Shown here: positions 1 to 64,000 of the stretch, one piece after another | Position numbering within the stretch: the first letter of the stretch is position 1 | How the letters are laid out: the number at the start of each line of letters is the position of its first letter | Source: Halobaculum magnesiiphilum | GTDB lineage: Archaea; Halobacteriota; Halobacteria; Halobacteriales; Haloferacaceae | Direction: 5' to 3' | Assembly: GCF_019823105.1 (NCBI RefSeq) | Contig: NZ_CP081958.1 | Coordinates: forward strand, 1,736,001 to 1,800,000 | Length of the DNA: 64,000 nt | Translations under genes and position numbers: made by a program | The notes under the pieces: model-generated | The model's input: only the letters and a program-made list of their open reading frames with translations | Databases searched by the model: none | What the model was told of the DNA's origin: nothing

Positions 1-2
1 CC

Positions 3-167
3 GTCATCCTCGCGGAGGGCGGCGGCACCTACACCATGCCCGTCGCCGTCGAGCGCTTCATCGGCCGGCGGCTCGGCCCCGCGACGGCGATGGGCACCGT
101 GTTGCTGGCGGTGACGGCCGCCTCCTTCGTCGTCATCGAGCGCGTCGGGGGTGAGTTCCGTGGGTGA
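3..167 (+). CDS. ABC transporter permease, C-terminal fragment
   Basis: The open frame enters from the left edge and ends at TGA 165-167. It encodes about 54 residues, including one hydrophobic segment (MGTVLLAVTAASFVVIE) and a short cytoplasmic tail. The sequence fits the last membrane helix of a binding-protein-dependent permease of the ThiP/FbpB/CysW type. The next gene, an ABC ATPase, starts at GTG 151 and overlaps the permease end by 17 bases, which indicates translational coupling within one importer operon. The substrate cannot be told from this fragment. The 5' part lies outside the window. Confidence 0.7.
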   Translation, partial: VILAEGGGTYTMPVAVERFIGRRLGPATAMGTVLLAVTAASFVVIERVGGEFRG

Positions 168-1440
168 AGCGCCCGAGCCGTCCGAGCGGTCCGAGCCGGC
201 GGACCCGTCAGAGCCGCGCGAGCGGTCCGATCCGGCGGTTCGACTGGAGAACCTCCGGGTCGAATACGGGTCGACCACCGCGCTCGACGGCATCGATCTG
301 GCGGTCGACGAGGGGGAGTTCTTCACGCTCGTCGGCCCCTCGGGATGCGGCAAAACCACCACACTGCGGTGTCTCGCGGGGTTCGAGGAGCCGACCGCCG
401 GGTCGGTTCACATCGGCGGCGAGTCGATGGCGGGGGTTCCACCCGAAGCGAGGGGGGTCGGCGTCGTGTTCCAGAGCTACGCGCTGTTCCCCCACATGAC
501 CGTCGGCGAGAACGTCGCCTACGGCCTCCGCTTCTCGGGGGCGCCGGAGGGGACGACGACGGACGAGCGCGTGACGGAGCTGCTGGAGCTAGTCGATCTG
601 TCGGGGTTCGCCGACCGCGACCCCGACACCCTCTCGGGGGGACAACAGCAGCGCGTGGCGCTGGCGCGGGCGCTGGCGCCCGAGCCGCGGCTGCTCCTGC
701 TCGACGAGCCGATGTCGGCGCTGGACGCCCGCCTGCGCGAGCGGCTCCGGGTGCAGGTGCGGGCGATCCAGCGCGAACTCGACATCACGACGGTGTACGT
801 CACCCACGACCAGGAGGAGGCGCTGTCGGTCTCCGACCGCGTCGCCGTGATCGACGACGGCGGGATCGAACAGATCGGCCCGCCCCGCGAGCTGTACGAC
901 GCGCCGGCGACGCGGTTCGTCGCGGAGTTCCTCGGCGACAACAACGTGTTCGCGGGGTCGGTCGGCGCGGCCGGCGGCGACCGCGCCCGCGACGCGGCGG
1001 CCGCCCGGGGGGACGGCGGCGACGGCTCCCTCCGCCTCCGCGTCGACGAGGGCGGGACGCTTCCGCTCCCGGCCGACGCCGTGGACGATGCCCGCGACGG
1101 CGACCGCCTCGTCGTCTGCGTACGTCCCGAACGGATCCGGGTCCGTGGCCAGCGCAACGACGACGACCGCGCCCGTGACGACGACCGCGGCCACGACAGC
1201 GACCGCAACGACCCCGAACCGGCGGCCGGCGGGGCACCGGACGGGGCGACCGATGCCGACACATGGCTGTCGGCGACCGTCGACGGGACCGAGTTCCTCG
1301 GGGACGCGACGCGGCTCCACTGCGACTGGGACGGGGGCGACGTGACCGCCCGGACCGACGGCCGGCGGTCGTTCGGGGTCGGCGAGGCGGTGACGCTGGG
1401 TGTCGACCCCGAGGACGTGCGCGTGGTCGAGCGGGAGTGA
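151..1440 (+). CDS. ABC importer ATP-binding protein with C-terminal TOBE-like region
   Basis: The 429-residue ATPase would power the permease whose end overlaps it. After an acidic N-terminus of about 30 residues come Walker A (GPSGCGKTT, 62-70), the signature LSGGQQQR (161-168), Walker B LLLLDEP (181-187), the D-loop SALD and an H-loop VTHD. The long tail carries a disordered Arg/Asp-rich insert and a TOBE-like module, as in spermidine, iron, thiamine or molybdate importers (CUT1/MalK-like). GTG 151 gives the overlap with the permease and puts conserved sequence directly after the acidic leader. An ATG at 164 lies in another frame. Substrate is unknown; thiamine or ferric iron are reasonable guesses only. 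Confidence 0.9.
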   Translation: MSSVGEAPEPSERSEPADPSEPRERSDPAVRLENLRVEYGSTTALDGIDLAVDEGEFFTLVGPSGCGKTTTLRCLAGFEEPTAGSVHIGGESMAGVPPEARGVGVVFQSYALFPHMTVGENVAYGLRFSGAPEGTTTDERVTELLELVDLSGFADRDPDTLSGGQQQRVALARALAPEPRLLLLDEPMSALDARLRERLRVQVRAIQRELDITTVYVTHDQEEALSVSDRVAVIDDGGIEQIGPPRELYDAPATRFVAEFLGDNNVFAGSVGAAGGDRARDAAAARGDGGDGSLRLRVDEGGTLPLPADAVDDARDGDRLVVCVRPERIRVRGQRNDDDRARDDDRGHDSDRNDPEPAAGGAPDGATDADTWLSATVDGTEFLGDATRLHCDWDGGDVTARTDGRRSFGVGEAVTLGVDPEDVRVVERE

Positions 1441-1526
1441 CCGGACGGGCATCGGCCGATCAGTCCGCCCGTCACGACGGCAGCGACTCACGTGGTTTTT
1501 CGGGGGTCCCGGAGTCACGGGTTCCC

Positions 1527-1805
1527 ATGAGCGAGACCCACGCGAGCGACGACGGGTGGGACAGGTCGATACGGGACCTGCTGCTCGTCTGGTTGGTCAC
1601 GGTCGTCTCGGCGGGCTTCCTGTTGCTCGCCGGCGTGCTCGAACCGCTCATGGTGCTGATCGTCGGCGGGAGCCTCCTCGGCGGGGTGTCGATCCTGCTG
1701 GGCCGCGGGCCGCTCACCGTCGACGAGTCGACCCTGGTAGCCGACGAGGACGGTCCCGATACTGGGAGCGGTAACGACGAGGGGAACGGTTCGTCCGACA
1801 AGTGA
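1527..1805 (+). CDS. Small conserved membrane protein
   Basis: This 92-residue protein has an acidic N-terminus (MSETHASDDGWD), two closely spaced hydrophobic segments at about residues 19-57, and a Ser/Gly/Asp-rich tail. It looks like a two-helix membrane protein with both ends on the same side. The frame is open far upstream, but ATG 1527 is chosen because acidic haloarchaeal composition begins exactly there. It follows the ABC ATPase by 86 bases on the same strand. I do not recognise a family and assign no function. Confidence 0.7.
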   Translation: MSETHASDDGWDRSIRDLLLVWLVTVVSAGFLLLAGVLEPLMVLIVGGSLLGGVSILLGRGPLTVDESTLVADEDGPDTGSGNDEGNGSSDK

Positions 1806-1823
1806 GTCGGCTGCGACGGCCGG

Positions 1824-2516
1824 TTACGGCGCCACGCCGACGGTGAGCAGCGTCCCGAGCTCGCGGTAGCGCTCGACCATCGCCTCGCGCGTGTCCCACG
1901 AGTCGGTGGGGAACTCCTCGGCCGGCGGGATGTCGGTCTCGCGGTCGGCGACGTTGTCCTGTTCGGCGACGTGGAGGCCGGCCTCCCGGAATGCGTCGCG
2001 GTACTGGGCGGCGTCCCAGCGGGTCATGTCGACGGAGATGGTGTCCTGCCAGCCGTGGCTGTGGACGTTCTCCTCGTAGTAGTTGACCGCGCAGTAGAAC
2101 GTCCCGCCGGGCTTCAGCACGCGCGCGACCTCCCGCAGCGTCTCGTCGGGGTCGTCGCTGTAGTAGAACGCCTCCATCGTGACCGCGTGATCCAGCGAGT
2201 CGTCCGCGAAGGGGAGGTGGCCGAAGTCGCCGACGACGAACCCCAGGTCGGCGGCCGGCGCCGCGTCGAGGGCGTACTCGCGGGCGTTGCGGGCCATCTC
2301 GGGGGCGCCGTCGAGCCCGTAGCCGCGGGTCATCCCCGTGGACTCGGCGAGCGCGCGCAGCGCGTAGCCGCTGCCGGTGCCCAGATCGAGCACGCGGTCG
2401 CCGTCCTCGACGGGCATCCGCGCGAGCACGTGTTTGGCGGTGTGCCAGTGACGCTCCTCCATCCCCCTGTCGCGGCCGTCCGCGGCCCAGGCGTCGAACT
2501 CGTCGCGAACGCTCAT
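1824..2516 (-). CDS. Class I SAM-dependent methyltransferase
   Basis: The 230-residue protein has the Rossmann methyltransferase motifs: motif I VLDLGTGSGYAL (about 42-53), an acidic ribose contact near GLDGAPEM, motif II DFGHLPFADDSLDHAVTME and the post-motif KPGGTF. It resembles the UbiE/COQ5-like Methyltransf_11 group, whose substrates range from quinones to small metabolites. Start ATG 2516 (MSVRDEFDAW) is chosen because the upstream extension is Pro/Ala-rich non-coding-like sequence and the divergent acetyltransferase begins 157 bases away. The substrate is not evident. Confidence 0.85.
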   Translation of the reverse strand: MSVRDEFDAWAADGRDRGMEERHWHTAKHVLARMPVEDGDRVLDLGTGSGYALRALAESTGMTRGYGLDGAPEMARNAREYALDAAPAADLGFVVGDFGHLPFADDSLDHAVTMEAFYYSDDPDETLREVARVLKPGGTFYCAVNYYEENVHSHGWQDTISVDMTRWDAAQYRDAFREAGLHVAEQDNVADRETDIPPAEEFPTDSWDTREAMVERYRELGTLLTVGVAP

Positions 2517-2672
2517 GCCCGCGGGTTCGCTCCCCGGACCTAATATCCCGCCGGTGTCGCTCGCGGCGGGACCGGGCAAGGCGGTCGAGGCAGGCGGGGC
2601 GGGTGGGGCGGGCGGGGTGAGGCTGTCGACGCGGGGTGAGGCTTTAGGGTGGACGCGGGCCAATCGGGGGGT

Positions 2673-3101
2673 ATGCACGTCCGGGACGCGGTGGAGGCGG
2701 ACGCCGAGGCGCTGGCGGCGATCGCCGACGCTCCGTCGGATGCGATGCGGGGACTCGTCCACGACCGGACGGTTCGCGTCGCCGTCGAGGAGGAGGCTGC
2801 GACCGACCCGAACGAGGACGTCGACGCCGACCCGGCCGACCTCCTGGGGTTCGTCAGCTTCGACGTCCGCGCCGACACCGTCCACGTCACGCAGTTCGGG
2901 GGGACGCGCGAGGCGGCCGAGCGGCTGCTCGCCGAGCCCCTGCGATTCGCCGCCGGCGAGGGGATGGCCGTCGAACTGCTCGTGGTCGAGGGCGAGGACG
3001 ACCTCCGCACGGCCGCCGAGCGGGCCGGGTTCGAGGCGGACGGCCCGGGACCCCGCTTCGAGGGGAAGGCGACGACGCGATACCGCGTGGAGGAGGCATA
3101 G
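2673..3101 (+). CDS. GNAT-family N-acetyltransferase
   Basis: The 142-residue protein starts MHVRDAVEADAEAL, a typical GNAT opening in which the first strand is followed by an acidic helix. It continues through the expected strand order (LLGFVSFDV, VELLVVEG) to a C-terminal RAGFEADGP motif, the usual GNAT tail (neighbour helix plus Gly-Phe). The acetyl-CoA P-loop is degenerate, so activity is uncertain. ATG 2673 leaves 156 bases to the divergent methyltransferase, and the sequence upstream of it is not acidic. Confidence 0.75.
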   Translation: MHVRDAVEADAEALAAIADAPSDAMRGLVHDRTVRVAVEEEAATDPNEDVDADPADLLGFVSFDVRADTVHVTQFGGTREAAERLLAEPLRFAAGEGMAVELLVVEGEDDLRTAAERAGFEADGPGPRFEGKATTRYRVEEA

Positions 3102-3171
3102 CGGGGCGACGCGTCGCCGTCCGTGCCTGAGTCGGGCGTCAGCGCGTGCACGTCACCCCGACGGCAAGTGT

Positions 3172-3198
3172 GACGCCCCATGGCTTCGGGTGGAACCG
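3172..3198 (-). promoter_or_regulatory. ORB-like box downstream of polB
   Basis: Read on the minus strand, the site has the core TTCCACCCGAAG followed after a short gap by the G-string GGGG. This is the layout of an archaeal origin recognition box. It lies in the short gap between the acetyltransferase and the polB stop. The bases after GAA deviate from consensus (GCC rather than ACG), so it is a weaker match than the boxes at 4516 and 8622. Confidence 0.4.
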
Positions 3199-3236
3199 AT
3201 GGCCCGGGAGAGACGTGAGTCGGGCGCCGGTGCGCC

Positions 3237-4850
3237 TCAAACGAACTTCCGGACCATCATGTCCAGCGTGTCCAGATCGAGGATCGGCGCGTGGGCCACG
3301 TCGGGGTCGATGTTGACGGACTTCTGGAAGTCGGTCTGGGCCTGCCAGCAGCCGGAGTTGACCGCGAGGACGTTGTGGTACTTGCCCCACCCGAGCTTGT
3401 GGACGTGGCCGGTGTGGAACACGTCCGGCACCTCGTCGATGACGAGGTAGTCGCGCTCCTCGGGTGCGACGCGGGTCTTCCCGCCGAACTGCGGGGCGAC
3501 GTGGCGTTTCTTGAGGAGCTGGTACATCGCCTTGTGCGGCTCGTCGTAGCTGGCTTTCTCCTCGGGCAACTCGGCGATCACCTCGTCGAGGGAGACGCCG
3601 TGATACATCAGGACCGAGACGCCCTCCACGTCGACCACCGCGGGGTTGCTCACGATCTGGGGGTCGTGCGCGCTCATGATCCCGCGAAGCTCCTCGTCGA
3701 ACCCCGGCTGCGGCTCGGCGAGGCGAACCGCGTCGTGGTTCCCGGGGATCATCACGATCTCCATGTCGCCGGGGACCTCCTTCAGGTGCTCCGAGAACGT
3801 CTCGTACTGGTCGTAGATGTCGACGATGTCGAGCTCCTCGTCCTGGTTCGGGTAGACGCCGACGCCCTCGACCATGTCGCCGGCGATGAGCAGGTACTCG
3901 ACGGTCTCGGCCTCCTCGGTGTGGAGCCAGTCGGCGAACCGGCCCCACGCGTCCGCGAGGAACTCCTGGGAGCCGACGTGCACGTCCGAGATGAGCGCCG
4001 CCTGCACGTGACGGTCGGCGGTGCTCGGCCGGTACGTCCGGGGAACGTCTGGGAAGTGGATCGCGTCGACGAAGACGATGCCCGCGTCGTCCGCGAGCGT
4101 TCCCGAGACCGCGATACACTCGTCCATGAGCAGTTCGTCCACCAGGTCCGCGATGTCGCGGTCCTTCATCACGAGACACGGGAACGTCCCGGTGGTGTCC
4201 TCCAACTCGACGAGCCAGTGGCCCGACGCGGTCGATCTGATGTCGTTGACGAGACCGATCAGCTCCACGTCGGCGCCGCCGCCCATCGCCTCGATGGAGT
4301 CGGCGGGGCGGTGATTGACGCGGCCCCGAAGCTGTCCCGAGAGCCGCTCGTAGCGGTCGCGGAACACGCCGACGAACTCGTCGTACGCGCCCGTCCCGGT
4401 CGACGCCCCGGTCATGTCGTTCGCGACGACGGGCGGGTTCGGGGAGCGAGCGCCGGCTCCGGTCCCCTTCGTTTCGTCTGGATCCGTCTCGGCGTCCTGG
4501 TGCGGTTCTCTGGCGGGGGTTCCACTCGAAACGGAGGGGTCTTCTCGTGCGGGGTCGTCCGTCGTCGCCGAGGAGGCAGTGTCGGTCGCAGTTGAGCCGG
4601 TGTCGGTCGACGGGGGCGACCGATTCGCGCCGTCGACCTGTTTGGGATCCGGAACCGGCTCGGCTTCGAGCGCCTCCCGGACGTGGTCCGTGGTGAGGAC
4701 GAGCGCGTCCTCGGGTGCGGCCTCGATGGCCGACTCGAGGGCGAGCTCGGGCGACGACGACTCGGCGATGAGGGTGACGGCCTCCCGCTCGGCGTTGTAC
4801 CCGCGGCGGGCGAGCGCCTGCACGACTCGGGAGGACGTCTCCAGCGGCAC
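3237..4850 (-). CDS. polB: DNA polymerase II (family D) small subunit, DP1
   Basis: DP1 is the exonuclease/accessory subunit of the archaeal replicative polymerase D and pairs with the large subunit DP2. The 537-residue protein has an N-terminal helical domain, a low-complexity acidic linker (about 75-150), an OB-fold region, and the calcineurin-like phosphoesterase core: SDVHVGS (288-294), GDM (324-326), GNHD (370-373), MYHG (about 415-418) and GHVH (481-484). All metal ligands appear intact, so 3'-5' exonuclease activity is expected. GTG 4850 is chosen because an AT-rich CTATCCTTTTG element sits about 27 nt upstream, fitting a leaderless transcript. It shares the orc1-sec11-polB order seen at the main haloarchaeal origin. 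An ORB-like box lies within its linker-coding DNA. Confidence 0.95.
   Translation of the reverse strand: MPLETSSRVVQALARRGYNAEREAVTLIAESSSPELALESAIEAAPEDALVLTTDHVREALEAEPVPDPKQVDGANRSPPSTDTGSTATDTASSATTDDPAREDPSVSSGTPAREPHQDAETDPDETKGTGAGARSPNPPVVANDMTGASTGTGAYDEFVGVFRDRYERLSGQLRGRVNHRPADSIEAMGGGADVELIGLVNDIRSTASGHWLVELEDTTGTFPCLVMKDRDIADLVDELLMDECIAVSGTLADDAGIVFVDAIHFPDVPRTYRPSTADRHVQAALISDVHVGSQEFLADAWGRFADWLHTEEAETVEYLLIAGDMVEGVGVYPNQDEELDIVDIYDQYETFSEHLKEVPGDMEIVMIPGNHDAVRLAEPQPGFDEELRGIMSAHDPQIVSNPAVVDVEGVSVLMYHGVSLDEVIAELPEEKASYDEPHKAMYQLLKKRHVAPQFGGKTRVAPEERDYLVIDEVPDVFHTGHVHKLGWGKYHNVLAVNSGCWQAQTDFQKSVNIDPDVAHAPILDLDTLDMMVRKFV
4516..4541 (+). promoter_or_regulatory. ORB-like box inside polB coding sequence
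   Basis: GTTCCACTCGAAACGGAGGG followed by GT matches the archaeal ORB layout closely: inverted-repeat core TTCCA...GAAAC, then the GGAGGGGT string. It falls in the DNA coding for the low-complexity linker of DP1, where the protein tolerates almost any residues. Orc1/Cdc6 binding is inferred from the motif alone. Confidence 0.6.
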
Positions 4851-4977
4851 GACCGACGGTCCGCCGGGCGCGGGCAAAAGGATAGCGGAGGGCGACCGCG
4901 GCCGACCGTACCGATGCGCTCCGGCGTGCGAGAACCTAACAGAAGCTTCAACACCGGTCGCCGGGTTCGGTTGAGTA

Positions 4978-5820
4978 ATGAGCGACGAGGGGCGGTCGCC
5001 CGACGACCCGCTGTCACGGTTCCTCCACGCGGAGACGGGCGCGGCGGTGTTCGTCCGCGAGGTGCTCACGTCGGTGCTCGCAGTCGCGCTGATCGGACTC
5101 CTGTTGTTCGCCGTCTCGGGCGTCTGGCCCCCGATGGTCGCCGTCGAGTCCGGGAGCATGGAACCGCACATGGAGCGCGGCGACCTCGTGTTCATCACGG
5201 AACCCGACCGGTTCTCTCCCGAGTTCGCACACGGCGACACCGGGATCGTCACCTACGAGACCGGCGCCTCGGAGGGCTACGGTACCTTCGGCGAGCCGGG
5301 ATCCGTGATCGTGTATCACCCGCCCGGGTCCGGCGGCTCGCCGATCATTCACCGGGCGCGGCTGCACGTCGAGGAGGGGGAAAACTGGGTCGACCGCGCG
5401 AACCCCGACTACCTCCCCGCGACCTCGTGTGAGGGAATTTCCGCCTGTCCGGCCCCGTACGACGGGTTCATCACGAAAGGCGACGCCAACGCCGAGTACG
5501 ACCAGGTGAGCGGCATCGCCCCCGTCGTGAAATCCGAGTGGATCCACGGCGTCGCGCGCGTTCGCGTCCCGTATCTCGGGTACGTTCGGCTCGTCTTCTC
5601 CGAGGCGATACTCGTGCAGTCGAACGGGGCGGGAGACGGACTGGTGAGCGCATCCGACTCCGGTGGCGACGCTTCCGAACCCAGTGGCGAGGGTGCCGGC
5701 GCGGTCGAGCCGCCGACGGCCGAGTCGAACACGACGCCGACGGCCGAACCGACCATGACCGTGCAGGCGACTCCGGTCACCGGTTCGACCGGGGGGACGC
5801 CGACCGCCATGCCCGCATAG
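4978..5820 (+). CDS. sec11: Signal peptidase I, archaeal S26 type
   Basis: The 280-residue membrane protease would cleave signal peptides of Sec-exported proteins on the outer membrane face. One N-terminal helix (about 27-52) precedes the catalytic-serine motif VESGSMEPHMERGDLVFI. The second conserved region is IHRARLHVEEG, where archaeal and ER enzymes use His in place of the bacterial Lys. Next come the FITKGDANAEYDQ box and a second hydrophobic stretch near VPYLGYVRLVF. A Thr/Pro/Ser-rich tail of about 60 residues ends the protein. It is divergent from polB and convergent with orc1, the arrangement found beside oriC1 in Haloferax. Confidence 0.93.
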   Translation: MSDEGRSPDDPLSRFLHAETGAAVFVREVLTSVLAVALIGLLLFAVSGVWPPMVAVESGSMEPHMERGDLVFITEPDRFSPEFAHGDTGIVTYETGASEGYGTFGEPGSVIVYHPPGSGGSPIIHRARLHVEEGENWVDRANPDYLPATSCEGISACPAPYDGFITKGDANAEYDQVSGIAPVVKSEWIHGVARVRVPYLGYVRLVFSEAILVQSNGAGDGLVSASDSGGDASEPSGEGAGAVEPPTAESNTTPTAEPTMTVQATPVTGSTGGTPTAMPA

Positions 5821-5908
5821 GGAGCGGCACCATCGCTCGCCAGCGACGGTCCGTGGATCGAAACCGGATCCTGACCGGGACCAACCCAGGAACCCGGAAG
5901 AAGAGTAG

Positions 5909-5926
5909 TGTTTCGTGTGGAGTCGA
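5909..5926 (-). promoter_or_regulatory. ORB-core-like half of an inverted pair, sec11-orc1 gap
   Basis: On the minus strand this reads CGACTCCACACGAAAC, the core of an ORB without a clear G-string. It faces the opposite way to the fuller box at 5961-5984, about 35 bp away. Together they form a small inverted pair between the 3' ends of sec11 and orc1. Confidence 0.35.
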
Positions 5927-5960
5927 TACTGGATCCGGAATACCGTACTGGAGACAGATA

Positions 5961-5984
5961 TCGGAGTCGAAATGAAGGGGTGTC
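5961..5984 (+). promoter_or_regulatory. ORB-like box downstream of orc1
   Basis: The sequence GGAGTCGAAATGAAGGGGTG resembles an ORB: core GTCGAAA, then GAAGGGGT. It is intergenic, about 80 bp beyond the orc1 stop. The left half of the core is GGAGT rather than TTCCA, so it may be a mini-ORB. Confidence 0.45.
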
Positions 5985-6065
5985 AACCGAGGGATCGATT
6001 CCAGGTCGGGTCGAGTCGGGTTGGGTCGACCGGCGGGCGTGCGGGGGTGGTGAGCCGGGAACCGC

Positions 6066-8015
6066 TCAGTTGTCGAATCGGGCCTGAACGAACGGCTGGA
6101 CGTCCTCGATGTCGCCGAGGCGGGAGTCCGACAGCAGGACCGCCTCGGTCTCGTCGATGGGGACCGACAGGGAGATCTCCTTGGTCCGGCCGTAGCGACC
6201 CTTCGAGACGACGACGGCGTTGACGATCCCCAGCATGTCGAGTTCGGAGATGAGGTCGGTGACGCGACGCTGGGTGAGCACGTCGGCGTCGATCTCCTCA
6301 CAGAGCCGCTTGTAGATGTTGAACACCTCGCCGGTGTTGACATTGTGGACGCCGTTCTGCTCCAGCAGGATGATCGAAAAGAGGACGATCTTGCTTTGGG
6401 TCGGGAGCGTCCGAACGACCTCGACGACGCGGTCCAACTCGATCTTGTCCTGCGCCTGCCGGACGTGCGCCTCCTCGACGAGGTCGGCCTGCGAGCGCTC
6501 GGCGAGTTCGCCCGCGGTGCGCAGCAGGTCGAGCGCCCGCCGAGCGTCGCCGTGTTCCTGCGCGGCGAAGGCGGCACACAGCGGGATCACGTCCTCGGTG
6601 AGCGCGTCGCCCTTGAACGCGATGTCGGAACGGTGCTGGAGAATGTCCCGTAGCTGGTTCGCGTCGTACGGCGGGAAGACGATCTCCTCCTCGCCGAGGC
6701 TCGACTTGACGCGGGGGTCGAGGAAGTCGGTGAACTTCAGGTCGTTCGAGATCCCCATGATGGAGATCCGGGAGTTCTCCAGTTCGGAGTTCATCCGCGA
6801 GAGGTTGTACAGCGTGTCGTCGCCGGACTTCTCGACGAGTTTGTCGATCTCGTCGAGCATGATGACGACGACGCGCTCGTGATAGTCGACGGCGTCGAAG
6901 AACGTCGAGTAGACGCGGTCGGTCGGCCATCCGGTCATCGGCACCTCCTCCATCTCCTCGCGGTCGGACTCGAGGTCGGCGATGCGGTCGTCGACATCGG
7001 AGACCGAGGCGAACTCGGTCCCGTCGAGCGCGCTGTCGTCGTCGGTAGCCGCGGAGCGAAGGTCGCGAAGGTCGTCGAGCTGGTCGTCGATGACCGTCTC
7101 GTTCTTCTCGATGAACTTGTTCGCGAGCTGCGCGAGCACGCGGTACTGGGTGTCGGTCACCTCGCAGTTGATGTACTCGACCTCGCAGGGAACGTCGTAC
7201 TTCTGACTGGTCGATTCGAGTTCCTGTGAGACGAACTTCGCCGAGGCCGTCTTTCCCGTCCCCGTTTTCCCGTAGATGAGGATGTTCGACGGCGTCTCCC
7301 CGCGCAACGCGGACACGAGGATCGTCGCCATCTTGTTGATCTGGTCCTTCCGGTGAGGGAGCTCGTGGGGCGTGTAGGAGGGGCGAAGCACCTCCTTGTT
7401 CTCGAAGATCGGCTCGCCCGAGAGGAGGTCGTCGAACAGCCCGGTGCTGGCTTCGTCGTCCTCGTCCGACAGCACCTCGTCGACGTCGAGATCCACGTCC
7501 GTTCGCGACCGCGACCCGGACCCGAAGTTGAACGACGTTCCGTCCGCGCCGACATCCGCGTCGCCGTCGGTGTCCCGGCCGGTGTTGTAGTCGCCGTGGT
7601 CGGCGTCATCGCCGTCGTCGTGGTCGGCCGCGTCGCCGTCGGCCGCGTCGCGGGCGTCGTCGGTATGGTCGGTTTCGTCGCTACGGTCGTAGCCGGCGTC
7701 GTTGTCCCCGTTGTGGCCTCCCTTCCCGTTCTCGCCATCGTCCGCGACGGACGTTCCGGTCGGCGTGGAATCCGGTTCCACCCCGGATCCTCGTTCTGTC
7801 TCGCGGACAGATTCTGATTCGACTTCCGGTTCGGATTCGGATTCGGGTTCGGAACGAGGCTTCGGATCGGAGCCGGCGCTACCGCTCTCCGTGTCGGACG
7901 GCCGCCCGTCACTTCGGGTGGAGTCGTCGTTCTCGTCGGAGTGCGTCGTCGCATCCGACCGGTCGTCGGTACCGTCGTCGTTCGGGCTGTGTTCCGGCTC
8001 TTCGTCCCGTGTCAT
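6066..8015 (-). CDS. orc1: Orc1/Cdc6 replication initiator
   Basis: This AAA+ ATPase binds origin recognition boxes and loads MCM. From Met 8015 it has 649 residues. About 190 acidic Ser/Asp/Glu/Gly-rich residues come first, then LFDDLLSGEPIF and the AAA+ core: Walker A GKTGTGKT (249-256), Walker B VVIMLDEID, and sensor I in SIMGISNDLKF. Next are sensor II/lid motifs near HGDARRALDLLRTAG and a C-terminal winged helix (QRRVTDLISELDMLG). Related Orc1 proteins are usually about 400-560 residues, so the leader is long. Other in-frame starts are 8054 and 8141. The 8015 start is preferred because the acidic composition begins there and the 8026-8049 ORB then lies in the leader. A T6AAC stretch near 8166 would instead fit a leaderless start at 8141. 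Confidence 0.93.
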   Translation of the reverse strand: MTRDEEPEHSPNDDGTDDRSDATTHSDENDDSTRSDGRPSDTESGSAGSDPKPRSEPESESEPEVESESVRETERGSGVEPDSTPTGTSVADDGENGKGGHNGDNDAGYDRSDETDHTDDARDAADGDAADHDDGDDADHGDYNTGRDTDGDADVGADGTSFNFGSGSRSRTDVDLDVDEVLSDEDDEASTGLFDDLLSGEPIFENKEVLRPSYTPHELPHRKDQINKMATILVSALRGETPSNILIYGKTGTGKTASAKFVSQELESTSQKYDVPCEVEYINCEVTDTQYRVLAQLANKFIEKNETVIDDQLDDLRDLRSAATDDDSALDGTEFASVSDVDDRIADLESDREEMEEVPMTGWPTDRVYSTFFDAVDYHERVVVIMLDEIDKLVEKSGDDTLYNLSRMNSELENSRISIMGISNDLKFTDFLDPRVKSSLGEEEIVFPPYDANQLRDILQHRSDIAFKGDALTEDVIPLCAAFAAQEHGDARRALDLLRTAGELAERSQADLVEEAHVRQAQDKIELDRVVEVVRTLPTQSKIVLFSIILLEQNGVHNVNTGEVFNIYKRLCEEIDADVLTQRRVTDLISELDMLGIVNAVVVSKGRYGRTKEISLSVPIDETEAVLLSDSRLGDIEDVQPFVQARFDN

Positions 8016-8025
8016 CCGTTCGTTG

Positions 8026-8049
8026 AACCCCTTTGTTTCGACTGGAACA
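8026..8049 (-). promoter_or_regulatory. ORB at the orc1 5' end
   Basis: On the minus strand: TGTTCCAGTCGAAACAAAGG followed by GGTT. This is a near-consensus ORB (TTCCA...GAAAC...AAGGGGT). It lies 11 bp before the preferred orc1 start, or just inside the gene if translation begins at 8054. The position suggests the initiator represses or senses its own expression; that is inference. Confidence 0.7.
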
Positions 8050-8621
8050 TTCATCGGGCACCTGCCGGATCGGGGGCTCTCACCCGGTATTTCGGGGATA
8101 TTGAGCCCGGACAGGTGACCGACCGCGTCCAGATGATGCAACCGAAGAGGATGGACAGCCTGTTAAAAAACGTTACTGTTTGGTCGAAGCCCCGCCGAAC
8201 GTGTGAGATCGGAACTCGTCGTTCCTCGTTGTTCCTCGTCGTTCGACGGGAAGGGAGGGTCTCTCGGGCCGGAAGATATCACGGTGGGATCCCCAATTCG
8301 GGAACTGATTCGATCTCGGTCGCCCGACGATCGGAACGGGAATCGGTTGCTGAAGTGACGGGTCGTCGGTAATCAGGGTTGTAGCATTGAGTCTATCGTC
8401 GGATCCCAGTTCGGCCCGGCCGAACGACTGACACGGGCTCGGGCGACGAGGTGGTCTAGTGACCCATCGTGAGGAGTCACCCGTATCGTGGCCCATGTCA
8501 CCGAGAACCGCGGTCCGTATCGCCGGGCGACCGGATCCGTAACTGGATTCGACTAGAAACCTTCCCGCATGAGTCGAACGGGTAGCCGTTCCAGGACCCG
8601 GAGACGGTCCCCGTTCGACGG

Positions 8622-8650
8622 CCCCCCACCCCTTCGTTTCTGGTGGAACG
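8622..8650 (-). promoter_or_regulatory. Left ORB of the central inverted pair
   Basis: The minus strand reads CGTTCCACCAGAAACGAAGG, then GGTGGGGGG. It has a complete ORB core plus an extended G-string. The core faces the AT-rich segment and the G-string points outward toward orc1. Confidence 0.8.
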
Positions 8651-8808
8651 ACCTACCGGAGGGGTGGGGGAGGGTGTCGCTAGATGCCGGCATCTTTATT
8701 ACAAATCCCATCTAACAATATCCGCACGACTAGCAGATATATTTTGTTTGGGTCGGTATGGGTTCTAGAAAACTCGCCGCGGACATCCCTACCCACCTCG
8801 TCCGACGA
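8651..8808. other. Putative duplex unwinding element between the ORBs
   Basis: The segment between the two ORBs contains the most AT-rich run of the region (8694-8752, with CTTTATTACAAAT, CTAACAATATCC and AGATATATTTTGTTT). It also has a perfect 12-bp palindrome GATGCCGGCATC at 8683-8694 and a G-rich strand GGAGGGGTGGGGGAGGGTG at 8658-8676. In archaeal origins, ORBs flank the site of first melting, so this is the likely unwinding site. Confidence 0.7.
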
Positions 8809-8838
8809 GTTCCACACGAAATGGAGGGGTGGGGGTGG
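8809..8838 (+). promoter_or_regulatory. Right ORB of the central inverted pair
   Basis: GTTCCACACGAAATGGAGGG, then GTGGGGGTGG, matches the ORB layout with an extended G-string. It is inverted relative to the box at 8622-8650 and points its G-string toward oapA. Confidence 0.8.
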
Positions 8839-9039
8839 TCGGAAATCCGTCCTCTGCTGCCCGTCACCCGAGCCGCACAAGTGACATCCGACCTCGACTC
8901 GTGTCGTTTGAACGTCTTGTAAGTGAATACTGTGACAGTGTATCGACGATTCGGCGAACGGACCTGATCTCCGCCTGCTAGCGGTTCTTCCTAGCATCCA
9001 CTTCGGAAGTGATTCGTCCCGTCTCGTCCCAACCACTAC

Positions 9040-9175
9040 TCTCTCCCCTACTTCACTTCCACTCTCATTCCGGTCTTCTCTTTATCCGGGTTCTATCCTA
9101 TTCCCGGCCTTTCCTACTCCCGGTTCTATCCTACTCTCGATCTACTCCCGAACTCCGATCGTACTCCTACCCTAC
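9040..9175 (+). repeat. Pyrimidine-rich short-period repeat tract upstream of oapA
   Basis: The plus strand is almost purine-free, and a unit like TTCTATCCTACTCCCGG recurs. CCGG/CCGA marks fall near 9070, 9086, 9104, 9120, 9148 and 9155, with spacing mostly 16-18 bp. Copies are degenerate. The tract lies on the oapA side of the central ORBs. Its function is unknown. Confidence 0.5.
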
Positions 9176-9439
9176 TGGACACGCGCACGCGACGATGCAT
9201 CGCGGTCCACCGGCGAGTATCCCCTTCTGTAGCCTCCTGTTTCCACACGCGACAAGACACGCGACAAGTCCACTTCGCAGTGGTTCACTCGCGGCCAGTT
9301 ACATACCGGTTGGCTGTTCGTACTACCCGTTCGTCGGCAGGAAACCCTGGCGTAACCCGTCTGACGTAGTGCTTAAGTGGCGCGGATGGTTTGGGGCGAT
9401 AACGCCCTCCACGCGGGACGGAGGGAAACGGAGGCCAGG

Positions 9440-10081
9440 ATGGGTCTGCTCACCAATCTCAGGGACAGTATTACACGGGTCACCGATCGGCTCTTCGCCG
9501 ACGACGAGCCCAAACGGATCGGGATATACGGCCCGCCGAACGCGGGCAAGACGACGCTGGCGAACCGGATCGCCCGCGACTGGACCGGCGACGCCGTCGG
9601 TCCCGAGAGTCACATCCCACACGAGACGCGTCGCGCGCGAAGGAAGGAGAACGTCGAGATCGAACGGAACGGCAAGACGGTCACCATCGACATCGTGGAC
9701 ACACCCGGCGTGACGACGAAGGTCGACTACAAGGAGTTCCTCGACCACGACATGGAGAAGGAGGACGCCGTCAAGCGGTCGCGGGAGGCGACCGAGGGCG
9801 TCGCGGAGGCGATGCACTGGCTCCGCGAGGACGTCGACGGCGTCATATACGTGCTCGACTCCACGACCGACCCGTTCACGCAGGTCAACACGATGCTCAT
9901 CGGGATCATCGAGAGCCAGGACCTCCCGGTGCTCATCTTCGCGAACAAGGTCGACCTCGACGAGGCGGACGTGAAGCGTATCGACGACGCGTTCCCGCAA
10001 CACGAGACGGTGCCGCTGTCGGCGCTGGAGGGGGACAACATGGACGAAGTGTACGAGAAGATCGCGGAGTACTTCGGATAA
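9440..10081 (+). CDS. oapA: Origin-associated GTPase OapA (Era/Obg-like)
   Basis: The 213-residue P-loop GTPase has G1 GPPNAGKTT (31-39), a switch region around HIPHETRRARR, G3 DTPG (87-90), G4 NKVD (169-172) and G5 SAL near 194. It is a compact single-domain protein with no attached RNA-binding domain. In Haloferax the equivalent gene next to oriC1 was named oapA; its exact role is unclear. ATG 9440 is preceded by GGAGG at 9430-9434. A TATA-like GCTTAAG at 9369-9375 implies a leader of about 40 nt, unusual among the leaderless genes here. Its stop overlaps the oapB start by one base. Confidence 0.9.
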   Translation: MGLLTNLRDSITRVTDRLFADDEPKRIGIYGPPNAGKTTLANRIARDWTGDAVGPESHIPHETRRARRKENVEIERNGKTVTIDIVDTPGVTTKVDYKEFLDHDMEKEDAVKRSREATEGVAEAMHWLREDVDGVIYVLDSTTDPFTQVNTMLIGIIESQDLPVLIFANKVDLDEADVKRIDDAFPQHETVPLSALEGDNMDEVYEKIAEYFG

Positions 10082-10476
10082 TGCCCGAGGCGACCACACC
10101 GGAAGACGGGGAGGACGGCGTCCGCATCGACCTGATCAGCGGCGCCCGGATGGAGGGGCTCACCTCGATGGAGAAGATCCGGCTCATCCTCGACTCCGTC
10201 CGCGACGGCGACATCGTCGTCCTCGAGGCCGGGCTCTCTCCGGAGGAGGAGTCGAAGCTCATCGAGGTCACGATGACCGAGATCAGCCCCGACGACTTCT
10301 CGGGCATCGAGATCGAGACGTACCCGACGAGCGGGCAGCCCAACCAGGGGCTCGTCGGTCGCCTCCTCGGCAAGGAGGAGACCGCCAACAAGCTGACCGT
10401 GATCGGGCCGGCGAACCAGATCGAGACGCTGCACAAGGACGAGGACCTCATCAGCGCGCTCGTCTCCCGGAAGTAA
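10081..10476 (+). CDS. oapB: Origin-associated protein OapB (DUF2073)
   Basis: The 131-residue protein contains RIDLISGARMEGL and a strand-helix pattern through VVLEAGLSPEEESKLIEVTM typical of the archaeal DUF2073 family. The ATG overlaps the last base of the oapA stop codon and the stop is 3 bases before oapC, so the three genes form one operon. No catalytic motif is recognisable. The family co-occurs with the OapA GTPase in many archaea, suggesting a partner role; this is inference. Confidence 0.88.
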   Translation: MPEATTPEDGEDGVRIDLISGARMEGLTSMEKIRLILDSVRDGDIVVLEAGLSPEEESKLIEVTMTEISPDDFSGIEIETYPTSGQPNQGLVGRLLGKEETANKLTVIGPANQIETLHKDEDLISALVSRK

Positions 10477-10479
10477 CCG

Positions 10480-11136
10480 ATGCCCCACCAGTGTACCAAC
10501 TGCGGCCGCACGTTCGCCGACGGCTCCAAGGAGATGCTCTCCGGGTGTCCCGACTGCGGCGGCAACAAGTTCCAGTTCCGCCCTGCGGGAGCGACGGACT
10601 CGGGTCCACCCGAAACGACGGAGTCCGGAAACCGGGGCGCTTCGACGCCATCGCGTGACGACGCCGACCGTGACACCTTCGCAGGTTCCGACCCTTCGAC
10701 GAGTCCCGATCCGTCCACGGGCTCCGATCCCTCGTCGAGCGCGGTCGACGCCGGCTCGGCGTCGCCGTCGACGGGAACGGACGACTCCTCTCGGACGGCG
10801 CCGGACACCGAGGACGGCGCCCAGGCGAGCGCACGGTCGGACGTGGTCTCGCCGGACGAACTCGCGGCGGCGGCCGAACCGACCGAGCCCGCGTCGGAGC
10901 CCCCCGAGTCTCGGCAGGCCGACGACGAGCCCGCTCAGGGGGAGGAACCGGCCGACCCGAACCTCGACGCGCTCCGCCAGAAGCTCAACGACCAGTTCGA
11001 GTCCATCCGGATCGTCAGCCCGGGGCAGTACGAACTGAACCTGATGGAGCTGTACGACCGCGAGGAGTACATCATCTCGCTGCGCGAGGACGGGCGATAC
11101 GTCATCGAGATGCCCGAGGGCTGGGACGACCGCTGA
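10480..11136 (+). CDS. oapC: Origin-associated zinc-ribbon protein OapC
   Basis: The 218-residue protein has three parts. An N-terminal zinc ribbon carries CTNCGRTF and CPDCGGNKF (residues 5-30). A disordered Ser/Thr/Asp/Glu-rich linker of about 120 residues follows. A conserved C-terminal domain (about 160-218) runs from LDALRQKLNDQFESIRIV to VIEMPEGWDD. This matches the OapC family of archaeal Zn-ribbon proteins beside oriC1. It is the last gene of oapABC. An ORB-like motif occurs in its linker-coding DNA at 10603, and an array of short repeats follows the gene. Confidence 0.88.
   Translation: MPHQCTNCGRTFADGSKEMLSGCPDCGGNKFQFRPAGATDSGPPETTESGNRGASTPSRDDADRDTFAGSDPSTSPDPSTGSDPSSSAVDAGSASPSTGTDDSSRTAPDTEDGAQASARSDVVSPDELAAAAEPTEPASEPPESRQADDEPAQGEEPADPNLDALRQKLNDQFESIRIVSPGQYELNLMELYDREEYIISLREDGRYVIEMPEGWDDR
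10603..10623 (+). promoter_or_regulatory. ORB-like motif in the oapC linker
   Basis: GGTCCACCCGAAACGACGGA resembles the ORB core (CCACCCGAAACGA) but lacks the GGGGT string. It lies in DNA coding for the disordered linker of OapC. It may be chance or a degenerate box. Confidence 0.25.
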
Positions 11137-11156
11137 ACGCGAAGTCCGAACGCCCC

Positions 11157-11177
11157 GTTCCACTCGAAACGACTCCC
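11157..11177 (+). promoter_or_regulatory. ORB-core-like motif after oapC
   Basis: GTTCCACTCGAAACGACTCC has the full left half of an ORB (identical through CGAAACG to the box at 4516) but CTCCC replaces the G-string. It stands about 20 bp after the oapC stop and just before the 19-bp repeat array whose units share TCCACTCGAA. Confidence 0.4.
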
Positions 11178-11204
11178 TTTCGGAACCGGACGACGCGGTC
11201 GATT

Positions 11205-11440
11205 TTCCCCGAATTACGTCGCTTCATCGGATGTTTCACGTTCCACCCGAAGTATCTTCCTCCACTCGAACTACACCCCCTCCCCCCGAACCCTACCCCT
11301 TCACTCGAACTGTTCCTCTCTCGCGAACCGTTCCCCCGTACTCGAACTGCATCCTCTCTCACGAATCCCACCTCCCCACTCGAACCGCACCGCTTCACCT
11401 CGCCACCCGAACTACATCGCTCCACCCGAACCGCACGGGT
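11205..11440 (+). repeat. About 19-bp-period degenerate tandem repeat array (ORB-core-like units)
   Basis: CGAA occurs at 11210, 11248, 11267, 11287, 11306, 11324, 11343, 11362, 11381, 11408 and 11427. Most steps are 18-20 bp, with one double step and one of 27. The unit consensus is roughly TCCACTCGAACTRCATCCY. Units resemble the left half of the ORB but have no G-string. The array fills the oapC-MATE gap and contains no credible gene. Confidence 0.65.
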
Positions 11441-11502
11441 CCGCCGGAGCAGGATTCTGGTTCCGATAGTGCCTTGCCACCGGCACCTCCGATCGAACAC
11501 GG

Positions 11503-13014
11503 ATGCTCTCCGCGCTTCGCGAGCGTCTCCGATCGGCGCTGTTCGCCTTCCCCTCGCTGTTGGCTACGCTCGGGCTGGTCGACCGGCGGAAGGGGGAGGA
11601 GGCGTTCGACCTCGCGGTTCCGGTGATGGTGACCGGCGGCCTGCGGACGCTCCTTCGGGTCGCGGACTTCCTGATGGTCGGGATGTACGCCGGCGGCGCG
11701 GCGATCGCGGCGCTGGAGTTCGGCTTCCAGTACTACTTCATCCCGTTCGGCCTGGCGCTGGCGCTCACCTCGGGAACCATCAGCGTCGTCTCCCGGTTTC
11801 AAGGCGCCGACCAGCCCGCGGAGGCGAATTTCGCGATCAAACAGTCGCTGTGGCTCGCGCTCCTCCTCGCGGTTCCGATCACCGTCTTCACGCACTTCTT
11901 CGCGGAGGAGCTGATCGGCGTCCTCACCAACGACTCGCGGACGATCGCCCTCGGCGGCGACTACCTCCGGGTGGTGATGTACTCCGTCGGCTTCCGCTTC
12001 TGGTCGATGATCGCAGCCCGCGCGCTCGCCGGCTCGGGCGACACCCGCACGCCCATGTACGTCCGGCTGCTCACGCTCCCGACGAACGTCGGCCTCAACG
12101 CCGCGCTCATCTTCGGGCTCGGGCCGTTCCCGGAACTGGGCGTCGTCGGCGCCGCGTGGGGCACCGTCGCCGCGACGACGCTGGCGGGGGTCGTGTTCGG
12201 GTGGGCGCTGCTGTCGGGGCGCTACACCGTCCGGCTCCCGGTCGGCGGCAAGCAGTGGGACACCGGGATCGCGCGCGAACTCGTCCGCGTGAGCCTTCCC
12301 CTGGCCGGCACCCGGCTCTCCCGGACGTTCGGTCGCTTCCCGTTCCTGTTCCTGCTGGGCGTCCTCGGCACCGAGGTCGTCGCCGGCTACGCCATCGGCC
12401 GGCGGGTGATGCTCCTCGCGCTGATGCCCGCGTGGGGCTACTCCACGGCCGCCTCGACGCTGGTCGGCCAGGCGATCGGCGCCGGCGACGACGAGGAGGC
12501 CGACGAGTACGGCTGGCAGACCCTCCGGCTCGCGCTCGTCACCCAACTGCTCATCGGCGCGCTCATCGCGCTGGCCGCCCGGCCGATCGCTGCCGCGTTC
12601 GGCTCGGAGAACCTCGAACTCACCGTCACCTTCGTCCGGGTGTTCGGGCTCGGCGTCGCCGGCTTCGCCGTCTCGCGGACGATGCGGGGCGGCCTCCGCG
12701 GCGCCGGCGACACTCGCTGGCCCTTCTACGGCGGGATCATCAGCACCTACTTCGTCCGGCTCCCGATCGCGGTGCTCGCGCTCCCGGCCGGGTACGCGGC
12801 GACGCTGTTCACCGGCCCGCTCGCGGCGACCGTCGGACTCGCCCCCCTGATCGTCCCGCTCCCGGGGATGGGACTCGGGCTCCTGGCGGTGTTCGCGGCC
12901 ATCCTCGGCGACATGTACGCCCGCGCGGCCGTCAACCTCGTTCGTTACCACAGCGACGCGTGGAAAGCCGTCGCCCGCGAGTCCGGCGTCGGCGCGTCGG
13001 CGGACGCGGACTGA
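11503..13014 (+). CDS. MATE-family multidrug/cation antiporter
   Basis: The 503-residue protein has about 12 hydrophobic segments in two related halves, as in MATE exporters that exchange drugs or metabolites for Na+ or H+. Typical features are the AFDLAVPVMV opening helix, the ARALAGSGDTRTPMY loop after the first half and the matching RGGLRGAGDTRWPFY loop in the second half. The paired GSGDTR/GAGDTR motifs are a MATE hallmark. ATG 11503 starts MLSALRERLR, and the repeat array lies directly upstream. Substrate unknown. Confidence 0.93.
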   Translation: MLSALRERLRSALFAFPSLLATLGLVDRRKGEEAFDLAVPVMVTGGLRTLLRVADFLMVGMYAGGAAIAALEFGFQYYFIPFGLALALTSGTISVVSRFQGADQPAEANFAIKQSLWLALLLAVPITVFTHFFAEELIGVLTNDSRTIALGGDYLRVVMYSVGFRFWSMIAARALAGSGDTRTPMYVRLLTLPTNVGLNAALIFGLGPFPELGVVGAAWGTVAATTLAGVVFGWALLSGRYTVRLPVGGKQWDTGIARELVRVSLPLAGTRLSRTFGRFPFLFLLGVLGTEVVAGYAIGRRVMLLALMPAWGYSTAASTLVGQAIGAGDDEEADEYGWQTLRLALVTQLLIGALIALAARPIAAAFGSENLELTVTFVRVFGLGVAGFAVSRTMRGGLRGAGDTRWPFYGGIISTYFVRLPIAVLALPAGYAATLFTGPLAATVGLAPLIVPLPGMGLGLLAVFAAILGDMYARAAVNLVRYHSDAWKAVARESGVGASADAD

Positions 13015-13195
13015 CGGCCCGTTCGCCGATGCGGATTGACGTCCCGTTCGCCGATGGCGACCGACGACGCGATGGCGAACGCGGAGTGAACGACCTGCCG
13101 GCGGGACCGTCGCTTCGTGTCCGTCCGCGCGGCTCGCCGTCGGCTGACGGCGACGGAATGAAGCCTTTATGCACCACGCCTTGCCACGTCGAGGC

Positions 13196-13285
13196 ATGAG
13201 CAAGGCGACGAAGATCGTGCTCGGTACCGTCGGCGTGTCGGCCGTCCTCGCGGTCGGCATCATCCTCGTTCTCGCGTTCGGGTAA
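13196..13285 (+). CDS. 29-residue single-helix membrane microprotein
   Basis: ATG 13196 to TAA 13285 encodes a short Lys-containing head (MSKATKIVLG) and one hydrophobic helix ending in LVLAFG. A TATA-like CCTTTATGC at 13164-13172 sits 24-32 nt upstream, and the stop is one base before the next gene. Position, promoter and composition support a real microprotein co-transcribed with the downstream gene. Function unknown. Confidence 0.6.
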   Translation: MSKATKIVLGTVGVSAVLAVGIILVLAFG

Positions 13286-13286
13286 G

Positions 13287-14150
13287 ATGGCCGGCTTCGA
13301 GCGACGAACGCTCACCCCGCCCGTCGAGGCCGTCCGCGAGGCGTACGCACCCGACAGCGTCGTCCTCGACGCCGGGGCGGACTTCGAGACGCTTCCGCCG
13401 GAAGCCGCCGAGGAGCTCGGCCTGCTGGTCGACGCGCTCGATCCCGCCGCGTACCCGAGGGAATGGCTGCCCGACGACGCGCCGGCACAGCTCCGCCGAT
13501 ATGCGGGGTCGGACTTCACCATCGGGATGCCCGGCGACGGCACCGTCGTGTGGACGCGGCAGACGACGCCGCCGACGGTCATCGCGAAGAAGCGCGCGGA
13601 GGGAACGCCCGAGGACTTCCTCGCGTTCCTGCTGTCCGAGGCGTTCGTCGAGCTGTCGCTTGAGGTTCCCGAGCACTTCCTCCCCTTCTTCGGCGAGTCG
13701 TACCGAGACCTCGCGGCGGCGACGCCGCTGGGCCCCAACGAGACGTACCAACTGGCAGCCGCGCTGTTCGACGCCTGGGTCGGCATCCAGTCGCGCGAGG
13801 AGTTCTCCGGCTGGGCCGCGGACGCCGGCGGCAATGGCGATACGGGCACCGACGGCAACGCGGACGCCGCCGCCGACGCGGATGCCGGGGCTACCGCCCA
13901 CCCCGAGATCCACGCCGCGTGGGCCGACGCCGGCGACCGCCTCGTCGACCGTCTGGAGAACCTTCCGGCGGAGGTCGCCCACGGCGACCTCTCGTTTACC
14001 GCGGCGACGGAGTACGCCTGCGCGGCGGTGAAACACGACCTCGACCTTCCGGCGCCGTTCTCGGCGCTCGACACCGCCGCCTACCGCGACCACGGCGCCG
14101 ACTACGCGGTCCGATGGGCCGAGAAAACGTTCGAGAAGCTCGGCGAGTAG
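13287..14150 (+). CDS. Conserved haloarchaeal hypothetical protein
   Basis: The 287-residue soluble protein begins MAGFERRTLTPP. It has a globular, mostly helical body (KKRAEGTPEDFLAFLLSEAF, NETYQLAAALFDAW), an Asp/Ala/Gly-rich disordered insert at about 185-205, and a conserved tail ending AEKTFEKLGE. I believe it belongs to a haloarchaea-specific DUF, but no function is known. It lies one base after the microprotein, probably in the same transcript, and converges on the next gene. Confidence 0.75.
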   Translation: MAGFERRTLTPPVEAVREAYAPDSVVLDAGADFETLPPEAAEELGLLVDALDPAAYPREWLPDDAPAQLRRYAGSDFTIGMPGDGTVVWTRQTTPPTVIAKKRAEGTPEDFLAFLLSEAFVELSLEVPEHFLPFFGESYRDLAAATPLGPNETYQLAAALFDAWVGIQSREEFSGWAADAGGNGDTGTDGNADAAADADAGATAHPEIHAAWADAGDRLVDRLENLPAEVAHGDLSFTAATEYACAAVKHDLDLPAPFSALDTAAYRDHGADYAVRWAEKTFEKLGE

Positions 14151-14198
14151 TCCTCCTTCCAGACGAACGTTCAGTTCGCGCCGGTACTCCGTTGGCTG

Positions 14199-14786
14199 CT
14201 ACTCCCCCGGCAGCTCGACCGCCACGCCGCCGTCGTCGGTGAGATCGATCACCACGTCGAACAGCTCGCGGAAGCGCCGGATCTCGTCGTCGTCGTGGAC
14301 CTCCCGCGAGAGGTGGAACAGCCCGACCGCGTCGTACTCGGCGAGCAGATCGAGCATTCGGCTCGTGGCGTCGTGGACGCCGTCGACGTCGGCGTAGTAG
14401 GCGAGCTCCGTGAGCGAGTCGACGCTGATCCGGCGTTTGCCGGCGTGGGCCGCGAGAAAGCCCTCGACCTGTTCGACGATCCCGTCGAGGTCGTCGGGCG
14501 CGGAGACGTACCGGAAGTGGTCGGCGGTGCGTCGCGAGTACCCGCGTTCGACCGAGATCGTGTCGAGGATCTCCGCGCGCGACTCGTCCACGTCGTAGTG
14601 TTCGAGCTTCTGTTCGACCTCCCGGGCGGTGGTTCGCGTGGAGACGACGAGGAAGTTGTCGGTGTCGGCCTTCAGGAAGTCGGTGTCGATGCGGTCCGTC
14701 TCGCCGATGCTCGGGTGGAGCAGAAGGACTCCAGTCCCGCCGGGAACGGTCGTGTCTACGTCGCCGACGGCGAGCGTGTAATCCAT
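14199..14786 (-). CDS. Conserved haloarchaeal protein, RecA/KaiC-like fold without P-loop
   Basis: The 195-residue protein (MDYTLAVGDVDTTV) has alternating strands and helices like a KaiC/RecA domain: GVLLLHPSIGE where Walker A would be, NFLVVSTRTTARE, RRISVDSLTELAYYAD in the Walker-B-like position, and GLFHLSREVHDDD. The GxxxxGKT motif is absent, so ATP binding is unlikely. Such degenerate KaiC-like proteins are common in haloarchaea and may be regulatory. The gene is convergent with its left neighbour and co-oriented with aspartate kinase. Confidence 0.7.
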   Translation of the reverse strand: MDYTLAVGDVDTTVPGGTGVLLLHPSIGETDRIDTDFLKADTDNFLVVSTRTTAREVEQKLEHYDVDESRAEILDTISVERGYSRRTADHFRYVSAPDDLDGIVEQVEGFLAAHAGKRRISVDSLTELAYYADVDGVHDATSRMLDLLAEYDAVGLFHLSREVHDDDEIRRFRELFDVVIDLTDDGGVAVELPGE

Positions 14787-14886
14787 GCCCGAGACTCCGG
14801 CCGCGTAAACTTAAATTTCGTTGGGCGGACCGGCCCCATCCGGCCCTACCCGGTCCCGATCGGAATCGGCTCGAACGAGTAGCCGC

Positions 14887-16068
14887 TCAGAACTCGCCTT
14901 GAACGATCTCGAGGACCTCCTCGCGGTCGTTCCAGGAGACGAAGATCGCGACGGAGGTGGCGGAGGTGATGATGTCGTGGACGTTGATCCCCGCCTCGGC
15001 GATGGGGCCGACGATGTCCGAGACGACGCCGGATCGGTTCGGGAGCTCCCCGCCCATGACGCGGATGACGGCGTAGTCGCCCTCGGTGCTGACCGACGAC
15101 AGCGAGCCGTCGCCGACGACGACTTCGTCGTGCAGGGCCGCCTCCGCGCGGTCGGAGACCTCGGTGTCGACGTAGAACGTCACGGAGTCCATCCCCGAGG
15201 CGACGGCGTCGATGTTGATCTCCTCGTCGCGCAGCGCCTCCGAGAGGTCCGCGAGGATCCCCGGACGGTTCCGGATGGCGCGTCCGGCGACCGTGATGCA
15301 CGCGAGGGGATCCTCGCGCATGTCGATGAGGTTCTCGAAGCTCCCCTCGATCCGGGTGCCGCCGCCGAGGAGGTCGCCGTGCTGGTAGTGGACGACGCGG
15401 ACGCCGAGGTCCTCGTCCTTGTACACGAGCGCCGAGGGGGCGATCACCTCGGCGCCGCGGAACGAGAGGTTGCGCAGCTCGTCGACGGTGATGCTCGCGA
15501 CGTTGCGCGCGCCCTCGACGACGTGCGGGTCGCCGGTCATGACGCCCTCCACGTCGGTGACGATGACGACCTCGTCGGCGTCCATGTACTTGCCGAGCAT
15601 GACGGCGGTCGTGTCCGAGCCGCCGCGGCCGAGGGTGGTCACGTCGCCGTCGATCGTCTGCGCGAGAAAGCCGGTGATGACCGGCACGACGCCGTCCATC
15701 TGGGCGGCCAGCGCGGCCGCGCGTTCCTTCGTCGCCTCCACGTCGACCTCGCCGACCTCGTTGGTGATGACCGGCCAGTCGTCGCGGCCGGGTTCGAGGA
15801 AGACGGCGTTGACGCCGCGGGCGCTCAGCGCGGCCTTCAGCATGCGCACGGAGGTGCGCTCGCCCATGGAGACGATCTGCGCGCGGTCCTCGTCGCCGAC
15901 CTCGAAGGTGATCTCGTCGAGGAGGTCGTCGGTCGTCGACCCCATCGCGCTCGCGACGACGGCGATCTCGTGGCCGGACTCCACGGCCGCGGCGATCGAG
16001 TCGGCGGCCCGCTCGACCCGGTCGCCCGAGCCGAGGGAGGTGCCGCCGAACTTCGCGACGACCCGCAT
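14887..16068 (-). CDS. lysC: Aspartate kinase
   Basis: The enzyme phosphorylates L-aspartate, the first step toward Lys, Thr and Met. The 393-residue protein opens with MRVVAKFGGTSLGSG, holding the catalytic Lys of the KFGGTS signature. Its amino-acid kinase domain includes GRGGSDTTAVML and TDVEGVMTGDP. Two C-terminal ACT domains, beginning near ACITVAGRAIRNRPGIL and YAVIRVMGGELPNRSGVV, normally mediate feedback by lysine or threonine. Length and motif order are normal for a monofunctional kinase. It stands alone in its direction, upstream of a KaiC-like gene. Confidence 0.95.
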   Translation of the reverse strand: MRVVAKFGGTSLGSGDRVERAADSIAAAVESGHEIAVVASAMGSTTDDLLDEITFEVGDEDRAQIVSMGERTSVRMLKAALSARGVNAVFLEPGRDDWPVITNEVGEVDVEATKERAAALAAQMDGVVPVITGFLAQTIDGDVTTLGRGGSDTTAVMLGKYMDADEVVIVTDVEGVMTGDPHVVEGARNVASITVDELRNLSFRGAEVIAPSALVYKDEDLGVRVVHYQHGDLLGGGTRIEGSFENLIDMREDPLACITVAGRAIRNRPGILADLSEALRDEEINIDAVASGMDSVTFYVDTEVSDRAEAALHDEVVVGDGSLSSVSTEGDYAVIRVMGGELPNRSGVVSDIVGPIAEAGINVHDIITSATSVAIFVSWNDREEVLEIVQGEF

Positions 16069-16247
16069 TACGACCGCACCTCGTGTCCGCCCGGTGAACG
16101 TACGTCGGATTCTCCGCGATTCATGCCGCCGGATAACACCGGTTCGCGTTTAACGCTGTCCTCTGTCGCAAGGGTCGCCGGTCGCGCGGCGTTCGCCGCC
16201 CCCACGCTCGCGGGGAGTTTTTCCCTCCCGGCCGCGACGGGGCGGAC

Positions 16248-16688
16248 ATGGTCGGACGCAGCCGGCGGTTCGCCCTCGCGGACACCGCCCAACAGATCGT
16301 CGGCGGCTTCCTGCTCGCGGGGCCGTTCGTCGTCACCGACGAGGTGTGGGGGCTCGCCGTCGGGATGTCGTGGTATCAGGCGGCCGTGACCGTCGGGATC
16401 GTCCTCGCGGTCGGCTACGGGGCGTTGTACAAGGCCGACGACGACCGCGACCCCGACCGCGAGGCGGAGGTCGGCGGGGTGCCGCTGCGGTTCGTCTCGC
16501 TCATCGCCGTCTCGTATCTCTCGGTCGGGATCCTCGCGCTGTCGTTCGACGCGCCCGCGACGCTCATCCCGAACCACGTCGAGCCACCCGTGCCGATGCG
16601 CGATCAGGTGTACATCACGCTGAAGGCGATGAGCGTCGGCTCCGTCTTCTCGGTGATCGGCGCGGCGACGGCCGACTCCGTGTTCTGA
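16248..16688 (+). CDS. DUF2391-like integral membrane protein
   Basis: The 146-residue protein has four predicted membrane helices (FALADTAQQIVGGFLLAGPF, a second after WYQAAVTV, FVSLIAVSYLSVGILAL, and a C-terminal helix VGSVFSVIGAAT). The layout fits the archaeal/bacterial DUF2391 family of small integral membrane proteins of unknown function. It is divergent from aspartate kinase and followed by a 20-bp tandem repeat. Confidence 0.75.
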   Translation: MVGRSRRFALADTAQQIVGGFLLAGPFVVTDEVWGLAVGMSWYQAAVTVGIVLAVGYGALYKADDDRDPDREAEVGGVPLRFVSLIAVSYLSVGILALSFDAPATLIPNHVEPPVPMRDQVYITLKAMSVGSVFSVIGAATADSVF

Positions 16689-16700
16689 GTCGCGCCGACA

Positions 16701-16780
16701 CTGCGTCCTCCGTCCCGACTCTGCGCCCTCCGCCCCGACTTTGCGTTCACCGACCTGACTCCGCGTCCTCCCTTCGACGG
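16701..16780. repeat. Four tandem 20-bp repeats
   Basis: Units CTGCGTCCTCCGTCCCGACT (16701-16720), CTGCGCCCTCCGCCCCGACT (16721-16740), TTGCGTTCACCGACCTGACT (16741-16760) and a decayed fourth (16761-16780) follow without gaps. They lie between the DUF2391 stop and the MFS start. The exact 20-bp spacing with drift suggests slippage-type duplication. No function is evident. Confidence 0.7.
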
Positions 16781-16862
16781 CCGCTGAAGCGGCTTTCAGT
16801 AATCCCAACTACGTAACTCAGCTTCCGAGAACGCCTTTCTCGGCGCTTCGAGTAGTTCCGAT

Positions 16863-18086
16863 ATGGTCTCGCTGGTCCGCCGCTACTACCTCTACCGCGC
16901 GTCGCTGTCGTCGGGCTTCTACATCCCCGTCTCGGTCATCTACATGGAGTCGAGGGGGCTCGGGCTCCCCGAGATCGGCCTCGTGCAGGGGACGTTCCTG
17001 TTCTCGATGGTCGTCTGGGAGCTGCCGACCGGCTACCTGGGCGACCGACTGGGCCGTCGGGCGTCGCTCGCGCTCGGGAGCGTCGTCACCGTCGCCGTGA
17101 TGGCGGGGTTCGCGCTCGCGAACTCGACGCTCGGGTTCGCCGTCGTCTACGGGCTGTGGGCGGTCGCGTGGACGCTCAAGACCGGGACCGCGGACGCGTG
17201 GCTGTACGAACTGCTCGCGACCCGCGGCGGCGAGGACGAGTTCTCCCGCGTTACCGGCCGGGCCGATTCGGCGCTCCGGCTGGTCTCGGCCGCCGCGGCG
17301 CTGTCGGCCAGCCTCCTGTACACCGTCGACCCGACGTTTCCGTTCTTCGCAAACGCGGGGCTTGCCGCCCTCGGGCTCCCGGTGTTGTTCACGCTTCCGC
17401 GGACGCGAGGGGTCGACGCCGATCAGGTGGGGCGACCCGACGAGCCCGCCGATACTGGCCCGGACTCGTCGCCGATCGGGGTCCGCGAGGCAGCACGCGT
17501 CCTCCGCGAGCAGCTCTCGCGTCCGTCGATCCGCTGGGTCGTCGCGTACGCGGCGCTGTTCAACCTCGTGTTCTCGGTGACTCGCGTGTTCGAACAGCCG
17601 GCGATGCGGTCGGTCGGCGTCCCGGTCGCGGGGCTGGGGGCGCTGTACGCCGGATTCAAGCTCGTCTCGGCGGTCGCGTCGAGCCTGACCGGCGCCGTCC
17701 ACGACCGGCTCGGAACCCGCGGGGTGTTGTTCCTCCTCGTCCCCGTCGTCGCGGTCGCCTACGGGGCCTTCGCCGTCGTTCCGGCGCTGCTCGTTCCGGC
17801 GCTGTTCCTCCGACGGGGCCTCCAGCGGATCACCCGCCCGGTTCGCACCGAGTACATCAACGACCGGGTGGAGGACGTGGGACGGGCGACGGTGCTGTCG
17901 GGCGTCTCGATGGTGCTCACGCTGATCTCGGGCACCGCGAACGTGCTCGGCGGACGGATCGCGGAGACGGTCGGCCCGCTGACGTTCCTCTCCGCGACCG
18001 GCGTCGTCGTCTCGCTGGCGGCCGGACTCCTCTGGATCGGCGTGCGCCCGGTCAGAACCGTGTCGCCCGACGCGGCGGCGTCGTGA
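16863..18086 (+). CDS. MFS transporter
   Basis: The 407-residue protein has about 12 hydrophobic segments in two bundles separated by an acidic loop (about 190-205). The intracellular loop after helix 2 contains GDRLGRR, the MFS motif-A signature (GxLxDRxGRR type), followed by ASLALGSVVTVAVM. The start MVSLVRRYYLYRASL gives a short basic leader before helix 1, consistent with the positive-inside rule. Substrate is unknown. It converges on the TM2 protein gene. Confidence 0.88.
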   Translation: MVSLVRRYYLYRASLSSGFYIPVSVIYMESRGLGLPEIGLVQGTFLFSMVVWELPTGYLGDRLGRRASLALGSVVTVAVMAGFALANSTLGFAVVYGLWAVAWTLKTGTADAWLYELLATRGGEDEFSRVTGRADSALRLVSAAAALSASLLYTVDPTFPFFANAGLAALGLPVLFTLPRTRGVDADQVGRPDEPADTGPDSSPIGVREAARVLREQLSRPSIRWVVAYAALFNLVFSVTRVFEQPAMRSVGVPVAGLGALYAGFKLVSAVASSLTGAVHDRLGTRGVLFLLVPVVAVAYGAFAVVPALLVPALFLRRGLQRITRPVRTEYINDRVEDVGRATVLSGVSMVLTLISGTANVLGGRIAETVGPLTFLSATGVVVSLAAGLLWIGVRPVRTVSPDAAAS

Positions 18087-18192
18087 GTCGGCGCGGTTCC
18101 GGGGTGGCCGCTCCGCGCGCTTCGGATCGGGTCCACGGGAGATCGATCGCTGTGGGACACTGACACCGCGCCACCTGCAGCGAACGCCGTCA

Positions 18193-19581
18193 TCAGCCGT
18201 ACTTCCGTTGGAACTCCTCCTCGGACTTCGTGAGGTAGATAACCGCCTCGATGAGGGCGATCGTTCCGGGGATGAGCGTCCACGACAGCAGCAGGTAGAG
18301 GATCCCGCGACCGGTGTTCCCGAGGTAGAAGTGGTGAGCACCGATGAACCCGAGGAAGATGGCGAGCAGCGCCGCGCTGGTCTTGTCCTTCGATCCGGAC
18401 GTGGACGCCGACGTGTCCGACTGGCGAACCCCACACTCGGGGCAGAGCTCCGCCTGCTCCTTGATCACGGAGCCGCAACTGGAGCAGTACATCTCGCCGG
18501 CGCCGGCGGTCGGACTCGACCCTCCGCCGGTATCGTCGGCCCGACCGCTGGCGCCCGCTGCGGTCGCCTCGGTGGTCCGGTTCTCTCCGTCATTCCGGGC
18601 AGGTTCGGCCCCTCCGGAGTCCGCCGTCGCGTCCGCCGAACCGGACGATCCGCCGCTGTCGACCCCGCGGTCGCCGGAACCGCGTTCCGGATCGGCTTCG
18701 GACGGCTCCCCGTCTGGTTGACGATCGCCGGTTTCGGACCCTCGGGTGCCGGTACGCCGGTCGGCGGCAGTATCCGCGCCGGCGTCGGACTCCCGTCGGG
18801 AGTCCCCGCGTTCGCCGTCGGTACTCGTCGCGGCGTCGGCCGTCTCCGACGGGCCGGTATCGGTGTCCGCGTCCGCAGTCGCCGATCGCTCTGCGGTGTC
18901 GCCGCCAGTGTTCGACTCGTCGCCCTCGTCAGGTTCGTCGTCGCCGAAGCCCCAGCCGCTGTCGGTGGCGGCTCCCGAATCCGCTCCCGACCGCGATGTC
19001 GACGTGGACGTGTCGACGCCGTCGACGTCGCCGGACTCGGCGACGCTATCGTCCGCTCCGCCCGCACGTTCCCCGGTCGTCGCGTCGTCGAAGCCCCACG
19101 AGTCGCCGGCGTCGGGTCCGTCGTCGCCGAACCCCCAGCCGTCGTCGCGGTCGTCGCCGACGGTGCCGCCGTCGCCCCCGCTCCCGCCGCCGAAGTCACC
19201 GCCGCTCGTCTCGGCGGCCGCGAACGAGTCGACGCTGCCGCCGGTTCCGGCCGTACCGGTCCCCCCCGCCGCGCCCCGACCGCCGGCGGTCGAAAACGAG
19301 ATCGAGCCCGCGGCGATCGTCGCCGACACGCGGCCGGACCCGCCGGCCGGATCGAACCGCTCGGTCGCCTCCGGGCCGCCCCTGACCTGGACGCCGATCT
19401 CGACGGGGCCGGCGACCGACTCCGACCACTCGCGCCGGGCTCCGGGATCGAGCGTCACCCGATCGACGAACAGGACGTCCCCGTCCGCCCGACAGCCCAC
19501 GTTCGCCGTCGTCCGCGATCCCGTCTCGTTGACGACGGCGATCGCGAGGTCGTCGGGGAGGTTCTGGTCCATCCAGTCCAT
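18193..19581 (-). CDS. TM2-domain protein with long disordered linker and zinc ribbon
   Basis: The 462-residue protein has an N-terminal beta-rich domain (MDWMDQNLPDDLAIAVVNE to about 100). About 250 residues of Asp/Gly/Ser/Thr low complexity follow, including three GWGF/SWGF-DD repeats. A zinc ribbon (CSSCGSVIKEQ, CPECGVRQ) comes next, then a C-terminal TM2 domain of two helices (LAIFLGFIGAHHFYLGNTGRG, then GTIALIEAVIYL). The TM2 signature GxHxFYxG is intact. ATG 19581 is chosen because TTAA at about 19609 lies 27 nt upstream. It is probably membrane anchored; function unknown. Confidence 0.85.
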   Translation of the reverse strand: MDWMDQNLPDDLAIAVVNETGSRTTANVGCRADGDVLFVDRVTLDPGARREWSESVAGPVEIGVQVRGGPEATERFDPAGGSGRVSATIAAGSISFSTAGGRGAAGGTGTAGTGGSVDSFAAAETSGGDFGGGSGGDGGTVGDDRDDGWGFGDDGPDAGDSWGFDDATTGERAGGADDSVAESGDVDGVDTSTSTSRSGADSGAATDSGWGFGDDEPDEGDESNTGGDTAERSATADADTDTGPSETADAATSTDGERGDSRRESDAGADTAADRRTGTRGSETGDRQPDGEPSEADPERGSGDRGVDSGGSSGSADATADSGGAEPARNDGENRTTEATAAGASGRADDTGGGSSPTAGAGEMYCSSCGSVIKEQAELCPECGVRQSDTSASTSGSKDKTSAALLAIFLGFIGAHHFYLGNTGRGILYLLLSWTLIPGTIALIEAVIYLTKSEEEFQRKYG

Positions 19582-19692
19582 TCGTGGTTGCCGATCCCGT
19601 CGGACGGTCTTAATTCCCCGACACGAACGGCCCCCGCGACGAGCTGACACGGATGACCAGTCGCCGTCCCCGGCACGTCGAGGGCCGACCGC

Positions 19693-20385
19693 TCACCGTC
19701 CCTCGGCGAGGCGGCTCCCGATCCGCTCGGGAAGTCCGGCGTCCGCGACCGCCGACGCGACGGCGTCGACGTCGTACTCGACGCGGCACTCCTCGACCGT
19801 CCGGTCGTCGAGATCGAGGACCGCGTAGGCGGCCCGGGGATCGCCGTCGCGCGGCTGGCCGACGCTCCCGGGGTTCACGACCACCCCCTCGTGGAAGACG
19901 CCGTGGTGTTGCACGTGGGTGTGCCCGAGAACGAGCGCGTCGAGGTCGTCCCCCTCGACGCCGAGGCGGTCGGCGGCGCTGCCGATCAGGCCGCCGGCGA
20001 ACTCCCCCGGTCGAGTGTAGTGATCCGGGTCGTCGGGGTGCCCGTGGGCGACGGCGACGCGGCCGTCGGCGACCGTCCGCCGCGCGGGCAGGTCGGCGAG
20101 CCACGCGAGCGCCTCGCCATCTAGTTCCTCGCGCGCGTGAGCGACCCCAGCGCGGGCCATGGCGTTGAACCCCGGCGCCGACCCGGCGGCGACCGCCCGG
20201 TCGTGGTTCCCCTGTACCGTCGGGATCGCCCGCTCGCGCACCGCCGCGACGCACTCGGCGGGCCAGGGGTTGTACCCGACCACGTCGCCCGCACAGACGA
20301 GCCCGTCGACGGGCGGCATGTCGTCGAGCACCGCCTCCAGCGCGATCCGGTTGCCGTGAACGTCCGAGAGGAGCCCGAGTCGCAC
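19693..20385 (-). CDS. YfcE/MJ0936-type metallophosphoesterase
   Basis: The 230-residue phosphoesterase has the full calcineurin-like motif set: LSDVHGN near the N-terminus, GDVVGYNPWP, GNHD, AHGHPDD and GHTHVQ, with NPGSVGQPRDG near the end. This is the small MJ0936/YfcE-like family that hydrolyses phosphodiesters. GTG 20385 (VRLGLLSDVHG) is preferred to GTG 20397: the family normally starts right before the first strand, and an ACTACTACG element lies about 27 nt upstream. Natural substrate unknown. Confidence 0.88.
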   Translation of the reverse strand: MRLGLLSDVHGNRIALEAVLDDMPPVDGLVCAGDVVGYNPWPAECVAAVRERAIPTVQGNHDRAVAAGSAPGFNAMARAGVAHAREELDGEALAWLADLPARRTVADGRVAVAHGHPDDPDHYTRPGEFAGGLIGSAADRLGVEGDDLDALVLGHTHVQHHGVFHEGVVVNPGSVGQPRDGDPRAAYAVLDLDDRTVEECRVEYDVDAVASAVADAGLPERIGSRLAEGR

Positions 20386-20481
20386 GTCATGGAACACGGA
20401 CTCGGGCGTAGTAGTTCCGGCGGCGGACGCGTCACCCGCCCGCGAACCGGCTCACGCGATCGCACGGATCCGGATGCGCGT

Positions 20482-21537
20482 TCAGCCGCGACAGGGGTCC
20501 CGTCCCAGTTCGAGCGTCTTCAAACACTCGAGGTGCGCCTCCAGCGCGGGGTTCGACCGATAGGAGACCGTCCCGGTGTGCCGATCGAACCGGACCACGT
20601 TCCGCTCCTGCAGCTTCGGAAGGTGCGTGTGCCGGAGCTGAAGCGCGAGCCGTTCGGTGCCGTCCGGCTTCCCCGCGTGGACCGAGCCCGATCGCTTGCC
20701 GACCGCGTCGACCAACTCGTCGAACGAGATCTCGTCGCCGGACCGACACTTCAGTTCGTACAGCACGATCCGCCGGATCGGGTTGTTGACCAACTCCAGC
20801 ACCGTGTCGAACGAGTACGGCAGCGGAACGATGTCCTGGGGATCGGAGTCGCGAGACGAGCCTCCCGATCGGCCGTCGACGGTCCGCCGGAACGACGGGC
20901 CGGCGGACGGATCCGCGGACGAATCGGCCGTCGAGACGGTCCACCCGTCCCCGTCGCGTTCGACGACGGCGTCGTACAGCGGCCGGAGCATCGCGAGCAT
21001 CGACTCCGGACAGTCGTCCGGGTTCACGTGGTGGTGCGCGGACACGTCCAGATCCGCACACAGGGTGTTCAGTCCTCGCACGAGGTCGACGACGTCCTGA
21101 GCGGCGTACCGGTCCACCAGAACGTTCAACGAGTCCAGACACAGCTGCGTCCGGTGGTCGGTGTCGCTCCACGCGCCGACCTGTGCCGCGATGGTGGCGG
21201 TGAGATCCAACAGCTCGGCGTCCTCGGGGAGCGTTTCGAGCTTGATCGACGGAACCGACGAGACGGCCGTCGCGCCCTCCCCGCTCCCCTCGCGCCGGGC
21301 GTCGAGGATCGCGGCCCGGTCCGGCAGCTCCTCCCCGACGTACCGGTGCCACACGTCGAGCCTGTCGTCCGGCCCCTTGTTCAGCGTCACGCAGATGACG
21401 TTCGGGTGCGGCGGGCTGTGGCGCGTGAGCAACTCCGTGCACGCCGTCTCGTCCGTACACGAGTCCGCCGGGGCGACGAGCAACACCGTCGACGCGTCGC
21501 CGATGGATTCGGCGACCGAGCCGTTAATTCCAGTCAT
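20482..21537 (-). CDS. Haloarchaeal regulator: KaiC-like domain plus C-terminal winged helix
   Basis: The 351-residue protein joins a degenerate RecA/KaiC-like domain (STVLLVAPADSCTDETACTEL to about 190; no GKT P-loop) to a Ser/Asp-rich linker and a winged-helix domain (DTVLELVNNPIRRIVLYEL to NVVRFDRHTGTVSY). This fits the DUF7504-plus-DUF7344 combination common in haloarchaea. The HTH resembles domains fused to BAT-type sensors, so transcriptional control is likely but targets are unknown. ATG 21537 is chosen because TATTTATCC lies about 30 nt upstream, giving a near-leaderless message. Confidence 0.75.
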   Translation of the reverse strand: MTGINGSVAESIGDASTVLLVAPADSCTDETACTELLTRHSPPHPNVICVTLNKGPDDRLDVWHRYVGEELPDRAAILDARREGSGEGATAVSSVPSIKLETLPEDAELLDLTATIAAQVGAWSDTDHRTQLCLDSLNVLVDRYAAQDVVDLVRGLNTLCADLDVSAHHHVNPDDCPESMLAMLRPLYDAVVERDGDGWTVSTADSSADPSAGPSFRRTVDGRSGGSSRDSDPQDIVPLPYSFDTVLELVNNPIRRIVLYELKCRSGDEISFDELVDAVGKRSGSVHAGKPDGTERLALQLRHTHLPKLQERNVVRFDRHTGTVSYRSNPALEAHLECLKTLELGRDPCRG

Positions 21538-21784
21538 AGGGACGGAGTACAACACGCTGTCGGATAAATATACGCGAAAAAACACGTCCGCCGACGAGCG
21601 GGCGTGCGTGGCGCCTCGGATCGGTCGCTCGCTGTCGCTCGCTCACGGGCGACTTCGCTCCCCGTTCTCTACGAGGCATTCACTTCGTTCGTGCCTCGCC
21701 TCACTCGTCCTCGCCCGATTCTGGGCGGAGCGGCACGGGACTGCTCCGCCGTTCTTCCGAGGAGTTCGTTTCACTTCGGTCAAC

Positions 21785-22369
21785 TCACTCCTCTCCCGTA
21801 TTCTGTACGGCGAAGGAACTCCCCCCGTCGCCGACGTGAACGCCCGCCGCACACACCGCGTGCTCGTAGTCGAGTCCGTACGCATTCCGTGCGGCCGCCA
21901 CCGCCGTCCGCGGTTCGAACTCGAACGCCCGGGGCTCGTCCTCCTCGTACGTCGCCACGAGATGCGGCTCGTCGACCTCCCGAACCACCAGCGCGTCGCG
22001 GCGGACGATCCCGACGTAGCCGGCGTCCTCCTCGACGACCCCCGCGACGCGCGGGGTGTCGTAGTCGTCCTTCTCGTAGTCCAGCGCGTGCAACGCCTCG
22101 ACGAGCGCGTCGCGGGCGGGGTACCCCCGGTTGTACTTCTCGGCGACTGGGTCGACGTGCGAGCCGTTGCCGATCACGGCTCCCTCGCCCGCCGCCCGCG
22201 CGCAGTTGTAGGAGACGTACGGGTTGTCCGTCTCCTCGGCGTCGGCCGTCGGCACCACCGTGAGCGTGTCCTCGCCCCGCCGCGTCACCTTCCGGTTCGG
22301 GAACGAGCGCGAGGAGACACGGTACGCGCCGACCTTCGGCCCGACGACGACGAATCGTCCGATGTACAT
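21785..22369 (-). CDS. purO: Archaeal IMP cyclohydrolase
   Basis: PurO closes the purine ring, converting FAICAR to IMP in the last step of archaeal de novo purine synthesis, replacing bacterial PurH. The 194-residue protein starts [10 protein letters not shown] and contains the family features [30 protein letters not shown] and [18 protein letters not shown] 22369 is strongly supported: CTTATCGG lies about 27 nt upstream and the N-terminus matches the family start. Length is normal. The gene stands alone, divergent from the export operon. Confidence 0.93.
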
Positions 22370-22542
22370 ACACGACTGTGCACCACGAGCCGATAAGTAG
22401 GTGGTGATATATACACGTGTGAGGGGGTACCCGCGGCAGCGCGAAGGGGACCCCTCGCCTTCGTCCGGGGCTTCCCGGCTCCACTCGGGAACTTCTCGTC
22501 CCCTCCTGTGAACGTCCCGCCTCCGCCCGCGACCCCTCCGCA

Positions 22543-22569
22543 CTGAACGAACGTTCAGAACGTTTATCG
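22543..22569 (+). promoter_or_regulatory. TetR-type operator plus TATA box of the export operon
   Basis: CTGAACGAACGTTCAG at 22543-22558 is an inverted repeat with perfect 7-bp arms (CTGAACG/CGTTCAG) around AA. The TATA-like TTTATCGG follows at 22562-22569. The TGAACG-type palindrome is characteristic of TetR/AcrR-family operators. The operon ends with a TetR gene, so autorepression is the simple reading. Confidence 0.65.
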
Positions 22570-22598
22570 GGGCGGGCGACGTGCACCGATCGAAACCC

Positions 22599-23792
22599 GT
22601 GCGAACCCCTTCAGTATCCGTCGTCGCCGGTTGTCTGCTTCTCGTCGTCGCCGGGGTCGCGGGTGTCTCCGCGCCCGCCGCCGCCGACGCGTTCGTCACG
22701 ATGACCTCCGACGTGTCCACCGAGGACCCGGTCCCCGACGAGGCGTTCACCGTCACGACGACGCTGGCGAACGACGACGACAGCGACGACACGTACCGCA
22801 TCACCGACCTCTCGGTCGCCGAGGTCCCGGACCGCAACTACGACGAGGACGACGAGGAGTTGGCCGTCCTCGACGTCTCCGACTCGCTCGGACCGGACAC
22901 CGAGCGGACGTACGACTTCTCGGTCACGCTCGAGGACTCCGGCGAACAGACGGTCTACGTCCACGCCACGTTGCTCGGCCCCCGCGCCGAACGCAAGCAC
23001 ATCGTCCAGCCGGTGACCGTCGACGTCGACCGCCCGAACCCGCAGCTCGAACTCGACGTCAGCGACGCGGTCGTCGGCGCCGAGCGGACGATGAACGTCA
23101 CCGTCGCCAACGGCCTCAACGCGTCCGTCAGTCAGATCGACGTGCGGGTCGACTCGCCCGCGGACGCGCTGACGTTCCGGACGAGCAGCCGCGTTCGCGC
23201 GACGCTGGCCGGCGGCGACACCGCCGGGTTCACCTTCCCGGTGAAGGCGACCGAGGCCGGCCAGTTCCCGGTCGAGGTGACGCTCACGTACACGCTCGAC
23301 GAGGACCGCCGAACCGTCACGCGGACGTTCGACGCCGACTTCACCGAGCCGCAGAACCCCGGCGAGATCCGCCTCACCGGCGTCAGCGTGACGCGCGGCC
23401 CGGGCGGCGTGCTCCAGGTCGCCGGCACCGCGGCCAACGTCGGCAGCACCGACGTGGACAGCGTCATCGTCAGCGTCGTCGACGGCGACGGGGTCCGGGG
23501 GGCCGACCCACAGCCCGACTACTTCGTCGGCGGCGTGGAGGGGAGCGACTTCGCCTCCTTCGACCTCAACGCCGAGCTGACCGGCGATCGGACCACGGTG
23601 CCCGTCCGCGTCGAGTACGTCGTCGACGACGTCCGGCGCTCGTACACGACCGACGTGCGCGTGAGCCAGTCCATGCTCGCGACCCCGACGCCCGCTCCGC
23701 AGGGCGGCCCGCTCGGCGGGCTCCCGCTGCTCCCGGCCGCCGTCGCCGCGCTCGTGGTCGTGCTCGGGGGCGCGCTCGTGCTCCGCCGCTGA
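22599..23792 (+). CDS. Exported CARDB-like surface protein of an ABC export system
   Basis: From GTG 22599 the 397-residue protein has a signal-like hydrophobic N-terminus ([16 protein letters not shown]), three or so Ig-like CARDB/NEW3-type beta domains with many Asp and Val residues, and a C-terminal membrane anchor ([22 protein letters not shown]). It should sit outside the membrane, tethered at its C-terminus. GTG 22581 is an alternative, but it lies too close to the TATA box at 22562. Its stop overlaps the ATPase start, linking it to the downstream exporter. It may be the periplasm-equivalent partner of the permease. Confidence 0.82.
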
Positions 23793-24586
23793 TGGCGGGA
23801 CGCGACGGCACACCGGGGTCCAACGGCGAACCGGGACGCGACGACGCGGCTCCCGACGGGGTGGCCCCTGACGACGTGAATCCCGACGAGGGATCGACCC
23901 GCCCGGTCATCGCGGGCCGCGACGTGGTGAAGGAGTACGTCACCGGCGGCGAGACGGTGCGCGCGCTGCGCGGCATCGACTTCCGGGTCGACCCCGGCGA
24001 GTTCGTCGCTATCGTCGGCCCGTCGGGGTCGGGGAAGTCCACCCTCCTGAACATGCTCGGCCTGCTCGACGTGCCGACGAGCGGGCTCGTCGAGCTCGAC
24101 GGTGTCGACGTGGAGACGTTCGGCGACGCCGAGCGCACCCGACGGCGCAAGGAGACCATCGGCTTCGTCTTCCAGAGCTTCCACCTCATCCCGACGCTGA
24201 CGGCCGTCGAGAACGTCGAGGTGCCGCGGCTGCTCGATCGCACCCCGACGCGGACGCGCGAGGCCGCCACCGACCTCCTCGAACGAGTGGGGCTCGGCGA
24301 CCGCCTCGAACACTACCCCGACGAGCTGTCGGGCGGGCAGAAACAGCGCGTCGCAATCGCCCGCGCGCTCGTGAACGACCCGCGGCTCCTGCTGGCCGAC
24401 GAGCCGACCGGGAACCTCGACCGCGACACGGGCGACCAGATCCTCGCGGAGTTCGACGCGATCACCGACGAGGGCGTCGCCGTGGTCACCGTCACCCACG
24501 ACGATTACGTCGCGCAGTCCGCCGACCGCGTCGTCAACCTCATCGACGGCACCGTCCGCGAGGACGAGGAGGCGGTCACCGGATGA
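23792..24586 (+). CDS. ABC transporter ATPase, MacB/LolD type
   Basis: The 264-residue protein has a disordered acidic leader of about 40 residues, then Walker A GPSGSGKS, the Q-loop [13 protein letters not shown], signature LSGGQKQR, Walker [13 protein letters not shown] and H-loop VTHD. The DEPTGNLD form and ENVEVP segment are typical of LolD/MacB/FtsE ATPases that energise FtsX-like permeases without solute passage through the membrane. ATG 23792 overlaps the upstream TGA (TGATG), and its stop overlaps the permease ATG, so all three are translationally coupled. Confidence 0.93.
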
Positions 24587-25764
24587 ACCTCCTCGACCGG
24601 CTGTGGGGGGCGTTCCCGGCGTTCCTCATGGCCCGCCGGAACGTGGCGCGCGCGAAGACGCGCTCGGCGCTGGCGGTCGCGGTCATCCTCATCGGCGTCG
24701 TCGCCATCGGCGCCATCGGCGCCGGCGGCGTCGCCTTCCAGGAGTCGCAGTTCGAGACGCTCGGCTCCATCGGCGCCGACCTCCAGGTGTTCGCCGGCGA
24801 GGACAACGAGAACGGCTACCTCACCGCCGCCGACGTGGGGCGGATCGACCGCGTCAGCGGCCAGGCCGAGATCGTCCCCCTGAAACAGGGGAACGCCGAC
24901 GTGATCGAGGGCGGCTCGACCGCCGGGAGTGCGACCGTATACGGCGTCGGCGAGCCGTCGACGCTGTATGAGGTGCGCGAGGGGTCGATCCCGCCGAACT
25001 GGCGCAACGGCGTGCTCGTCGGGTCGACGCTCGCCGACCGGTACGACCTGCGCCCCGGCTCGAAGGTGACGCTCCGCCGCACGGTCACCGAGGACGGCGA
25101 GACCGTCCGCCGGACCGAGGAGTACCGGGTGACCGCCGTGCTCGCGCAGGCCGGACAGGCGGACATCGCCAACCCCAACGAGGCGTTCGTGCTCCCGCCA
25201 GACGAGTTCGACGACGACGCCTTCGCGCAGGTGATCGTCCGCGCGGAGGACGCCACCGCGGCCAACGAGACCGCGATGCAGATCAAGCGGACGTTCAACG
25301 GCCGTCGCCAGCTGGTCTCCGTCTTCGAGCGCGGCGACGTCGCCGAGCAGATCGACGAGGCGTTCCGGCTGATCAACCTCTTTCTCGTCGGCATCGGCGC
25401 CATCTCGCTGGTCGTCGCGGGCGTCTCCATCGCCAATGTGATGCTCATGTCGGCGATCGAGCGCCGCGAGGAGATCGGCGTGTTGCGCGCGGTCGGCTAC
25501 CAGAAGCTCGACATCGTCCGGATCATGCTCGCGGAGGCGACCGTGCTCGGCGTCGTCGGGTCGCTGCTGGGCGGCGCGGTCACGCTCGGGGTCGTCGCGG
25601 TGATCAACGACGCCCTGCTGGGCGACCCGTTCGCCTTCCCGCCCGGATCGCTGGGGTACGTCGCCGCGGGGATGGTGTTCGGCGTGATCGCGAGTCTCCT
25701 CGCTGGGATCTACCCCGCGTGGACGGCCGCCCGCGAGCGGCCCGTGGAGGCCCTGCGTGGGTGA
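24583..25764 (+). CDS. FtsX/MacB-family ABC permease
   Basis: The 393-residue permease has one N-terminal helix (ALAVAVILIGVVAIGAIGAGG), a large extracellular MacB-PCD-like domain (about 65-255), and three C-terminal helices (LINLFLVGIGAISLVVAGV, the segment after ATVLGVVGSLLGGAV, and GYVAAGMVFGVIASLLAG). The conserved RREEIGVLRAVGYQ and YPAWTAARERPVEALRG motifs identify the FtsX/MacB family. These systems are mechanotransmitters or lipoprotein/drug exporters. The start overlaps the ATPase end by 4 bases. Confidence 0.93.
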   Translation: MNLLDRLWGAFPAFLMARRNVARAKTRSALAVAVILIGVVAIGAIGAGGVAFQESQFETLGSIGADLQVFAGEDNENGYLTAADVGRIDRVSGQAEIVPLKQGNADVIEGGSTAGSATVYGVGEPSTLYEVREGSIPPNWRNGVLVGSTLADRYDLRPGSKVTLRRTVTEDGETVRRTEEYRVTAVLAQAGQADIANPNEAFVLPPDEFDDDAFAQVIVRAEDATAANETAMQIKRTFNGRRQLVSVFERGDVAEQIDEAFRLINLFLVGIGAISLVVAGVSIANVMLMSAIERREEIGVLRAVGYQKLDIVRIMLAEATVLGVVGSLLGGAVTLGVVAVINDALLGDPFAFPPGSLGYVAAGMVFGVIASLLAGIYPAWTAARERPVEALRG

Positions 25765-25777
25765 CCACGGTCGGCCG

Positions 25778-25825
25778 GCGGTGCGGTCCGGCGGCGTCGC
25801 GTCCGCGGTGCGGTCCGGCCGCGTC
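25778..25825 (+). repeat. Two near-identical 21-bp direct repeats before tetR
   Basis: GCGGTGCGGTCCGGCGGCGT at 25778 recurs at 25805 with one G/C difference, separated by 6 bp. The pair lies between the permease stop and the tetR start, upstream of a TATA-like TTCATTACC at 25858. It may be a regulatory duplication or slippage. Confidence 0.5.
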
Positions 25826-25892
25826 ACGCCCCTCGCCGGCTCCGCCGGCTTCGGGGGGTTCATTACCGCGCGTCCGCGAGGGGAGGCGAGGG

Positions 25893-26540
25893 ATGAGTGA
25901 CGGTTCGAACGGGGGCGTCGACGCGCCAGACGGCGAGGGAGCGCCGGACGTGAACACCCTGATCATGGAAGCGACCTACCGCGCGCTGTGTGAGCACGGC
26001 TACGCCGAGTTGAGCGTCTCGCACATCGCCGCGGAGTTCGAGAAGAGCAAGTCGCTGTTGTACTACCACTACGACTCCAAGGACGATCTCCTCGCGGGGT
26101 TCCTTCGGTTCGCCGGCGACCACTTCCTCGCGATGCTCGACGAGGCCGAGCGCGAGGCCGACTCGCCGGTCGACCGCGTCCGCTCGTTCGTGGACATCTA
26201 CCTCGGGGCGGAGCTGGACGAGGAGATGGCCGAGGCGCAGCGGGCGATGATCGACCTCCGCGCGCAGGCGGTGGCCGAGCCCCGGTTCCGCGAGGAGTTC
26301 ACGCGCATCGACCGTCACCTCCGCGAGCGACTCGCGACCGCGCTCGCCGACGGCGTCGAGGCGGGCGTCGTCGACGACGCGGTCGACCCGGAGCCGACGG
26401 CGACGTGGCTGCTGTCGGCGCTCTCCGGGGCGATGCTCCAGCGCCACACCGCCGACTACGACGTTGTCACGCCCGTCAGGACGCTGCTTCACGGCTACGT
26501 CGACCACTACGCCGTCAACGCCGACAGCGACGGAGAGTAA
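25893..26540 (+). CDS. TetR/AcrR-family transcriptional regulator
   Basis: The 215-residue regulator has an N-terminal TetR HTH after an acidic leader: ALCEHGYAELSVSHIAAEFEKSKSLLYYHYDSKDDL, where the YYHY and SKDDL positions are the classic TetR signature. The remaining helices form the ligand and dimer domain. It ends the exporter operon region, and a TGAACG...CGTTCA operator lies at the operon promoter 3.3 kb upstream. A weak promoter (TTCATTACC about 27 nt before the ATG) suggests it can also be transcribed alone. The ligand is unknown; an exported compound is likely. Confidence 0.9.
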   Translation: MSDGSNGGVDAPDGEGAPDVNTLIMEATYRALCEHGYAELSVSHIAAEFEKSKSLLYYHYDSKDDLLAGFLRFAGDHFLAMLDEAEREADSPVDRVRSFVDIYLGAELDEEMAEAQRAMIDLRAQAVAEPRFREEFTRIDRHLRERLATALADGVEAGVVDDAVDPEPTATWLLSALSGAMLQRHTADYDVVTPVRTLLHGYVDHYAVNADSDGE

Positions 26541-26585
26541 CTCGACGAGCACAGCCTTTTCACGCCGCCCGAAGTGTCACCGTGT

Positions 26586-26993
26586 ATGGGAGACGACGAA
26601 CGACCCGCCCGTACCGATCGCGACGACCGCCGCTCGCTTTCCCGGCTCGGACGCGTGCTGTTCGGGCTCGGACTCGCGCTACAGGCCTCGGAGGACTTCC
26701 GCGACATCGACGACTCGATCGAGTACGCCGAGTCCGCGGGCGTGCCGATGCCCGAACTCGCCGCGCCGTTCGCGTCGGGGATGATGCTCGTCGGCGGGCT
26801 CGGCCTCGCGTTTTGGCGGCTCCCCCGCATCGCGACCGGCGCGGTCGTCACCTTCCTCGCGGTGGTGACGCCGACGATGCACGACTTCTGGAACGAGGAG
26901 GACGACGCCAGCGGCGAGCGCCTCGCCTTCTTCGGCAACCTCGCGATGTTCGGCGCCGCCTTGGCGTTCCTGCGCGAGGCGTATCGGTCGTAA
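26586..26993 (+). CDS. DoxX-family membrane protein
   Basis: The 135-residue protein has an acidic head (MGDDERPARTDRDD) and four short hydrophobic segments (LGRVLFGLGLALQAS, PFASGMMLVGGLGLAFW, TGAVVTFLAVVTPT, FFGNLAMFGAALAFL). The spacing, with HDFWNEED between helices 3 and 4, matches DoxX-like proteins associated with redox or quinone metabolism. ATG 26586 lies about 27 nt after TTTTCAC, supporting this start over ATG 26574. Confidence 0.78.
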   Translation: MGDDERPARTDRDDRRSLSRLGRVLFGLGLALQASEDFRDIDDSIEYAESAGVPMPELAAPFASGMMLVGGLGLAFWRLPRIATGAVVTFLAVVTPTMHDFWNEEDDASGERLAFFGNLAMFGAALAFLREAYRS

Positions 26994-27120
26994 CGCCGCT
27001 CGGCGAACCGACCGGCAACCACCTCGACGGTCGTCTCGACCGCCGTCCGTTGATTCCGAATCACGTATCGAATAAAAATCAATAACGACTAAGATGTTTC
27101 TCAGTCACTCACCGGTGACG

Positions 27121-27537
27121 ATGACAAAGGCACTCAAGGCGTCCGGATTCCTCGGATTGGCGGTGATGATGGCGGTCGGACTACATCAGTTCGTTATCCT
27201 GTCGGGCGGGTCGGCGGTCCCGCCGTGGATGATCGGCGGCCACGCCCACCTCGGCGTGTTGTCGATCCTCGCGATCGTGATGGGGTTCGCGGTGCCCGCG
27301 CTGGGCGTGGTCGGGCAGCTCAGAACCGCTGTCACCGGGCTGTTCATCGCCGGGCAGTGGGGGATCCCGGGGATCGTCTGGCTCGGCGAGGGGTTCGGCC
27401 TCACGTTCCTCATGCCGACCGGGTTCCTCTGGGGCGGCGCGCTCATCGCCTCGATGCTCATCATGCTGTACAAGACGGTGACGACGGAGGAGGCGGGCGG
27501 CGGCGGGCGCGCGGGCGTCGCCCCGGCGGACGACTGA
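27121..27537 (+). CDS. Four-helix membrane protein of unknown function
   Basis: The 138-residue protein starts MTKALKASGFLGLAVMMAVG and has four hydrophobic stretches, several with His or Trp (GLHQFVI, GGHAHLGVL). It ends in a Gly-rich acidic tail. The frame extends to ATG 27094, but an AATAAAAATC element at 27069-27078 puts transcription near 27100, so 27121 is preferred. The His residues in helices might bind heme or metal, though nothing confirms this. Family not recognised. Confidence 0.68.
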   Translation: MTKALKASGFLGLAVMMAVGLHQFVILSGGSAVPPWMIGGHAHLGVLSILAIVMGFAVPALGVVGQLRTAVTGLFIAGQWGIPGIVWLGEGFGLTFLMPTGFLWGGALIASMLIMLYKTVTTEEAGGGGRAGVAPADD

Positions 27538-27598
27538 GTCGCGTTCTCCCTTTCCAGGCGGCAGTTCTCACCTGGCACCTGGTACGCCCGGGCGGTTG

Positions 27599-28540
27599 CT
27601 ACACGTCGCGTCGGCCGAACAGCGCGACCGCCGCGAGCGCGAACAGCGCCGTCACGCCCGCCAGCACCGCGACGGAATCGAGCGCGTACTCCCCGCGGAC
27701 GAGCACCCCGGTCGGGTCGAGGTACCGCGCCGGCGCGAACGCGCCCACCCACTCGTAGTCGCTGCCGGTGACGACCGCCTCGACGATCCACGTGGCGAAG
27801 ACGACGCCGAGGGCGACCCGTCCCGCGGTGCGGCCGCCGTCGACGGCGACGCCGAGGAACAGGCCGACGGCGCCCCACGCGAGCAGGTACGGCACCGACA
27901 GCGCGTGCAGCGCGAACAGGTCGACCGGCGAGAGCGGCTCCCCGACGACGACCGAGACGCCGTACAGCGCCAGCGGGACGACGACGTTCACGACGAGGAT
28001 CGGGACCAGCAACGCGAGGAGGACCCCGCCGAGCACGCTCGCGCACGGCGCCGGCGCAGACAGCGTCGCGTCCAGCCTGCCGGTGGCGACGCCGCCGGCG
28101 ACGCGCCCGGCCGCGACGTACGCGACGTACGCCGCGAGGCCGACGATCCACCCCAGCGTGTAGAACTCGGAGGCGAGGAGGCCGGCGACGCTCCCGAGCG
28201 ACTCCAACCCGAACAGCGCGCGCATCGCCGGCGGCAACGCCTCGGTCATCGCCTCGATGTCGATCCCGGCGGTGACCTGCGGTCCGATCCAGACGTACAA
28301 CGAGCCGAACAGCGACAGCGCGACGGCGGCGACGACCGCCGGCACGACCAGCCGTTCGGCCTCGTAGCGGGCGACCGTGAGCGTGGCTTTCGACTGACCC
28401 GCCGGGTTCGCCGTGCCCGCGACAGCCCGCGACCCGGCCGAGTCGCGGCTGTCGCGGCCGCTGCGGCTGTCGCCACGATCGCGGCCGTCACGGCCGCCGC
28501 GACCGTCCCGGCCCGACCGCGTCGACTCCGCGTCGGTCAC
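27599..28540 (-). CDS. ABC-2 type transporter permease (second)
   Basis: The 313-residue permease has a disordered Arg/Asp/Gly/Ser leader of about 45 residues, then six hydrophobic segments starting ERLVVPAVVAAVALSLFGSLYVW, with an extracellular loop after helix 1 (IDIEAMTEALPPAMRALFG). It is a paralogue of the upstream permease: both contain SVPYLL, TGSDxxWxGA and APARYxDP motifs at matching places. GTG 28540 overlaps the upstream stop as GTGA. Two permeases plus one ATPase make an ABC-2 exporter. Confidence 0.87.
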   Translation of the reverse strand: MTDAESTRSGRDGRGGRDGRDRGDSRSGRDSRDSAGSRAVAGTANPAGQSKATLTVARYEAERLVVPAVVAAVALSLFGSLYVWIGPQVTAGIDIEAMTEALPPAMRALFGLESLGSVAGLLASEFYTLGWIVGLAAYVAYVAAGRVAGGVATGRLDATLSAPAPCASVLGGVLLALLVPILVVNVVVPLALYGVSVVVGEPLSPVDLFALHALSVPYLLAWGAVGLFLGVAVDGGRTAGRVALGVVFATWIVEAVVTGSDYEWVGAFAPARYLDPTGVLVRGEYALDSVAVLAGVTALFALAAVALFGRRDV

Positions 28541-29322
28541 ACGTCCACCTCCCGGAACCGGAGGGCCGCCGCCGCGAGCAGGAGGACGGTCGCGCCCAGC
28601 AGCACCGCGGCCCCGCCCAGATCGTACTCGCCGGCGGTGAGCACCGCGACCGGATCGTAGTAGCGCGCGGGCGCGACCGCCCCCAGCCAGTCGATATCGG
28701 AGCCGGTCACGGCGACGCTCACGACGTACGTCGCCGCGATCGCGCCCGCGCCAGCGCCCTCCGCCACCCGACGGCTCGGCGCGAGCACCGAACACAGCGT
28801 CCCGATCGCGGCACAACACAGGAGATACGGCACCGACAGCGCGTGGACGGCGACCACGTCCGCCAGCGGCAGCGGGTCGTCGATCAGCACCGACCCACCG
28901 TAGACGACGCCGGCGACGACGACGTTCGCGAGCGCCACCGGGAGGAGGCTCGCGGCGTACGTCTCCGCGAGCAGCCGGGATCGCGAGATCGGCGCCGCGA
29001 GCACAAGCTCGACGGTGCCGTCGTCGATCCGACCCGCGAGGCTCCCGGCCGCCAGGTACGCGACGTACGTTCCGAGGCCGAACACCCAGCCGAACACGTA
29101 CAGCTCCGCCGCCATGAACCCCGCGAGCGTCCCGATCTGCTCCAGGCCGAACGACTCGACGAGCGACGGCGGCAACTGCTCGGCGTACGCCGTCAGGTCG
29201 ACCTGTTCGAGCAGTCCGGGCGCGACGAGCAGCATCATCCCGCCGAAGGCCGCGAGCGACACCGAGACGACCACCGACCCGACGACCCGCCGCTCGGCCT
29301 CGTAGCGGGCGACCTCAAGCAT
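28537..29322 (-). CDS. ABC-2 type transporter permease (first)
   Basis: The 261-residue permease starts MLEVARYEAERRVVGSVVV, with an amphipathic elbow helix and six membrane segments. An extracellular loop (DLTAYAEQLPPSLVESFG) follows helix 1. It shares motifs with the downstream permease, pointing to an old tandem duplication. Start ATG 29322 overlaps the ATPase stop by 8 bases. The upstream in-frame extension is Thr-rich and overlaps the ATPase, so it is not used. Confidence 0.88.
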   Translation of the reverse strand: MLEVARYEAERRVVGSVVVSVSLAAFGGMMLLVAPGLLEQVDLTAYAEQLPPSLVESFGLEQIGTLAGFMAAELYVFGWVFGLGTYVAYLAAGSLAGRIDDGTVELVLAAPISRSRLLAETYAASLLPVALANVVVAGVVYGGSVLIDDPLPLADVVAVHALSVPYLLCCAAIGTLCSVLAPSRRVAEGAGAGAIAATYVVSVAVTGSDIDWLGAVAPARYYDPVAVLTAGEYDLGGAAVLLGATVLLLAAAALRFREVDV

Positions 29323-30373
29323 CGGTGGACTCCGCGGGGCGTCCCCCGCGCTCGGATCCGTCGCCGTGGTCGTCGCGCTCCGGACCGTCACCGTCGGCGT
29401 CGCGCTCGCGGTCGTCGGATTCACCGGCTTCGGCCCCGGTCGGCCCGCGGACCGTCGCGCCGTCGTCCGGGCCGTCGTCGTAAAAGCGCATGAACACGGC
29501 CTCCAGCGGCGCCTCCTCGATGGTCAGGTCGCGCAGGTCGAACCCGCCGAGCCAGTCGAGCAGCGGGTCGTACGCGCCGGTGTAGGTGAACGACACCGTC
29601 GAAGCGCCGTCGTCGGCCTCCGCGGCGGCCTCGGTCACCTCGATGTCGTGGGCGTCCGCCAGCGTCACGTCCTCGGGCGCGAGCGGGCTCGCGGCGTGGA
29701 CGCGGACGGTCTTCCCGCTGCGTTCGAGCAGCGCCTCGACGTCCTCCAGGGCCGCCAGGCGTCCGTCGCGGACGATCCCGACTCGGTCGCACACCTTCCG
29801 GACCTCGCTCAACACGTGCGAGGAGAAGAACAGCGTCTTCCCGCGCTCGCGCTCGTCGCGGACGAACCGGTGGAACTGCTCCTGTTTCAGCGGGTCGAGC
29901 CCGGTGGTCGGCTCGTCCATGATCACGAGCTCGGGGTCGTGCATGAACGCGATCACGATCGCGAGCATCTGCCGGTTGCCGCGCGAGTACTCCCCCACGT
30001 CGCGGTCGAGCGGCGGGTCGAACAGCTCCAGCAGCTCGTCGCTTCGAACGTCGCCGCGGAGCCCGGCGTGGTACTCGAGGATCCGCCGGCCGCTGACGCG
30101 GTCGTCGAACGACGGCTCGCTCGGGAGGAAGCCGACGTTCGCGCGTGCCCGCCGGAGCGCGCCGGCGTCGGTGACGTCGGCGCCGAGCACCCGCGCGGTG
30201 CCCGCGGTCGGCGACTGAAAGCCCATGAGCGTCCTGATGGTGGTCGTCTTCCCCGCGCCGTTGGGACCGAGGAAGCCGAACACCTCGCCGGACTCGACGG
30301 CGAAGGAGAGGTCCTCGACGCCGCGGACGTCCCCGTAGTACTTCGTCAGCCCGTCGAGTTCGAGTGGCGGCAT
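29315..30373 (-). CDS. ABC-2 exporter ATPase
   Basis: The 352-residue ATPase has Walker A GPNGAGKTT, Q-loop TLMGFQSPTAG, signature YSRGNRQM (a degenerate LSGGQ typical of CcmA/NodI-like ATPases), Walker B LVIMDEPTTGLDPL and H-loop SSHVLSEV. The C-terminal extension (about 225-352) is acidic and ends in a disordered Asp/Glu/Arg tail. ATG 30373 is chosen because GTATACTGATACC lies about 30 nt upstream; GTG 30394 would sit on the promoter. The substrate is unknown; antibiotics, lipids or polymers are typical. Confidence 0.92.
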   Translation of the reverse strand: MPPLELDGLTKYYGDVRGVEDLSFAVESGEVFGFLGPNGAGKTTTIRTLMGFQSPTAGTARVLGADVTDAGALRRARANVGFLPSEPSFDDRVSGRRILEYHAGLRGDVRSDELLELFDPPLDRDVGEYSRGNRQMLAIVIAFMHDPELVIMDEPTTGLDPLKQEQFHRFVRDERERGKTLFFSSHVLSEVRKVCDRVGIVRDGRLAALEDVEALLERSGKTVRVHAASPLAPEDVTLADAHDIEVTEAAAEADDGASTVSFTYTGAYDPLLDWLGGFDLRDLTIEEAPLEAVFMRFYDDGPDDGATVRGPTGAEAGESDDRERDADGDGPERDDHGDGSERGGRPAESTDA

Positions 30374-30572
30374 CTCTCCGTCCAACTGGACCACGACGGG
30401 GTATCAGTATACCGCCACTAGGTACTCCGTGTGAACTGTCATCGAACGGAATGCTCGCCATCTATCGAGTCCTAACGGTAACGGGAATCCGGCTTCGCCG
30501 TTTCGCAACACTCATAACTTCCGCCGGGCTACGATCGCCCGTAGTCGGCGAAGAAGCGTCGGCGAACATGTC

Positions 30573-30646
30573 AGTCCATTGGGGTAGCTGGCCAATCCTG
30601 TTGCCTTCTGGGGGCAACGACCCTGGTTCGAATCCAGGATGGACTA
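30573..30646 (+). tRNA. tRNA-Gln (CTG)
   Basis: The acceptor stem AGTCCAT pairs with ATGGACT, with discriminator A. The anticodon stem TTGCC/GGCAA encloses loop TTCTGGG, so the anticodon is CTG. The T-arm is CCTGG-TTCGAAT-CCAGG. The D-arm (GGGGTAGCTGGCCAATCC) matches the haloarchaeal tRNA-Gln pattern. CCA is not encoded. Confidence 0.92.
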
Positions 30647-30696
30647 CTTCTCTTCACACGTTTCCCGTAGAACGAACAGGAACCGGTGTGTGGCGA

Positions 30697-30720
30697 TTTC
30701 CACACGAAACAGAGGGGTCT
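30697..30720 (+). promoter_or_regulatory. Isolated ORB-like box beside tRNA-Gln
   Basis: TTTCCACACGAAACAGAGGG followed by GTCT is one of the best ORB matches in the window, equal in quality to those at the origin. It lies 51 bp after tRNA-Gln and about 22 kb from the central origin pair. Its left half overlaps a small inverted repeat (GTGTGG at 30688, CCACAC at 30700). Confidence 0.55.
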
Positions 30721-30823
30721 CGTTCCGGTTGCCGTCCCCGTCCCATCCTCATCCCAGTCCCCGTCGCCATCGCGCCACCGCCGGCACCCGACTGATTTAC
30801 GCACGGGGCAGTTTCCTCCGGAC

Positions 30824-32128
30824 ATGGTCACGTTCAGTACGCTTTCTCTTCCGGCGGTCGGCGGGGGGATCATCCTCGTGTTGCTCGCGTGTTCGGCGTT
30901 CTTCTCCAGCAGCGAGATCGCGATATTCAGCGTGGACCGCCACCGGGTTGGCCCGCTGGCGGAGACCAGCGGGCGTGCGGGGACCATCCTGGAGGCGTTG
31001 CGCTCGGACCCTCACCGGCTGTTGGTGACGATCCTCGTCGGCAACAACGTCGTCAACATCGCGATGTCGTCGATCGCGACGGCGATCCTGGTCGACGCGC
31101 TCCCGGCGGGGATCGCCGTGACGGTCGCGACGGTCGTGTTGACGGTGGTGGTGCTCGTGTTCGGCGAGATCGTCCCCAAGTCCTACGGCGTCGCCAACGC
31201 CGAGTCGTGGGCGCTCCGGACGGCGCCGACGCTCCGGCGGTTCCAGCGCGCCGCGGGGCCGGTCGTGACCGCCTTCGACGCCGTGACACGCCGGTTGAGC
31301 GCGGCCATCGGCGGGGAGTCGGCGATCGAGGCGCCGTACGTCACCCGGGACGAACTGGCGGCTTTGGCGCGGACGGCCGAACGCGGCGGCGGGATCGACG
31401 CCGGCGAGCGCGAGATGGTGGAGTCGGTGCTACGCCTCCACGAGATCACCGCGGAGGACGTGATGGTCCCCCGTGAGAACGTCGTCGCCGTCGACGCGAG
31501 CACGTCGATCCGCGACACGGCGACGCTGGCGGCCGACCAGCGGGTGACCCGGCTTCCGGTGTTCGACGGCACGCTGGACCGCGTCCGGGGGATCGTCGAC
31601 CTCCGCGACCTGGAGCGGACGCTCGCGCTCGACGAGTCGGTGTCCGTGGAGCGGCTCGCGACGCCGACGCTGTCGGTCTCGACCGGCGAGCCGATCGACA
31701 CGCTGTTGACCCGGATGCAGGACGAGCGCGTCCGGATGGCGATGGTGGTCGCCGACGACGGCGCGGTCGTGGGGCTCGTGACGGTGCAGGACGTGTTGGA
31801 GGAGGTGGTCGGCGACCTGTTCGACGTGGGCAGCGAGGCGAGCGTCCGCGCGGTCGCCGACGGCGTGATGGTCCGCGGCGACGTGTTCCTCGACCGCCTC
31901 GACGCGGTCTTCGGCACCGCGCTCGCGGCCGACGCCCCGGCGGACGCCGGAACGCTCGCCGGCTACGTGTACCACCGGCTCGGACGCGTCCCTCGCTCCG
32001 GCGAACGGGTGGAACTGGACGGGATGGCCGTGACCGTCGAGCAGATCGACGGCGAGCGCATCCGTCGGATGTTCGTCGAGCCCGGGCGCCCGTCCGACGC
32101 CGCGAGCGCGGACGATCCGGCCCGCTGA
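30824..32128 (+). CDS. CNNM/CorC-type membrane protein with CBS pair (DUF21)
   Basis: The 434-residue protein has a DUF21 membrane domain with three to four helices (the first through VGGGIILVLLACSAFFSSSE). It contains the FSSSEIA and FGEIVPKSYG motifs of the CNNM/HlyC-CorC family. A CBS pair (about 215-345, beginning VMVPRENVVAVDAS) and a C-terminal CorC_HlyC domain (GDVFLDRLDAVFG) follow. Relatives transport or sense Mg2+/Co2+, using Na+ exchange in some cases. ATG 30824 is preceded by GATTTACGC about 30 nt upstream. Confidence 0.9.
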   Translation: MVTFSTLSLPAVGGGIILVLLACSAFFSSSEIAIFSVDRHRVGPLAETSGRAGTILEALRSDPHRLLVTILVGNNVVNIAMSSIATAILVDALPAGIAVTVATVVLTVVVLVFGEIVPKSYGVANAESWALRTAPTLRRFQRAAGPVVTAFDAVTRRLSAAIGGESAIEAPYVTRDELAALARTAERGGGIDAGEREMVESVLRLHEITAEDVMVPRENVVAVDASTSIRDTATLAADQRVTRLPVFDGTLDRVRGIVDLRDLERTLALDESVSVERLATPTLSVSTGEPIDTLLTRMQDERVRMAMVVADDGAVVGLVTVQDVLEEVVGDLFDVGSEASVRAVADGVMVRGDVFLDRLDAVFGTALAADAPADAGTLAGYVYHRLGRVPRSGERVELDGMAVTVEQIDGERIRRMFVEPGRPSDAASADDPAR

Positions 32129-32150
32129 GTCGCCGCGGGCGTCCTCGGCC

Positions 32151-32678
32151 CTACTTTCGCACGTCCAGAAGCGCGACGCGCTCGTGGACCACGTCCGCGA
32201 GCGACCCCGCCGTCGCTCCCAACTCGGTCTCGTCGATGCCGAAGTACTCGCGAACGAGGTCCTCGTCGTAGTCGCCGAGGCTGTCGGCCGGCGCCAAGAA
32301 GTCGCCGACGGCCGCCGCGGCCGCGGCCTCGTTACCCCTCGCCTCGTCCGCGCCGTCGTCTCCGTCCTCCCCTTCGGCGGCGACGAGCACCACGACGGGT
32401 CCCTCGCCCTCGGACACGCCGAGGGTCAGCGCGCGGTCGATCTGCCGGCGGCCGGCGGCGTACAGCATGACCTCGACGCCGCGGTCGCGGGCGACGTTCT
32501 CCCCGCGCTCGATGGCCCGGTCGGCCAGTTCGAGCGCGCGTTCGAGGTGCGCGCGGTCGACGACGTATCGGGCGTCGAACGCCTGGACCGTACAGCCGGT
32601 CTCCTCGCCGATCCGGGTCAACTCGCCGAGGAACGCGTCGAGGTCGTCGATGGCCGTGACGCCGTCGACGAGCTTCAC
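32151..32678 (-). CDS. cgi121: KEOPS complex subunit Cgi121
   Basis: Cgi121 recruits tRNA to the KEOPS complex (Kae1-Bud32-Cgi121-Pcc1), which makes t6A at position 37 of ANN-decoding tRNAs. The 175-residue protein has the Cgi121 core: [19 protein letters not shown], the conserved [24 protein letters not shown] segment and the [11 protein letters not shown] strand, with an acidic insert before the C-terminal FGIDE helix. Its ATG overlaps the Hel308 stop as ATGA, so the two are co-translated; the same gene pair occurs in many euryarchaea. Confidence 0.9.
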
Positions 32679-35170
32679 GAGAAATCACCGAACGTTGCCT
32701 GTCCGCTTCCGTCCTCGTCGGTGTCGCTCCCGGCGGTCGCCGCCGCCGACGCGCTCGCGTCCTTCCGGACGCCCTCCATCGAGGGGTCCTGTCGGCCGAC
32801 CGCCTGGAGGACGTTCTCGGCGGTCTTCTCACGTCCGCGCAGCGCGCCGAGCACGACCGACTTGTCGGCCTCGCGCAGCTCCGCGCGGGTTTCGATGCCG
32901 GCCTCGAACAGCCGACGGGCGCGCTTGCGGCCGACGCCCCGAACCCCCGTCAGGTCGAGCAGCTCCTCGCGGACGCCGTCCTCGACGCGTTTCTTCGCCT
33001 CGCGGACGTCGAGCACCACGTCGAGGTCGAGCTCGTTCGCCAACTGCTCGGCCGCCCCGAGCAGCCACTCGGCGGTGTCGACCTTCCCGCGGATGTCGCC
33101 CGGGCCGACGCCGTAGCGCTCGGTGATGGTGTCCTCGTCCAGCTCGCTGGCCCAGTCCTCCAGCAGGCGGGCTGTCTTGAGCGCCGCCAGCCAGTCCTCG
33201 AACGCCACGTCCTCGAACTCCGAGGGGGCGTGCCCGAGGAACTCCTCCTCGCGCTCGTAGAACTGCTCCTCGTACGTCTCGCGGTCGCCCGATTTCAGGT
33301 ACAGCTGGTACATGTCGGGCGTCCGCGCGACGAGGTGGTACAGCCCGAGCGGGGTGATCGTCGGGCCGTCGTCTCTCCCTTCCTCGCCGTCTCCCTCGCC
33401 TCCCTCGTCGCTCTCGCCCTCGCCCGCATTGGCGTCGCCCGCGCTGTCGTCCGCATCGCCGCCGTCGGCGTCGCCGGCGACGAGGTCGTTTCCGGTGACG
33501 AACCCGGCGTCCGCGGCGTCCTCGGGAACCTCGGCGTCACCGTCGGGACGGCTCCGGCGACCCGCGGCGACCGCGTCGGCGTCGGCCGACTCGACGCCCT
33601 CGCGGAGCCCGTCGACGATTTCGGCGGCCGACATCGGATCGAGGTAGAGCCGCGAGACGGTGTGGCCGATGCCCGTCGCGGTGAGGGTGCCGTCCTCGCG
33701 TTCGAGGAACTCGTTGGCCGCCAGGTACTCGAGCACGCGGTCGGTGACCTCGGCGAGCCGGGCGTCGTCGCCCGTCTGGCTCGCGTACAGGGTGCGGTCG
33801 AGGAACTCCAGCAAGCCGTCGCGCGTCGTCGCGAACCCGGAGGCGACGGTCGCGAGGACGTGGGTCCGGAGCGCGGGCTCGGCGGCCAGCTTCGAGCGGA
33901 CGTCCTCCGGCTCGGCCCACACGTAGCGCTCGAACAACTCGTCCATCGTGTCGCGGTCCTTCGCCAGCAGGACCGCCTCGCCGTAGGGGTCGAGGCCGGG
34001 CCGGCCCGCGCGACCCATCATCTGGTGCACTTCGAGCGTGTCCAGCGGCTGCATCCCGCCGAACTCGCCGTCGTAGCGCTTCCAGTCGCGGACGATCACG
34101 CGGCGGGCGGGCGTGTTCACCCCCGCCGCGAGGGTGGGCGTCGCGCAGATGCACTTGACGAGGCGGTCGCGGAAGGCGTCCTCCACGAGGCTCCGGTGTT
34201 CGGCGGCGAGGCCGGCGTGGTGGAACGCCGCCCCCTTCCGGACGCAGTCGGCGAGGTCGTCGGACGTGTCCGTGTCGGACACGTCGCGGATGTCCCCCGC
34301 CAACCCCTCCAACTCGGCCTGTTCCTCGGGGTCGAGCCTGCTCGCGGTCACGTCAGCGAGGCGCTTTGCCGCGCCCTCGGCGTTGCGGCGGGAGTTGACG
34401 AACACGAGCGAGGAGCCGCCCTGGCCGTCGACCTCCTCGTCGAGCGCGTCGGCGACGAGCGCGGCCGTCTGCTTTTGCCCCTTGCCGACGGGAACCTCGC
34501 GCTGGCTCCCGTCGTCGAAGTTGACGGCGTTGCCGTAGTGGACGCCCATCTTCAACTCGATGGGTCGCCAGTCGGACTCGACGAGCGCGGCGTCGAGCCA
34601 CTCGGCCACCTGGTCGGCGTTGCCGACGGTCGCCGAGAGCGCCACGACCTGGAGATCGCGGTTGATCTTGCGGAGCTTCGCGAGCGTCACCTCGAGGGTC
34701 GGGCCGCGGCCGGAGTCGTCGACGAGGTGGACCTCGTCGGCGACGACGCAGGTGAGGTCGTTCACCCACGGCGCGCCGTTGCGGACGAGCGAGTCGACCT
34801 TCTCGCTGGTGGCGACGATGACGTCGCGGCTCGCGAGCCACTCGCCGTCGGACTGGTAGTTGCCGGTGGAGACGCCCACGTCGACGCCGAACTCTTCCCA
34901 GCGTTCGAACTCCGTTTTCTTCTCGCTGGCGAGCGCCCGGAGCGGGACGATGTAGAGCGCCTTCCCGCCGCGCGCGACCGCCGAGAGCATCGCTAACTCG
35001 GCGATGAGCGTCTTCCCCGATGCGGTCGGCACCGAGGCGACGACGCTCTCGCCGTCGGCGACGCCCGCCTCGACGGCGGCCGTCTGCGGCGGGTAGAACT
35101 CCTCGATCCCCTCCGCCTCCAGCGCCTCGGGGACGCCGTCGGGCAGGGTCGAGAGCTCGGAGGGTCTCAT
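32675..35170 (-). CDS. hel308: Hel308 (Ski2-like) ATP-dependent DNA helicase
   Basis: Hel308 unwinds lagging-strand forks and takes part in recombination repair. The 831-residue protein shows SF2 motif I PTASGKT (48-54), Ia PLRALASEK, motif II DEVH (145-148), [31 protein letters not shown] and [13 protein letters not shown] winged helix, ratchet and HhH C-terminal domain ([19 protein letters not shown]) follow. The tail [12 protein letters not shown] suggests a short RPA- or PCNA-interaction peptide. An acidic insertion of about 75 residues in domain 3-4 makes it longer than usual (about 700-740). It overlaps cgi121 by 4 bases. Confidence 0.96.
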
Positions 35171-35233
35171 TGCCCGTGGTAGCGGGGTTCTCGGATTTAA
35201 ACTGTCGGAGCGAGCCGCGCCGGCGGTCGGGCG

Positions 35234-36016
35234 TCAGGGGCCGTGCTCGGCGTCGGGGTCGGCCGGCCGGTCCGACTCGCAGGCGCCGTCGAGACAGCGC
35301 ACGCCGGTCGCGGTCTCGAACCGGGGGAGGCCGCAGGCGCACTCGCCCGCGAACACGCCCGCGGGCACCGAGAACGCCGTCTCGCAGTCGGGGTAGCCGT
35401 CACAGCCGAGGAACGCCCGGCCGCGGTGCTCGCGGACCCGGAGGTCGCGCCCGCAGTCGGGGCAGTCGAAGCGGCGGTCGAGGACGCCGTGGACGGCCTC
35501 GGTCAGCGAGTCGCACGCGTAGTCGACGCACAGGTCCAGGGAGTCGCCGCGCTCGACGGTCATCGTCGGGAGCCCGCAGTCGTCGCAGGTCGCGTCGTCG
35601 CGGACCGTCGCGCCCGACGGAAGGCCGTAGGAGTCGCCGCAGCCGAGACAGACCACGTCGCCGCCGGCGCGCACCATCGCCGCGCCGCAGTCGGGCTCGG
35701 GGCACTCGCCGACGGGAACGCCGGCGGCGCCGACCGGCAGCTCAACCACCTCGCCCGCGTCGTGCGATCGGACCGAGAGGGTCCGACCCGAGTCGTGGGC
35801 CGTGACGGCGAAGCCGTCGTCGTCGGCCTCGACGGTCAGCGTGTCCGGGCGGGTCAGCCACGTGACCGGCTGGTACCCCGAGCGGTCGTGAACGAGGACG
35901 GTGCGGTCGGGCTTGGCGAGGACGACCACGCGCCCGCGTTGGGTGCGCTCGTCGCCGGTCGTCGTCTCGAAACTGGTCGTGCAGTCGCCCGCGAGGACGG
36001 TTGCGGTCTCCGGCAT
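35234..36016 (-). CDS. NucS-like N-terminal domain fused to topoisomerase-type zinc fingers
   Basis: The 260-residue protein begins with a beta-rich region (GRVVVLAKPDRTVLVHDR, YQPVTWL) that resembles the DNA-binding N-terminus of NucS/EndoMS. No NucS nuclease domain follows. Instead there are repeated Cys clusters: CPEPDCG, CLGCGDSYG, CDDCGLPTM, CPDCGRDLRVREH with FLGCDGYPDC (a topoisomerase C4 finger), and CACG with CLDGAC. It is likely a nucleic-acid-binding protein acting in repair or topology control. It sits between Hel308 and a HAD gene. The NucS relation is from motif reading only. Confidence 0.72.
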   Translation of the reverse strand: MPETATVLAGDCTTSFETTTGDERTQRGRVVVLAKPDRTVLVHDRSGYQPVTWLTRPDTLTVEADDDGFAVTAHDSGRTLSVRSHDAGEVVELPVGAAGVPVGECPEPDCGAAMVRAGGDVVCLGCGDSYGLPSGATVRDDATCDDCGLPTMTVERGDSLDLCVDYACDSLTEAVHGVLDRRFDCPDCGRDLRVREHRGRAFLGCDGYPDCETAFSVPAGVFAGECACGLPRFETATGVRCLDGACESDRPADPDAEHGP

Positions 36017-36164
36017 GGGGCCGGTGGTGCCGTCTCCCTATTTGGACCCTCGCAGCGAGGTGTGGGGGCGCGGACGGGGCGGGACGGAGACGACACGAGT
36101 CGGGGGCGGGCCGGCGGCGACGCGGGCCGGAACGCCCATCCCCCAGCCCGAGCATCGTAGGGGT

Positions 36165-37016
36165 ATGTCCGAATCGTCCGACAGCGACGCTCCGGAAGCG
36201 GCTGACGGGACCGACTCCCCCCAGGCCACCGACTCGGCGAACACGAGCGACTCCTCGACGGCCGACCGCCCCGACTCCGCGCCGGGAACCGTCCAGACGG
36301 AGGCGGGAACCGCCGCGTCCGTCGTCGTCTGCTTCGACATGGACGGCGTCCTCGTCGACTCCGAGGACTACTGGCACGACGCCGAGCGCGAGGAGATCCT
36401 CCCGCGCGTGCTCGCCGACGGCTCTCGGACTCCCGACCTCGACGAGGTGACGGGGATGTACTACGGCGAGATCTACGACTACCTCGCCGAGCACTACGAG
36501 GTGGCCGTCGACAAGGACGAGTTCATGTCGCTGTACGAGGAGACCGCGGAATCGATCTACGGCGAGCGCGTCGAACTGCTGGACGGCGCCGGGGAGTTCG
36601 TCGCCGACCTCCGGGCGGCGGGGGTGCCGGTCGCGCTCGTCTCGTCGTCGCCGCGCGACTGGATCGAGACGGTCCTCGACCGCTTCGACCTCGCGTTCGA
36701 CCTGGTCGCGCCCGCCGAGGAGTTCGACGGTCCGGGCAAACCCGAGCCAGGGCTGTACGAGGCTGCGATCCGGGATCTGGGCGGAACGGTCGACCGCGCG
36801 GTCGCGATCGAGGACTCCGCGAACGGGGTGCTCGCGGCCGCCCGATCGGGCGCGTACACGATCGCCGTCCGCGACGACCACAACCGCGACAGCGACCTCT
36901 CGCCCGCGGACGAGGTCGTCGACCGCGACGACCCGGCGGCGCTGTACGAGGCCGTGCGTCAGTCGACGCGGACGATCCGCGAGTCAGTCTCGGGCAACAG
37001 CGGCAACTCGGGGTAG
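36165..37016 (+). CDS. HAD-family phosphatase/phosphoglycolate-phosphatase-like
   Basis: The 283-residue protein has an acidic disordered leader of about 48 residues, then HAD motif I DMDGVLVDSE, motif II VALVSSSP, the motif III Lys in GKPEPGLY and motif IV EDSANGV. A helical cap between motifs I and II puts it in HAD subfamily IA (beta-phosphoglucomutase or phosphoglycolate phosphatase-like). Substrate unknown. The last 58 bp overlap the 3' end of the convergent helicase gene. Confidence 0.88.
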   Translation: MSESSDSDAPEAADGTDSPQATDSANTSDSSTADRPDSAPGTVQTEAGTAASVVVCFDMDGVLVDSEDYWHDAEREEILPRVLADGSRTPDLDEVTGMYYGEIYDYLAEHYEVAVDKDEFMSLYEETAESIYGERVELLDGAGEFVADLRAAGVPVALVSSSPRDWIETVLDRFDLAFDLVAPAEEFDGPGKPEPGLYEAAIRDLGGTVDRAVAIEDSANGVLAAARSGAYTIAVRDDHNRDSDLSPADEVVDRDDPAALYEAVRQSTRTIRESVSGNSGNSG

Positions 37017-39301
37017 ACGACCTCCACCTCGTAGCGCAGCTCCGTCTCGCCGCGCGCGCCGAACACGCCCACCGGGACGGTCGTCTCGTCGCTGAGGTAC
37101 AGCGTCTTCTCGGTCATCTCGACCCCGTTGGCGGTGACGCGGATCCCGGCGCGGGCGGCCCCGCCGACGTTGCGCACGGTTACCTCCAGCACTTCGTTCT
37201 CGCCGACGCCGATCGAGTCGGGGATCGTCCCCCACTCGACGACGGCGTTCGGGAGGTCCTCGGCCTGCCGGAGCACGCGCTCGGCGACGCCCTCCGAGAG
37301 CCCCGCGCGGACGAGCCGGTCGGCGCCGGCGGCAACGACGTCGGCGGGCGCGGTGAGGCCCCCCGCCGACAGCGACTCCGCGCGCCCCTCGCCGACGCCC
37401 TCGATGGCGGTGAGGCCGACGGCCTCGCGCTTGACCCCGTGTTCGACCCTGGCTTCGACCCGGCGCACGAGGTTGGCGGCCCGGGGGCCGGCGACGGCGT
37501 CGGCGAACTCCCGCAGCGCCGCGAGCAGGCGCAGCGCGTTCTGCTTGATGATCCACGCGTCCGAGCGCAGGTCCGAGGGGACCGAGCCGCGGACGGCCCC
37601 GTGGAGGATCGCGAGCACCTTCCGGTTGCCGCCCTCCAGGTCCGTCTCCACGTCCGAGAGCACGCGGTCGACGGCGTCGGCCTCCGACGAGCGCGAGGAG
37701 GCGGAGTCGAACTCGGCCGCCGAGGCGACGACTCGCAGGACGGCGTCCTCGTCGATCGTCTCGCGGTCGGCCAGATCGGCGAACCGCTCGGCCGTCTCCA
37801 TCCGGAGGTAGTACTTCGAGGCGAGCCGGCCGATCGTGGTCGCCTCGATCCCCAGTCGCTCGTCGGTCTCGACGAAGCCGCGGTCGACCAGCGAGTTCAG
37901 CGTGTCGCGGACGCGGTCGCGGATCCCCTCGAAGTCGTACGCGTCGGGCTTCGTCCCCGCCCGGACGTAGTAGAAGGTGGTCTCCAGCCAGTCCATCACG
38001 TCGTCGAGCCCCGAGATCGTGCCGAGGGCGATCTCGGCGTTCAGGTGCGAATCGAGATCCTCGGCGAGCCGGGACTCGATCTCCTTGCCCTCGCGCAGCA
38101 GTGTCCGGTACTTGTCGGCGTCCGAGCGGTCGCAGACGACCCAGCCGTACCCCACGTCGTCGTACCCCGGCCGGCCGGCGCGCCCGAGCATCTGGAGCAC
38201 GTCGAGCGGACTGATGTCGACTTCGCCCTCCAGCGGGTCGTGATACTTCGTGTCCCGGATAACGACACAGCGGGCGGGGAGGTTCACGCCCCACGCGAGT
38301 GTCGAGGTCGAGAAGAGGAGCTGGATCTTCCCCTCCTTGAACCACCGCTCGACGCGATCCTTGTCGTTCTTCGAGAGCCCGGCGTGGTGGAACGCGACGC
38401 CGTCGACGACCGAGTGGCGCAGCGTGTCGTTGTCGAGTTCCTTCGCGGCGTTGTGGAAGTCGTAGTCGCCGCAGGCGCCCATCTCGAGGTCGCGCTCGCC
38501 GACCTCGTCGCGGGCCTTCTTCGCGGCCATGACGGTGTCCTGCCGCGAGGAGACGAACACGAGCGACTGCCCCTCCTCGCGGATGTGCGGCTCCGCGAGG
38601 TCGAGCGCCCGGTACAGGCGGCGGTACTTGTCCGCGAAGGAGTTGTCGCCGTGAGTGTACGTCTTCACGCCGGTTTCCAGGTCGACGGGGCGGTACTCGT
38701 CGCCGAACTCGAAGGTCGTCTCGGGCGGCGCGTCGAGCCACTCGGCCACGTCGCCGACGTTCGGCATCGTCGCCGACAGCGCGACGACGCGGGGGTTGCA
38801 GATGCGGCGCAGGCGCGAGACGGTCACCTCGAGGACGGCGCCGCGCTTGTCGGAGTCGAGCAGGTGGACCTCGTCGATGACACAGCAGTCCACGTCGTTG
38901 ATGAAGTCGTAGCGGGCGGACTCGTGTTTGCGCGTCGCCGAGTCGGTCTTCTCGGGCGTCATCACGAGGATGTCGGCGCGCTCGGCGCGGCGGGGGTTGA
39001 GGTCGCGCTCGCCGGTGACGACGTACACGGAGTAGCCCAGCTCCTCGAAGCGATCCCACTCGGCCTCCTTCTCGTTGGTGAGCGCACGGAGTGGGGCGAT
39101 GAAGAGGGCGGTGCCGTCGTTCTCGAGCGTCTCACAGATCGCGAGTTCCGCGAGCGCGGTCTTGCCGGAGGCGGTGGGCGCGGCCGCGACGACGTTCTCG
39201 TCGCGTTCGAGGATGGCCGGCAGCGCCTCCCGCTGCATGCGGTTGAACTCCTCGAACCCGAACGCGTCGGCGAACTTCGGGACGGCGTCTGCGACTTTCA
39301 T
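36959..39301 (-). CDS. Second Ski2-like (Hel308-related) helicase with C-terminal Ig-like domain
   Basis: The 780-residue SF2 helicase has motif I PTASGKT (42-48), PLRALTNEK, motif II DEVH (143-146), SATMPN, LVFVSSRQ, STLAWGVNLPAR and QMLGRAGRPG. Winged-helix and ratchet segments follow, then an HhH region (GLTAIEGVGEGRAESLSAGG). Unlike Hel308 it ends in a beta domain of about 95 residues (NEVLEVTVRNVGGAARAGI to the end) like a CARDB/Ig fold. It may act on RNA or stalled forks. ATG 39301 (MKVADAVPKF) starts the recognisable fold. Its 3' end overlaps the HAD gene by 58 bp. Confidence 0.9.
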   Translation of the reverse strand: MKVADAVPKFADAFGFEEFNRMQREALPAILERDENVVAAAPTASGKTALAELAICETLENDGTALFIAPLRALTNEKEAEWDRFEELGYSVYVVTGERDLNPRRAERADILVMTPEKTDSATRKHESARYDFINDVDCCVIDEVHLLDSDKRGAVLEVTVSRLRRICNPRVVALSATMPNVGDVAEWLDAPPETTFEFGDEYRPVDLETGVKTYTHGDNSFADKYRRLYRALDLAEPHIREEGQSLVFVSSRQDTVMAAKKARDEVGERDLEMGACGDYDFHNAAKELDNDTLRHSVVDGVAFHHAGLSKNDKDRVERWFKEGKIQLLFSTSTLAWGVNLPARCVVIRDTKYHDPLEGEVDISPLDVLQMLGRAGRPGYDDVGYGWVVCDRSDADKYRTLLREGKEIESRLAEDLDSHLNAEIALGTISGLDDVMDWLETTFYYVRAGTKPDAYDFEGIRDRVRDTLNSLVDRGFVETDERLGIEATTIGRLASKYYLRMETAERFADLADRETIDEDAVLRVVASAAEFDSASSRSSEADAVDRVLSDVETDLEGGNRKVLAILHGAVRGSVPSDLRSDAWIIKQNALRLLAALREFADAVAGPRAANLVRRVEARVEHGVKREAVGLTAIEGVGEGRAESLSAGGLTAPADVVAAGADRLVRAGLSEGVAERVLRQAEDLPNAVVEWGTIPDSIGVGENEVLEVTVRNVGGAARAGIRVTANGVEMTEKTLYLSDETTVPVGVFGARGETELRYEVEVVYPELPLLPETDSRIVRVD

Positions 39302-39786
39302 CTGTTGGATCTCATGGGTTCGGTCGGGGATACGGGGTGGCGCGGTCCGCGTGATCGACTGGCCTCGTGGCCGGACCGGACCGCGCCGGCAACTACGAGT
39401 AGGTCGGGGCGCTTCGGCGGATGAACCTTTCCCTCTGCGGTTGATCGGGCGTGAGAGTGTTCGTGTGAATATCCGTCGTGTCCGAGTAGAGGCGGCGGAC
39501 CGCGAAAGCCCCACCCGACTGCACCGCTGCCACACTTACGTCGGAGCAAGCTCCGACGAACTCACACTCGCTCCGCTCGCGTGAGCCTCCCAAGCCGATT
39601 CGCCTCGCTACCGCTCGGCTCATCCCTCGCGCGCGGCCGGTCGCGCGCCACAGCGGGGTCACTACGTCTTGTACCGCGAGCGAGGGCCGGAGGCCCGAGC
39701 GAGCGGCCCTTTTGGCATCGACGGGTTTTGGCGGGGTTCGACGAACGAGCGAAGCGAGTGAGGAGGACCCCGTGAAAAGAGGTCGG
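39302..39786. other. Gene-free stretch between helicase and SDR genes
   Basis: I see no convincing gene in these 485 bp. The stretch contains a hairpin with arms GTCGGAG (39540-39546) and CTCCGAC (39551-39557), and several GAGCGAAGCGAG-type runs common in haloarchaeal intergenic DNA. The open frames present have non-acidic, Arg/Ser/Pro-rich composition and no promoter. Confidence 0.5.
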
Positions 39787-40491
39787 TTAGAAGTCCTCCA
39801 CGTGCGGCCGCAGGTCCAGTTCCAGCGTCCACGCGCTGCGGTCCTGCTGGACGAGGTGCCAGTAGCTGTCGGAGATCGCGTCCGGATCGAGATACTCCTC
39901 GGGGGTGTCGGTCTCCACCTCGGGGCCGAGGATGCCGCCGTCGATCACGACGTGGGCGACGTGGACGCCCTCGGGCCCGAGTTCCCGCGCCATCGACTCC
40001 GCGAGCCCCCGGGAGCCGAACTTCGCCATCGAGAACCCGGCCGCGCCTTCGCGCCCGCGCACGGACGTGGTCGCGCCCGTGAAGATGACTGTGCCGCCGC
40101 GCTCGTCGGCCGGTCGGTCACCGTCGAGCATGTCGCGGACGGCCGCCTGCGAGCACAGGAAGTCCGCGCGGGGGCCGACCTCGTAGGCGCGGTCGAACGC
40201 GTCCAGCGAGGTGTCCCGCAGCCCGGTCCACGACGCGGCGCTGGCGTGGTTCACGAGCACGTCAACCGGCCCGAGCTCGTCGCGGACGCGGTCGAAAGCG
40301 GCCGCGATGTCGGCCGGGTCACACAGGTCGGTCGCGACGCCGACCGCGTCGGTCGGGAGCGCCGCCGCCAGATCGTCGAGGTAGTCGCCGCTGCGGGCGA
40401 GCAATCCGATCTCACACCCCTCGGCGGCGAAGCGGCGCGCGACGGACTCGCCGAGTCCCGGTCCCACGCCGGCGATGACTGCCGTGGTCAT
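39787..40491 (-). CDS. SDR-family protein with Phe in place of catalytic Tyr
   Basis: The 234-residue protein has the SDR Rossmann start (VIAGVGPGLGESVARRFAAEG), the NHA variant of NNAG (VLVNHASAA) and a T/S motif VIFTGATTSVRG. Where the catalytic YxxxK should be it reads FSMAKFG, so Tyr is replaced by Phe while Lys is kept. The C-terminal VVIDGGILGP resembles SDR substrate-loop regions. It may bind NAD(P) without normal oxidoreductase chemistry or use another residue. It is divergent from valS. Confidence 0.82.
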   Translation of the reverse strand: MTTAVIAGVGPGLGESVARRFAAEGCEIGLLARSGDYLDDLAAALPTDAVGVATDLCDPADIAAAFDRVRDELGPVDVLVNHASAASWTGLRDTSLDAFDRAYEVGPRADFLCSQAAVRDMLDGDRPADERGGTVIFTGATTSVRGREGAAGFSMAKFGSRGLAESMARELGPEGVHVAHVVIDGGILGPEVETDTPEEYLDPDAISDSYWHLVQQDRSAWTLELDLRPHVEDF

Positions 40492-40630
40492 GGGTCACGC
40501 GTCGGGCGGCCGGAGTATAACCGTTGGCGGGGCCGTCGGCGTCGCCGCCGCGCTCGCGCCCCGCTGGTCGTGGCACGGGCTCTCTGACAACCGAGGCGCT
40601 TAACAGGCGTTCCGGGGAAGTACGGGTGTA

Positions 40631-43288
40631 ATGCCCAGTGGGGACTACGACCCGGAGACCACAGAGCCCGAGTGGCAGCGGCGCTGGGTCGACCAGGAGA
40701 CGTACGCGTACGACGAGGAGGCCGCGACCGATCCGAACACCGTCTTCTCCATCGACTCCCCGCCGCCGACGGTATCCGGCGACCTCCACATGGGCCACCT
40801 GTACGGGTTCACCCTGCAGGACTTCGTCGCCCGATTCGAGCGCATGAACGGGGAGACGACGTTCTTCCCGTTCGGCTACGACGACAACGGCATCGCCTCC
40901 GAGCGGCTCACCGAGGACGAACTCGACATCCGCCATCAGGACTTCGAGCGCCGGGAGTTCCAGCGCAAGTGCCGCGAGGTGTGTGCCAAATACGAGGAGC
41001 AGTTTACCGAGAACATCCAGGGACTCGGCGTCTCGGTCGACTGGAACCACACCTACCAGACGATCGAGCCGCGCACCCAGCGCATCTCCCAGCTCTCCTT
41101 CGTCGACCTGTACGAACAGGGCCGCGAGTACCGCGAGAAGGCGCCCGCGATCTGGTGTCCCGAGTGCGAGACGGCCATCTCGCAGGTCGAGACCGAGGAC
41201 GACGAGCAGGACAGCCACTTCCACGACATCGCCTTCAGCGTGTCCGGGAACGACGAGGAGTTCACCATCTCGACGACGCGTCCCGAACTCCTCCCGGCGT
41301 GTGTCGCCGTCTTCGTTCACCCCGAGGACGACGAGAACCAGCACCTCGTCGGCGAGTCCGCCGAGATCCCGCTGTTCGGCCACGAGGTCCCGATCCTCGC
41401 CGACGAGAGCGTCGACATGGAGACCGGATCGGGGATCGTCATGTGCTGTACGTTCGGCGACCAGAACGACATCGAGTGGTACCAGATCCACGACCTGGAT
41501 CTGCGCGTTGCCATCGACGAGTCGGGCCACATGACCGCGGTCGCCGACGAGTACGAGGGGATGCACTCCGCGGCGGCCGGCGAGGCCATCGTCGAGGACC
41601 TCGACGACGCCGGCGCCCTGCTCGACCGCCGTCCGATCACCCACACCGTCAACGTCCACGAGCGCTGCGGCACCAGCGTCGAGTTCCTCGTCACCGAGCA
41701 GTGGTACATCGAACTGCTCGACAAGACCGACGAGTACCTGGAGGCGGGCCGCGAGATGGAGTGGTTCCCGGAGAAGATGTTCACCCGGTACGAACACTGG
41801 GTCGAGGGCCTCCAGTGGGACTGGCTCATCTCCCGGCAGCGCTCCTCGGGCATCCCGTTCCCCGTCTGGTACTGCGCCGATTGCGACGAGGAGGTCATCG
41901 CCGACAAGGCCGACCTCCCGGTCGATCCGCTGTCCGACGACCCGCCGGTCGACGCATGCCCGGCCTGCGGGCACGACGGGTTCGAACCCGAGGACGACGT
42001 GCTCGACACGTGGGCCACCTCCAGCCTGACGCCGCTGATCAACGCCGGCTGGGACTGGGACGAGGAGGCCGAGGAGTTCACCATGGAGCACCCGGAGCTG
42101 TACCAGTTCGACATGCGCCCGCAGGGCCACGACATCATCAGCTTCTGGCTGTTCCACACCGTCGTCAAGTGCTACGAGCACACGGGCGAGGTGCCGTTCG
42201 ACGAGACGCTCATTAACGGGATGGTGCTCGACGAGAACCGCGAGGCGATGTCGAAATCGAAGGGGAACGTCGTCCTTCCCAAGGAGGTGCTCGCTGAGTA
42301 CCCCGTCGACGCCGCGCGCTTCTGGGCCGCCGGCTCCGCCATCGGCGACGACCTCCCGTACAACGAGAAGGGGCTCCGGGCCGGCGAGAAGCTGCTCCAG
42401 AAGCTGTGGAACGCCTCCAAGCTCGTCGAGTCGCTCGTCGGCGACGCGCGCGAGGAGCGTCCCGACCTCGACCGCGACGGCCTGCGGGAACTCGACCGCT
42501 GGCTGCTCGCGGAACTGGACGACCTGACGGGGACGCTCACCGAACAGCTCGAAACCCGCGAGTTCTCGAAGGCCCGCGACGGGCTTCGCGGGTTCTTCTG
42601 GCACACCTTCTGTGACGACTACCTCGAAGTCGCGAAGACGCGCGTTCGGGAGGCCGAGGACGACGACCCCGCCGCGCGGTACACGCTTTCGGTCGCCCAC
42701 GAGCGCTTCCTGAAGCTGTTCGCGCCGATGCTCGCGCACGTCACCGAGGAGCTGTGGCAGGACATGTACGCCGAGGAGCGCGCGGGAGAGGACTTCGACT
42801 CGATCCACCTGCGCGAGTGGCCCGAGCCGCTGGGCGTCGAGGCCGACCACGAGGCCGGCGTCGCCGCGATGTCCGTCGTCGGCGCGCTCCGCCGCTACAA
42901 GAGTGAGCGCGGGCTCCCGCTCAACGCCGAGCTGGACCGCGTCGAGGTGTACGGCGAGGGCGACCTCGCGGCGTTCGCCGACGACGTGCGCGGCGTGATG
43001 AACGTCGCGGAGCTCACCGTCCTCGACGAGGAGCCGGAGGTCGAGTCCGTCGTCACGGGTATCGACCTCGACTACGCGCAGGTCGGCCCGCAGTTCGGGG
43101 AGACGGTGGGCGACATCGAGGCCGCGCTCGCGAGCGAGGACTACGAGATCGTCGACGGCGAACTCCGCGTCGCCGGCGAGACGCTCGGCGCGGACCTGTT
43201 CGAGGTCGAGCGCGAGCGGCGTTACTCCGGCGAGGGAGAGCTGCTCCAGCCGGAGGACGCGGTCGTCATCGTCCACGACGACGAGTAG
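40631..43288 (+). CDS. valS: Valyl-tRNA synthetase
   Basis: ValS charges tRNA-Val and edits misactivated threonine. The 885-residue protein has the HIGH motif as HMGH (53-56) in DLHMGHLYGF, an editing CP1 domain (about 165-340) with zinc-site Cys residues (WCPECETA), the MSKSKGN class I signature, a second Zn motif (CPACGHDG), and the anticodon-binding and C-terminal regions. Length is normal for archaeal ValRS. ATG 40631 follows an AT-rich TTAACAGG element about 25-30 nt upstream. Confidence 0.96.
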   Translation: MPSGDYDPETTEPEWQRRWVDQETYAYDEEAATDPNTVFSIDSPPPTVSGDLHMGHLYGFTLQDFVARFERMNGETTFFPFGYDDNGIASERLTEDELDIRHQDFERREFQRKCREVCAKYEEQFTENIQGLGVSVDWNHTYQTIEPRTQRISQLSFVDLYEQGREYREKAPAIWCPECETAISQVETEDDEQDSHFHDIAFSVSGNDEEFTISTTRPELLPACVAVFVHPEDDENQHLVGESAEIPLFGHEVPILADESVDMETGSGIVMCCTFGDQNDIEWYQIHDLDLRVAIDESGHMTAVADEYEGMHSAAAGEAIVEDLDDAGALLDRRPITHTVNVHERCGTSVEFLVTEQWYIELLDKTDEYLEAGREMEWFPEKMFTRYEHWVEGLQWDWLISRQRSSGIPFPVWYCADCDEEVIADKADLPVDPLSDDPPVDACPACGHDGFEPEDDVLDTWATSSLTPLINAGWDWDEEAEEFTMEHPELYQFDMRPQGHDIISFWLFHTVVKCYEHTGEVPFDETLINGMVLDENREAMSKSKGNVVLPKEVLAEYPVDAARFWAAGSAIGDDLPYNEKGLRAGEKLLQKLWNASKLVESLVGDAREERPDLDRDGLRELDRWLLAELDDLTGTLTEQLETREFSKARDGLRGFFWHTFCDDYLEVAKTRVREAEDDDPAARYTLSVAHERFLKLFAPMLAHVTEELWQDMYAEERAGEDFDSIHLREWPEPLGVEADHEAGVAAMSVVGALRRYKSERGLPLNAELDRVEVYGEGDLAAFADDVRGVMNVAELTVLDEEPEVESVVTGIDLDYAQVGPQFGETVGDIEAALASEDYEIVDGELRVAGETLGADLFEVERERRYSGEGELLQPEDAVVIVHDDE

Positions 43289-43345
43289 GCGTCGCACCCT
43301 GCCGTCGACCCCAACCGTCTTTTCGTCGTAGCCGGACTCCCATCC

Positions 43346-43615
43346 GTGAACAGACGTGCCCTCTCGCTCGGCGGCTTCGTCGTCGCCGGCGTCTCGCAGG
43401 TACTCCTCGGCGCCGCCATGTACGCGAGCGGCGACACCCCCGCGAACCCGCTGTTCTCGGTGCTCGGCGGGCTGTTGGTCGCGGGCGTGTTCGCGCGTGC
43501 GCTCGTCCGCGGGGACGACCTGAACGGGCTCGCGACCCGACCGCTGTTCGTCGCCGTCGGCGTCGCCTCCGGCGTCATCTCGGCCGTGCTCACCGCCGGG
43601 GTGCTGGTCGTGTGA
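43346..43615 (+). CDS. Small membrane protein A (tandem paralogue)
   Basis: GTG 43346 opens an 89-residue protein with about three hydrophobic helices (LSLGGFVVAGVSQVLLGAAMY, FSVLGGLLVAGVFARALV, FVAVGVASGVISAVL). It shares LSLGGF, ALVRGDDLNG and a terminal GVASG-like helix with the next gene, which starts inside its stop as GTGA. Family not recognised. It follows valS by 57 bp and may share its transcript. Confidence 0.7.
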   Translation: MNRRALSLGGFVVAGVSQVLLGAAMYASGDTPANPLFSVLGGLLVAGVFARALVRGDDLNGLATRPLFVAVGVASGVISAVLTAGVLVV

Positions 43616-43884
43616 GCGCGGACGTGCGCGTCCTCTCGCTGGGCGGGTTCGCGCTCTCGGGCGTCTGTCAGGTCGCGCTCGCCGCGCTCAAGTACGCCGA
43701 CGGCGCCCTCGCCGACGCCGGACTCTCCGCCCTCGTCGGCCTCGGCGTCCTGTGGGTCTTCGGCCGGCCGCTGGTCCGCGGGGACGACCTGAACGGCGTC
43801 GCCTCCCGTCCCGTCTTCGGGGTCGTCGGGGTCGCGATCGGGGTGGCATCTGCGGCGATTCTGCTGTACACGCTCGGTGGCTGA
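43612..43884 (+). CDS. Small membrane protein B (tandem paralogue)
   Basis: The 90-residue protein resembles its upstream neighbour along its whole length: LSLGGFALSGVCQVALAAL, PLVRGDDLNGVASRPVFGVVGVAIGVAS. GTG 43612 overlaps the previous stop (GTGA), so the two are translationally coupled. Three helices with a conserved RGDDLNG loop suggest a hetero-oligomeric membrane pair. Function unknown. Confidence 0.7.
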   Translation: MSADVRVLSLGGFALSGVCQVALAALKYADGALADAGLSALVGLGVLWVFGRPLVRGDDLNGVASRPVFGVVGVAIGVASAAILLYTLGG

Positions 43885-43916
43885 CCGGGCGTGCTTGTCG
43901 TCTAACCGGGCGACAG

Positions 43917-44972
43917 CTATAGATCCGCGCCGACCGCGTCGTCGACGGAGTCGAAGCCGTCGCGCTCCAGCAGGTCGAGCAGCCCCTCGTTGATGTCGCG
44001 GGCGACGCTCGGCCCCTCGTAGACGAGGCCGGTGTACAACTGAACGAGGCTCGCACCGTTTCTGATCTTCGCGTACGCGCCCGCGGCGTCGGAGACGCCG
44101 CCGACGCCGACGACCGGCACGTCGGTGCGTTCGGCGATGAACCGCACCATGTTCGTCGCACGCTCCTCGATCGGCTTGCCCGAGAGGCCGCCCCGCTCGG
44201 CCCGTTGGGGGCTCCGCAGCGAGTCGGGTCGATCGGTGGTGGTGTTCGTCGCGATGACGCCGTCGAGATCGAGGTCGTCGACGACCGCGAGTGCCTCCTC
44301 GACGGCGGGTTCGGGGAGGTCCGGGGAGAACTTCACGAGCAGCGGGTCGGCGCCGGCGTCCGAGAGCGTTCCGAGGATCCGTTCGAGGGAGTCCCGGTTC
44401 TGTAGCGATCGCAGGCCGGGCGTGTTCGGCGAGGAGACGTTGACGGCGACGTAGTCGGCGTGGTCGCCGACGCGCTCGAACGTGTAGCGGTAATCGTCCG
44501 CCGCCTCCTCCAGCGGGGTCGACTTCGACTTGCCGACGTTAACGCCGAGCGGCACGTCGGGGGCGGGTTCGCGGTCGAGACGGTCGCCGACGATGTCGGC
44601 GCCGTCGTTGTTGAACCCCATGCGGTTGACGACGGCCTCGTCCTCGCGCAGGCGGAACATCCGTGGTTTCGGGTTCCCGGGCTGGCGTTCGGCGGTGACG
44701 CCGCCGACCTCGACGTGCCCGAAGCCGAGGGATGCGAGCGCACGCGGGACACGGGCGTTCTTGTCGAAGCCGGCGGCGACGCCGACGGGCGTCGGGAACT
44801 CGAGGCCGAACGCCTCCGTCTCCAGTCGCTCGTCGCCGACGGCGTACCGATCGCGGAGGAACGACTGGATCGGCGTTCCCTGTACGGCGCGCAACAGTCG
44901 TTGGGTGGTCTCGTGGGCGGTTTCGGCGGGGAGTGCGTACAGCGCCGGCTTCGCCAGGTCGTAGGCCCTCAT
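43917..44972 (-). CDS. pyrD: Dihydroorotate dehydrogenase, class 2
   Basis: PyrD oxidises dihydroorotate to orotate in pyrimidine synthesis and passes electrons to the quinone pool. The 351-residue protein has the class 2 N-terminal helical region (MRAYDLAKPALYALPAETAHETTQ), the FMN-binding barrel with AAGFDKNA, NRMGFNND, and the catalytic-serine loop VNVSSPNTPGLRSLQ. NTTTDRP and GVGGVSDAAGAYAKIRNGASLVQLYTG contact FMN and phosphate. Ser in the catalytic loop distinguishes class 2 from class 1 (Cys). ATG 44972 is chosen over upstream starts because homologues begin at this helix. Confidence 0.94.
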   Translation of the reverse strand: MRAYDLAKPALYALPAETAHETTQRLLRAVQGTPIQSFLRDRYAVGDERLETEAFGLEFPTPVGVAAGFDKNARVPRALASLGFGHVEVGGVTAERQPGNPKPRMFRLREDEAVVNRMGFNNDGADIVGDRLDREPAPDVPLGVNVGKSKSTPLEEAADDYRYTFERVGDHADYVAVNVSSPNTPGLRSLQNRDSLERILGTLSDAGADPLLVKFSPDLPEPAVEEALAVVDDLDLDGVIATNTTTDRPDSLRSPQRAERGGLSGKPIEERATNMVRFIAERTDVPVVGVGGVSDAAGAYAKIRNGASLVQLYTGLVYEGPSVARDINEGLLDLLERDGFDSVDDAVGADL

Positions 44973-45032
44973 TGCGATGCGTGTCCGAGTCTCAGACCGG
45001 GCACGCTCTTGAACTGCGGGGATCACCCGGTG

Positions 45033-45230
45033 TCAGAAGTCGTGTTCTACCTCGTCGGGGTCCGCCTTCTGGATGATAATCTTGCCGTCGCGGACGCGAA
45101 CGAACACTTCGTCGCCGATATCCATGCCGGCGACGGCGAGCTCGTCCTCGTGCAGGTTCACGTGGACGTTGTGGTACTCGCCGTTCTCGTCCTTGGCGCC
45201 ACTCGGACTGAGCGTCTTCTTCCGGACCAT
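45033..45230 (-). CDS. Small AbrB/SpoVT-like protein
   Basis: The 65-residue protein (MVRKKTLSPSGAKDENG) ends in a swapped-hairpin-like sequence: VNLHEDELAVAGMDIGDEVFVRVRDGKIIIQKAD. The pattern IGDEVFVRV-DGKIII is typical of AbrB/MazE antitoxin-type DNA-binding domains. A TATA-like CTTATGTG near 45268 lies about 30 nt upstream of the ATG. No toxin gene is adjacent, so a regulator or architectural role is more likely. Confidence 0.72.
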   Translation of the reverse strand: MVRKKTLSPSGAKDENGEYHNVHVNLHEDELAVAGMDIGDEVFVRVRDGKIIIQKADPDEVEHDF

Positions 45231-45518
45231 CGCCTTCGGTACTCCGTGAGTCCCCCGACGAGACACATAAGTGTTGTTTACGGCCGTCCGCGTGCGGTCG
45301 GCCGGACACGCACCCGGACGGGGTACCGCTTGTGGGATCGATGTGGTCGCGGAACCGATGTGATCACGTCCGCTGCGGCGGTCGGACGCCGCCGATCTCA
45401 CCCTCGCGGAATCGACAGCCCCCGGACCGGACATATGAATCTTTTCCCGAAGACGGGGTAATTTCCCCGATACGTTTATCATACAGTGTGTGTTCGCTTC
45501 ACACGGAGGCGAAAAACC

Positions 45519-45827
45519 ATGGTACGTGAGGACGGTAAGCGGAACTTCGCGCTGCGCGAGGGCGACGGCACCGAGGAGAGCGTCTTCTCCGGCAACACGC
45601 CGCGACAGGCGGCCCTGAAAGCCGCTCGTCGGCTCGAGCCGGCCAGCTCCGAGGACGCCGCCGACCGCGTCGAACTCCGGCTCCGAGAGAAGGGGACGGA
45701 CAAGGTCCACATCTACGAGGGATGGTCCTGGCGGGAGTCCGCGCCCGACAACAAACCCGACTGGATGCCCGATGAGATCACCGAGGCTAACGTGGCGAAG
45801 AAGGGCATCGAACACCTCGAGAGCTGA
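45519..45827 (+). CDS. Archaeal chromatin protein MC1
   Basis: MC1 is a small monomeric protein that bends DNA and helps compact archaeal chromatin. The 102-residue protein matches the family throughout: RNFALREGDGTEESVFSG, TPRQAALKAARRL, ELRLREKGTDKVHIYEGW, then the conserved PDWMPDEI loop and terminal helix VAKKGIEHLE. ATG 45519 follows a strong promoter (CGTTTATCATAC at 45473-45484) and a GGAGG about 8 nt before the start. It lies just upstream of the rRNA leader on the same strand. Confidence 0.95.
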   Translation: MVREDGKRNFALREGDGTEESVFSGNTPRQAALKAARRLEPASSEDAADRVELRLREKGTDKVHIYEGWSWRESAPDNKPDWMPDEITEANVAKKGIEHLES

Positions 45828-46010
45828 TCCGCGCACTGCACGTTCTTTGGGAACCGATCCGCCAGTCGCAACGCCGCCGATCGTCGATGGCGCGTTCGAC
45901 GGCCTCGTCTCGTCGTTCGCGAACCGAACCACGAGCTGAGTGTCGTTCACGGTCGTTCACGATGACGGGCCGTGAAACCGCATGACGTAGCGGTGGCGAG
46001 ACGACGGCCT

Positions 46011-46045
46011 TTTATGTTCCCCTGCCATCCGAAGAAATGCGAAGG
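46011..46045 (+). promoter_or_regulatory. rRNA promoter P1
   Basis: TATA-like TTTATGTTCC (46011-46020) lies about 24 bp before TGCGAAGG (46038-46045). The same start-site word TGCGAAG recurs at P2, as in the repeated rRNA promoters of other haloarchaea. Confidence 0.65.
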
Positions 46046-46110
46046 TCGCACGGGACGCCCCGGCGACACGGCACACCCTTCCGGGGTGTGTCGTAGTTCG
46101 TTCCGATGTC

Positions 46111-46146
46111 CTTATCAACGGCAAAGACATCGGATGGAATGCGAAG
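46111..46146 (+). promoter_or_regulatory. rRNA promoter P2
   Basis: TATA-like CTTATCAA (46111-46118) lies about 26 bp before TGCGAAG (46140-46146). The spacing and initiation word match P1. A TTCG about 15 bp upstream may be a BRE or upstream element. Confidence 0.7.
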
Positions 46147-46232
46147 ACACGACGCGAGTCGAGGTGGTTCAACTCCGCCGCGGTTCGCTTCGGTAACGGG
46201 CTTCGAAGGGGTTAAGTCCCCTCGCGAAGTAC

Positions 46233-46268
46233 GTTAATATCCGCAAGAGATGAGGATTCCGCCCCTGC
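46233..46268 (+). promoter_or_regulatory. Possible rRNA promoter P3
   Basis: GTTAATATCC (46233-46242) is a good TATA box, and TGCGG occurs at about 46265. The start-site word is less like P1 and P2, so this promoter is tentative. Confidence 0.4.
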
Positions 46269-46293
46269 GGTCCGCCGCAAGACGGTATCTGAT

Positions 46294-46358
46294 GTGAGCC
46301 TCGATAGTTCGGTGTCACCCGATCGGTGTCGCCGAACATGGACCACGCAATGGTGAGG
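46294..46358 (+). repeat. Left arm of the 16S rRNA processing stem
   Basis: GTGAGCCTCGATAGTTCGGT and following bases are complementary to 47909-47970 after 16S (CGAACTATCGAGGCTCGCTC near its end). The paired arms form the long stem with a bulge-helix-bulge that the splicing endonuclease cuts in haloarchaea. Confidence 0.85.
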
Positions 46359-46409
46359 TCACGCTTCGCGCGTGACTTCCCGCCACCCCCTCCCCTCGCG
46401 GGGAGGAAC

Positions 46410-47880
<1,471 letters not shown>

Positions 47881-47908
47881 ACAGATCGAGACCAGGGCGA
47901 CGCCCTGG

Positions 47909-47970
47909 CTCACCTTTCGGTCCGTTCCCGACGCCGATCGGGCACCTTCGAACTATCGAGGCTCGCTCAC
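47909..47970 (+). repeat. Right arm of the 16S rRNA processing stem
   Basis: CGACGCCGATCGGGCACCTT and CGAACTATCGAGGCTCGCTC pair with 46294-46358 upstream of 16S. The complementarity defines the pre-16S excision stem. Confidence 0.85.
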
Positions 47971-47986
47971 GCCCCCTGACGGGGGT

Positions 47987-48058
47987 GGGCCCATAGCTCA
48001 GTGGTAGAGTGCCTCCTTTGCAAGGAGGATGCCCTGGGTTCGAATCCCAGTGGGTCCA
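47987..48058 (+). tRNA. tRNA-Ala (TGC) in the 16S-23S spacer
   Basis: The acceptor stem GGGCCCA pairs with TGGGTCC (one G-U), with discriminator A. The D-arm is GCTCAGTGGTAGAGT. Anticodon stem CTCCT/AGGAG encloses TTTGCAA, giving TGC. The T-arm is CTGGG-TTCGAAT-CCCAG. Its position between 16S and 23S is the standard euryarchaeal arrangement. Confidence 0.96.
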
Positions 48059-48213
48059 TGTATTCGGGGTCCATCGTGAACCGTGCGCCTTATATGGCGG
48101 ACGGCGATACGATGAATCCCGACGCAAGACCGATGCACCATTCCGCGAGAGCGGGAATGGGAAGGGTCGATGTACGCTCGCATGCCACCCATGCGACGTG
48201 CGATGACGACCGT

Positions 48214-48270
48214 ATGTACGTGCAATCCAGACGTCCACTGGACCCGTTCACCGGGTCACAGTGTACCATC
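48214..48270 (+). repeat. Left arm of the 23S rRNA processing stem
   Basis: ATGTACGTGCAATCCAG, GGACCCGTTCAC and CACAGTG are complementary in order to 51191-51246 after 23S. They form the pre-23S bulge-helix-bulge stem. Confidence 0.85.
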
Positions 48271-48276
48271 AGTCAA

Positions 48277-51190
<2,914 letters not shown>

Positions 51191-51246
51191 ATGCACTGGG
51201 ACCCATCGTGAACGGGTCCAGGCGTTACCTGGATTGCACGTACATA
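51191..51246 (+). repeat. Right arm of the 23S rRNA processing stem
   Basis: GCACTGGGACCCATCGTGAA, CGGGTCCAGG and CTGGATTGCACGTACAT pair with 48214-48270. Cleavage here releases pre-23S from 5S. Confidence 0.85.
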
Positions 51247-51300
51247 CTGGTCGACAGACCGACGCAGGCATTACATCGGATCGTTCCCGATGGTCGGCCT

Positions 51301-51422
51301 TCGGGCGGCCACAGCGGCGGGGCACCACCCGTACCCATCCCGAACACGGAAGTTAAGCCCGCCAGCGTTCCGGCAAGTCCTGGAGTGCGAGAGCCTCTGG
51401 AAACACCGGTTCGCCGCCCACC
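51301..51422 (+). rRNA. rrf: 5S ribosomal RNA
   Basis: The segment contains GGCGGCCACAGCGGCGGGG, the universally conserved CCCATCCCGAACACGGAAG, TTAAGCCCGCCAGCGTTCC and the closing GGTTCGCCGCCCACC. The terminal stem GGGCGGC/GCCGCCC pairs. Length is about 122 nt, as in other haloarchaea; ends are approximate. Confidence 0.95.
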
Positions 51423-51439
51423 ACTCATACGCAACACAC

Positions 51440-51472
51440 AACGGCTCACCAGCACCGCGCTGGTGGGCCGTT
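51440..51472 (+). terminator. Strong stem-loop after 5S rRNA
   Basis: AACGGCTCACCAGC (51440-51453) pairs with GCTGGTGGGCCGTT (51459-51472) around ACCGC, with a G-T and otherwise nearly perfect match. CTGCATTT follows. It could terminate or process the rRNA transcript before tRNA-Cys. Confidence 0.55.
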
Positions 51473-51581
51473 CTGCATTTATAGACACACGCACGTACAC
51501 GCCGCCAGCGACGGCTTCGTCGATCGGCTCGAACGGCGGATCCGCTAGGCTTAAACGCCTTACACGCCTCCGTTCAGGTGC

Positions 51582-51657
51582 GCCAAGGTGGCAGAGTCCG
51601 GCCATACGCATCTCCCTGCAGAGGAGAACCACGCCGGTTCAAATCCGGCCCTTGGCT
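51582..51657 (+). tRNA. tRNA-Cys (GCA)
   Basis: The acceptor stem GCCAAGG pairs with CCTTGGC, with discriminator T. Anticodon stem TCTCC/GGAGA encloses CTGCAGA, giving GCA. The T-arm is GCCGG-TTCAAAT-CCGGC. Its own TATA-like box CTTAAACG lies at about 51550. It closes the rRNA operon, as in other haloarchaea. Confidence 0.95.
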
Positions 51658-51745
51658 TTCTCGTGCGCGCGGACGATCGCGGAGCCGCGGTACTGCGTTC
51701 CCCCGAAAGAAAACGGTTAAACTCCGGGCGACCCGTGGCTCACGT

Positions 51746-52621
51746 ATGCAACGACGCGCCGCGGTCATTTACGTCGCGTTCTTCCTCGTCGTGGGGGCGG
51801 CCTCGTTCTCGCTTATCGCGACAGCGAGCGCGCCGCAGCTCTCCTTCGAGAATCCGGACCACGAGTTGAGCGAGGGCGATCCGCTCACGGTCGATGGGAC
51901 GGAGTACGTCGTACAGGGTATCTCCGCCGAAATGGAGGGCGGTGGCGGCGGCGGTCACGGTGGCGGCGGTCAGGCCGAGCTGGTTCGCTCCGGGACGCTG
52001 AACACGACCAACGAGTCGGCCCGCTACACCGTCGAGTGGGCGAACGACTCGACCGTCACGTACGACGGGCAGGACTGGACCGTCGCCACCGACAACGAGT
52101 CCGAATCGGTCACGCTGACGGAGGTCATCGACCGCACGGCGATCCTCGAGAACGACTCCGACGTCGAGAACGAGACGACGACCGTCGACGGGGAGGAGTA
52201 CGTGGTCGAGCGCGCCGACGGTAACGAGAGCCGAGAGCTGATCCCCGTCGACGACTACTTCCCCGAGCCCGAGACGCGCGAGTACGCAGTCGGAGACGAA
52301 CTCGAGGACATCGAGAACAACACCGCGACGGTCGCGTCGGTGAGTTCGGACGCCGCGACGCTGGAGTACTTCGCGCCGCGGACAACCGAGATCTCGGTGT
52401 CGGACGCGGCGAACGTGACGGTCGGTTCGACGACGTACTTCGCGCACTTCCCGAACAACGAGACGATGGTGCTCACCCAGGAGTTCGACACGTACGCCCA
52501 ATACGAGGAGGAGACCGCGATGCAGACCACGATGACGAACGGACTGTGGGGCGTCACGATCGTCAGCGGGCTGTCGGCGTTCCTCCTGATGGGAATGGCG
52601 TATCTCCCGAACCGGTACTGA
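51746..52621 (+). CDS. Exported membrane-anchored protein with acidic repeats
   Basis: The 291-residue protein has an N-terminal helix (AAVIYVAFFLVVGAASFSLI), a Gly/His-rich linker (EMEGGGGGGHGGGG), and an acidic extracellular region. A short module recurs there (DGTEYVVQGI, TYDGQDWTV, DGEEYVVERA). A C-terminal helix (LWGVTIVSGLSAFLLMGMAY) follows. Both ends are likely cytoplasmic. Many N-x-S/T sites suggest glycosylation. ATG 51746 lies 28 nt after TTAAACTCC, fitting a leaderless message. Function unknown. Confidence 0.8.
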   Translation: MQRRAAVIYVAFFLVVGAASFSLIATASAPQLSFENPDHELSEGDPLTVDGTEYVVQGISAEMEGGGGGGHGGGGQAELVRSGTLNTTNESARYTVEWANDSTVTYDGQDWTVATDNESESVTLTEVIDRTAILENDSDVENETTTVDGEEYVVERADGNESRELIPVDDYFPEPETREYAVGDELEDIENNTATVASVSSDAATLEYFAPRTTEISVSDAANVTVGSTTYFAHFPNNETMVLTQEFDTYAQYEEETAMQTTMTNGLWGVTIVSGLSAFLLMGMAYLPNRY

Positions 52622-52675
52622 GCCGTCCGCGCGACATCCCTCGACTTCTCCGCTCGTCCGCTTCCCGAGCGACGG

Positions 52676-53053
52676 CTATCCGTCGAACCGGTACAGCGAC
52701 GTGACGAACGGGAGGCGGTTGAACATCCAGTAGGCGACCGGCAGCCCGACGATCGTGATCGCGAGGAACGCGGCGACGTTCGCCCACAGGAGGCTGAGCC
52801 ACCAGCCGACGAGCACGAAGTAGACGCCGCGGACGAGCAGCGACCGCTGGCCGCGGGCGTCATCGGGCGCCGACAGCGACCGCGGTTCCTTGAGCGTCAA
52901 CACCGTCGGCACGAGGTTGATCAGTTTGATCCCCAGCGGGAGCCCGATCACGGTGGCGTTGAGGAACCACGCGAGGTTGACGACCGCGGGCGTGGCCCAC
53001 CAGCCGACGGCGACGAACCACAGCGCGCGAGTGAACAGCGAGCGTTGTGCCAT
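52676..53053 (-). CDS. YccF-like membrane protein
   Basis: The 125-residue protein has two similar halves, each with a FVAVGWW or FVLVGWW helix start and a second helix ending in IGLPLGIKLINLVP or VGLPVAYWMFNRLP. This internal duplication, with conserved Gly-Leu-Pro, matches the YccF domain family of unknown function. It starts at ATG 53053, downstream of the tRNA-fragment repeats. Helices number about four. Confidence 0.78.
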   Translation of the reverse strand: MAQRSLFTRALWFVAVGWWATPAVVNLAWFLNATVIGLPLGIKLINLVPTVLTLKEPRSLSAPDDARGQRSLLVRGVYFVLVGWWLSLLWANVAAFLAITIVGLPVAYWMFNRLPFVTSLYRFDG

Positions 53054-53136
53054 GTCGGGAAGACGCGCTCGGAGGGTGAATCCCTTGTGTCGCTCCGCTC
53101 ACGGCTCACTATCGAGACCTCACTGCGTTCGGCCTC

Positions 53137-53410
53137 GCAACGGGCGCGACGGGAGTATGAACTACGCCGAGACGTGCTCGCTTCGCTGTGCGCGTCTCGT
53201 CTAGTTCAAAATCGCTGTGTGTCGCCCTCCGGGTCTCGCTATCGCTCGACCACTACGGGCGCGACGGGATTATGAACCACGGTCGGGCGTACTCGGCTCG
53301 CTTCGCTCGCCTGCGTGCGACCTCCCTGCTTCAAATCCCGTCTTCCGAGCGGTTCCGGTCGCTCGCTGTCGCTCGCGACACGGAACACGGGCGCGACGGG
53401 ATTTGAACCC
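53137..53410 (-). repeat. Repeated copies of the tRNA-Arg 3' end
   Basis: GGGCGCGACGGGA occurs at 53137, 53257 and in the tRNA itself at 53389, followed each time by a T-arm-like [G/T]TATGAAC or TTTGAAC. Spacing is 120 and 132 bp. The intervening units share the order GCTCGCTTCGCT ... TTCAAA ... CTATCGCTCG/CTGTCGCTCG. They look like decayed tandem repeats carrying the tRNA 3' end, as left by repeated integration or duplication. No integrase gene is nearby. Confidence 0.6.
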
Positions 53411-53494
53411 GCGACCGTCGGATGGCTCCCCCCGCCGGAAACACCGACGCGGATAGAAGTCCGACGCTCTGAATCCGGACTGAGCTACGCGCCC
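53388..53494 (-). tRNA. tRNA-Arg (TCT) with intron
   Basis: The acceptor stem GGGCGCG pairs with CGCGCCC, with discriminator G. The D-arm is GCTC...GAGC. Anticodon stem TCGGA/TCCGA encloses loop CTTCTA-A, giving TCT. A 30-nt intron (53424-53453) interrupts the loop after position 37, the canonical archaeal site. The T-arm is GCGGG-TTCAAAT-CCCGT. Removing the intron leaves 77 nt. It needs the bulge-helix-bulge endonuclease for maturation. Confidence 0.85.
53424..53453 (-). other. Intron of tRNA-Arg (TCT)
   Basis: The minus strand reads TCCGCGTCGGTGTTTCCGGC and then GGGGGGAGCC. It lies between A37 and A38 of the tRNA. Base pairing between exon and intron could make a bulge-helix-bulge with 4-bp central helix, though I could not fold it. 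Confidence 0.7.
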
Positions 53495-53596
53495 TCGGGT
53501 GAGAACACACGCGGGGAAGTCAAAAGCGGCGCGGTCGCGTCCGGCGGGGTCGTCCGTCTCGCAGGCTTTAATCCGGCCAGCGGCGAACGGACGGTG

Positions 53597-54190
53597 ATGC
53601 GAGTCATCGGAACGGTCGGCCTGCCCGGCAGCGGGAAGGGCGAGGCCGCCGCGGTCGCCGAGGAGGAGGGCGTTCCCGTCGTCACCATGGGGGATGTCAT
53701 CCGCGCGGAGTGTCGCGACCGCGGGCTCGACCCCGCAGAGCACCACGGCGCGATCGCCCGCGCACTCCGCGAGGAGAACGGCCCCGCCGCGATCGCCGAT
53801 CGCTCGATCCCGCTGATCGAGGAGGCCGCCGCCGCGGGCGACACGGACGCCGTGCTCGTCGACGGCCTGCGCGCGCCCGTCGAGCTGGAGCGCTTCCGCG
53901 AACGGTTCGGCGACGACTTCACGCTCGTCGCCATCACCGCGCCGTTCGATCTACGCGCCGAACGGCTCGGCGACCGCGGACGCGACGACTCCGACGTTGA
54001 CCGGGAGGCGTTGCGCGACCGCGAGGAGCGCGAACTCGGCTTCGGCATGGGCGAGGTCATCGACGCCGCAGACGTGACCATCGAGAACACCGACACGCTC
54101 GCGGCGTTCCGCGACCGCGTCCGGGCCGTGCTGCGGGGGAACGCCGACGCCCCCGATCCCGCCGTCGACGCGACGGAGGTGGAGAAGTGA
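53597..54190 (+). CDS. UPF0200-family P-loop nucleotide kinase-like protein
   Basis: The 197-residue protein starts MRVIGTVGLPGSGKGEAAAV, a P-loop (GLPGSGKG) right after the first strand. It continues with VVTMGDVIRAECRDRGLDP, typical of UPF0200/COG0237, a dephospho-CoA-kinase-like archaeal family. ADRSIPLIEE and DGLRAPVELERF follow. The reaction is not established. Its stop overlaps the next GTG (GTGA), so it is coupled with UPF0201. Confidence 0.85.
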   Translation: MRVIGTVGLPGSGKGEAAAVAEEEGVPVVTMGDVIRAECRDRGLDPAEHHGAIARALREENGPAAIADRSIPLIEEAAAAGDTDAVLVDGLRAPVELERFRERFGDDFTLVAITAPFDLRAERLGDRGRDDSDVDREALRDREERELGFGMGEVIDAADVTIENTDTLAAFRDRVRAVLRGNADAPDPAVDATEVEK

Positions 54191-54609
54191 CGACCGTCTA
54201 CAGCGTCGACGCGCGGATCGAGGCGCCGGTGCGCGACACCGAGGTGACCGACCGCGTCCGCGACGCCGTCGAGGCGCTGTTTCCCAACGCGGAGTTCGTC
54301 TCCGAGCCGGGCACCCTCGTCGCCGAGACGCACACGCTCGATGACTTCTCCGACAAGCTCCACGAACAGGAGATCCTCGACACCGCACGCCGCGAGTTCG
54401 AGCGCAACCGTACCGACGACGGCTTCACGTTCAACCTGAAGAAGCAGGCCGCCTTCCAGGGCGTCGTCAACTTCGCCGTCGGCGACCCCGACGAGCTGGG
54501 CGACATCTCCGTGGAGGTGACCGTCCGCTCGCCGTCGGTCGAGGAGTACATCGACCACCTCGCGCCGCCCACCGAGGACGGCGCGCCCGTCGACCCCGAC
54601 AGCCGCTGA
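54187..54609 (+). CDS. UPF0201-family RNA-binding-like protein
   Basis: The 140-residue protein (MTTVYSVDARIEAPV) matches the archaeal UPF0201/COG1325 family, predicted exosome-associated or RNA-binding proteins with a ferredoxin-like fold. Family features are EALFPNAEF, HEQEILDTARREFERN, FNLKKQAAFQGVVNFAV and the DISVEV strand. GTG 54187 overlaps the UPF0200 stop. The pair is conserved in many archaea. Confidence 0.85.
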   Translation: MTTVYSVDARIEAPVRDTEVTDRVRDAVEALFPNAEFVSEPGTLVAETHTLDDFSDKLHEQEILDTARREFERNRTDDGFTFNLKKQAAFQGVVNFAVGDPDELGDISVEVTVRSPSVEEYIDHLAPPTEDGAPVDPDSR

Positions 54610-54737
54610 CCGCGAACGCCGCCGGGTTCGACGGCCCGCGGACGGGACAGGCAATCGCCGAGCGAAGGGGTAGGCGGTCGACGAGCGAGAAGGCAGGTGA
54701 TCGCCGAGCGACGGGCTCGGCGGTCGGCGGGACCCTG

Positions 54738-55190
54738 TTATCGCCCCGAGAGGTGGACGTGGATCACGCGGTCGCAGTCGACCTCGCCGCACACCGGGCA
54801 CGCGTCGTCGCCCCCGCCCTCAGTCGTCCGCCCGTCCGCCAACATCGCGGCGCCCTCGGGATCGAGGTCGGCGGCCGCGAGCACGACCCGTTCGCCCGCG
54901 TGGCCGAGGACGTACCCGCCGTCGCGCTCGCGAACGAACCGGCCGCGCAGCTCCCCGAGGTGGTAGTTGAACCGGCCGGTGTCGCGCATCCCGACCCGCT
55001 CGCGCAGCGTCGAGAACGACAGCGGCCCGTCGGCCGCCGCCAACTCGCGGAGGATCGCGATCCGGTGCTCGGAGGCGAGCGCGGAGAGGGCGTCGGCGGC
55101 GTCGCGGGCGGCGTCGTCGCCCTGGGGGTCGGCGTCCCCGGCGCGCGCGTCGTCGCGCGAGGCGGACGGCCCCGTCGGTGTGAACTCCAT
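54738..55190 (-). CDS. ArsR-like winged-helix regulator
   Basis: The 150-residue protein has a disordered acidic leader (about 1-32), a winged-helix domain (ALASEHRIAILRELA, then TLRERVGMRDTGRFNYHLGEL as the recognition region), and a C-terminal zinc-like knuckle CPVCGEVDC. This is the common haloarchaeal ArsR/DUF7347-type regulator. A TATA-like CATACTTTTCG lies about 27-30 nt upstream. Targets are unknown; it stands next to the MgtE pair. Confidence 0.85.
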   Translation of the reverse strand: MEFTPTGPSASRDDARAGDADPQGDDAARDAADALSALASEHRIAILRELAAADGPLSFSTLRERVGMRDTGRFNYHLGELRGRFVRERDGGYVLGHAGERVVLAAADLDPEGAAMLADGRTTEGGGDDACPVCGEVDCDRVIHVHLSGR

Positions 55191-55282
55191 GTCGGGGCGG
55201 GCGGCCGCCTCCGTGACATACTTTTCGTGTAGGCGATCGGACAGAATCGCCGTTCACGGAACGCGTATCGCGTTCCCGGGAC

Positions 55283-55840
55283 TCACGTGAACGCCACTAC
55301 GGCCGCGAACAGCACGACGATGCCGAGCACGTCGCAGACGTTGGTGACCACGGGGATGACCACGTCGTCGGGGTCGAGCGAGAGCCGGTAGGCCGTGTAC
55401 GTCGCCGCGAGCGTCACCGCGACCGCGAGGACGGCGAGGGCGACGCCGGCCGACAGCGCGACCACGAGCACCGTCCCCGGCCCGAGCGTCGTCTCGCCGA
55501 CGAGCGCCGCGAGGGCCCACGCGCCGAGGCCGATGACCGGGAACAGGGTCACCGCGAGCGCGACCGTGGCGACGGCGTTGCCCGCGAGCTCGTCGTCCGC
55601 GGGGTCGAAGGAGAGCGTCCCGAGGTGGAACGCCGTCGAGAGCCGCGCCGCGAGGATCGACCCGAGGTTGCCCGCGGTGCCGATCGTGACCGGAACGAGC
55701 ACGAGCAGCGACGGCGACCGGAGCAGCCGGTCCTCCAGCGCGCCGAGCACCAGCCCCGACCCCAGCTCGACGAGCGCGAGCGCGAGCAACACGGGCAACA
55801 TCGCGCGGGTGATCGCGCGGACGGACCACTCGGTCGGCAC
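55283..55840 (-). CDS. MgtE-like transporter half (second)
   Basis: The 185-residue protein is a single MgtE membrane domain: five helices with the conserved VPVTIGTAGNLGSILAARLSTAFHLG motif between helices 1 and 2 and PVVTNVCDVLGI near the end. These bind Mg2+ in the pore. It starts with GTG directly after the stop of the upstream half. No cytoplasmic N or CBS domain is attached, so ion sensing is absent. Confidence 0.88.
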   Translation of the reverse strand: MPTEWSVRAITRAMLPVLLALALVELGSGLVLGALEDRLLRSPSLLVLVPVTIGTAGNLGSILAARLSTAFHLGTLSFDPADDELAGNAVATVALAVTLFPVIGLGAWALAALVGETTLGPGTVLVVALSAGVALAVLAVAVTLAATYTAYRLSLDPDDVVIPVVTNVCDVLGIVVLFAAVVAFT

Positions 55841-56434
55841 CTACGCCCCACCTCCCGCCGCGGCCACCAGCGCGAGGACGGCCCGCGCCGCGACCAACAG
55901 GAAGAACACGCCGGCAACGTCGCCGGTGGTCGTCACCACCGGGCCGACGAACGTGTCGGGGTTGTACCCCCGACGGTAGCCCGCGAACACGACCAACAGC
56001 ACGACGGCCGTCAGCGCCGCCCCCGAGAGGACGCTCGCGATCAGCGCGACGCCGAGCATGACCGACAGCGGCGCGACCGGACTCGCGAGCAGCGTGAGCG
56101 CCGTCACGGTGAGCACGGCGGCGACGAGCGACACGAGCACGCCGTTTGCGAGTGCCGCCGTCGCCGCCGCGCGCAGCCGGTCGTCGCCGAGGTCGACCCG
56201 CGGTTCGACGATCCCCTGGTGGAGTCCGGTGGAGATGCGCGCGCCGAAGCTCCCGAACACGCTTCCGCGGGTCGCGAGCAGCGCGGGCACGAGCACGAGC
56301 AGCCCCTCGATCGCCCGGAGTTCGGCGCGCATGCCCCCGAGTACGACGCCCGCGAGCAACCCCCCGACCGCGCTCGTCGCGAGCGCCGGCAGCGCCTCGC
56401 GGTACGCCTCCCCGGCCGTCTCGCGGATCCCCAT
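55841..56434 (-). CDS. MgtE-like transporter half (first)
   Basis: The 197-residue protein is also one MgtE membrane domain, with PALLATRGSVFGSFGARISTGLHQG and PVVTTTGDVAGV in the same places as its partner. ATG 56434 is preceded by CTTTTGTCC at about 56461, fitting a leaderless start. Since MgtE works as a dimer, the two genes probably form a heterodimeric Mg2+ (or Co2+) channel, like SLC41 halves. Confidence 0.88.
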   Translation of the reverse strand: MGIRETAGEAYREALPALATSAVGGLLAGVVLGGMRAELRAIEGLLVLVPALLATRGSVFGSFGARISTGLHQGIVEPRVDLGDDRLRAAATAALANGVLVSLVAAVLTVTALTLLASPVAPLSVMLGVALIASVLSGAALTAVVLLVVFAGYRRGYNPDTFVGPVVTTTGDVAGVFFLLVAARAVLALVAAAGGGA

Positions 56435-56618
56435 CGCGCGTACCGACGACCCCCGAGGACAAAAGTCGGGTGCCGTCGTCGCCGTCGCGGTCGCCCGGAG
56501 ATTCGTCGCCGGCGGATACGTCGTTGCGGTCGCGGTCGCTGTCGCGGTCACCCCACCGCCGGCGACGCCGGCCTGCGGGACCGACGGGCACTTCACGGCG
56601 AGCGACGAGACCCCACCA

Positions 56619-57527
56619 ATGACCGACTCGCAGGCGCAGGTGTTGCTGACGAACGACGACGGCGTCGACGCCGGCGGCCTCGCGGCGCTGTACGAGGAGC
56701 TGCGCGCCGTCGCCGACGTGACCGTCGTCGCGCCCGCCGAGAACCAGTCGGGCGTGGGGCGGGCGCGCTCGCGCGCCGTCGACGTGGACGACCACGAGTG
56801 GGGCCACGCGGTCCACGGCACGCCCGCCGACTGCGTCGCCTACGCGCTCCGGGCGCTGGACGAGGAGTTCGATCTGGTCGTCTCCGGGTGCAACCACGGC
56901 CCCAACTGCGGCGAGTACATCATGGGCCACTCGGGCACCGTCGGCGCGGCCGTCGAGGCGGCGTACCTCGGGGTTCCCGCGGTCGCCGTCTCCGCGTACC
57001 ACCGCGAGGAGTTCTTCCCGCCGGCTGAGTTCACCTTCGAGACGCCCGCGCGGCTGACCCGCCTGCTCGCCGAACACGTGCTCGACCGCGGCGACGGGAG
57101 TGGGAGCGGGAGCGGAAGCACGGACGGCGGCGCCGACCTCGCGGACGCGGATCTGCTCTCGGTGAACGCTCCCGTCGACGCGGCCGACTGCGACCTCCGG
57201 CTCACCGAGCCGCTGGCCGACTACGGCGTCGACGTGCGCGAGGCCTCCCCGGAGGAGCGCGAGACCCACGACGGCGACTGGCGGCTCGAATCCGACTTCT
57301 GGGCGCGCCTCGATCAGCCGGGGCGACACCCGACGCTGGAGCAGGTGGGCGACTCCTACCCCGCGTGGTCCGACCGCGCGGCCGTCGTCGACGGCGACGC
57401 GAGCGTCTCGGCGCTGCGCGTACCCCAGGTGCCGATTCACTCCGAACGGCTGGACGACCTCGTCGCCGCGGTGAACCGCGACTGGCGGGCCGAGCGCGAG
57501 GCCGCGCCGGCGGCGGACGACGACTGA
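56619..57527 (+). CDS. surE: 5'-nucleotidase SurE
   Basis: SurE removes phosphate from nucleoside 5'- or 3'-monophosphates. The 302-residue protein has LLTNDDGVDAGG (metal site), APAENQSGVGRA, HGTPADCVAYAL and VSGCNHGPNCGEYIMGHSGTV, all family hallmarks. LLSVNAPV and LDQPGRHPTLEQVGDSYPAW follow. A Gly/Ser/Asp insert after VLDRGDG adds about 15 residues. ATG 56619 is 30 nt after a CACTTCAC element. Confidence 0.93.
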   Translation: MTDSQAQVLLTNDDGVDAGGLAALYEELRAVADVTVVAPAENQSGVGRARSRAVDVDDHEWGHAVHGTPADCVAYALRALDEEFDLVVSGCNHGPNCGEYIMGHSGTVGAAVEAAYLGVPAVAVSAYHREEFFPPAEFTFETPARLTRLLAEHVLDRGDGSGSGSGSTDGGADLADADLLSVNAPVDAADCDLRLTEPLADYGVDVREASPEERETHDGDWRLESDFWARLDQPGRHPTLEQVGDSYPAWSDRAAVVDGDASVSALRVPQVPIHSERLDDLVAAVNRDWRAEREAAPAADDD

Positions 57528-57560
57528 ACGGCAGTCACCTCCCGAGACGGGTCCTCGGCG

Positions 57561-58394
57561 CTACAGCGTCGCCGCGTCGCCGTCGGCCCACACCTCGTAG
57601 CCGTGTTCCCGTCCGCGTTCCTCGACCGCCCCGGTGTGCAGCCGGAGCATGTGCTCGGAGACGTTCGTGGCGACGCGCCGGTCGGCGTCGAGGCGGTCGA
57701 GGCCGGCCCGAAGCGCCGCGGCCTCGGCGTGGAGTTCCGCCCCCAGCACCGACCCCTCCACGAACAGGAGGTCGAGTCCGTCGGCGGGGACGCTCCCGGG
57801 ATCGGGTGCGGCGTTCAGATCCGGCGCGTAGCCGACGACCGCCTCGTCCGGGTCGGCGTCCCCACGGGGCCCCTCCGACCGCGGGCCGCGGACGACGTAC
57901 CCGAGCGTCGGAAACAGCGGTTCGCCGTGTTCCACCTCGAACGCCGTGACCGAGAGTGCCCCGACCGACACCGGGTCGCCGGGCGAGACGACCGCCATCC
58001 CGACGCGGTCGACGAGCCCCGGCCGTTCGGTGGCGTACTTCTGCAGGACGCTACGGGGGACGTACGTCTCGAAGGGGTCGGCGACCGGATGATCGTGGCC
58101 GAGGTCGTCGCCGTTCAGGAGGTGCCGTTCGTACCGGGTGTGGTTCAGCTCGGAGACGCCGGCGGCGTGGTCGTAGTGGCCGTGCGTGAGGAACACGGCG
58201 TCGAGGTCGGTCACGCTCGCCTCGCGAAGTGCGGGAGTCACGTCCGGAGGCGCGTCGATGAGAAGCGTCGTTCCCGCCGCCTCGACGAGGAGGCCGGGCC
58301 GCCGTCGCGGGTCGCTCGCCGCACAGAACGCACAGTCGCACAGGGGCACGGGGACGCCGAGGGCGTCGCCGGTGCCGAGGAGGGTACAGCGCAC
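57561..58394 (-). CDS. MBL-fold metallohydrolase (PhnP/RNase Z-like)
   Basis: The 277-residue protein has the metallo-beta-lactamase motif FLTHGHYDHAAG and a terminal THGH-type metal set, plus a CDCAFCAASD zinc-binding insertion at residues 19-28 that is typical of the PhnP family (phosphodiesterases of phosphonate/cyclic phosphate metabolism). GVPVPLCDC starts just after the first strand. GTG 58394 is the only start close to the conserved TLLGTGDALG. The frame is open much further upstream, but that sequence is Arg-rich shadow of the MFS gene. Confidence 0.88.
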   Translation of the reverse strand: MRCTLLGTGDALGVPVPLCDCAFCAASDPRRRPGLLVEAAGTTLLIDAPPDVTPALREASVTDLDAVFLTHGHYDHAAGVSELNHTRYERHLLNGDDLGHDHPVADPFETYVPRSVLQKYATERPGLVDRVGMAVVSPGDPVSVGALSVTAFEVEHGEPLFPTLGYVVRGPRSEGPRGDADPDEAVVGYAPDLNAAPDPGSVPADGLDLLFVEGSVLGAELHAEAAALRAGLDRLDADRRVATNVSEHMLRLHTGAVEERGREHGYEVWADGDAATL

Positions 58395-58471
58395 GGTGAC
58401 GGATCGAGTAGGGGGCACTCGACTGTTCGGGTGGTGTGGGAACACCCGAACCCGCCCGGCCGTGATACTGT

Positions 58472-59782
58472 CTACGACCCATCGACGACCGCGACGACGC
58501 CCGTCAGCGCCAGCGACGCCACCAGCGCGACCGCGAGCACGCCGAAGGCGGCGCCGAAGCCGGTCGCGTCGGCGACGCCGCCGACGACGGCGGGCGCGAG
58601 CGCGCCGGCGCTCATCAACAGCGTCCGGACGACGCCGAGTCCGCCGCCGGCAGCCGATTCGGGGAGGACGGCGGCGAGGTACGCGCCCCGGACGGGGCGG
58701 AAGCCGTGACTGCCCAGCCCGAACGCGACCACCGCCCCGGCGACGGCGACGACGCCCGAGACCGACAGCAGCGCGAGGAGCCCGCCGGTCGCGAGCGCGA
58801 GCGTCGCGGCGATCACCGGGAGCTGTCCGACGCGGTCCGAGAGGTCGCCGGTTCCCAACTGGACGAGCGAGACGACGAACAGCCCCGAGTACAGCAGCGA
58901 GGCGGTCGTCTCGGGCAGCCCCGCGGCGTCGGTCAGATAGAGGGGGAGGAAGGCGACGGCGCCGTTGTACGCGAACGAGAAGCAGACCGTCGCGAGGACG
59001 AAGAACGCGAAGGCGGGCTCGCGAAACAGCGCCGCGTAGCGACGGAGGGCGCCGCCCGTGTCGTCGACGCCGTCCGTCTCGGCGTGGTCGCTCGTGTCGT
59101 CGCCGGCGGCCGTGTCGGCGTCGTCGGACCCGTCGGTGGCGGCACCGCCGAGGTCGGCCGCACCCGGATCCGGAGCGCTGCGGGCGAACAGGAGCGCGAG
59201 CCCGCCGGCGGCGACCGCGCCCGCGAGGAACAGCGCGTGCCAGTCGAGCCACGGGAGCGCGACGCCGGCGACCGTCGCGCCGGTGACCGCCACGACGGCG
59301 GCGGGGGCGGCGACGCCGCCGAAGGCGCCGAGCGTGTCGAGCACCCCGAGCGCGCGGCCGGTCCGCCCGGGGTACAGCCGCGAGAGCAGCCGGACGGCGA
59401 CGGTCTTGTGGACGCCGGTGCCGAGGCCGACGAGCAGCATGCCGCCGCCGAGGACGCCGAGCGCGAGGGCGTCGGGGACGGGCACCGCGAGCACGAGCGC
59501 GCCGAGGCCGGTGACGACCGCGCCGGCGACGATCACCCGCCGCGCGCCGACCCGGTCGGCGAGCGCGCCGCTGGGGAACTGCATCGCCGCGTAGACGGTC
59601 AACATCGCGGTGAACGCGACCCCGAGGACCGCGCTGGAGACGCCGAGCGCGTCACGGAACGCGGGAAACAGCGGCGGGAACGCGTACCGGAGGAACTTCG
59701 CGAGAAACCAGATCAGCGCCGTGAGCGCGAGCACGTCGTAATCGGCGAGCGCGCGCAGCCGCGATCCGACGCCGGTTCCCAT
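58472..59782 (-). CDS. MFS transporter
   Basis: The 436-residue protein has about 12 helices in two halves, with an acidic linker (about 185-215) between them. GALADRVGARRVI is the MFS motif-A loop after helix 2, and GDLSDRVGQLPVI the matching loop in the second half. The protein resembles nitrate/sugar-phosphate-type or general MFS permeases. Substrate unknown. It has the same direction as the MBL gene, 77 bp upstream of it. Confidence 0.9.
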   Translation of the reverse strand: MGTGVGSRLRALADYDVLALTALIWFLAKFLRYAFPPLFPAFRDALGVSSAVLGVAFTAMLTVYAAMQFPSGALADRVGARRVIVAGAVVTGLGALVLAVPVPDALALGVLGGGMLLVGLGTGVHKTVAVRLLSRLYPGRTGRALGVLDTLGAFGGVAAPAAVVAVTGATVAGVALPWLDWHALFLAGAVAAGGLALLFARSAPDPGAADLGGAATDGSDDADTAAGDDTSDHAETDGVDDTGGALRRYAALFREPAFAFFVLATVCFSFAYNGAVAFLPLYLTDAAGLPETTASLLYSGLFVVSLVQLGTGDLSDRVGQLPVIAATLALATGGLLALLSVSGVVAVAGAVVAFGLGSHGFRPVRGAYLAAVLPESAAGGGLGVVRTLLMSAGALAPAVVGGVADATGFGAAFGVLAVALVASLALTGVVAVVDGS

Positions 59783-59887
59783 TCGGTTCGGAGGACGGCT
59801 GTCGGGGTCAAAAGGCGCGCGGAAGCGGCCGTTCGGGACGGTTCGCCGGAGGCTGCGTCCGCGCCCCCGCTCGCGTTCGCGTTCGCT

Positions 59888-60208
59888 CTACGGTGCGCCG
59901 GCGAGTACCAGCGTACTCTCGGCGTCGCCGTTGCGGATCTGCCGGGTCGCGTCCGGGGAGATCCGGACGGCGTCGCCGGGCTCCAGCTCGACCTCTTCCC
60001 CGTCGACGGCGACCGTCGCGGCGCCCTCGACGAGGAGGTACACCTCCTCGTGGTCGCGCTCGGCGTGGTCGTGTTCCTTCCCGGTCCACCCGGGGTCACA
60101 GTCGACGACGGTGACGCCGAGGTGCTCACACTCCAGCGGGTCGCGCAGGAAGTGCATCGCGCCCGCGGCCGGCTCGACATCGCGGTAGTTGACGGTGGCG
60201 TAGCTCAC
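59888..60208 (-). CDS. Cupin-domain protein
   Basis: The 106-residue single-domain cupin has VDCDPGWTGKEHDHAERDHEEVYLLVEG, containing the H-x-H and E motif-1 ligands, and EPGDAVRISPDATRQIRNG as motif 2. His after the PDATR region is replaced by Gln, so one metal ligand may be missing. GTG 60208 (VSYATVNYRDVEP) is preferred because relatives start there; ATG 60235 is an alternative. Function unknown. Confidence 0.8.
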   Translation of the reverse strand: MSYATVNYRDVEPAAGAMHFLRDPLECEHLGVTVVDCDPGWTGKEHDHAERDHEEVYLLVEGAATVAVDGEEVELEPGDAVRISPDATRQIRNGDAESTLVLAGAP

Positions 60209-60301
60209 GATCGGTCGAACCGGCGAAACGCCCATCTAGCTGTCGGCGGTTCCAGCCGCGCACGAATCGCGGCGCCGGTGGCGCCCGCCGGTTGCGTCGG
60301 T

Positions 60302-61693
60302 TCACCCGAACGGACCCATCCCGCCCATGCCGCCGCCGCCACCGCCGCCGCCCTGCTGTTGCAGCTTCTTCATCATGCGCTGCATGTCGCCGTCGCCCAT
60401 GTTGCCGAACTGGTCCATCGTGCGCTTCATCATGCTGTGCTGTTCGAGCAGCTCCTCGATGCGCTCCTTCGGAACGCCGGAGCCGCGGGCGATCCGCTCC
60501 AGCCGGTCGCTCTTGATGACCGCGGGGTTCTCCAGCTCCTCCTCGGTCATCGAGTCCATCGCGATCTCGAACGAGCGCATGCGCTCCTGGGTCACGTCCA
60601 TCGCGTCGTCGGGGAGCTGGTCCATGATCCCGCCGCCCATGCCGGGGATCATGTCGAGCACCTGGTCGAGGGGCCCCATGCGGTCCATCGCCTTCATCTG
60701 GTTGCGCATGTCCTTGAGGGTGAATTCCCCCTCCATCATGTCCTCGGGGTCCCAGTCGTCCTCCTCCTGCGTCTCCTCCATCGCGCGCTCGACGCGCTCG
60801 GAGAGCTGCTTGAGGTCGCCCATCCCGAGCAGCCGCGAGATGAAGCCGTTGGGCTCGAAGCGCTCGATGTCCTGCACCGTTTCCCCGGCGCCGAGGAACG
60901 CGATGGAGGAACCGGTCTCGTTGACGGCCGTCAGCGCCCCGCCGCCCTTCGCGGTCCCGTCGAGCTTCGTGATCACGACGCCGTCGATGCCGATCGACTC
61001 CTCGAACTGCCGGGCCTGCTCTTTGGCGCCCTGGCCGATCGCGGCGTCGAGCACGAGCAGCGAGCGGTCCGGGTCGACCGCGTCGTCGATCTGCTCGATC
61101 TCCTCGATGAGATCGTCCTCCAGCGCGTGGCGACCGGCGGTGTCGACGATGCGCACGTCGGCGTCCGCCGTGGCCTCCAGCCCCTCCCGGGCGATGTCGA
61201 CGGGGTCGTCGTTGTCCGGGTCGCCGTAGAACTCCACCTCGGCGTTCTCGGACATCTGCTTGGCCTGGTCGTAGGCGCCGGGGCGGAACGTGTCGGTCTG
61301 GATGACCGCCGGGCGCAGCCCCTTCTTCGAGAACCACCACGCCATCTTGGCGGCCGTCGTCGTCTTCCCGGAGCCCTGGAGACCGGCGAGCATGATCGTC
61401 TGCTCCTCCAGCGGGATCTCGGTCGACTCGCCGATGAGGTCGACCATCTCCTCGTAGACGATCTTGAGGACGTGGTCGCGGGCGGTCGTGCCGCCTGGGG
61501 GTTCCTCCTCCAGCGCGCGGGTCTTGATGCTGTCCGACAGCTCCATCACGAGGTCGACGTCCACGTCGGCCGACAGCAGCGAGCGCTGGATCTGCTTGAC
61601 GACCTCCTGCACGTCGTCCTCGTCGATACGGGACTTCCCGCGGAGCGAGTCCATCGTGCCCCGGAGGGAGCTCCCCAGATCGTCGAGTACCAT
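60302..61693 (-). CDS. ffh: Signal recognition particle protein SRP54
   Basis: SRP54 binds 7S RNA and signal peptides and docks ribosomes at the membrane. The 463-residue protein has the N domain, G1 GLQGSGKTT (104-112), [13 protein letters not shown]3 DTAGRH, G4 TKLDG and AFLGAGE. The Met-rich M domain (about 320-445) includes [11 protein letters not shown]. It ends in a Gly-rich tail ([18 protein letters not shown]). Start ATG 61693. Length and motif order are normal. Confidence 0.96.
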
Positions 61694-62119
61694 CTTGTTG
61701 GTCGTGGTAGTCGGTCCGTGCGGTAAAGGCTTCCCTACACGGTTCCGGTACTGTTTGCGTTCGCGGTTCGACCGAGTTCGAGGCGGCTATCGGTGTACCG
61801 ACGACCTCGAAAGCCCCCGTGGGTGTGCGGTCGCGCGGCCCACGCTGCGCTCCTCGGTCGTTCGCCGGGCTCACTCCCTCCGGTACTTGCGGGACCGGGC
61901 TTCCCGCAACCCACGGCCCCTTTCAGTCCCACCCGCTGCGACCGCACCGCACCTCATCCTCCCCAGCCGACTGCGATGCTCGCTCGGCCTCCGGCCTCGC
62001 TGTGCTTCTCGCCCCTCGCGCGCTCCCGGCGCGGACGGAGCCGCGCCGGCGCGCGCCATGGCTGTCGTCGGATCGGATCGCACCGAAACCACTTCACCCG
62101 ACACCGCGAACCCGGTGAC
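61694..62119. other. Gene-free stretch between SRP54 and LysE genes
   Basis: No convincing coding frame was found; frames present are Pro/Arg-rich. A strong hairpin, TTGCGGGA (61887-61894) with TCCCGCAA (61902-61909), is followed by a pyrimidine-rich segment with GACTGC and CCGCACC words (61920-61975). This may be a structured RNA or repeat element, but I could not test it. Confidence 0.4.
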
Positions 62120-62776
62120 GTGTTCGGGCTCGACGCCGCAACCCTCGCCGCCTACGTCGCCGCCGCGGGCGCGCTGATCCTCGTCCCCGGACAGGACACC
62201 CTCGTCGTCCTCACCCGCGGGTTCGCCTCGCGCGCGGCCGGCGTCGGCGCGGCCGTCGGGGTCGCCGTCGGCGTCCTGATCCACGCCACCGCGGCGGCGC
62301 TGGGACTGGCGGCCGTCTACCGCGCGGTCCCGGCCGCGGCGACGCTCGTCACGCTCGCGGGCGCTGCGTACCTCCTGTGGCTCGCGATCGACACGGCGAA
62401 AGGGCACGGTTTCGGGTCGAGACCGCGAGACGGTCGACCGTCTGACGCTCGACCCGACGGCGGCCCCGCGGAGCCCGGAACCGGGACCGTCAGCGACGGG
62501 TTCCGTCGCGGCCTCCTGACCAACGTCGCGAACCCGAAGGTCGCGCTCTTTTTCCTCGCGTTCCTCCCCGGATTCGCCGGCGACGGCGAACCGACGACGA
62601 TGGTCGCGCTCGGGGCCGTGTACGCCCTGCTCACCGTCGCGTACCTCGGTGCCGTCGGCGCGCTCGCGGGCCGGATCGGCGCGGTGGCGACCGGCCGGAC
62701 CGCGCGGGCGATCCGGCTCGGCTCTGCGGCGGTGCTGGTCGCGCTGGCGGCGGCGCTGATCGTGCGGGTCGTGTGA
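62120..62776 (+). CDS. LysE/RhtB-family exporter
   Basis: The 218-residue protein has six hydrophobic helices and the LysE-family signature LILVPGQDTLVVLTRG near the N-terminus, followed by GVGAAVGVAVGVLIHATAAALGL. The second half has GFRRGLLTNVANPKVALFFLAFLPGF. These exporters remove amino acids or cations such as lysine, threonine or leucine. GTG 62120 is chosen: it directly precedes the first helix, and the upstream region is low-complexity. Substrate unknown. Confidence 0.88.
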   Translation: MFGLDAATLAAYVAAAGALILVPGQDTLVVLTRGFASRAAGVGAAVGVAVGVLIHATAAALGLAAVYRAVPAAATLVTLAGAAYLLWLAIDTAKGHGFGSRPRDGRPSDARPDGGPAEPGTGTVSDGFRRGLLTNVANPKVALFFLAFLPGFAGDGEPTTMVALGAVYALLTVAYLGAVGALAGRIGAVATGRTARAIRLGSAAVLVALAAALIVRVV

Positions 62777-62804
62777 GTCGTCGCCTCCGGGGACGCGACC
62801 CCGA

Positions 62805-63983
62805 CTACGCGTTCGGGGCGTCCGCTGCCTCCCCGCCCTCCCGGGCACGCTCGCGGAGGCGGTCGATCCGGTCTCCCAGCGCGACGTTCGCCGAGAGCGG
62901 GTTCGGTACCCGCCGACGCGACGGCTCCATGGCGTGCACCTCGGCGTACCGCTCCAGCGCGTCGGCGACGGCGTCGGCGCCGACCGATTCGGCCGCGCGG
63001 TCGTCGGCCGCGACGATTCCCCGGCGCGCGTACCACAGCCCCCCGGCGAGCGCGACGCCGGCGACGGCGACGAGCGGGCCGTTCGGACCGCTGGAACCGG
63101 AGAACGCGGCCAGAAGCGGGACGGCCGCGCCGATCACCGCGCCCATTCGACGCGACAGCGCCCGCGAGCGGACGCGTCCGGCCTGCACCGCGAGCAGCGC
63201 CGCGGCGGTCTCGTCGTCGAGGGCGTCGAGGAACGTGCTCGTCACGAACAGCCGCCGGGTCGGGCCGATCCCGCGGACGAACGCGTTCGCGGTCTCCTCG
63301 TCGTCGGTGTCGAGCACGCGAACCTCGTCGACGAGCCCCGAACCGACCCCGGCGCGCTCGCGGAGGCGGTCGATCCGGGCGGCGTCGTCGTCGGTCGGCT
63401 TTCGCGTCGACCGGAGCGCGCCGACGATCCAGGGCGACGCCGCGAGCACCCCGACCACGAGCGCGACGAGCCCGGCCGCGACGGCGACTATCGAGGCGCC
63501 TGACCCGACACCGACCCGGAACGGCGTGAACGCGAGCGCGAACACGCCGCTCGCGCCCAGCAACCACCGGGCCATCAGTGCGACCGCGCGGCCCGTCCCG
63601 AGGTCGATGTCGCGGACGGCGCGGACCCCGCGCACCGTCGGCGCGTACGCGACGAGCGCGACGGTGCCGGCCGCAGACATCGTCAGGAACTCCGAGAGGA
63701 ACACGTCGACGGCGACGGTGCCGGTCGATCCGCCGACGAGCGCCGCACGGACGGCCGCGCCCAGATCGAGGATCGACAGGAGGCCGTACGCCAGCACCCC
63801 GAGCGGAAGGACGGCGCCGACGTACAGCAAGCGGTACTTCCCGACGGGGTTCGAGAGTCGACGCGCGAGGGCGCTGCCGACGGCGCCGACGACCGCCCCG
63901 AGCAGACAGAGGAGCACCCAGAAGACGACCGGCGGGCCGAGATCGGGCGTGGAGGACGCGACTGCGGACTGAAGCGGGACCAT
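62805..63983 (-). CDS. M48/HtpX-like membrane protein lacking the zinc motif
   Basis: The 392-residue protein has about seven hydrophobic segments and resembles HtpX-like M48 membrane proteases by layout: N-terminal helices, a soluble region with IDRLRERAGVGSGLVDEVRVLD and ANAFVRGIGPTRRLFVTSTFLDALDDE. At the catalytic place it reads AALLAVQAGRVRSRAL, where active enzymes have HExxH, so zinc binding is unlikely. The C-terminal EPSRRRVPNPLSANVALGDRIDRL is M48-like. It may be a pseudoenzyme regulating another protease. Confidence 0.75.
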   Translation of the reverse strand: MVPLQSAVASSTPDLGPPVVFWVLLCLLGAVVGAVGSALARRLSNPVGKYRLLYVGAVLPLGVLAYGLLSILDLGAAVRAALVGGSTGTVAVDVFLSEFLTMSAAGTVALVAYAPTVRGVRAVRDIDLGTGRAVALMARWLLGASGVFALAFTPFRVGVGSGASIVAVAAGLVALVVGVLAASPWIVGALRSTRKPTDDDAARIDRLRERAGVGSGLVDEVRVLDTDDEETANAFVRGIGPTRRLFVTSTFLDALDDETAAALLAVQAGRVRSRALSRRMGAVIGAAVPLLAAFSGSSGPNGPLVAVAGVALAGGLWYARRGIVAADDRAAESVGADAVADALERYAEVHAMEPSRRRVPNPLSANVALGDRIDRLRERAREGGEAADAPNA

Positions 63984-64000
63984 GCGCGGCGATCCCGTCG

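Follow-up and report, generated by a model that had tools for sequence, protein, structure and literature searches.

A conserved oriC1-type origin recognition box on the 3′ side of tRNA-Gln in Halobaculum magnesiiphilum suggests an accessory initiator-binding site

Introduction

What is the role of an origin recognition box (ORB) of full quality that lies outside the replication origin, next to a tRNA gene? The question is raised by a 64 kb stretch of DNA from Halobaculum magnesiiphilum, referred to here as the window, in which a box of the oriC1 type stands downstream of a tRNA-Gln(CTG) gene. A preliminary description of this DNA had called the box isolated and as good as those of the origin, and had offered three readings of it: a dormant origin, a titration site for Orc1 or the remnant of an integrated replicon. 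Published origin surveys, in the accessible portions of two of them, examined intergenic regions beside orc genes (PMC3528665, PMC4595724). A search of the open-licence literature of PubMed Central, a collection outside which most subscription papers lie, yielded no description of an ORB at tRNA-Gln and none of dispersed boxes of the oriC1 type.

Results

Sequence, quality and rarity of the box

Table 1. Features of the window that bear on the tRNA-Gln element
Feature	Position	Strand	Basis
Divergent ORB pair, 36 bp apart, inside the PolD small-subunit (DP1) gene; second extra-origin element	4464–4539		Pattern, Pfam
cdc6A/orc1, ORF of 691 aa, presumed binder of the boxes	6066–8141	−	Pfam Cdc6_C (5e-32), Cdc6_lid, AAA
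oriC1: ORBs at 8028–8047 (−), 8629–8648 (−) and 8810–8830 (+), with AT-rich stretch	8028–8830		Pattern, matrix, GC
tRNA-Gln(CTG), constant neighbour of the element	30573–30647	+	ARAGORN
Inverted ORB core lacking a G-string, TTCTACGGGAAAC, 25 bp from the ORB	30660–30672	−	Matrix scan, spacer comparison
Full oriC1-type ORB with G-string, TTCCACACGAAACAGAGGGGT	30698–30718	+	Pattern, weight matrix, conservation profile
CNNM/CBS transporter-like gene, variable neighbour outside the element	30824–32128	+	Pfam

The tRNA-Gln ORB (TTTCCACACGAAACAGAGGGGT at positions 30697–30718 of the forward strand) follows the tRNA on its 3′ side after a gap of 50 bp and is separated from oriC1 by about 22 kb, as the preliminary description had placed it. 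Its weight-matrix score of 29.3 bits falls inside the range of the oriC1 boxes (33.5 bits for the box at 8028, 29.9 for that at 8629 and 24.6 for that at 8810) and bears out the claim of equal quality, with the proviso that the matrix was trained on ORBs from 35 genomes including this site and is to that extent slightly circular. A search of all 3,732,450 bases of the genome with the pattern TTCCANNNGAAANNNAGGGGT gave six exact matches and 12 with at most two mismatches; the reversed pattern, used as the control, gave none. Six exact ORBs in 3.73 Mb against none for the reversed pattern rule out a chance match, and the many equal matches across the genome that had been named as a ground for doubt did not appear. 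Five of the six exact matches fall in the window, and every one is on the main contig, no more than about 195 kb from oriC1.

The description of the box as isolated needs correction. A degenerate inverted core accompanies it on its upstream side, and further ORBs stand outside the origin at 4464 (minus strand) and 4520 (plus strand) and at about −43 kb and about +193 kb. The ORB and the inverted core, with the 25 bp between them (60% GC), form an element that spans approximately 58 bp. Its architecture is fixed: at 66 of 83 distinct loci the best inverted core is separated from the ORB by 25–26 bp, compared with about 5% for shuffled spacers, and every one of the 51 inverted cores with a score of 0 bits or more keeps this distance. 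The tRNA-Gln loci of Haloferax have no inverted core. There (e.g. at L114 and L169) GTTTCAGAAACCAAAGGGGT or a similar sequence, recognized by eye, instead forms a degenerate direct second box immediately after the ORB.

Conservation and distribution

The tRNA-Gln/ORB arrangement occurs in all 11 genomes of the genus Halobaculum, the regions having been read in ten (G000–G009) and the eleventh (G010) having been added by the T-arm/ORB pattern. In the ten, the ORB starts about 49–62 bp past tRNA-Gln(CTG), in the same orientation as the tRNA, and at a distance of some 15–41 kb from oriC1. A strict pattern, consisting of any tRNA T-arm TTCGAATCC, 45–75 bases and then TCCANNNGAAACNNNGGGG, matched 102 of 292 genomes of the class and 29 of 76 genera, with none in the control. 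Counted by hand, the matches amount to 59/75 genomes in one family (f7), 42/105 in the family of the window (f1) and 1/112 in all others. One genome (G087) has two strict-pattern matches, one of which, by its sequence, is not at a tRNA. A scan of named genomes found at least 80 loci, among them those of H. gomorrense, H. saliterrae and H. litoreum within Halobaculum; among the matches listed, 79 are haloarchaeal and one is bacterial.

The tRNA is tRNA-Gln(CTG) by ARAGORN at 85 of the 90 loci read. The other five are four Haloferax loci at which no tRNA was called in the cut piece and the bacterial match, for which the tRNA call was negative. The T-arm pattern admits any tRNA, yet it revealed such a box at none besides tRNA-Gln. 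Haloferax carries the box in 15/15 genomes (G134 among them). In dozens of genera tRNA-Gln is followed by the composite element at near-constant spacing, and the flanks differ.

To the other side, a readable tRNA-Gln(CTG) locus was present in 26 of 27 genomes picked for missing the strict pattern. At two of these loci the box contains GAAAT and stands at +44/+45. Three more have an ORB-like box further out, at +103, at +177 and, in inverted orientation, at +207. The remaining 21 have no ORB within 400 bp, which rules out universal conservation. The element is thus a typical feature of two families, and many others lack it.

At positions left free by the pattern, the 83 distinct loci retain T at −1 (99%), A at +14 (93%), A at +15 (90%) and T at +20 (96%), and past +21 the sequence is near random. 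Since the downstream sequence and the downstream genes differ, it is the box itself that is under selection. Its conservation across genera means that the site is not a local accident.

Neighbouring genes

The gene downstream of the box varies. The CNNM gene adjoins it in some Halobaculum genomes only; CGI-121 takes this place in Haloferax, Halorubrum and Halohasta, and a rhodanese-domain lipoprotein or an oxidoreductase does so in Natrialbaceae (of the latter labels, those of one CGI-121 protein and of one rhodanese protein come from Pfam and the others were assigned by eye). The next gene is convergent toward the box in six of 12 loci examined, so the box is not generally a promoter element, and control of the CNNM promoter is ruled out as a general role. 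Elsewhere in the window, a complete rRNA operon (46410–51657; 16S, tRNA-Ala, 23S, 5S and tRNA-Cys) has a GC content below that of the rest.

Other ORBs outside the origin

Boxes of the oriC1 type also occur at other places outside the origin. Thirty-five genomes selected because they have the tRNA-Gln box gave 200 placed ORBs when that box was excluded. Measured from the origin centre, 106 of these lie within 2.5 kb, 35 at 2.5–10 kb, 25 at 10–50 kb, 12 at 50–100 kb, 18 at 100–250 kb and four beyond 250 kb, so that 94 are more than 2.5 kb out. Some of the distant matches may be coding coincidences, and these bins include the phosphatidylserine decarboxylase site described below and similar ones. 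The same bins hold 47, 18, 11, 6, 5 and 6 ORBs in a set of 17 genomes that lack the strict tRNA-Gln box, where 46 of the 93 ORBs of the origin contig are outside the origin and the density is 5.6 per Mb at 10–100 kb compared with 0.16 beyond 250 kb. Extra-origin ORBs are thus concentrated within about 250 kb of oriC1.

The tRNA-Gln box itself lies 5.5–125 kb from oriC, with a median of 26.5 kb (34 genomes). It is directed away from oriC in 26 of the 34; the exceptions are all six genomes of one genus (g13, Halorubrum by matching spacers), G145 and G110. Other boxes at 10–50 kb are directed toward oriC in 20 of 25 cases, and a constant polarity away from oriC, as suggested by Halobaculum, is ruled out. 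In 11 of the 17 genomes without the strict box the tRNA-Gln gene is no more than 50 kb away from oriC, and therefore its synteny with oriC is independent of the box. The gene is more than 200 kb away in four genomes, all lacking the box and belonging to a set selected for missing it.

The ORB pair in the DP1 gene, with its spacing of 36 bp, was found in ten of 12 loci tested in addition to the window, and in one genome (G217, L214:2951) it has remained with the gene at a distance of about 156 kb from oriC. Among the divergent pairs less than 120 bp apart in the list from the 35 genomes, the gap is 36 bp in nine genomes and 33 bp in one. The pair sits in a low-complexity linker of the coding sequence.

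Several single sites were noted in addition. An ORB about 190 kb from oriC1 (G000:C1:1937957, L051:7957) lies on the 5′ side of a D-3-phosphoglycerate dehydrogenase gene, by a HAD phosphatase gene, and two other genomes (G007 and G009) have ORBs at a similar distance of about 190 kb (L079, L086). Another, about −43 kb from oriC1 (G000:C1:1701417, L048:11417), is located between two divergent ORFs that have no Pfam match. About 8 kb further, a weaker match (TCCATGCGAAACGTAGGGG; G000:C1:1693270, L048:3270) falls inside a phosphatidylserine decarboxylase-like gene. The last two sites are 7.8–8.8 kb apart in eight Halobaculum genomes and are on the opposite side of oriC1 in G004 and G009. The weaker match recurs in relatives, but this may reflect coding conservation and it was not counted as evidence.

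Discussion

These results suggest neither an accident nor a second origin but an accessory control site that many haloarchaea share. The tentatively preferred reading, at close to even chances, is that of a conserved accessory Orc1/Cdc6A-binding element near oriC1 that may sequester the initiator in the manner of datA or of Haloarcula oriC2D. Given that oriC1 is initiated by Cdc6A and that the boxes are of the oriC1 family, Cdc6A would be expected to bind the tRNA-Gln element, probably pairwise with both boxes occupied. The site itself probably does not initiate, having neither an unwinding element nor a second G-string. Together with the other extra-origin ORBs it could hold initiator near oriC1, by analogy with oriC2D, and as such sites would double soon after the fork leaves the origin, re-initiation would be damped, as has been proposed for datA and oriC2D. 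In keeping with this reading, the site carries a high-quality initiator box outside the origin, rare in the genome and scoring within the range of the oriC1 boxes (29.3 against 24.6–33.5 bits).

In bacteria, datA of E. coli and dispersed clusters of DnaA boxes likewise bind the initiator at a distance from oriC and restrain initiation. The proteins (DnaA and Orc1/Cdc6) are nevertheless unrelated, as are the boxes, and the gene context is a different one. In Haloarcula hispanica, oriC2D comprises 11 ORBs within 722 bp downstream of cdc6E and negatively controls oriC2, likely via titration of Cdc6E, according to the accessible portions of PMC3936714; datA is named as a parallel to this type of control there and in the accessible portions of PMC4010727. 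Both oriC2D and the tRNA-Gln element place initiator boxes off the origin in the same class of organisms, and titration of the cognate Cdc6 is proposed for oriC2D in what is accessible of PMC3936714. The two differ in that the 11 ORBs are directly beside cdc6E and belong to oriC2, whereas here a full box and a core are found by tRNA-Gln, 5.5–125 kb from oriC1, and are of the oriC1 box family.

Of the three readings offered at the outset, titration of Orc1 fits best, with oriC2D as its precedent, although it is an argument by analogy. Against it stands the weak capacity of one or two boxes per site, one full box and one core in the present case, compared with the 11 ORBs of oriC2D; the dispersed set is about equal in number to the origin boxes. 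The element is also absent or displaced in many haloarchaea (one match in 112 genomes of other families), and titration alone leaves unexplained both the tie to tRNA-Gln and the 25 bp geometry. Haloarchaea are, moreover, polyploid, which weakens a strict once-per-cycle model.

A second explanation is that dispersed Orc1 sites organize or tether the origin region, through looping to oriC1 or in a centromere-like manner as bacterial parS does, with the inverted pair setting the geometry of a dimer. The distribution of sites on both sides of oriC at 10–250 kb would agree with this, as would the distance of the tRNA-Gln box from oriC (median 26.5 kb) and the fixed spacings of 25 and 36 bp, which differ by 11 bp, about one helical turn. 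The contacts involved are only predicted, however, and polarity is not constant, the tRNA-Gln box pointing mostly away from oriC and the other boxes at 10–50 kb mostly toward it; this explanation is considered unlikely. A broader proposal, which we also place on the unlikely side, is that an origin-centred network of fixed-geometry Orc1 sites, at the 3′ flank of tRNA-Gln, in the DP1 gene and at other loci, may organize or count the origin region in a centromere-like or copy-counting way, with the 25 and 36 bp spacings set by helical phase.

The role could instead be local, with Orc1 forming a boundary 3′ of tRNA-Gln that acts in transcription end, gene-end protection or fork pausing, and with nearness to oriC1 being inherited synteny. 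The box does stay with tRNA-Gln while the downstream genes change, and 11 of the 17 genomes lacking the strict box keep tRNA-Gln within 50 kb of oriC. Such a role is distinctly unlikely given that other tRNAs have no such box under a pattern that admits any T-arm TTCGAATCC, that tRNA-Gln lacks the box in many families, and that extra-origin ORBs are found within the DP1 coding sequence and in the gaps between protein genes as well.

A dormant or weak replication origin would be consistent with the inverted boxes, one of them of full quality. Haloarchaeal oriC1 lies next to cdc6A and has inverted ORBs with G-strings on either side of an AT-rich element; the tRNA-Gln ORB shares its box family and presumably its binder. 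Three defining features were looked for at the tRNA-Gln site and none was found; hence it is not classed as a replication origin. There is no AT-rich unwinding element near the box, where the lowest GC content over 60 bp is 0.48, compared with 0.33 in the 60 bp from 8690 at oriC1, and only 25 bp of 60% GC separate the boxes, whereas the gap at oriC1 is roughly 160–335 bp in the genomes examined. Only one G-string is present, that of the full ORB. No orc1/cdc6 gene adjoins the site: of six Cdc6_C matches in the genome, only cdc6A at oriC1, about 22 kb off, is in the window. Mutation of either G-string abolished H. hispanica oriC1m, and the dormant oriC4 of Haloferax mediterranei required its own adjacent cdc6H, as stated in the accessible portions of PMC3936714 and PMC4595724, respectively. 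An origin at this site is thus very improbable.

The remnant of a replicon integrated at tRNA-Gln is barely credible: tRNA 3′ ends are usual integration sites, but the same element recurs in dozens of genera with near-constant spacing and different flanks, the 22-base tRNA 3′ end has no second copy in the window at up to three mismatches, no orc paralogue stands beside the box, and the box is of the oriC1/Cdc6A type, whose exact matches are all on the main contig and at most about 195 kb away from oriC1. With neither a repeated tRNA end in the window nor an adjacent orc paralogue nor an AT-rich element found, the dormant-origin and integrated-replicon readings of the preliminary description are disfavoured.

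Conclusions

The tRNA-Gln site is classed with the accessory initiator-binding sites and not with the replication origins. How firing is limited in archaea that use eukaryote-like initiators is a question for which the tested haloarchaeal case found, in the accessible portions of the literature, is oriC2D. Nearly half of the oriC1-type boxes are located outside the origin, both in the genomes carrying the tRNA-Gln box (94/200 with that box excluded) and in those without the strict box (46/93). The element is a conserved and deletable site of about 58 bp that is present in 15/15 genomes of Haloferax, a genus with laboratory genetics, and titration of Orc1, or an organization of the origin region based on Orc1, thereby becomes directly testable.
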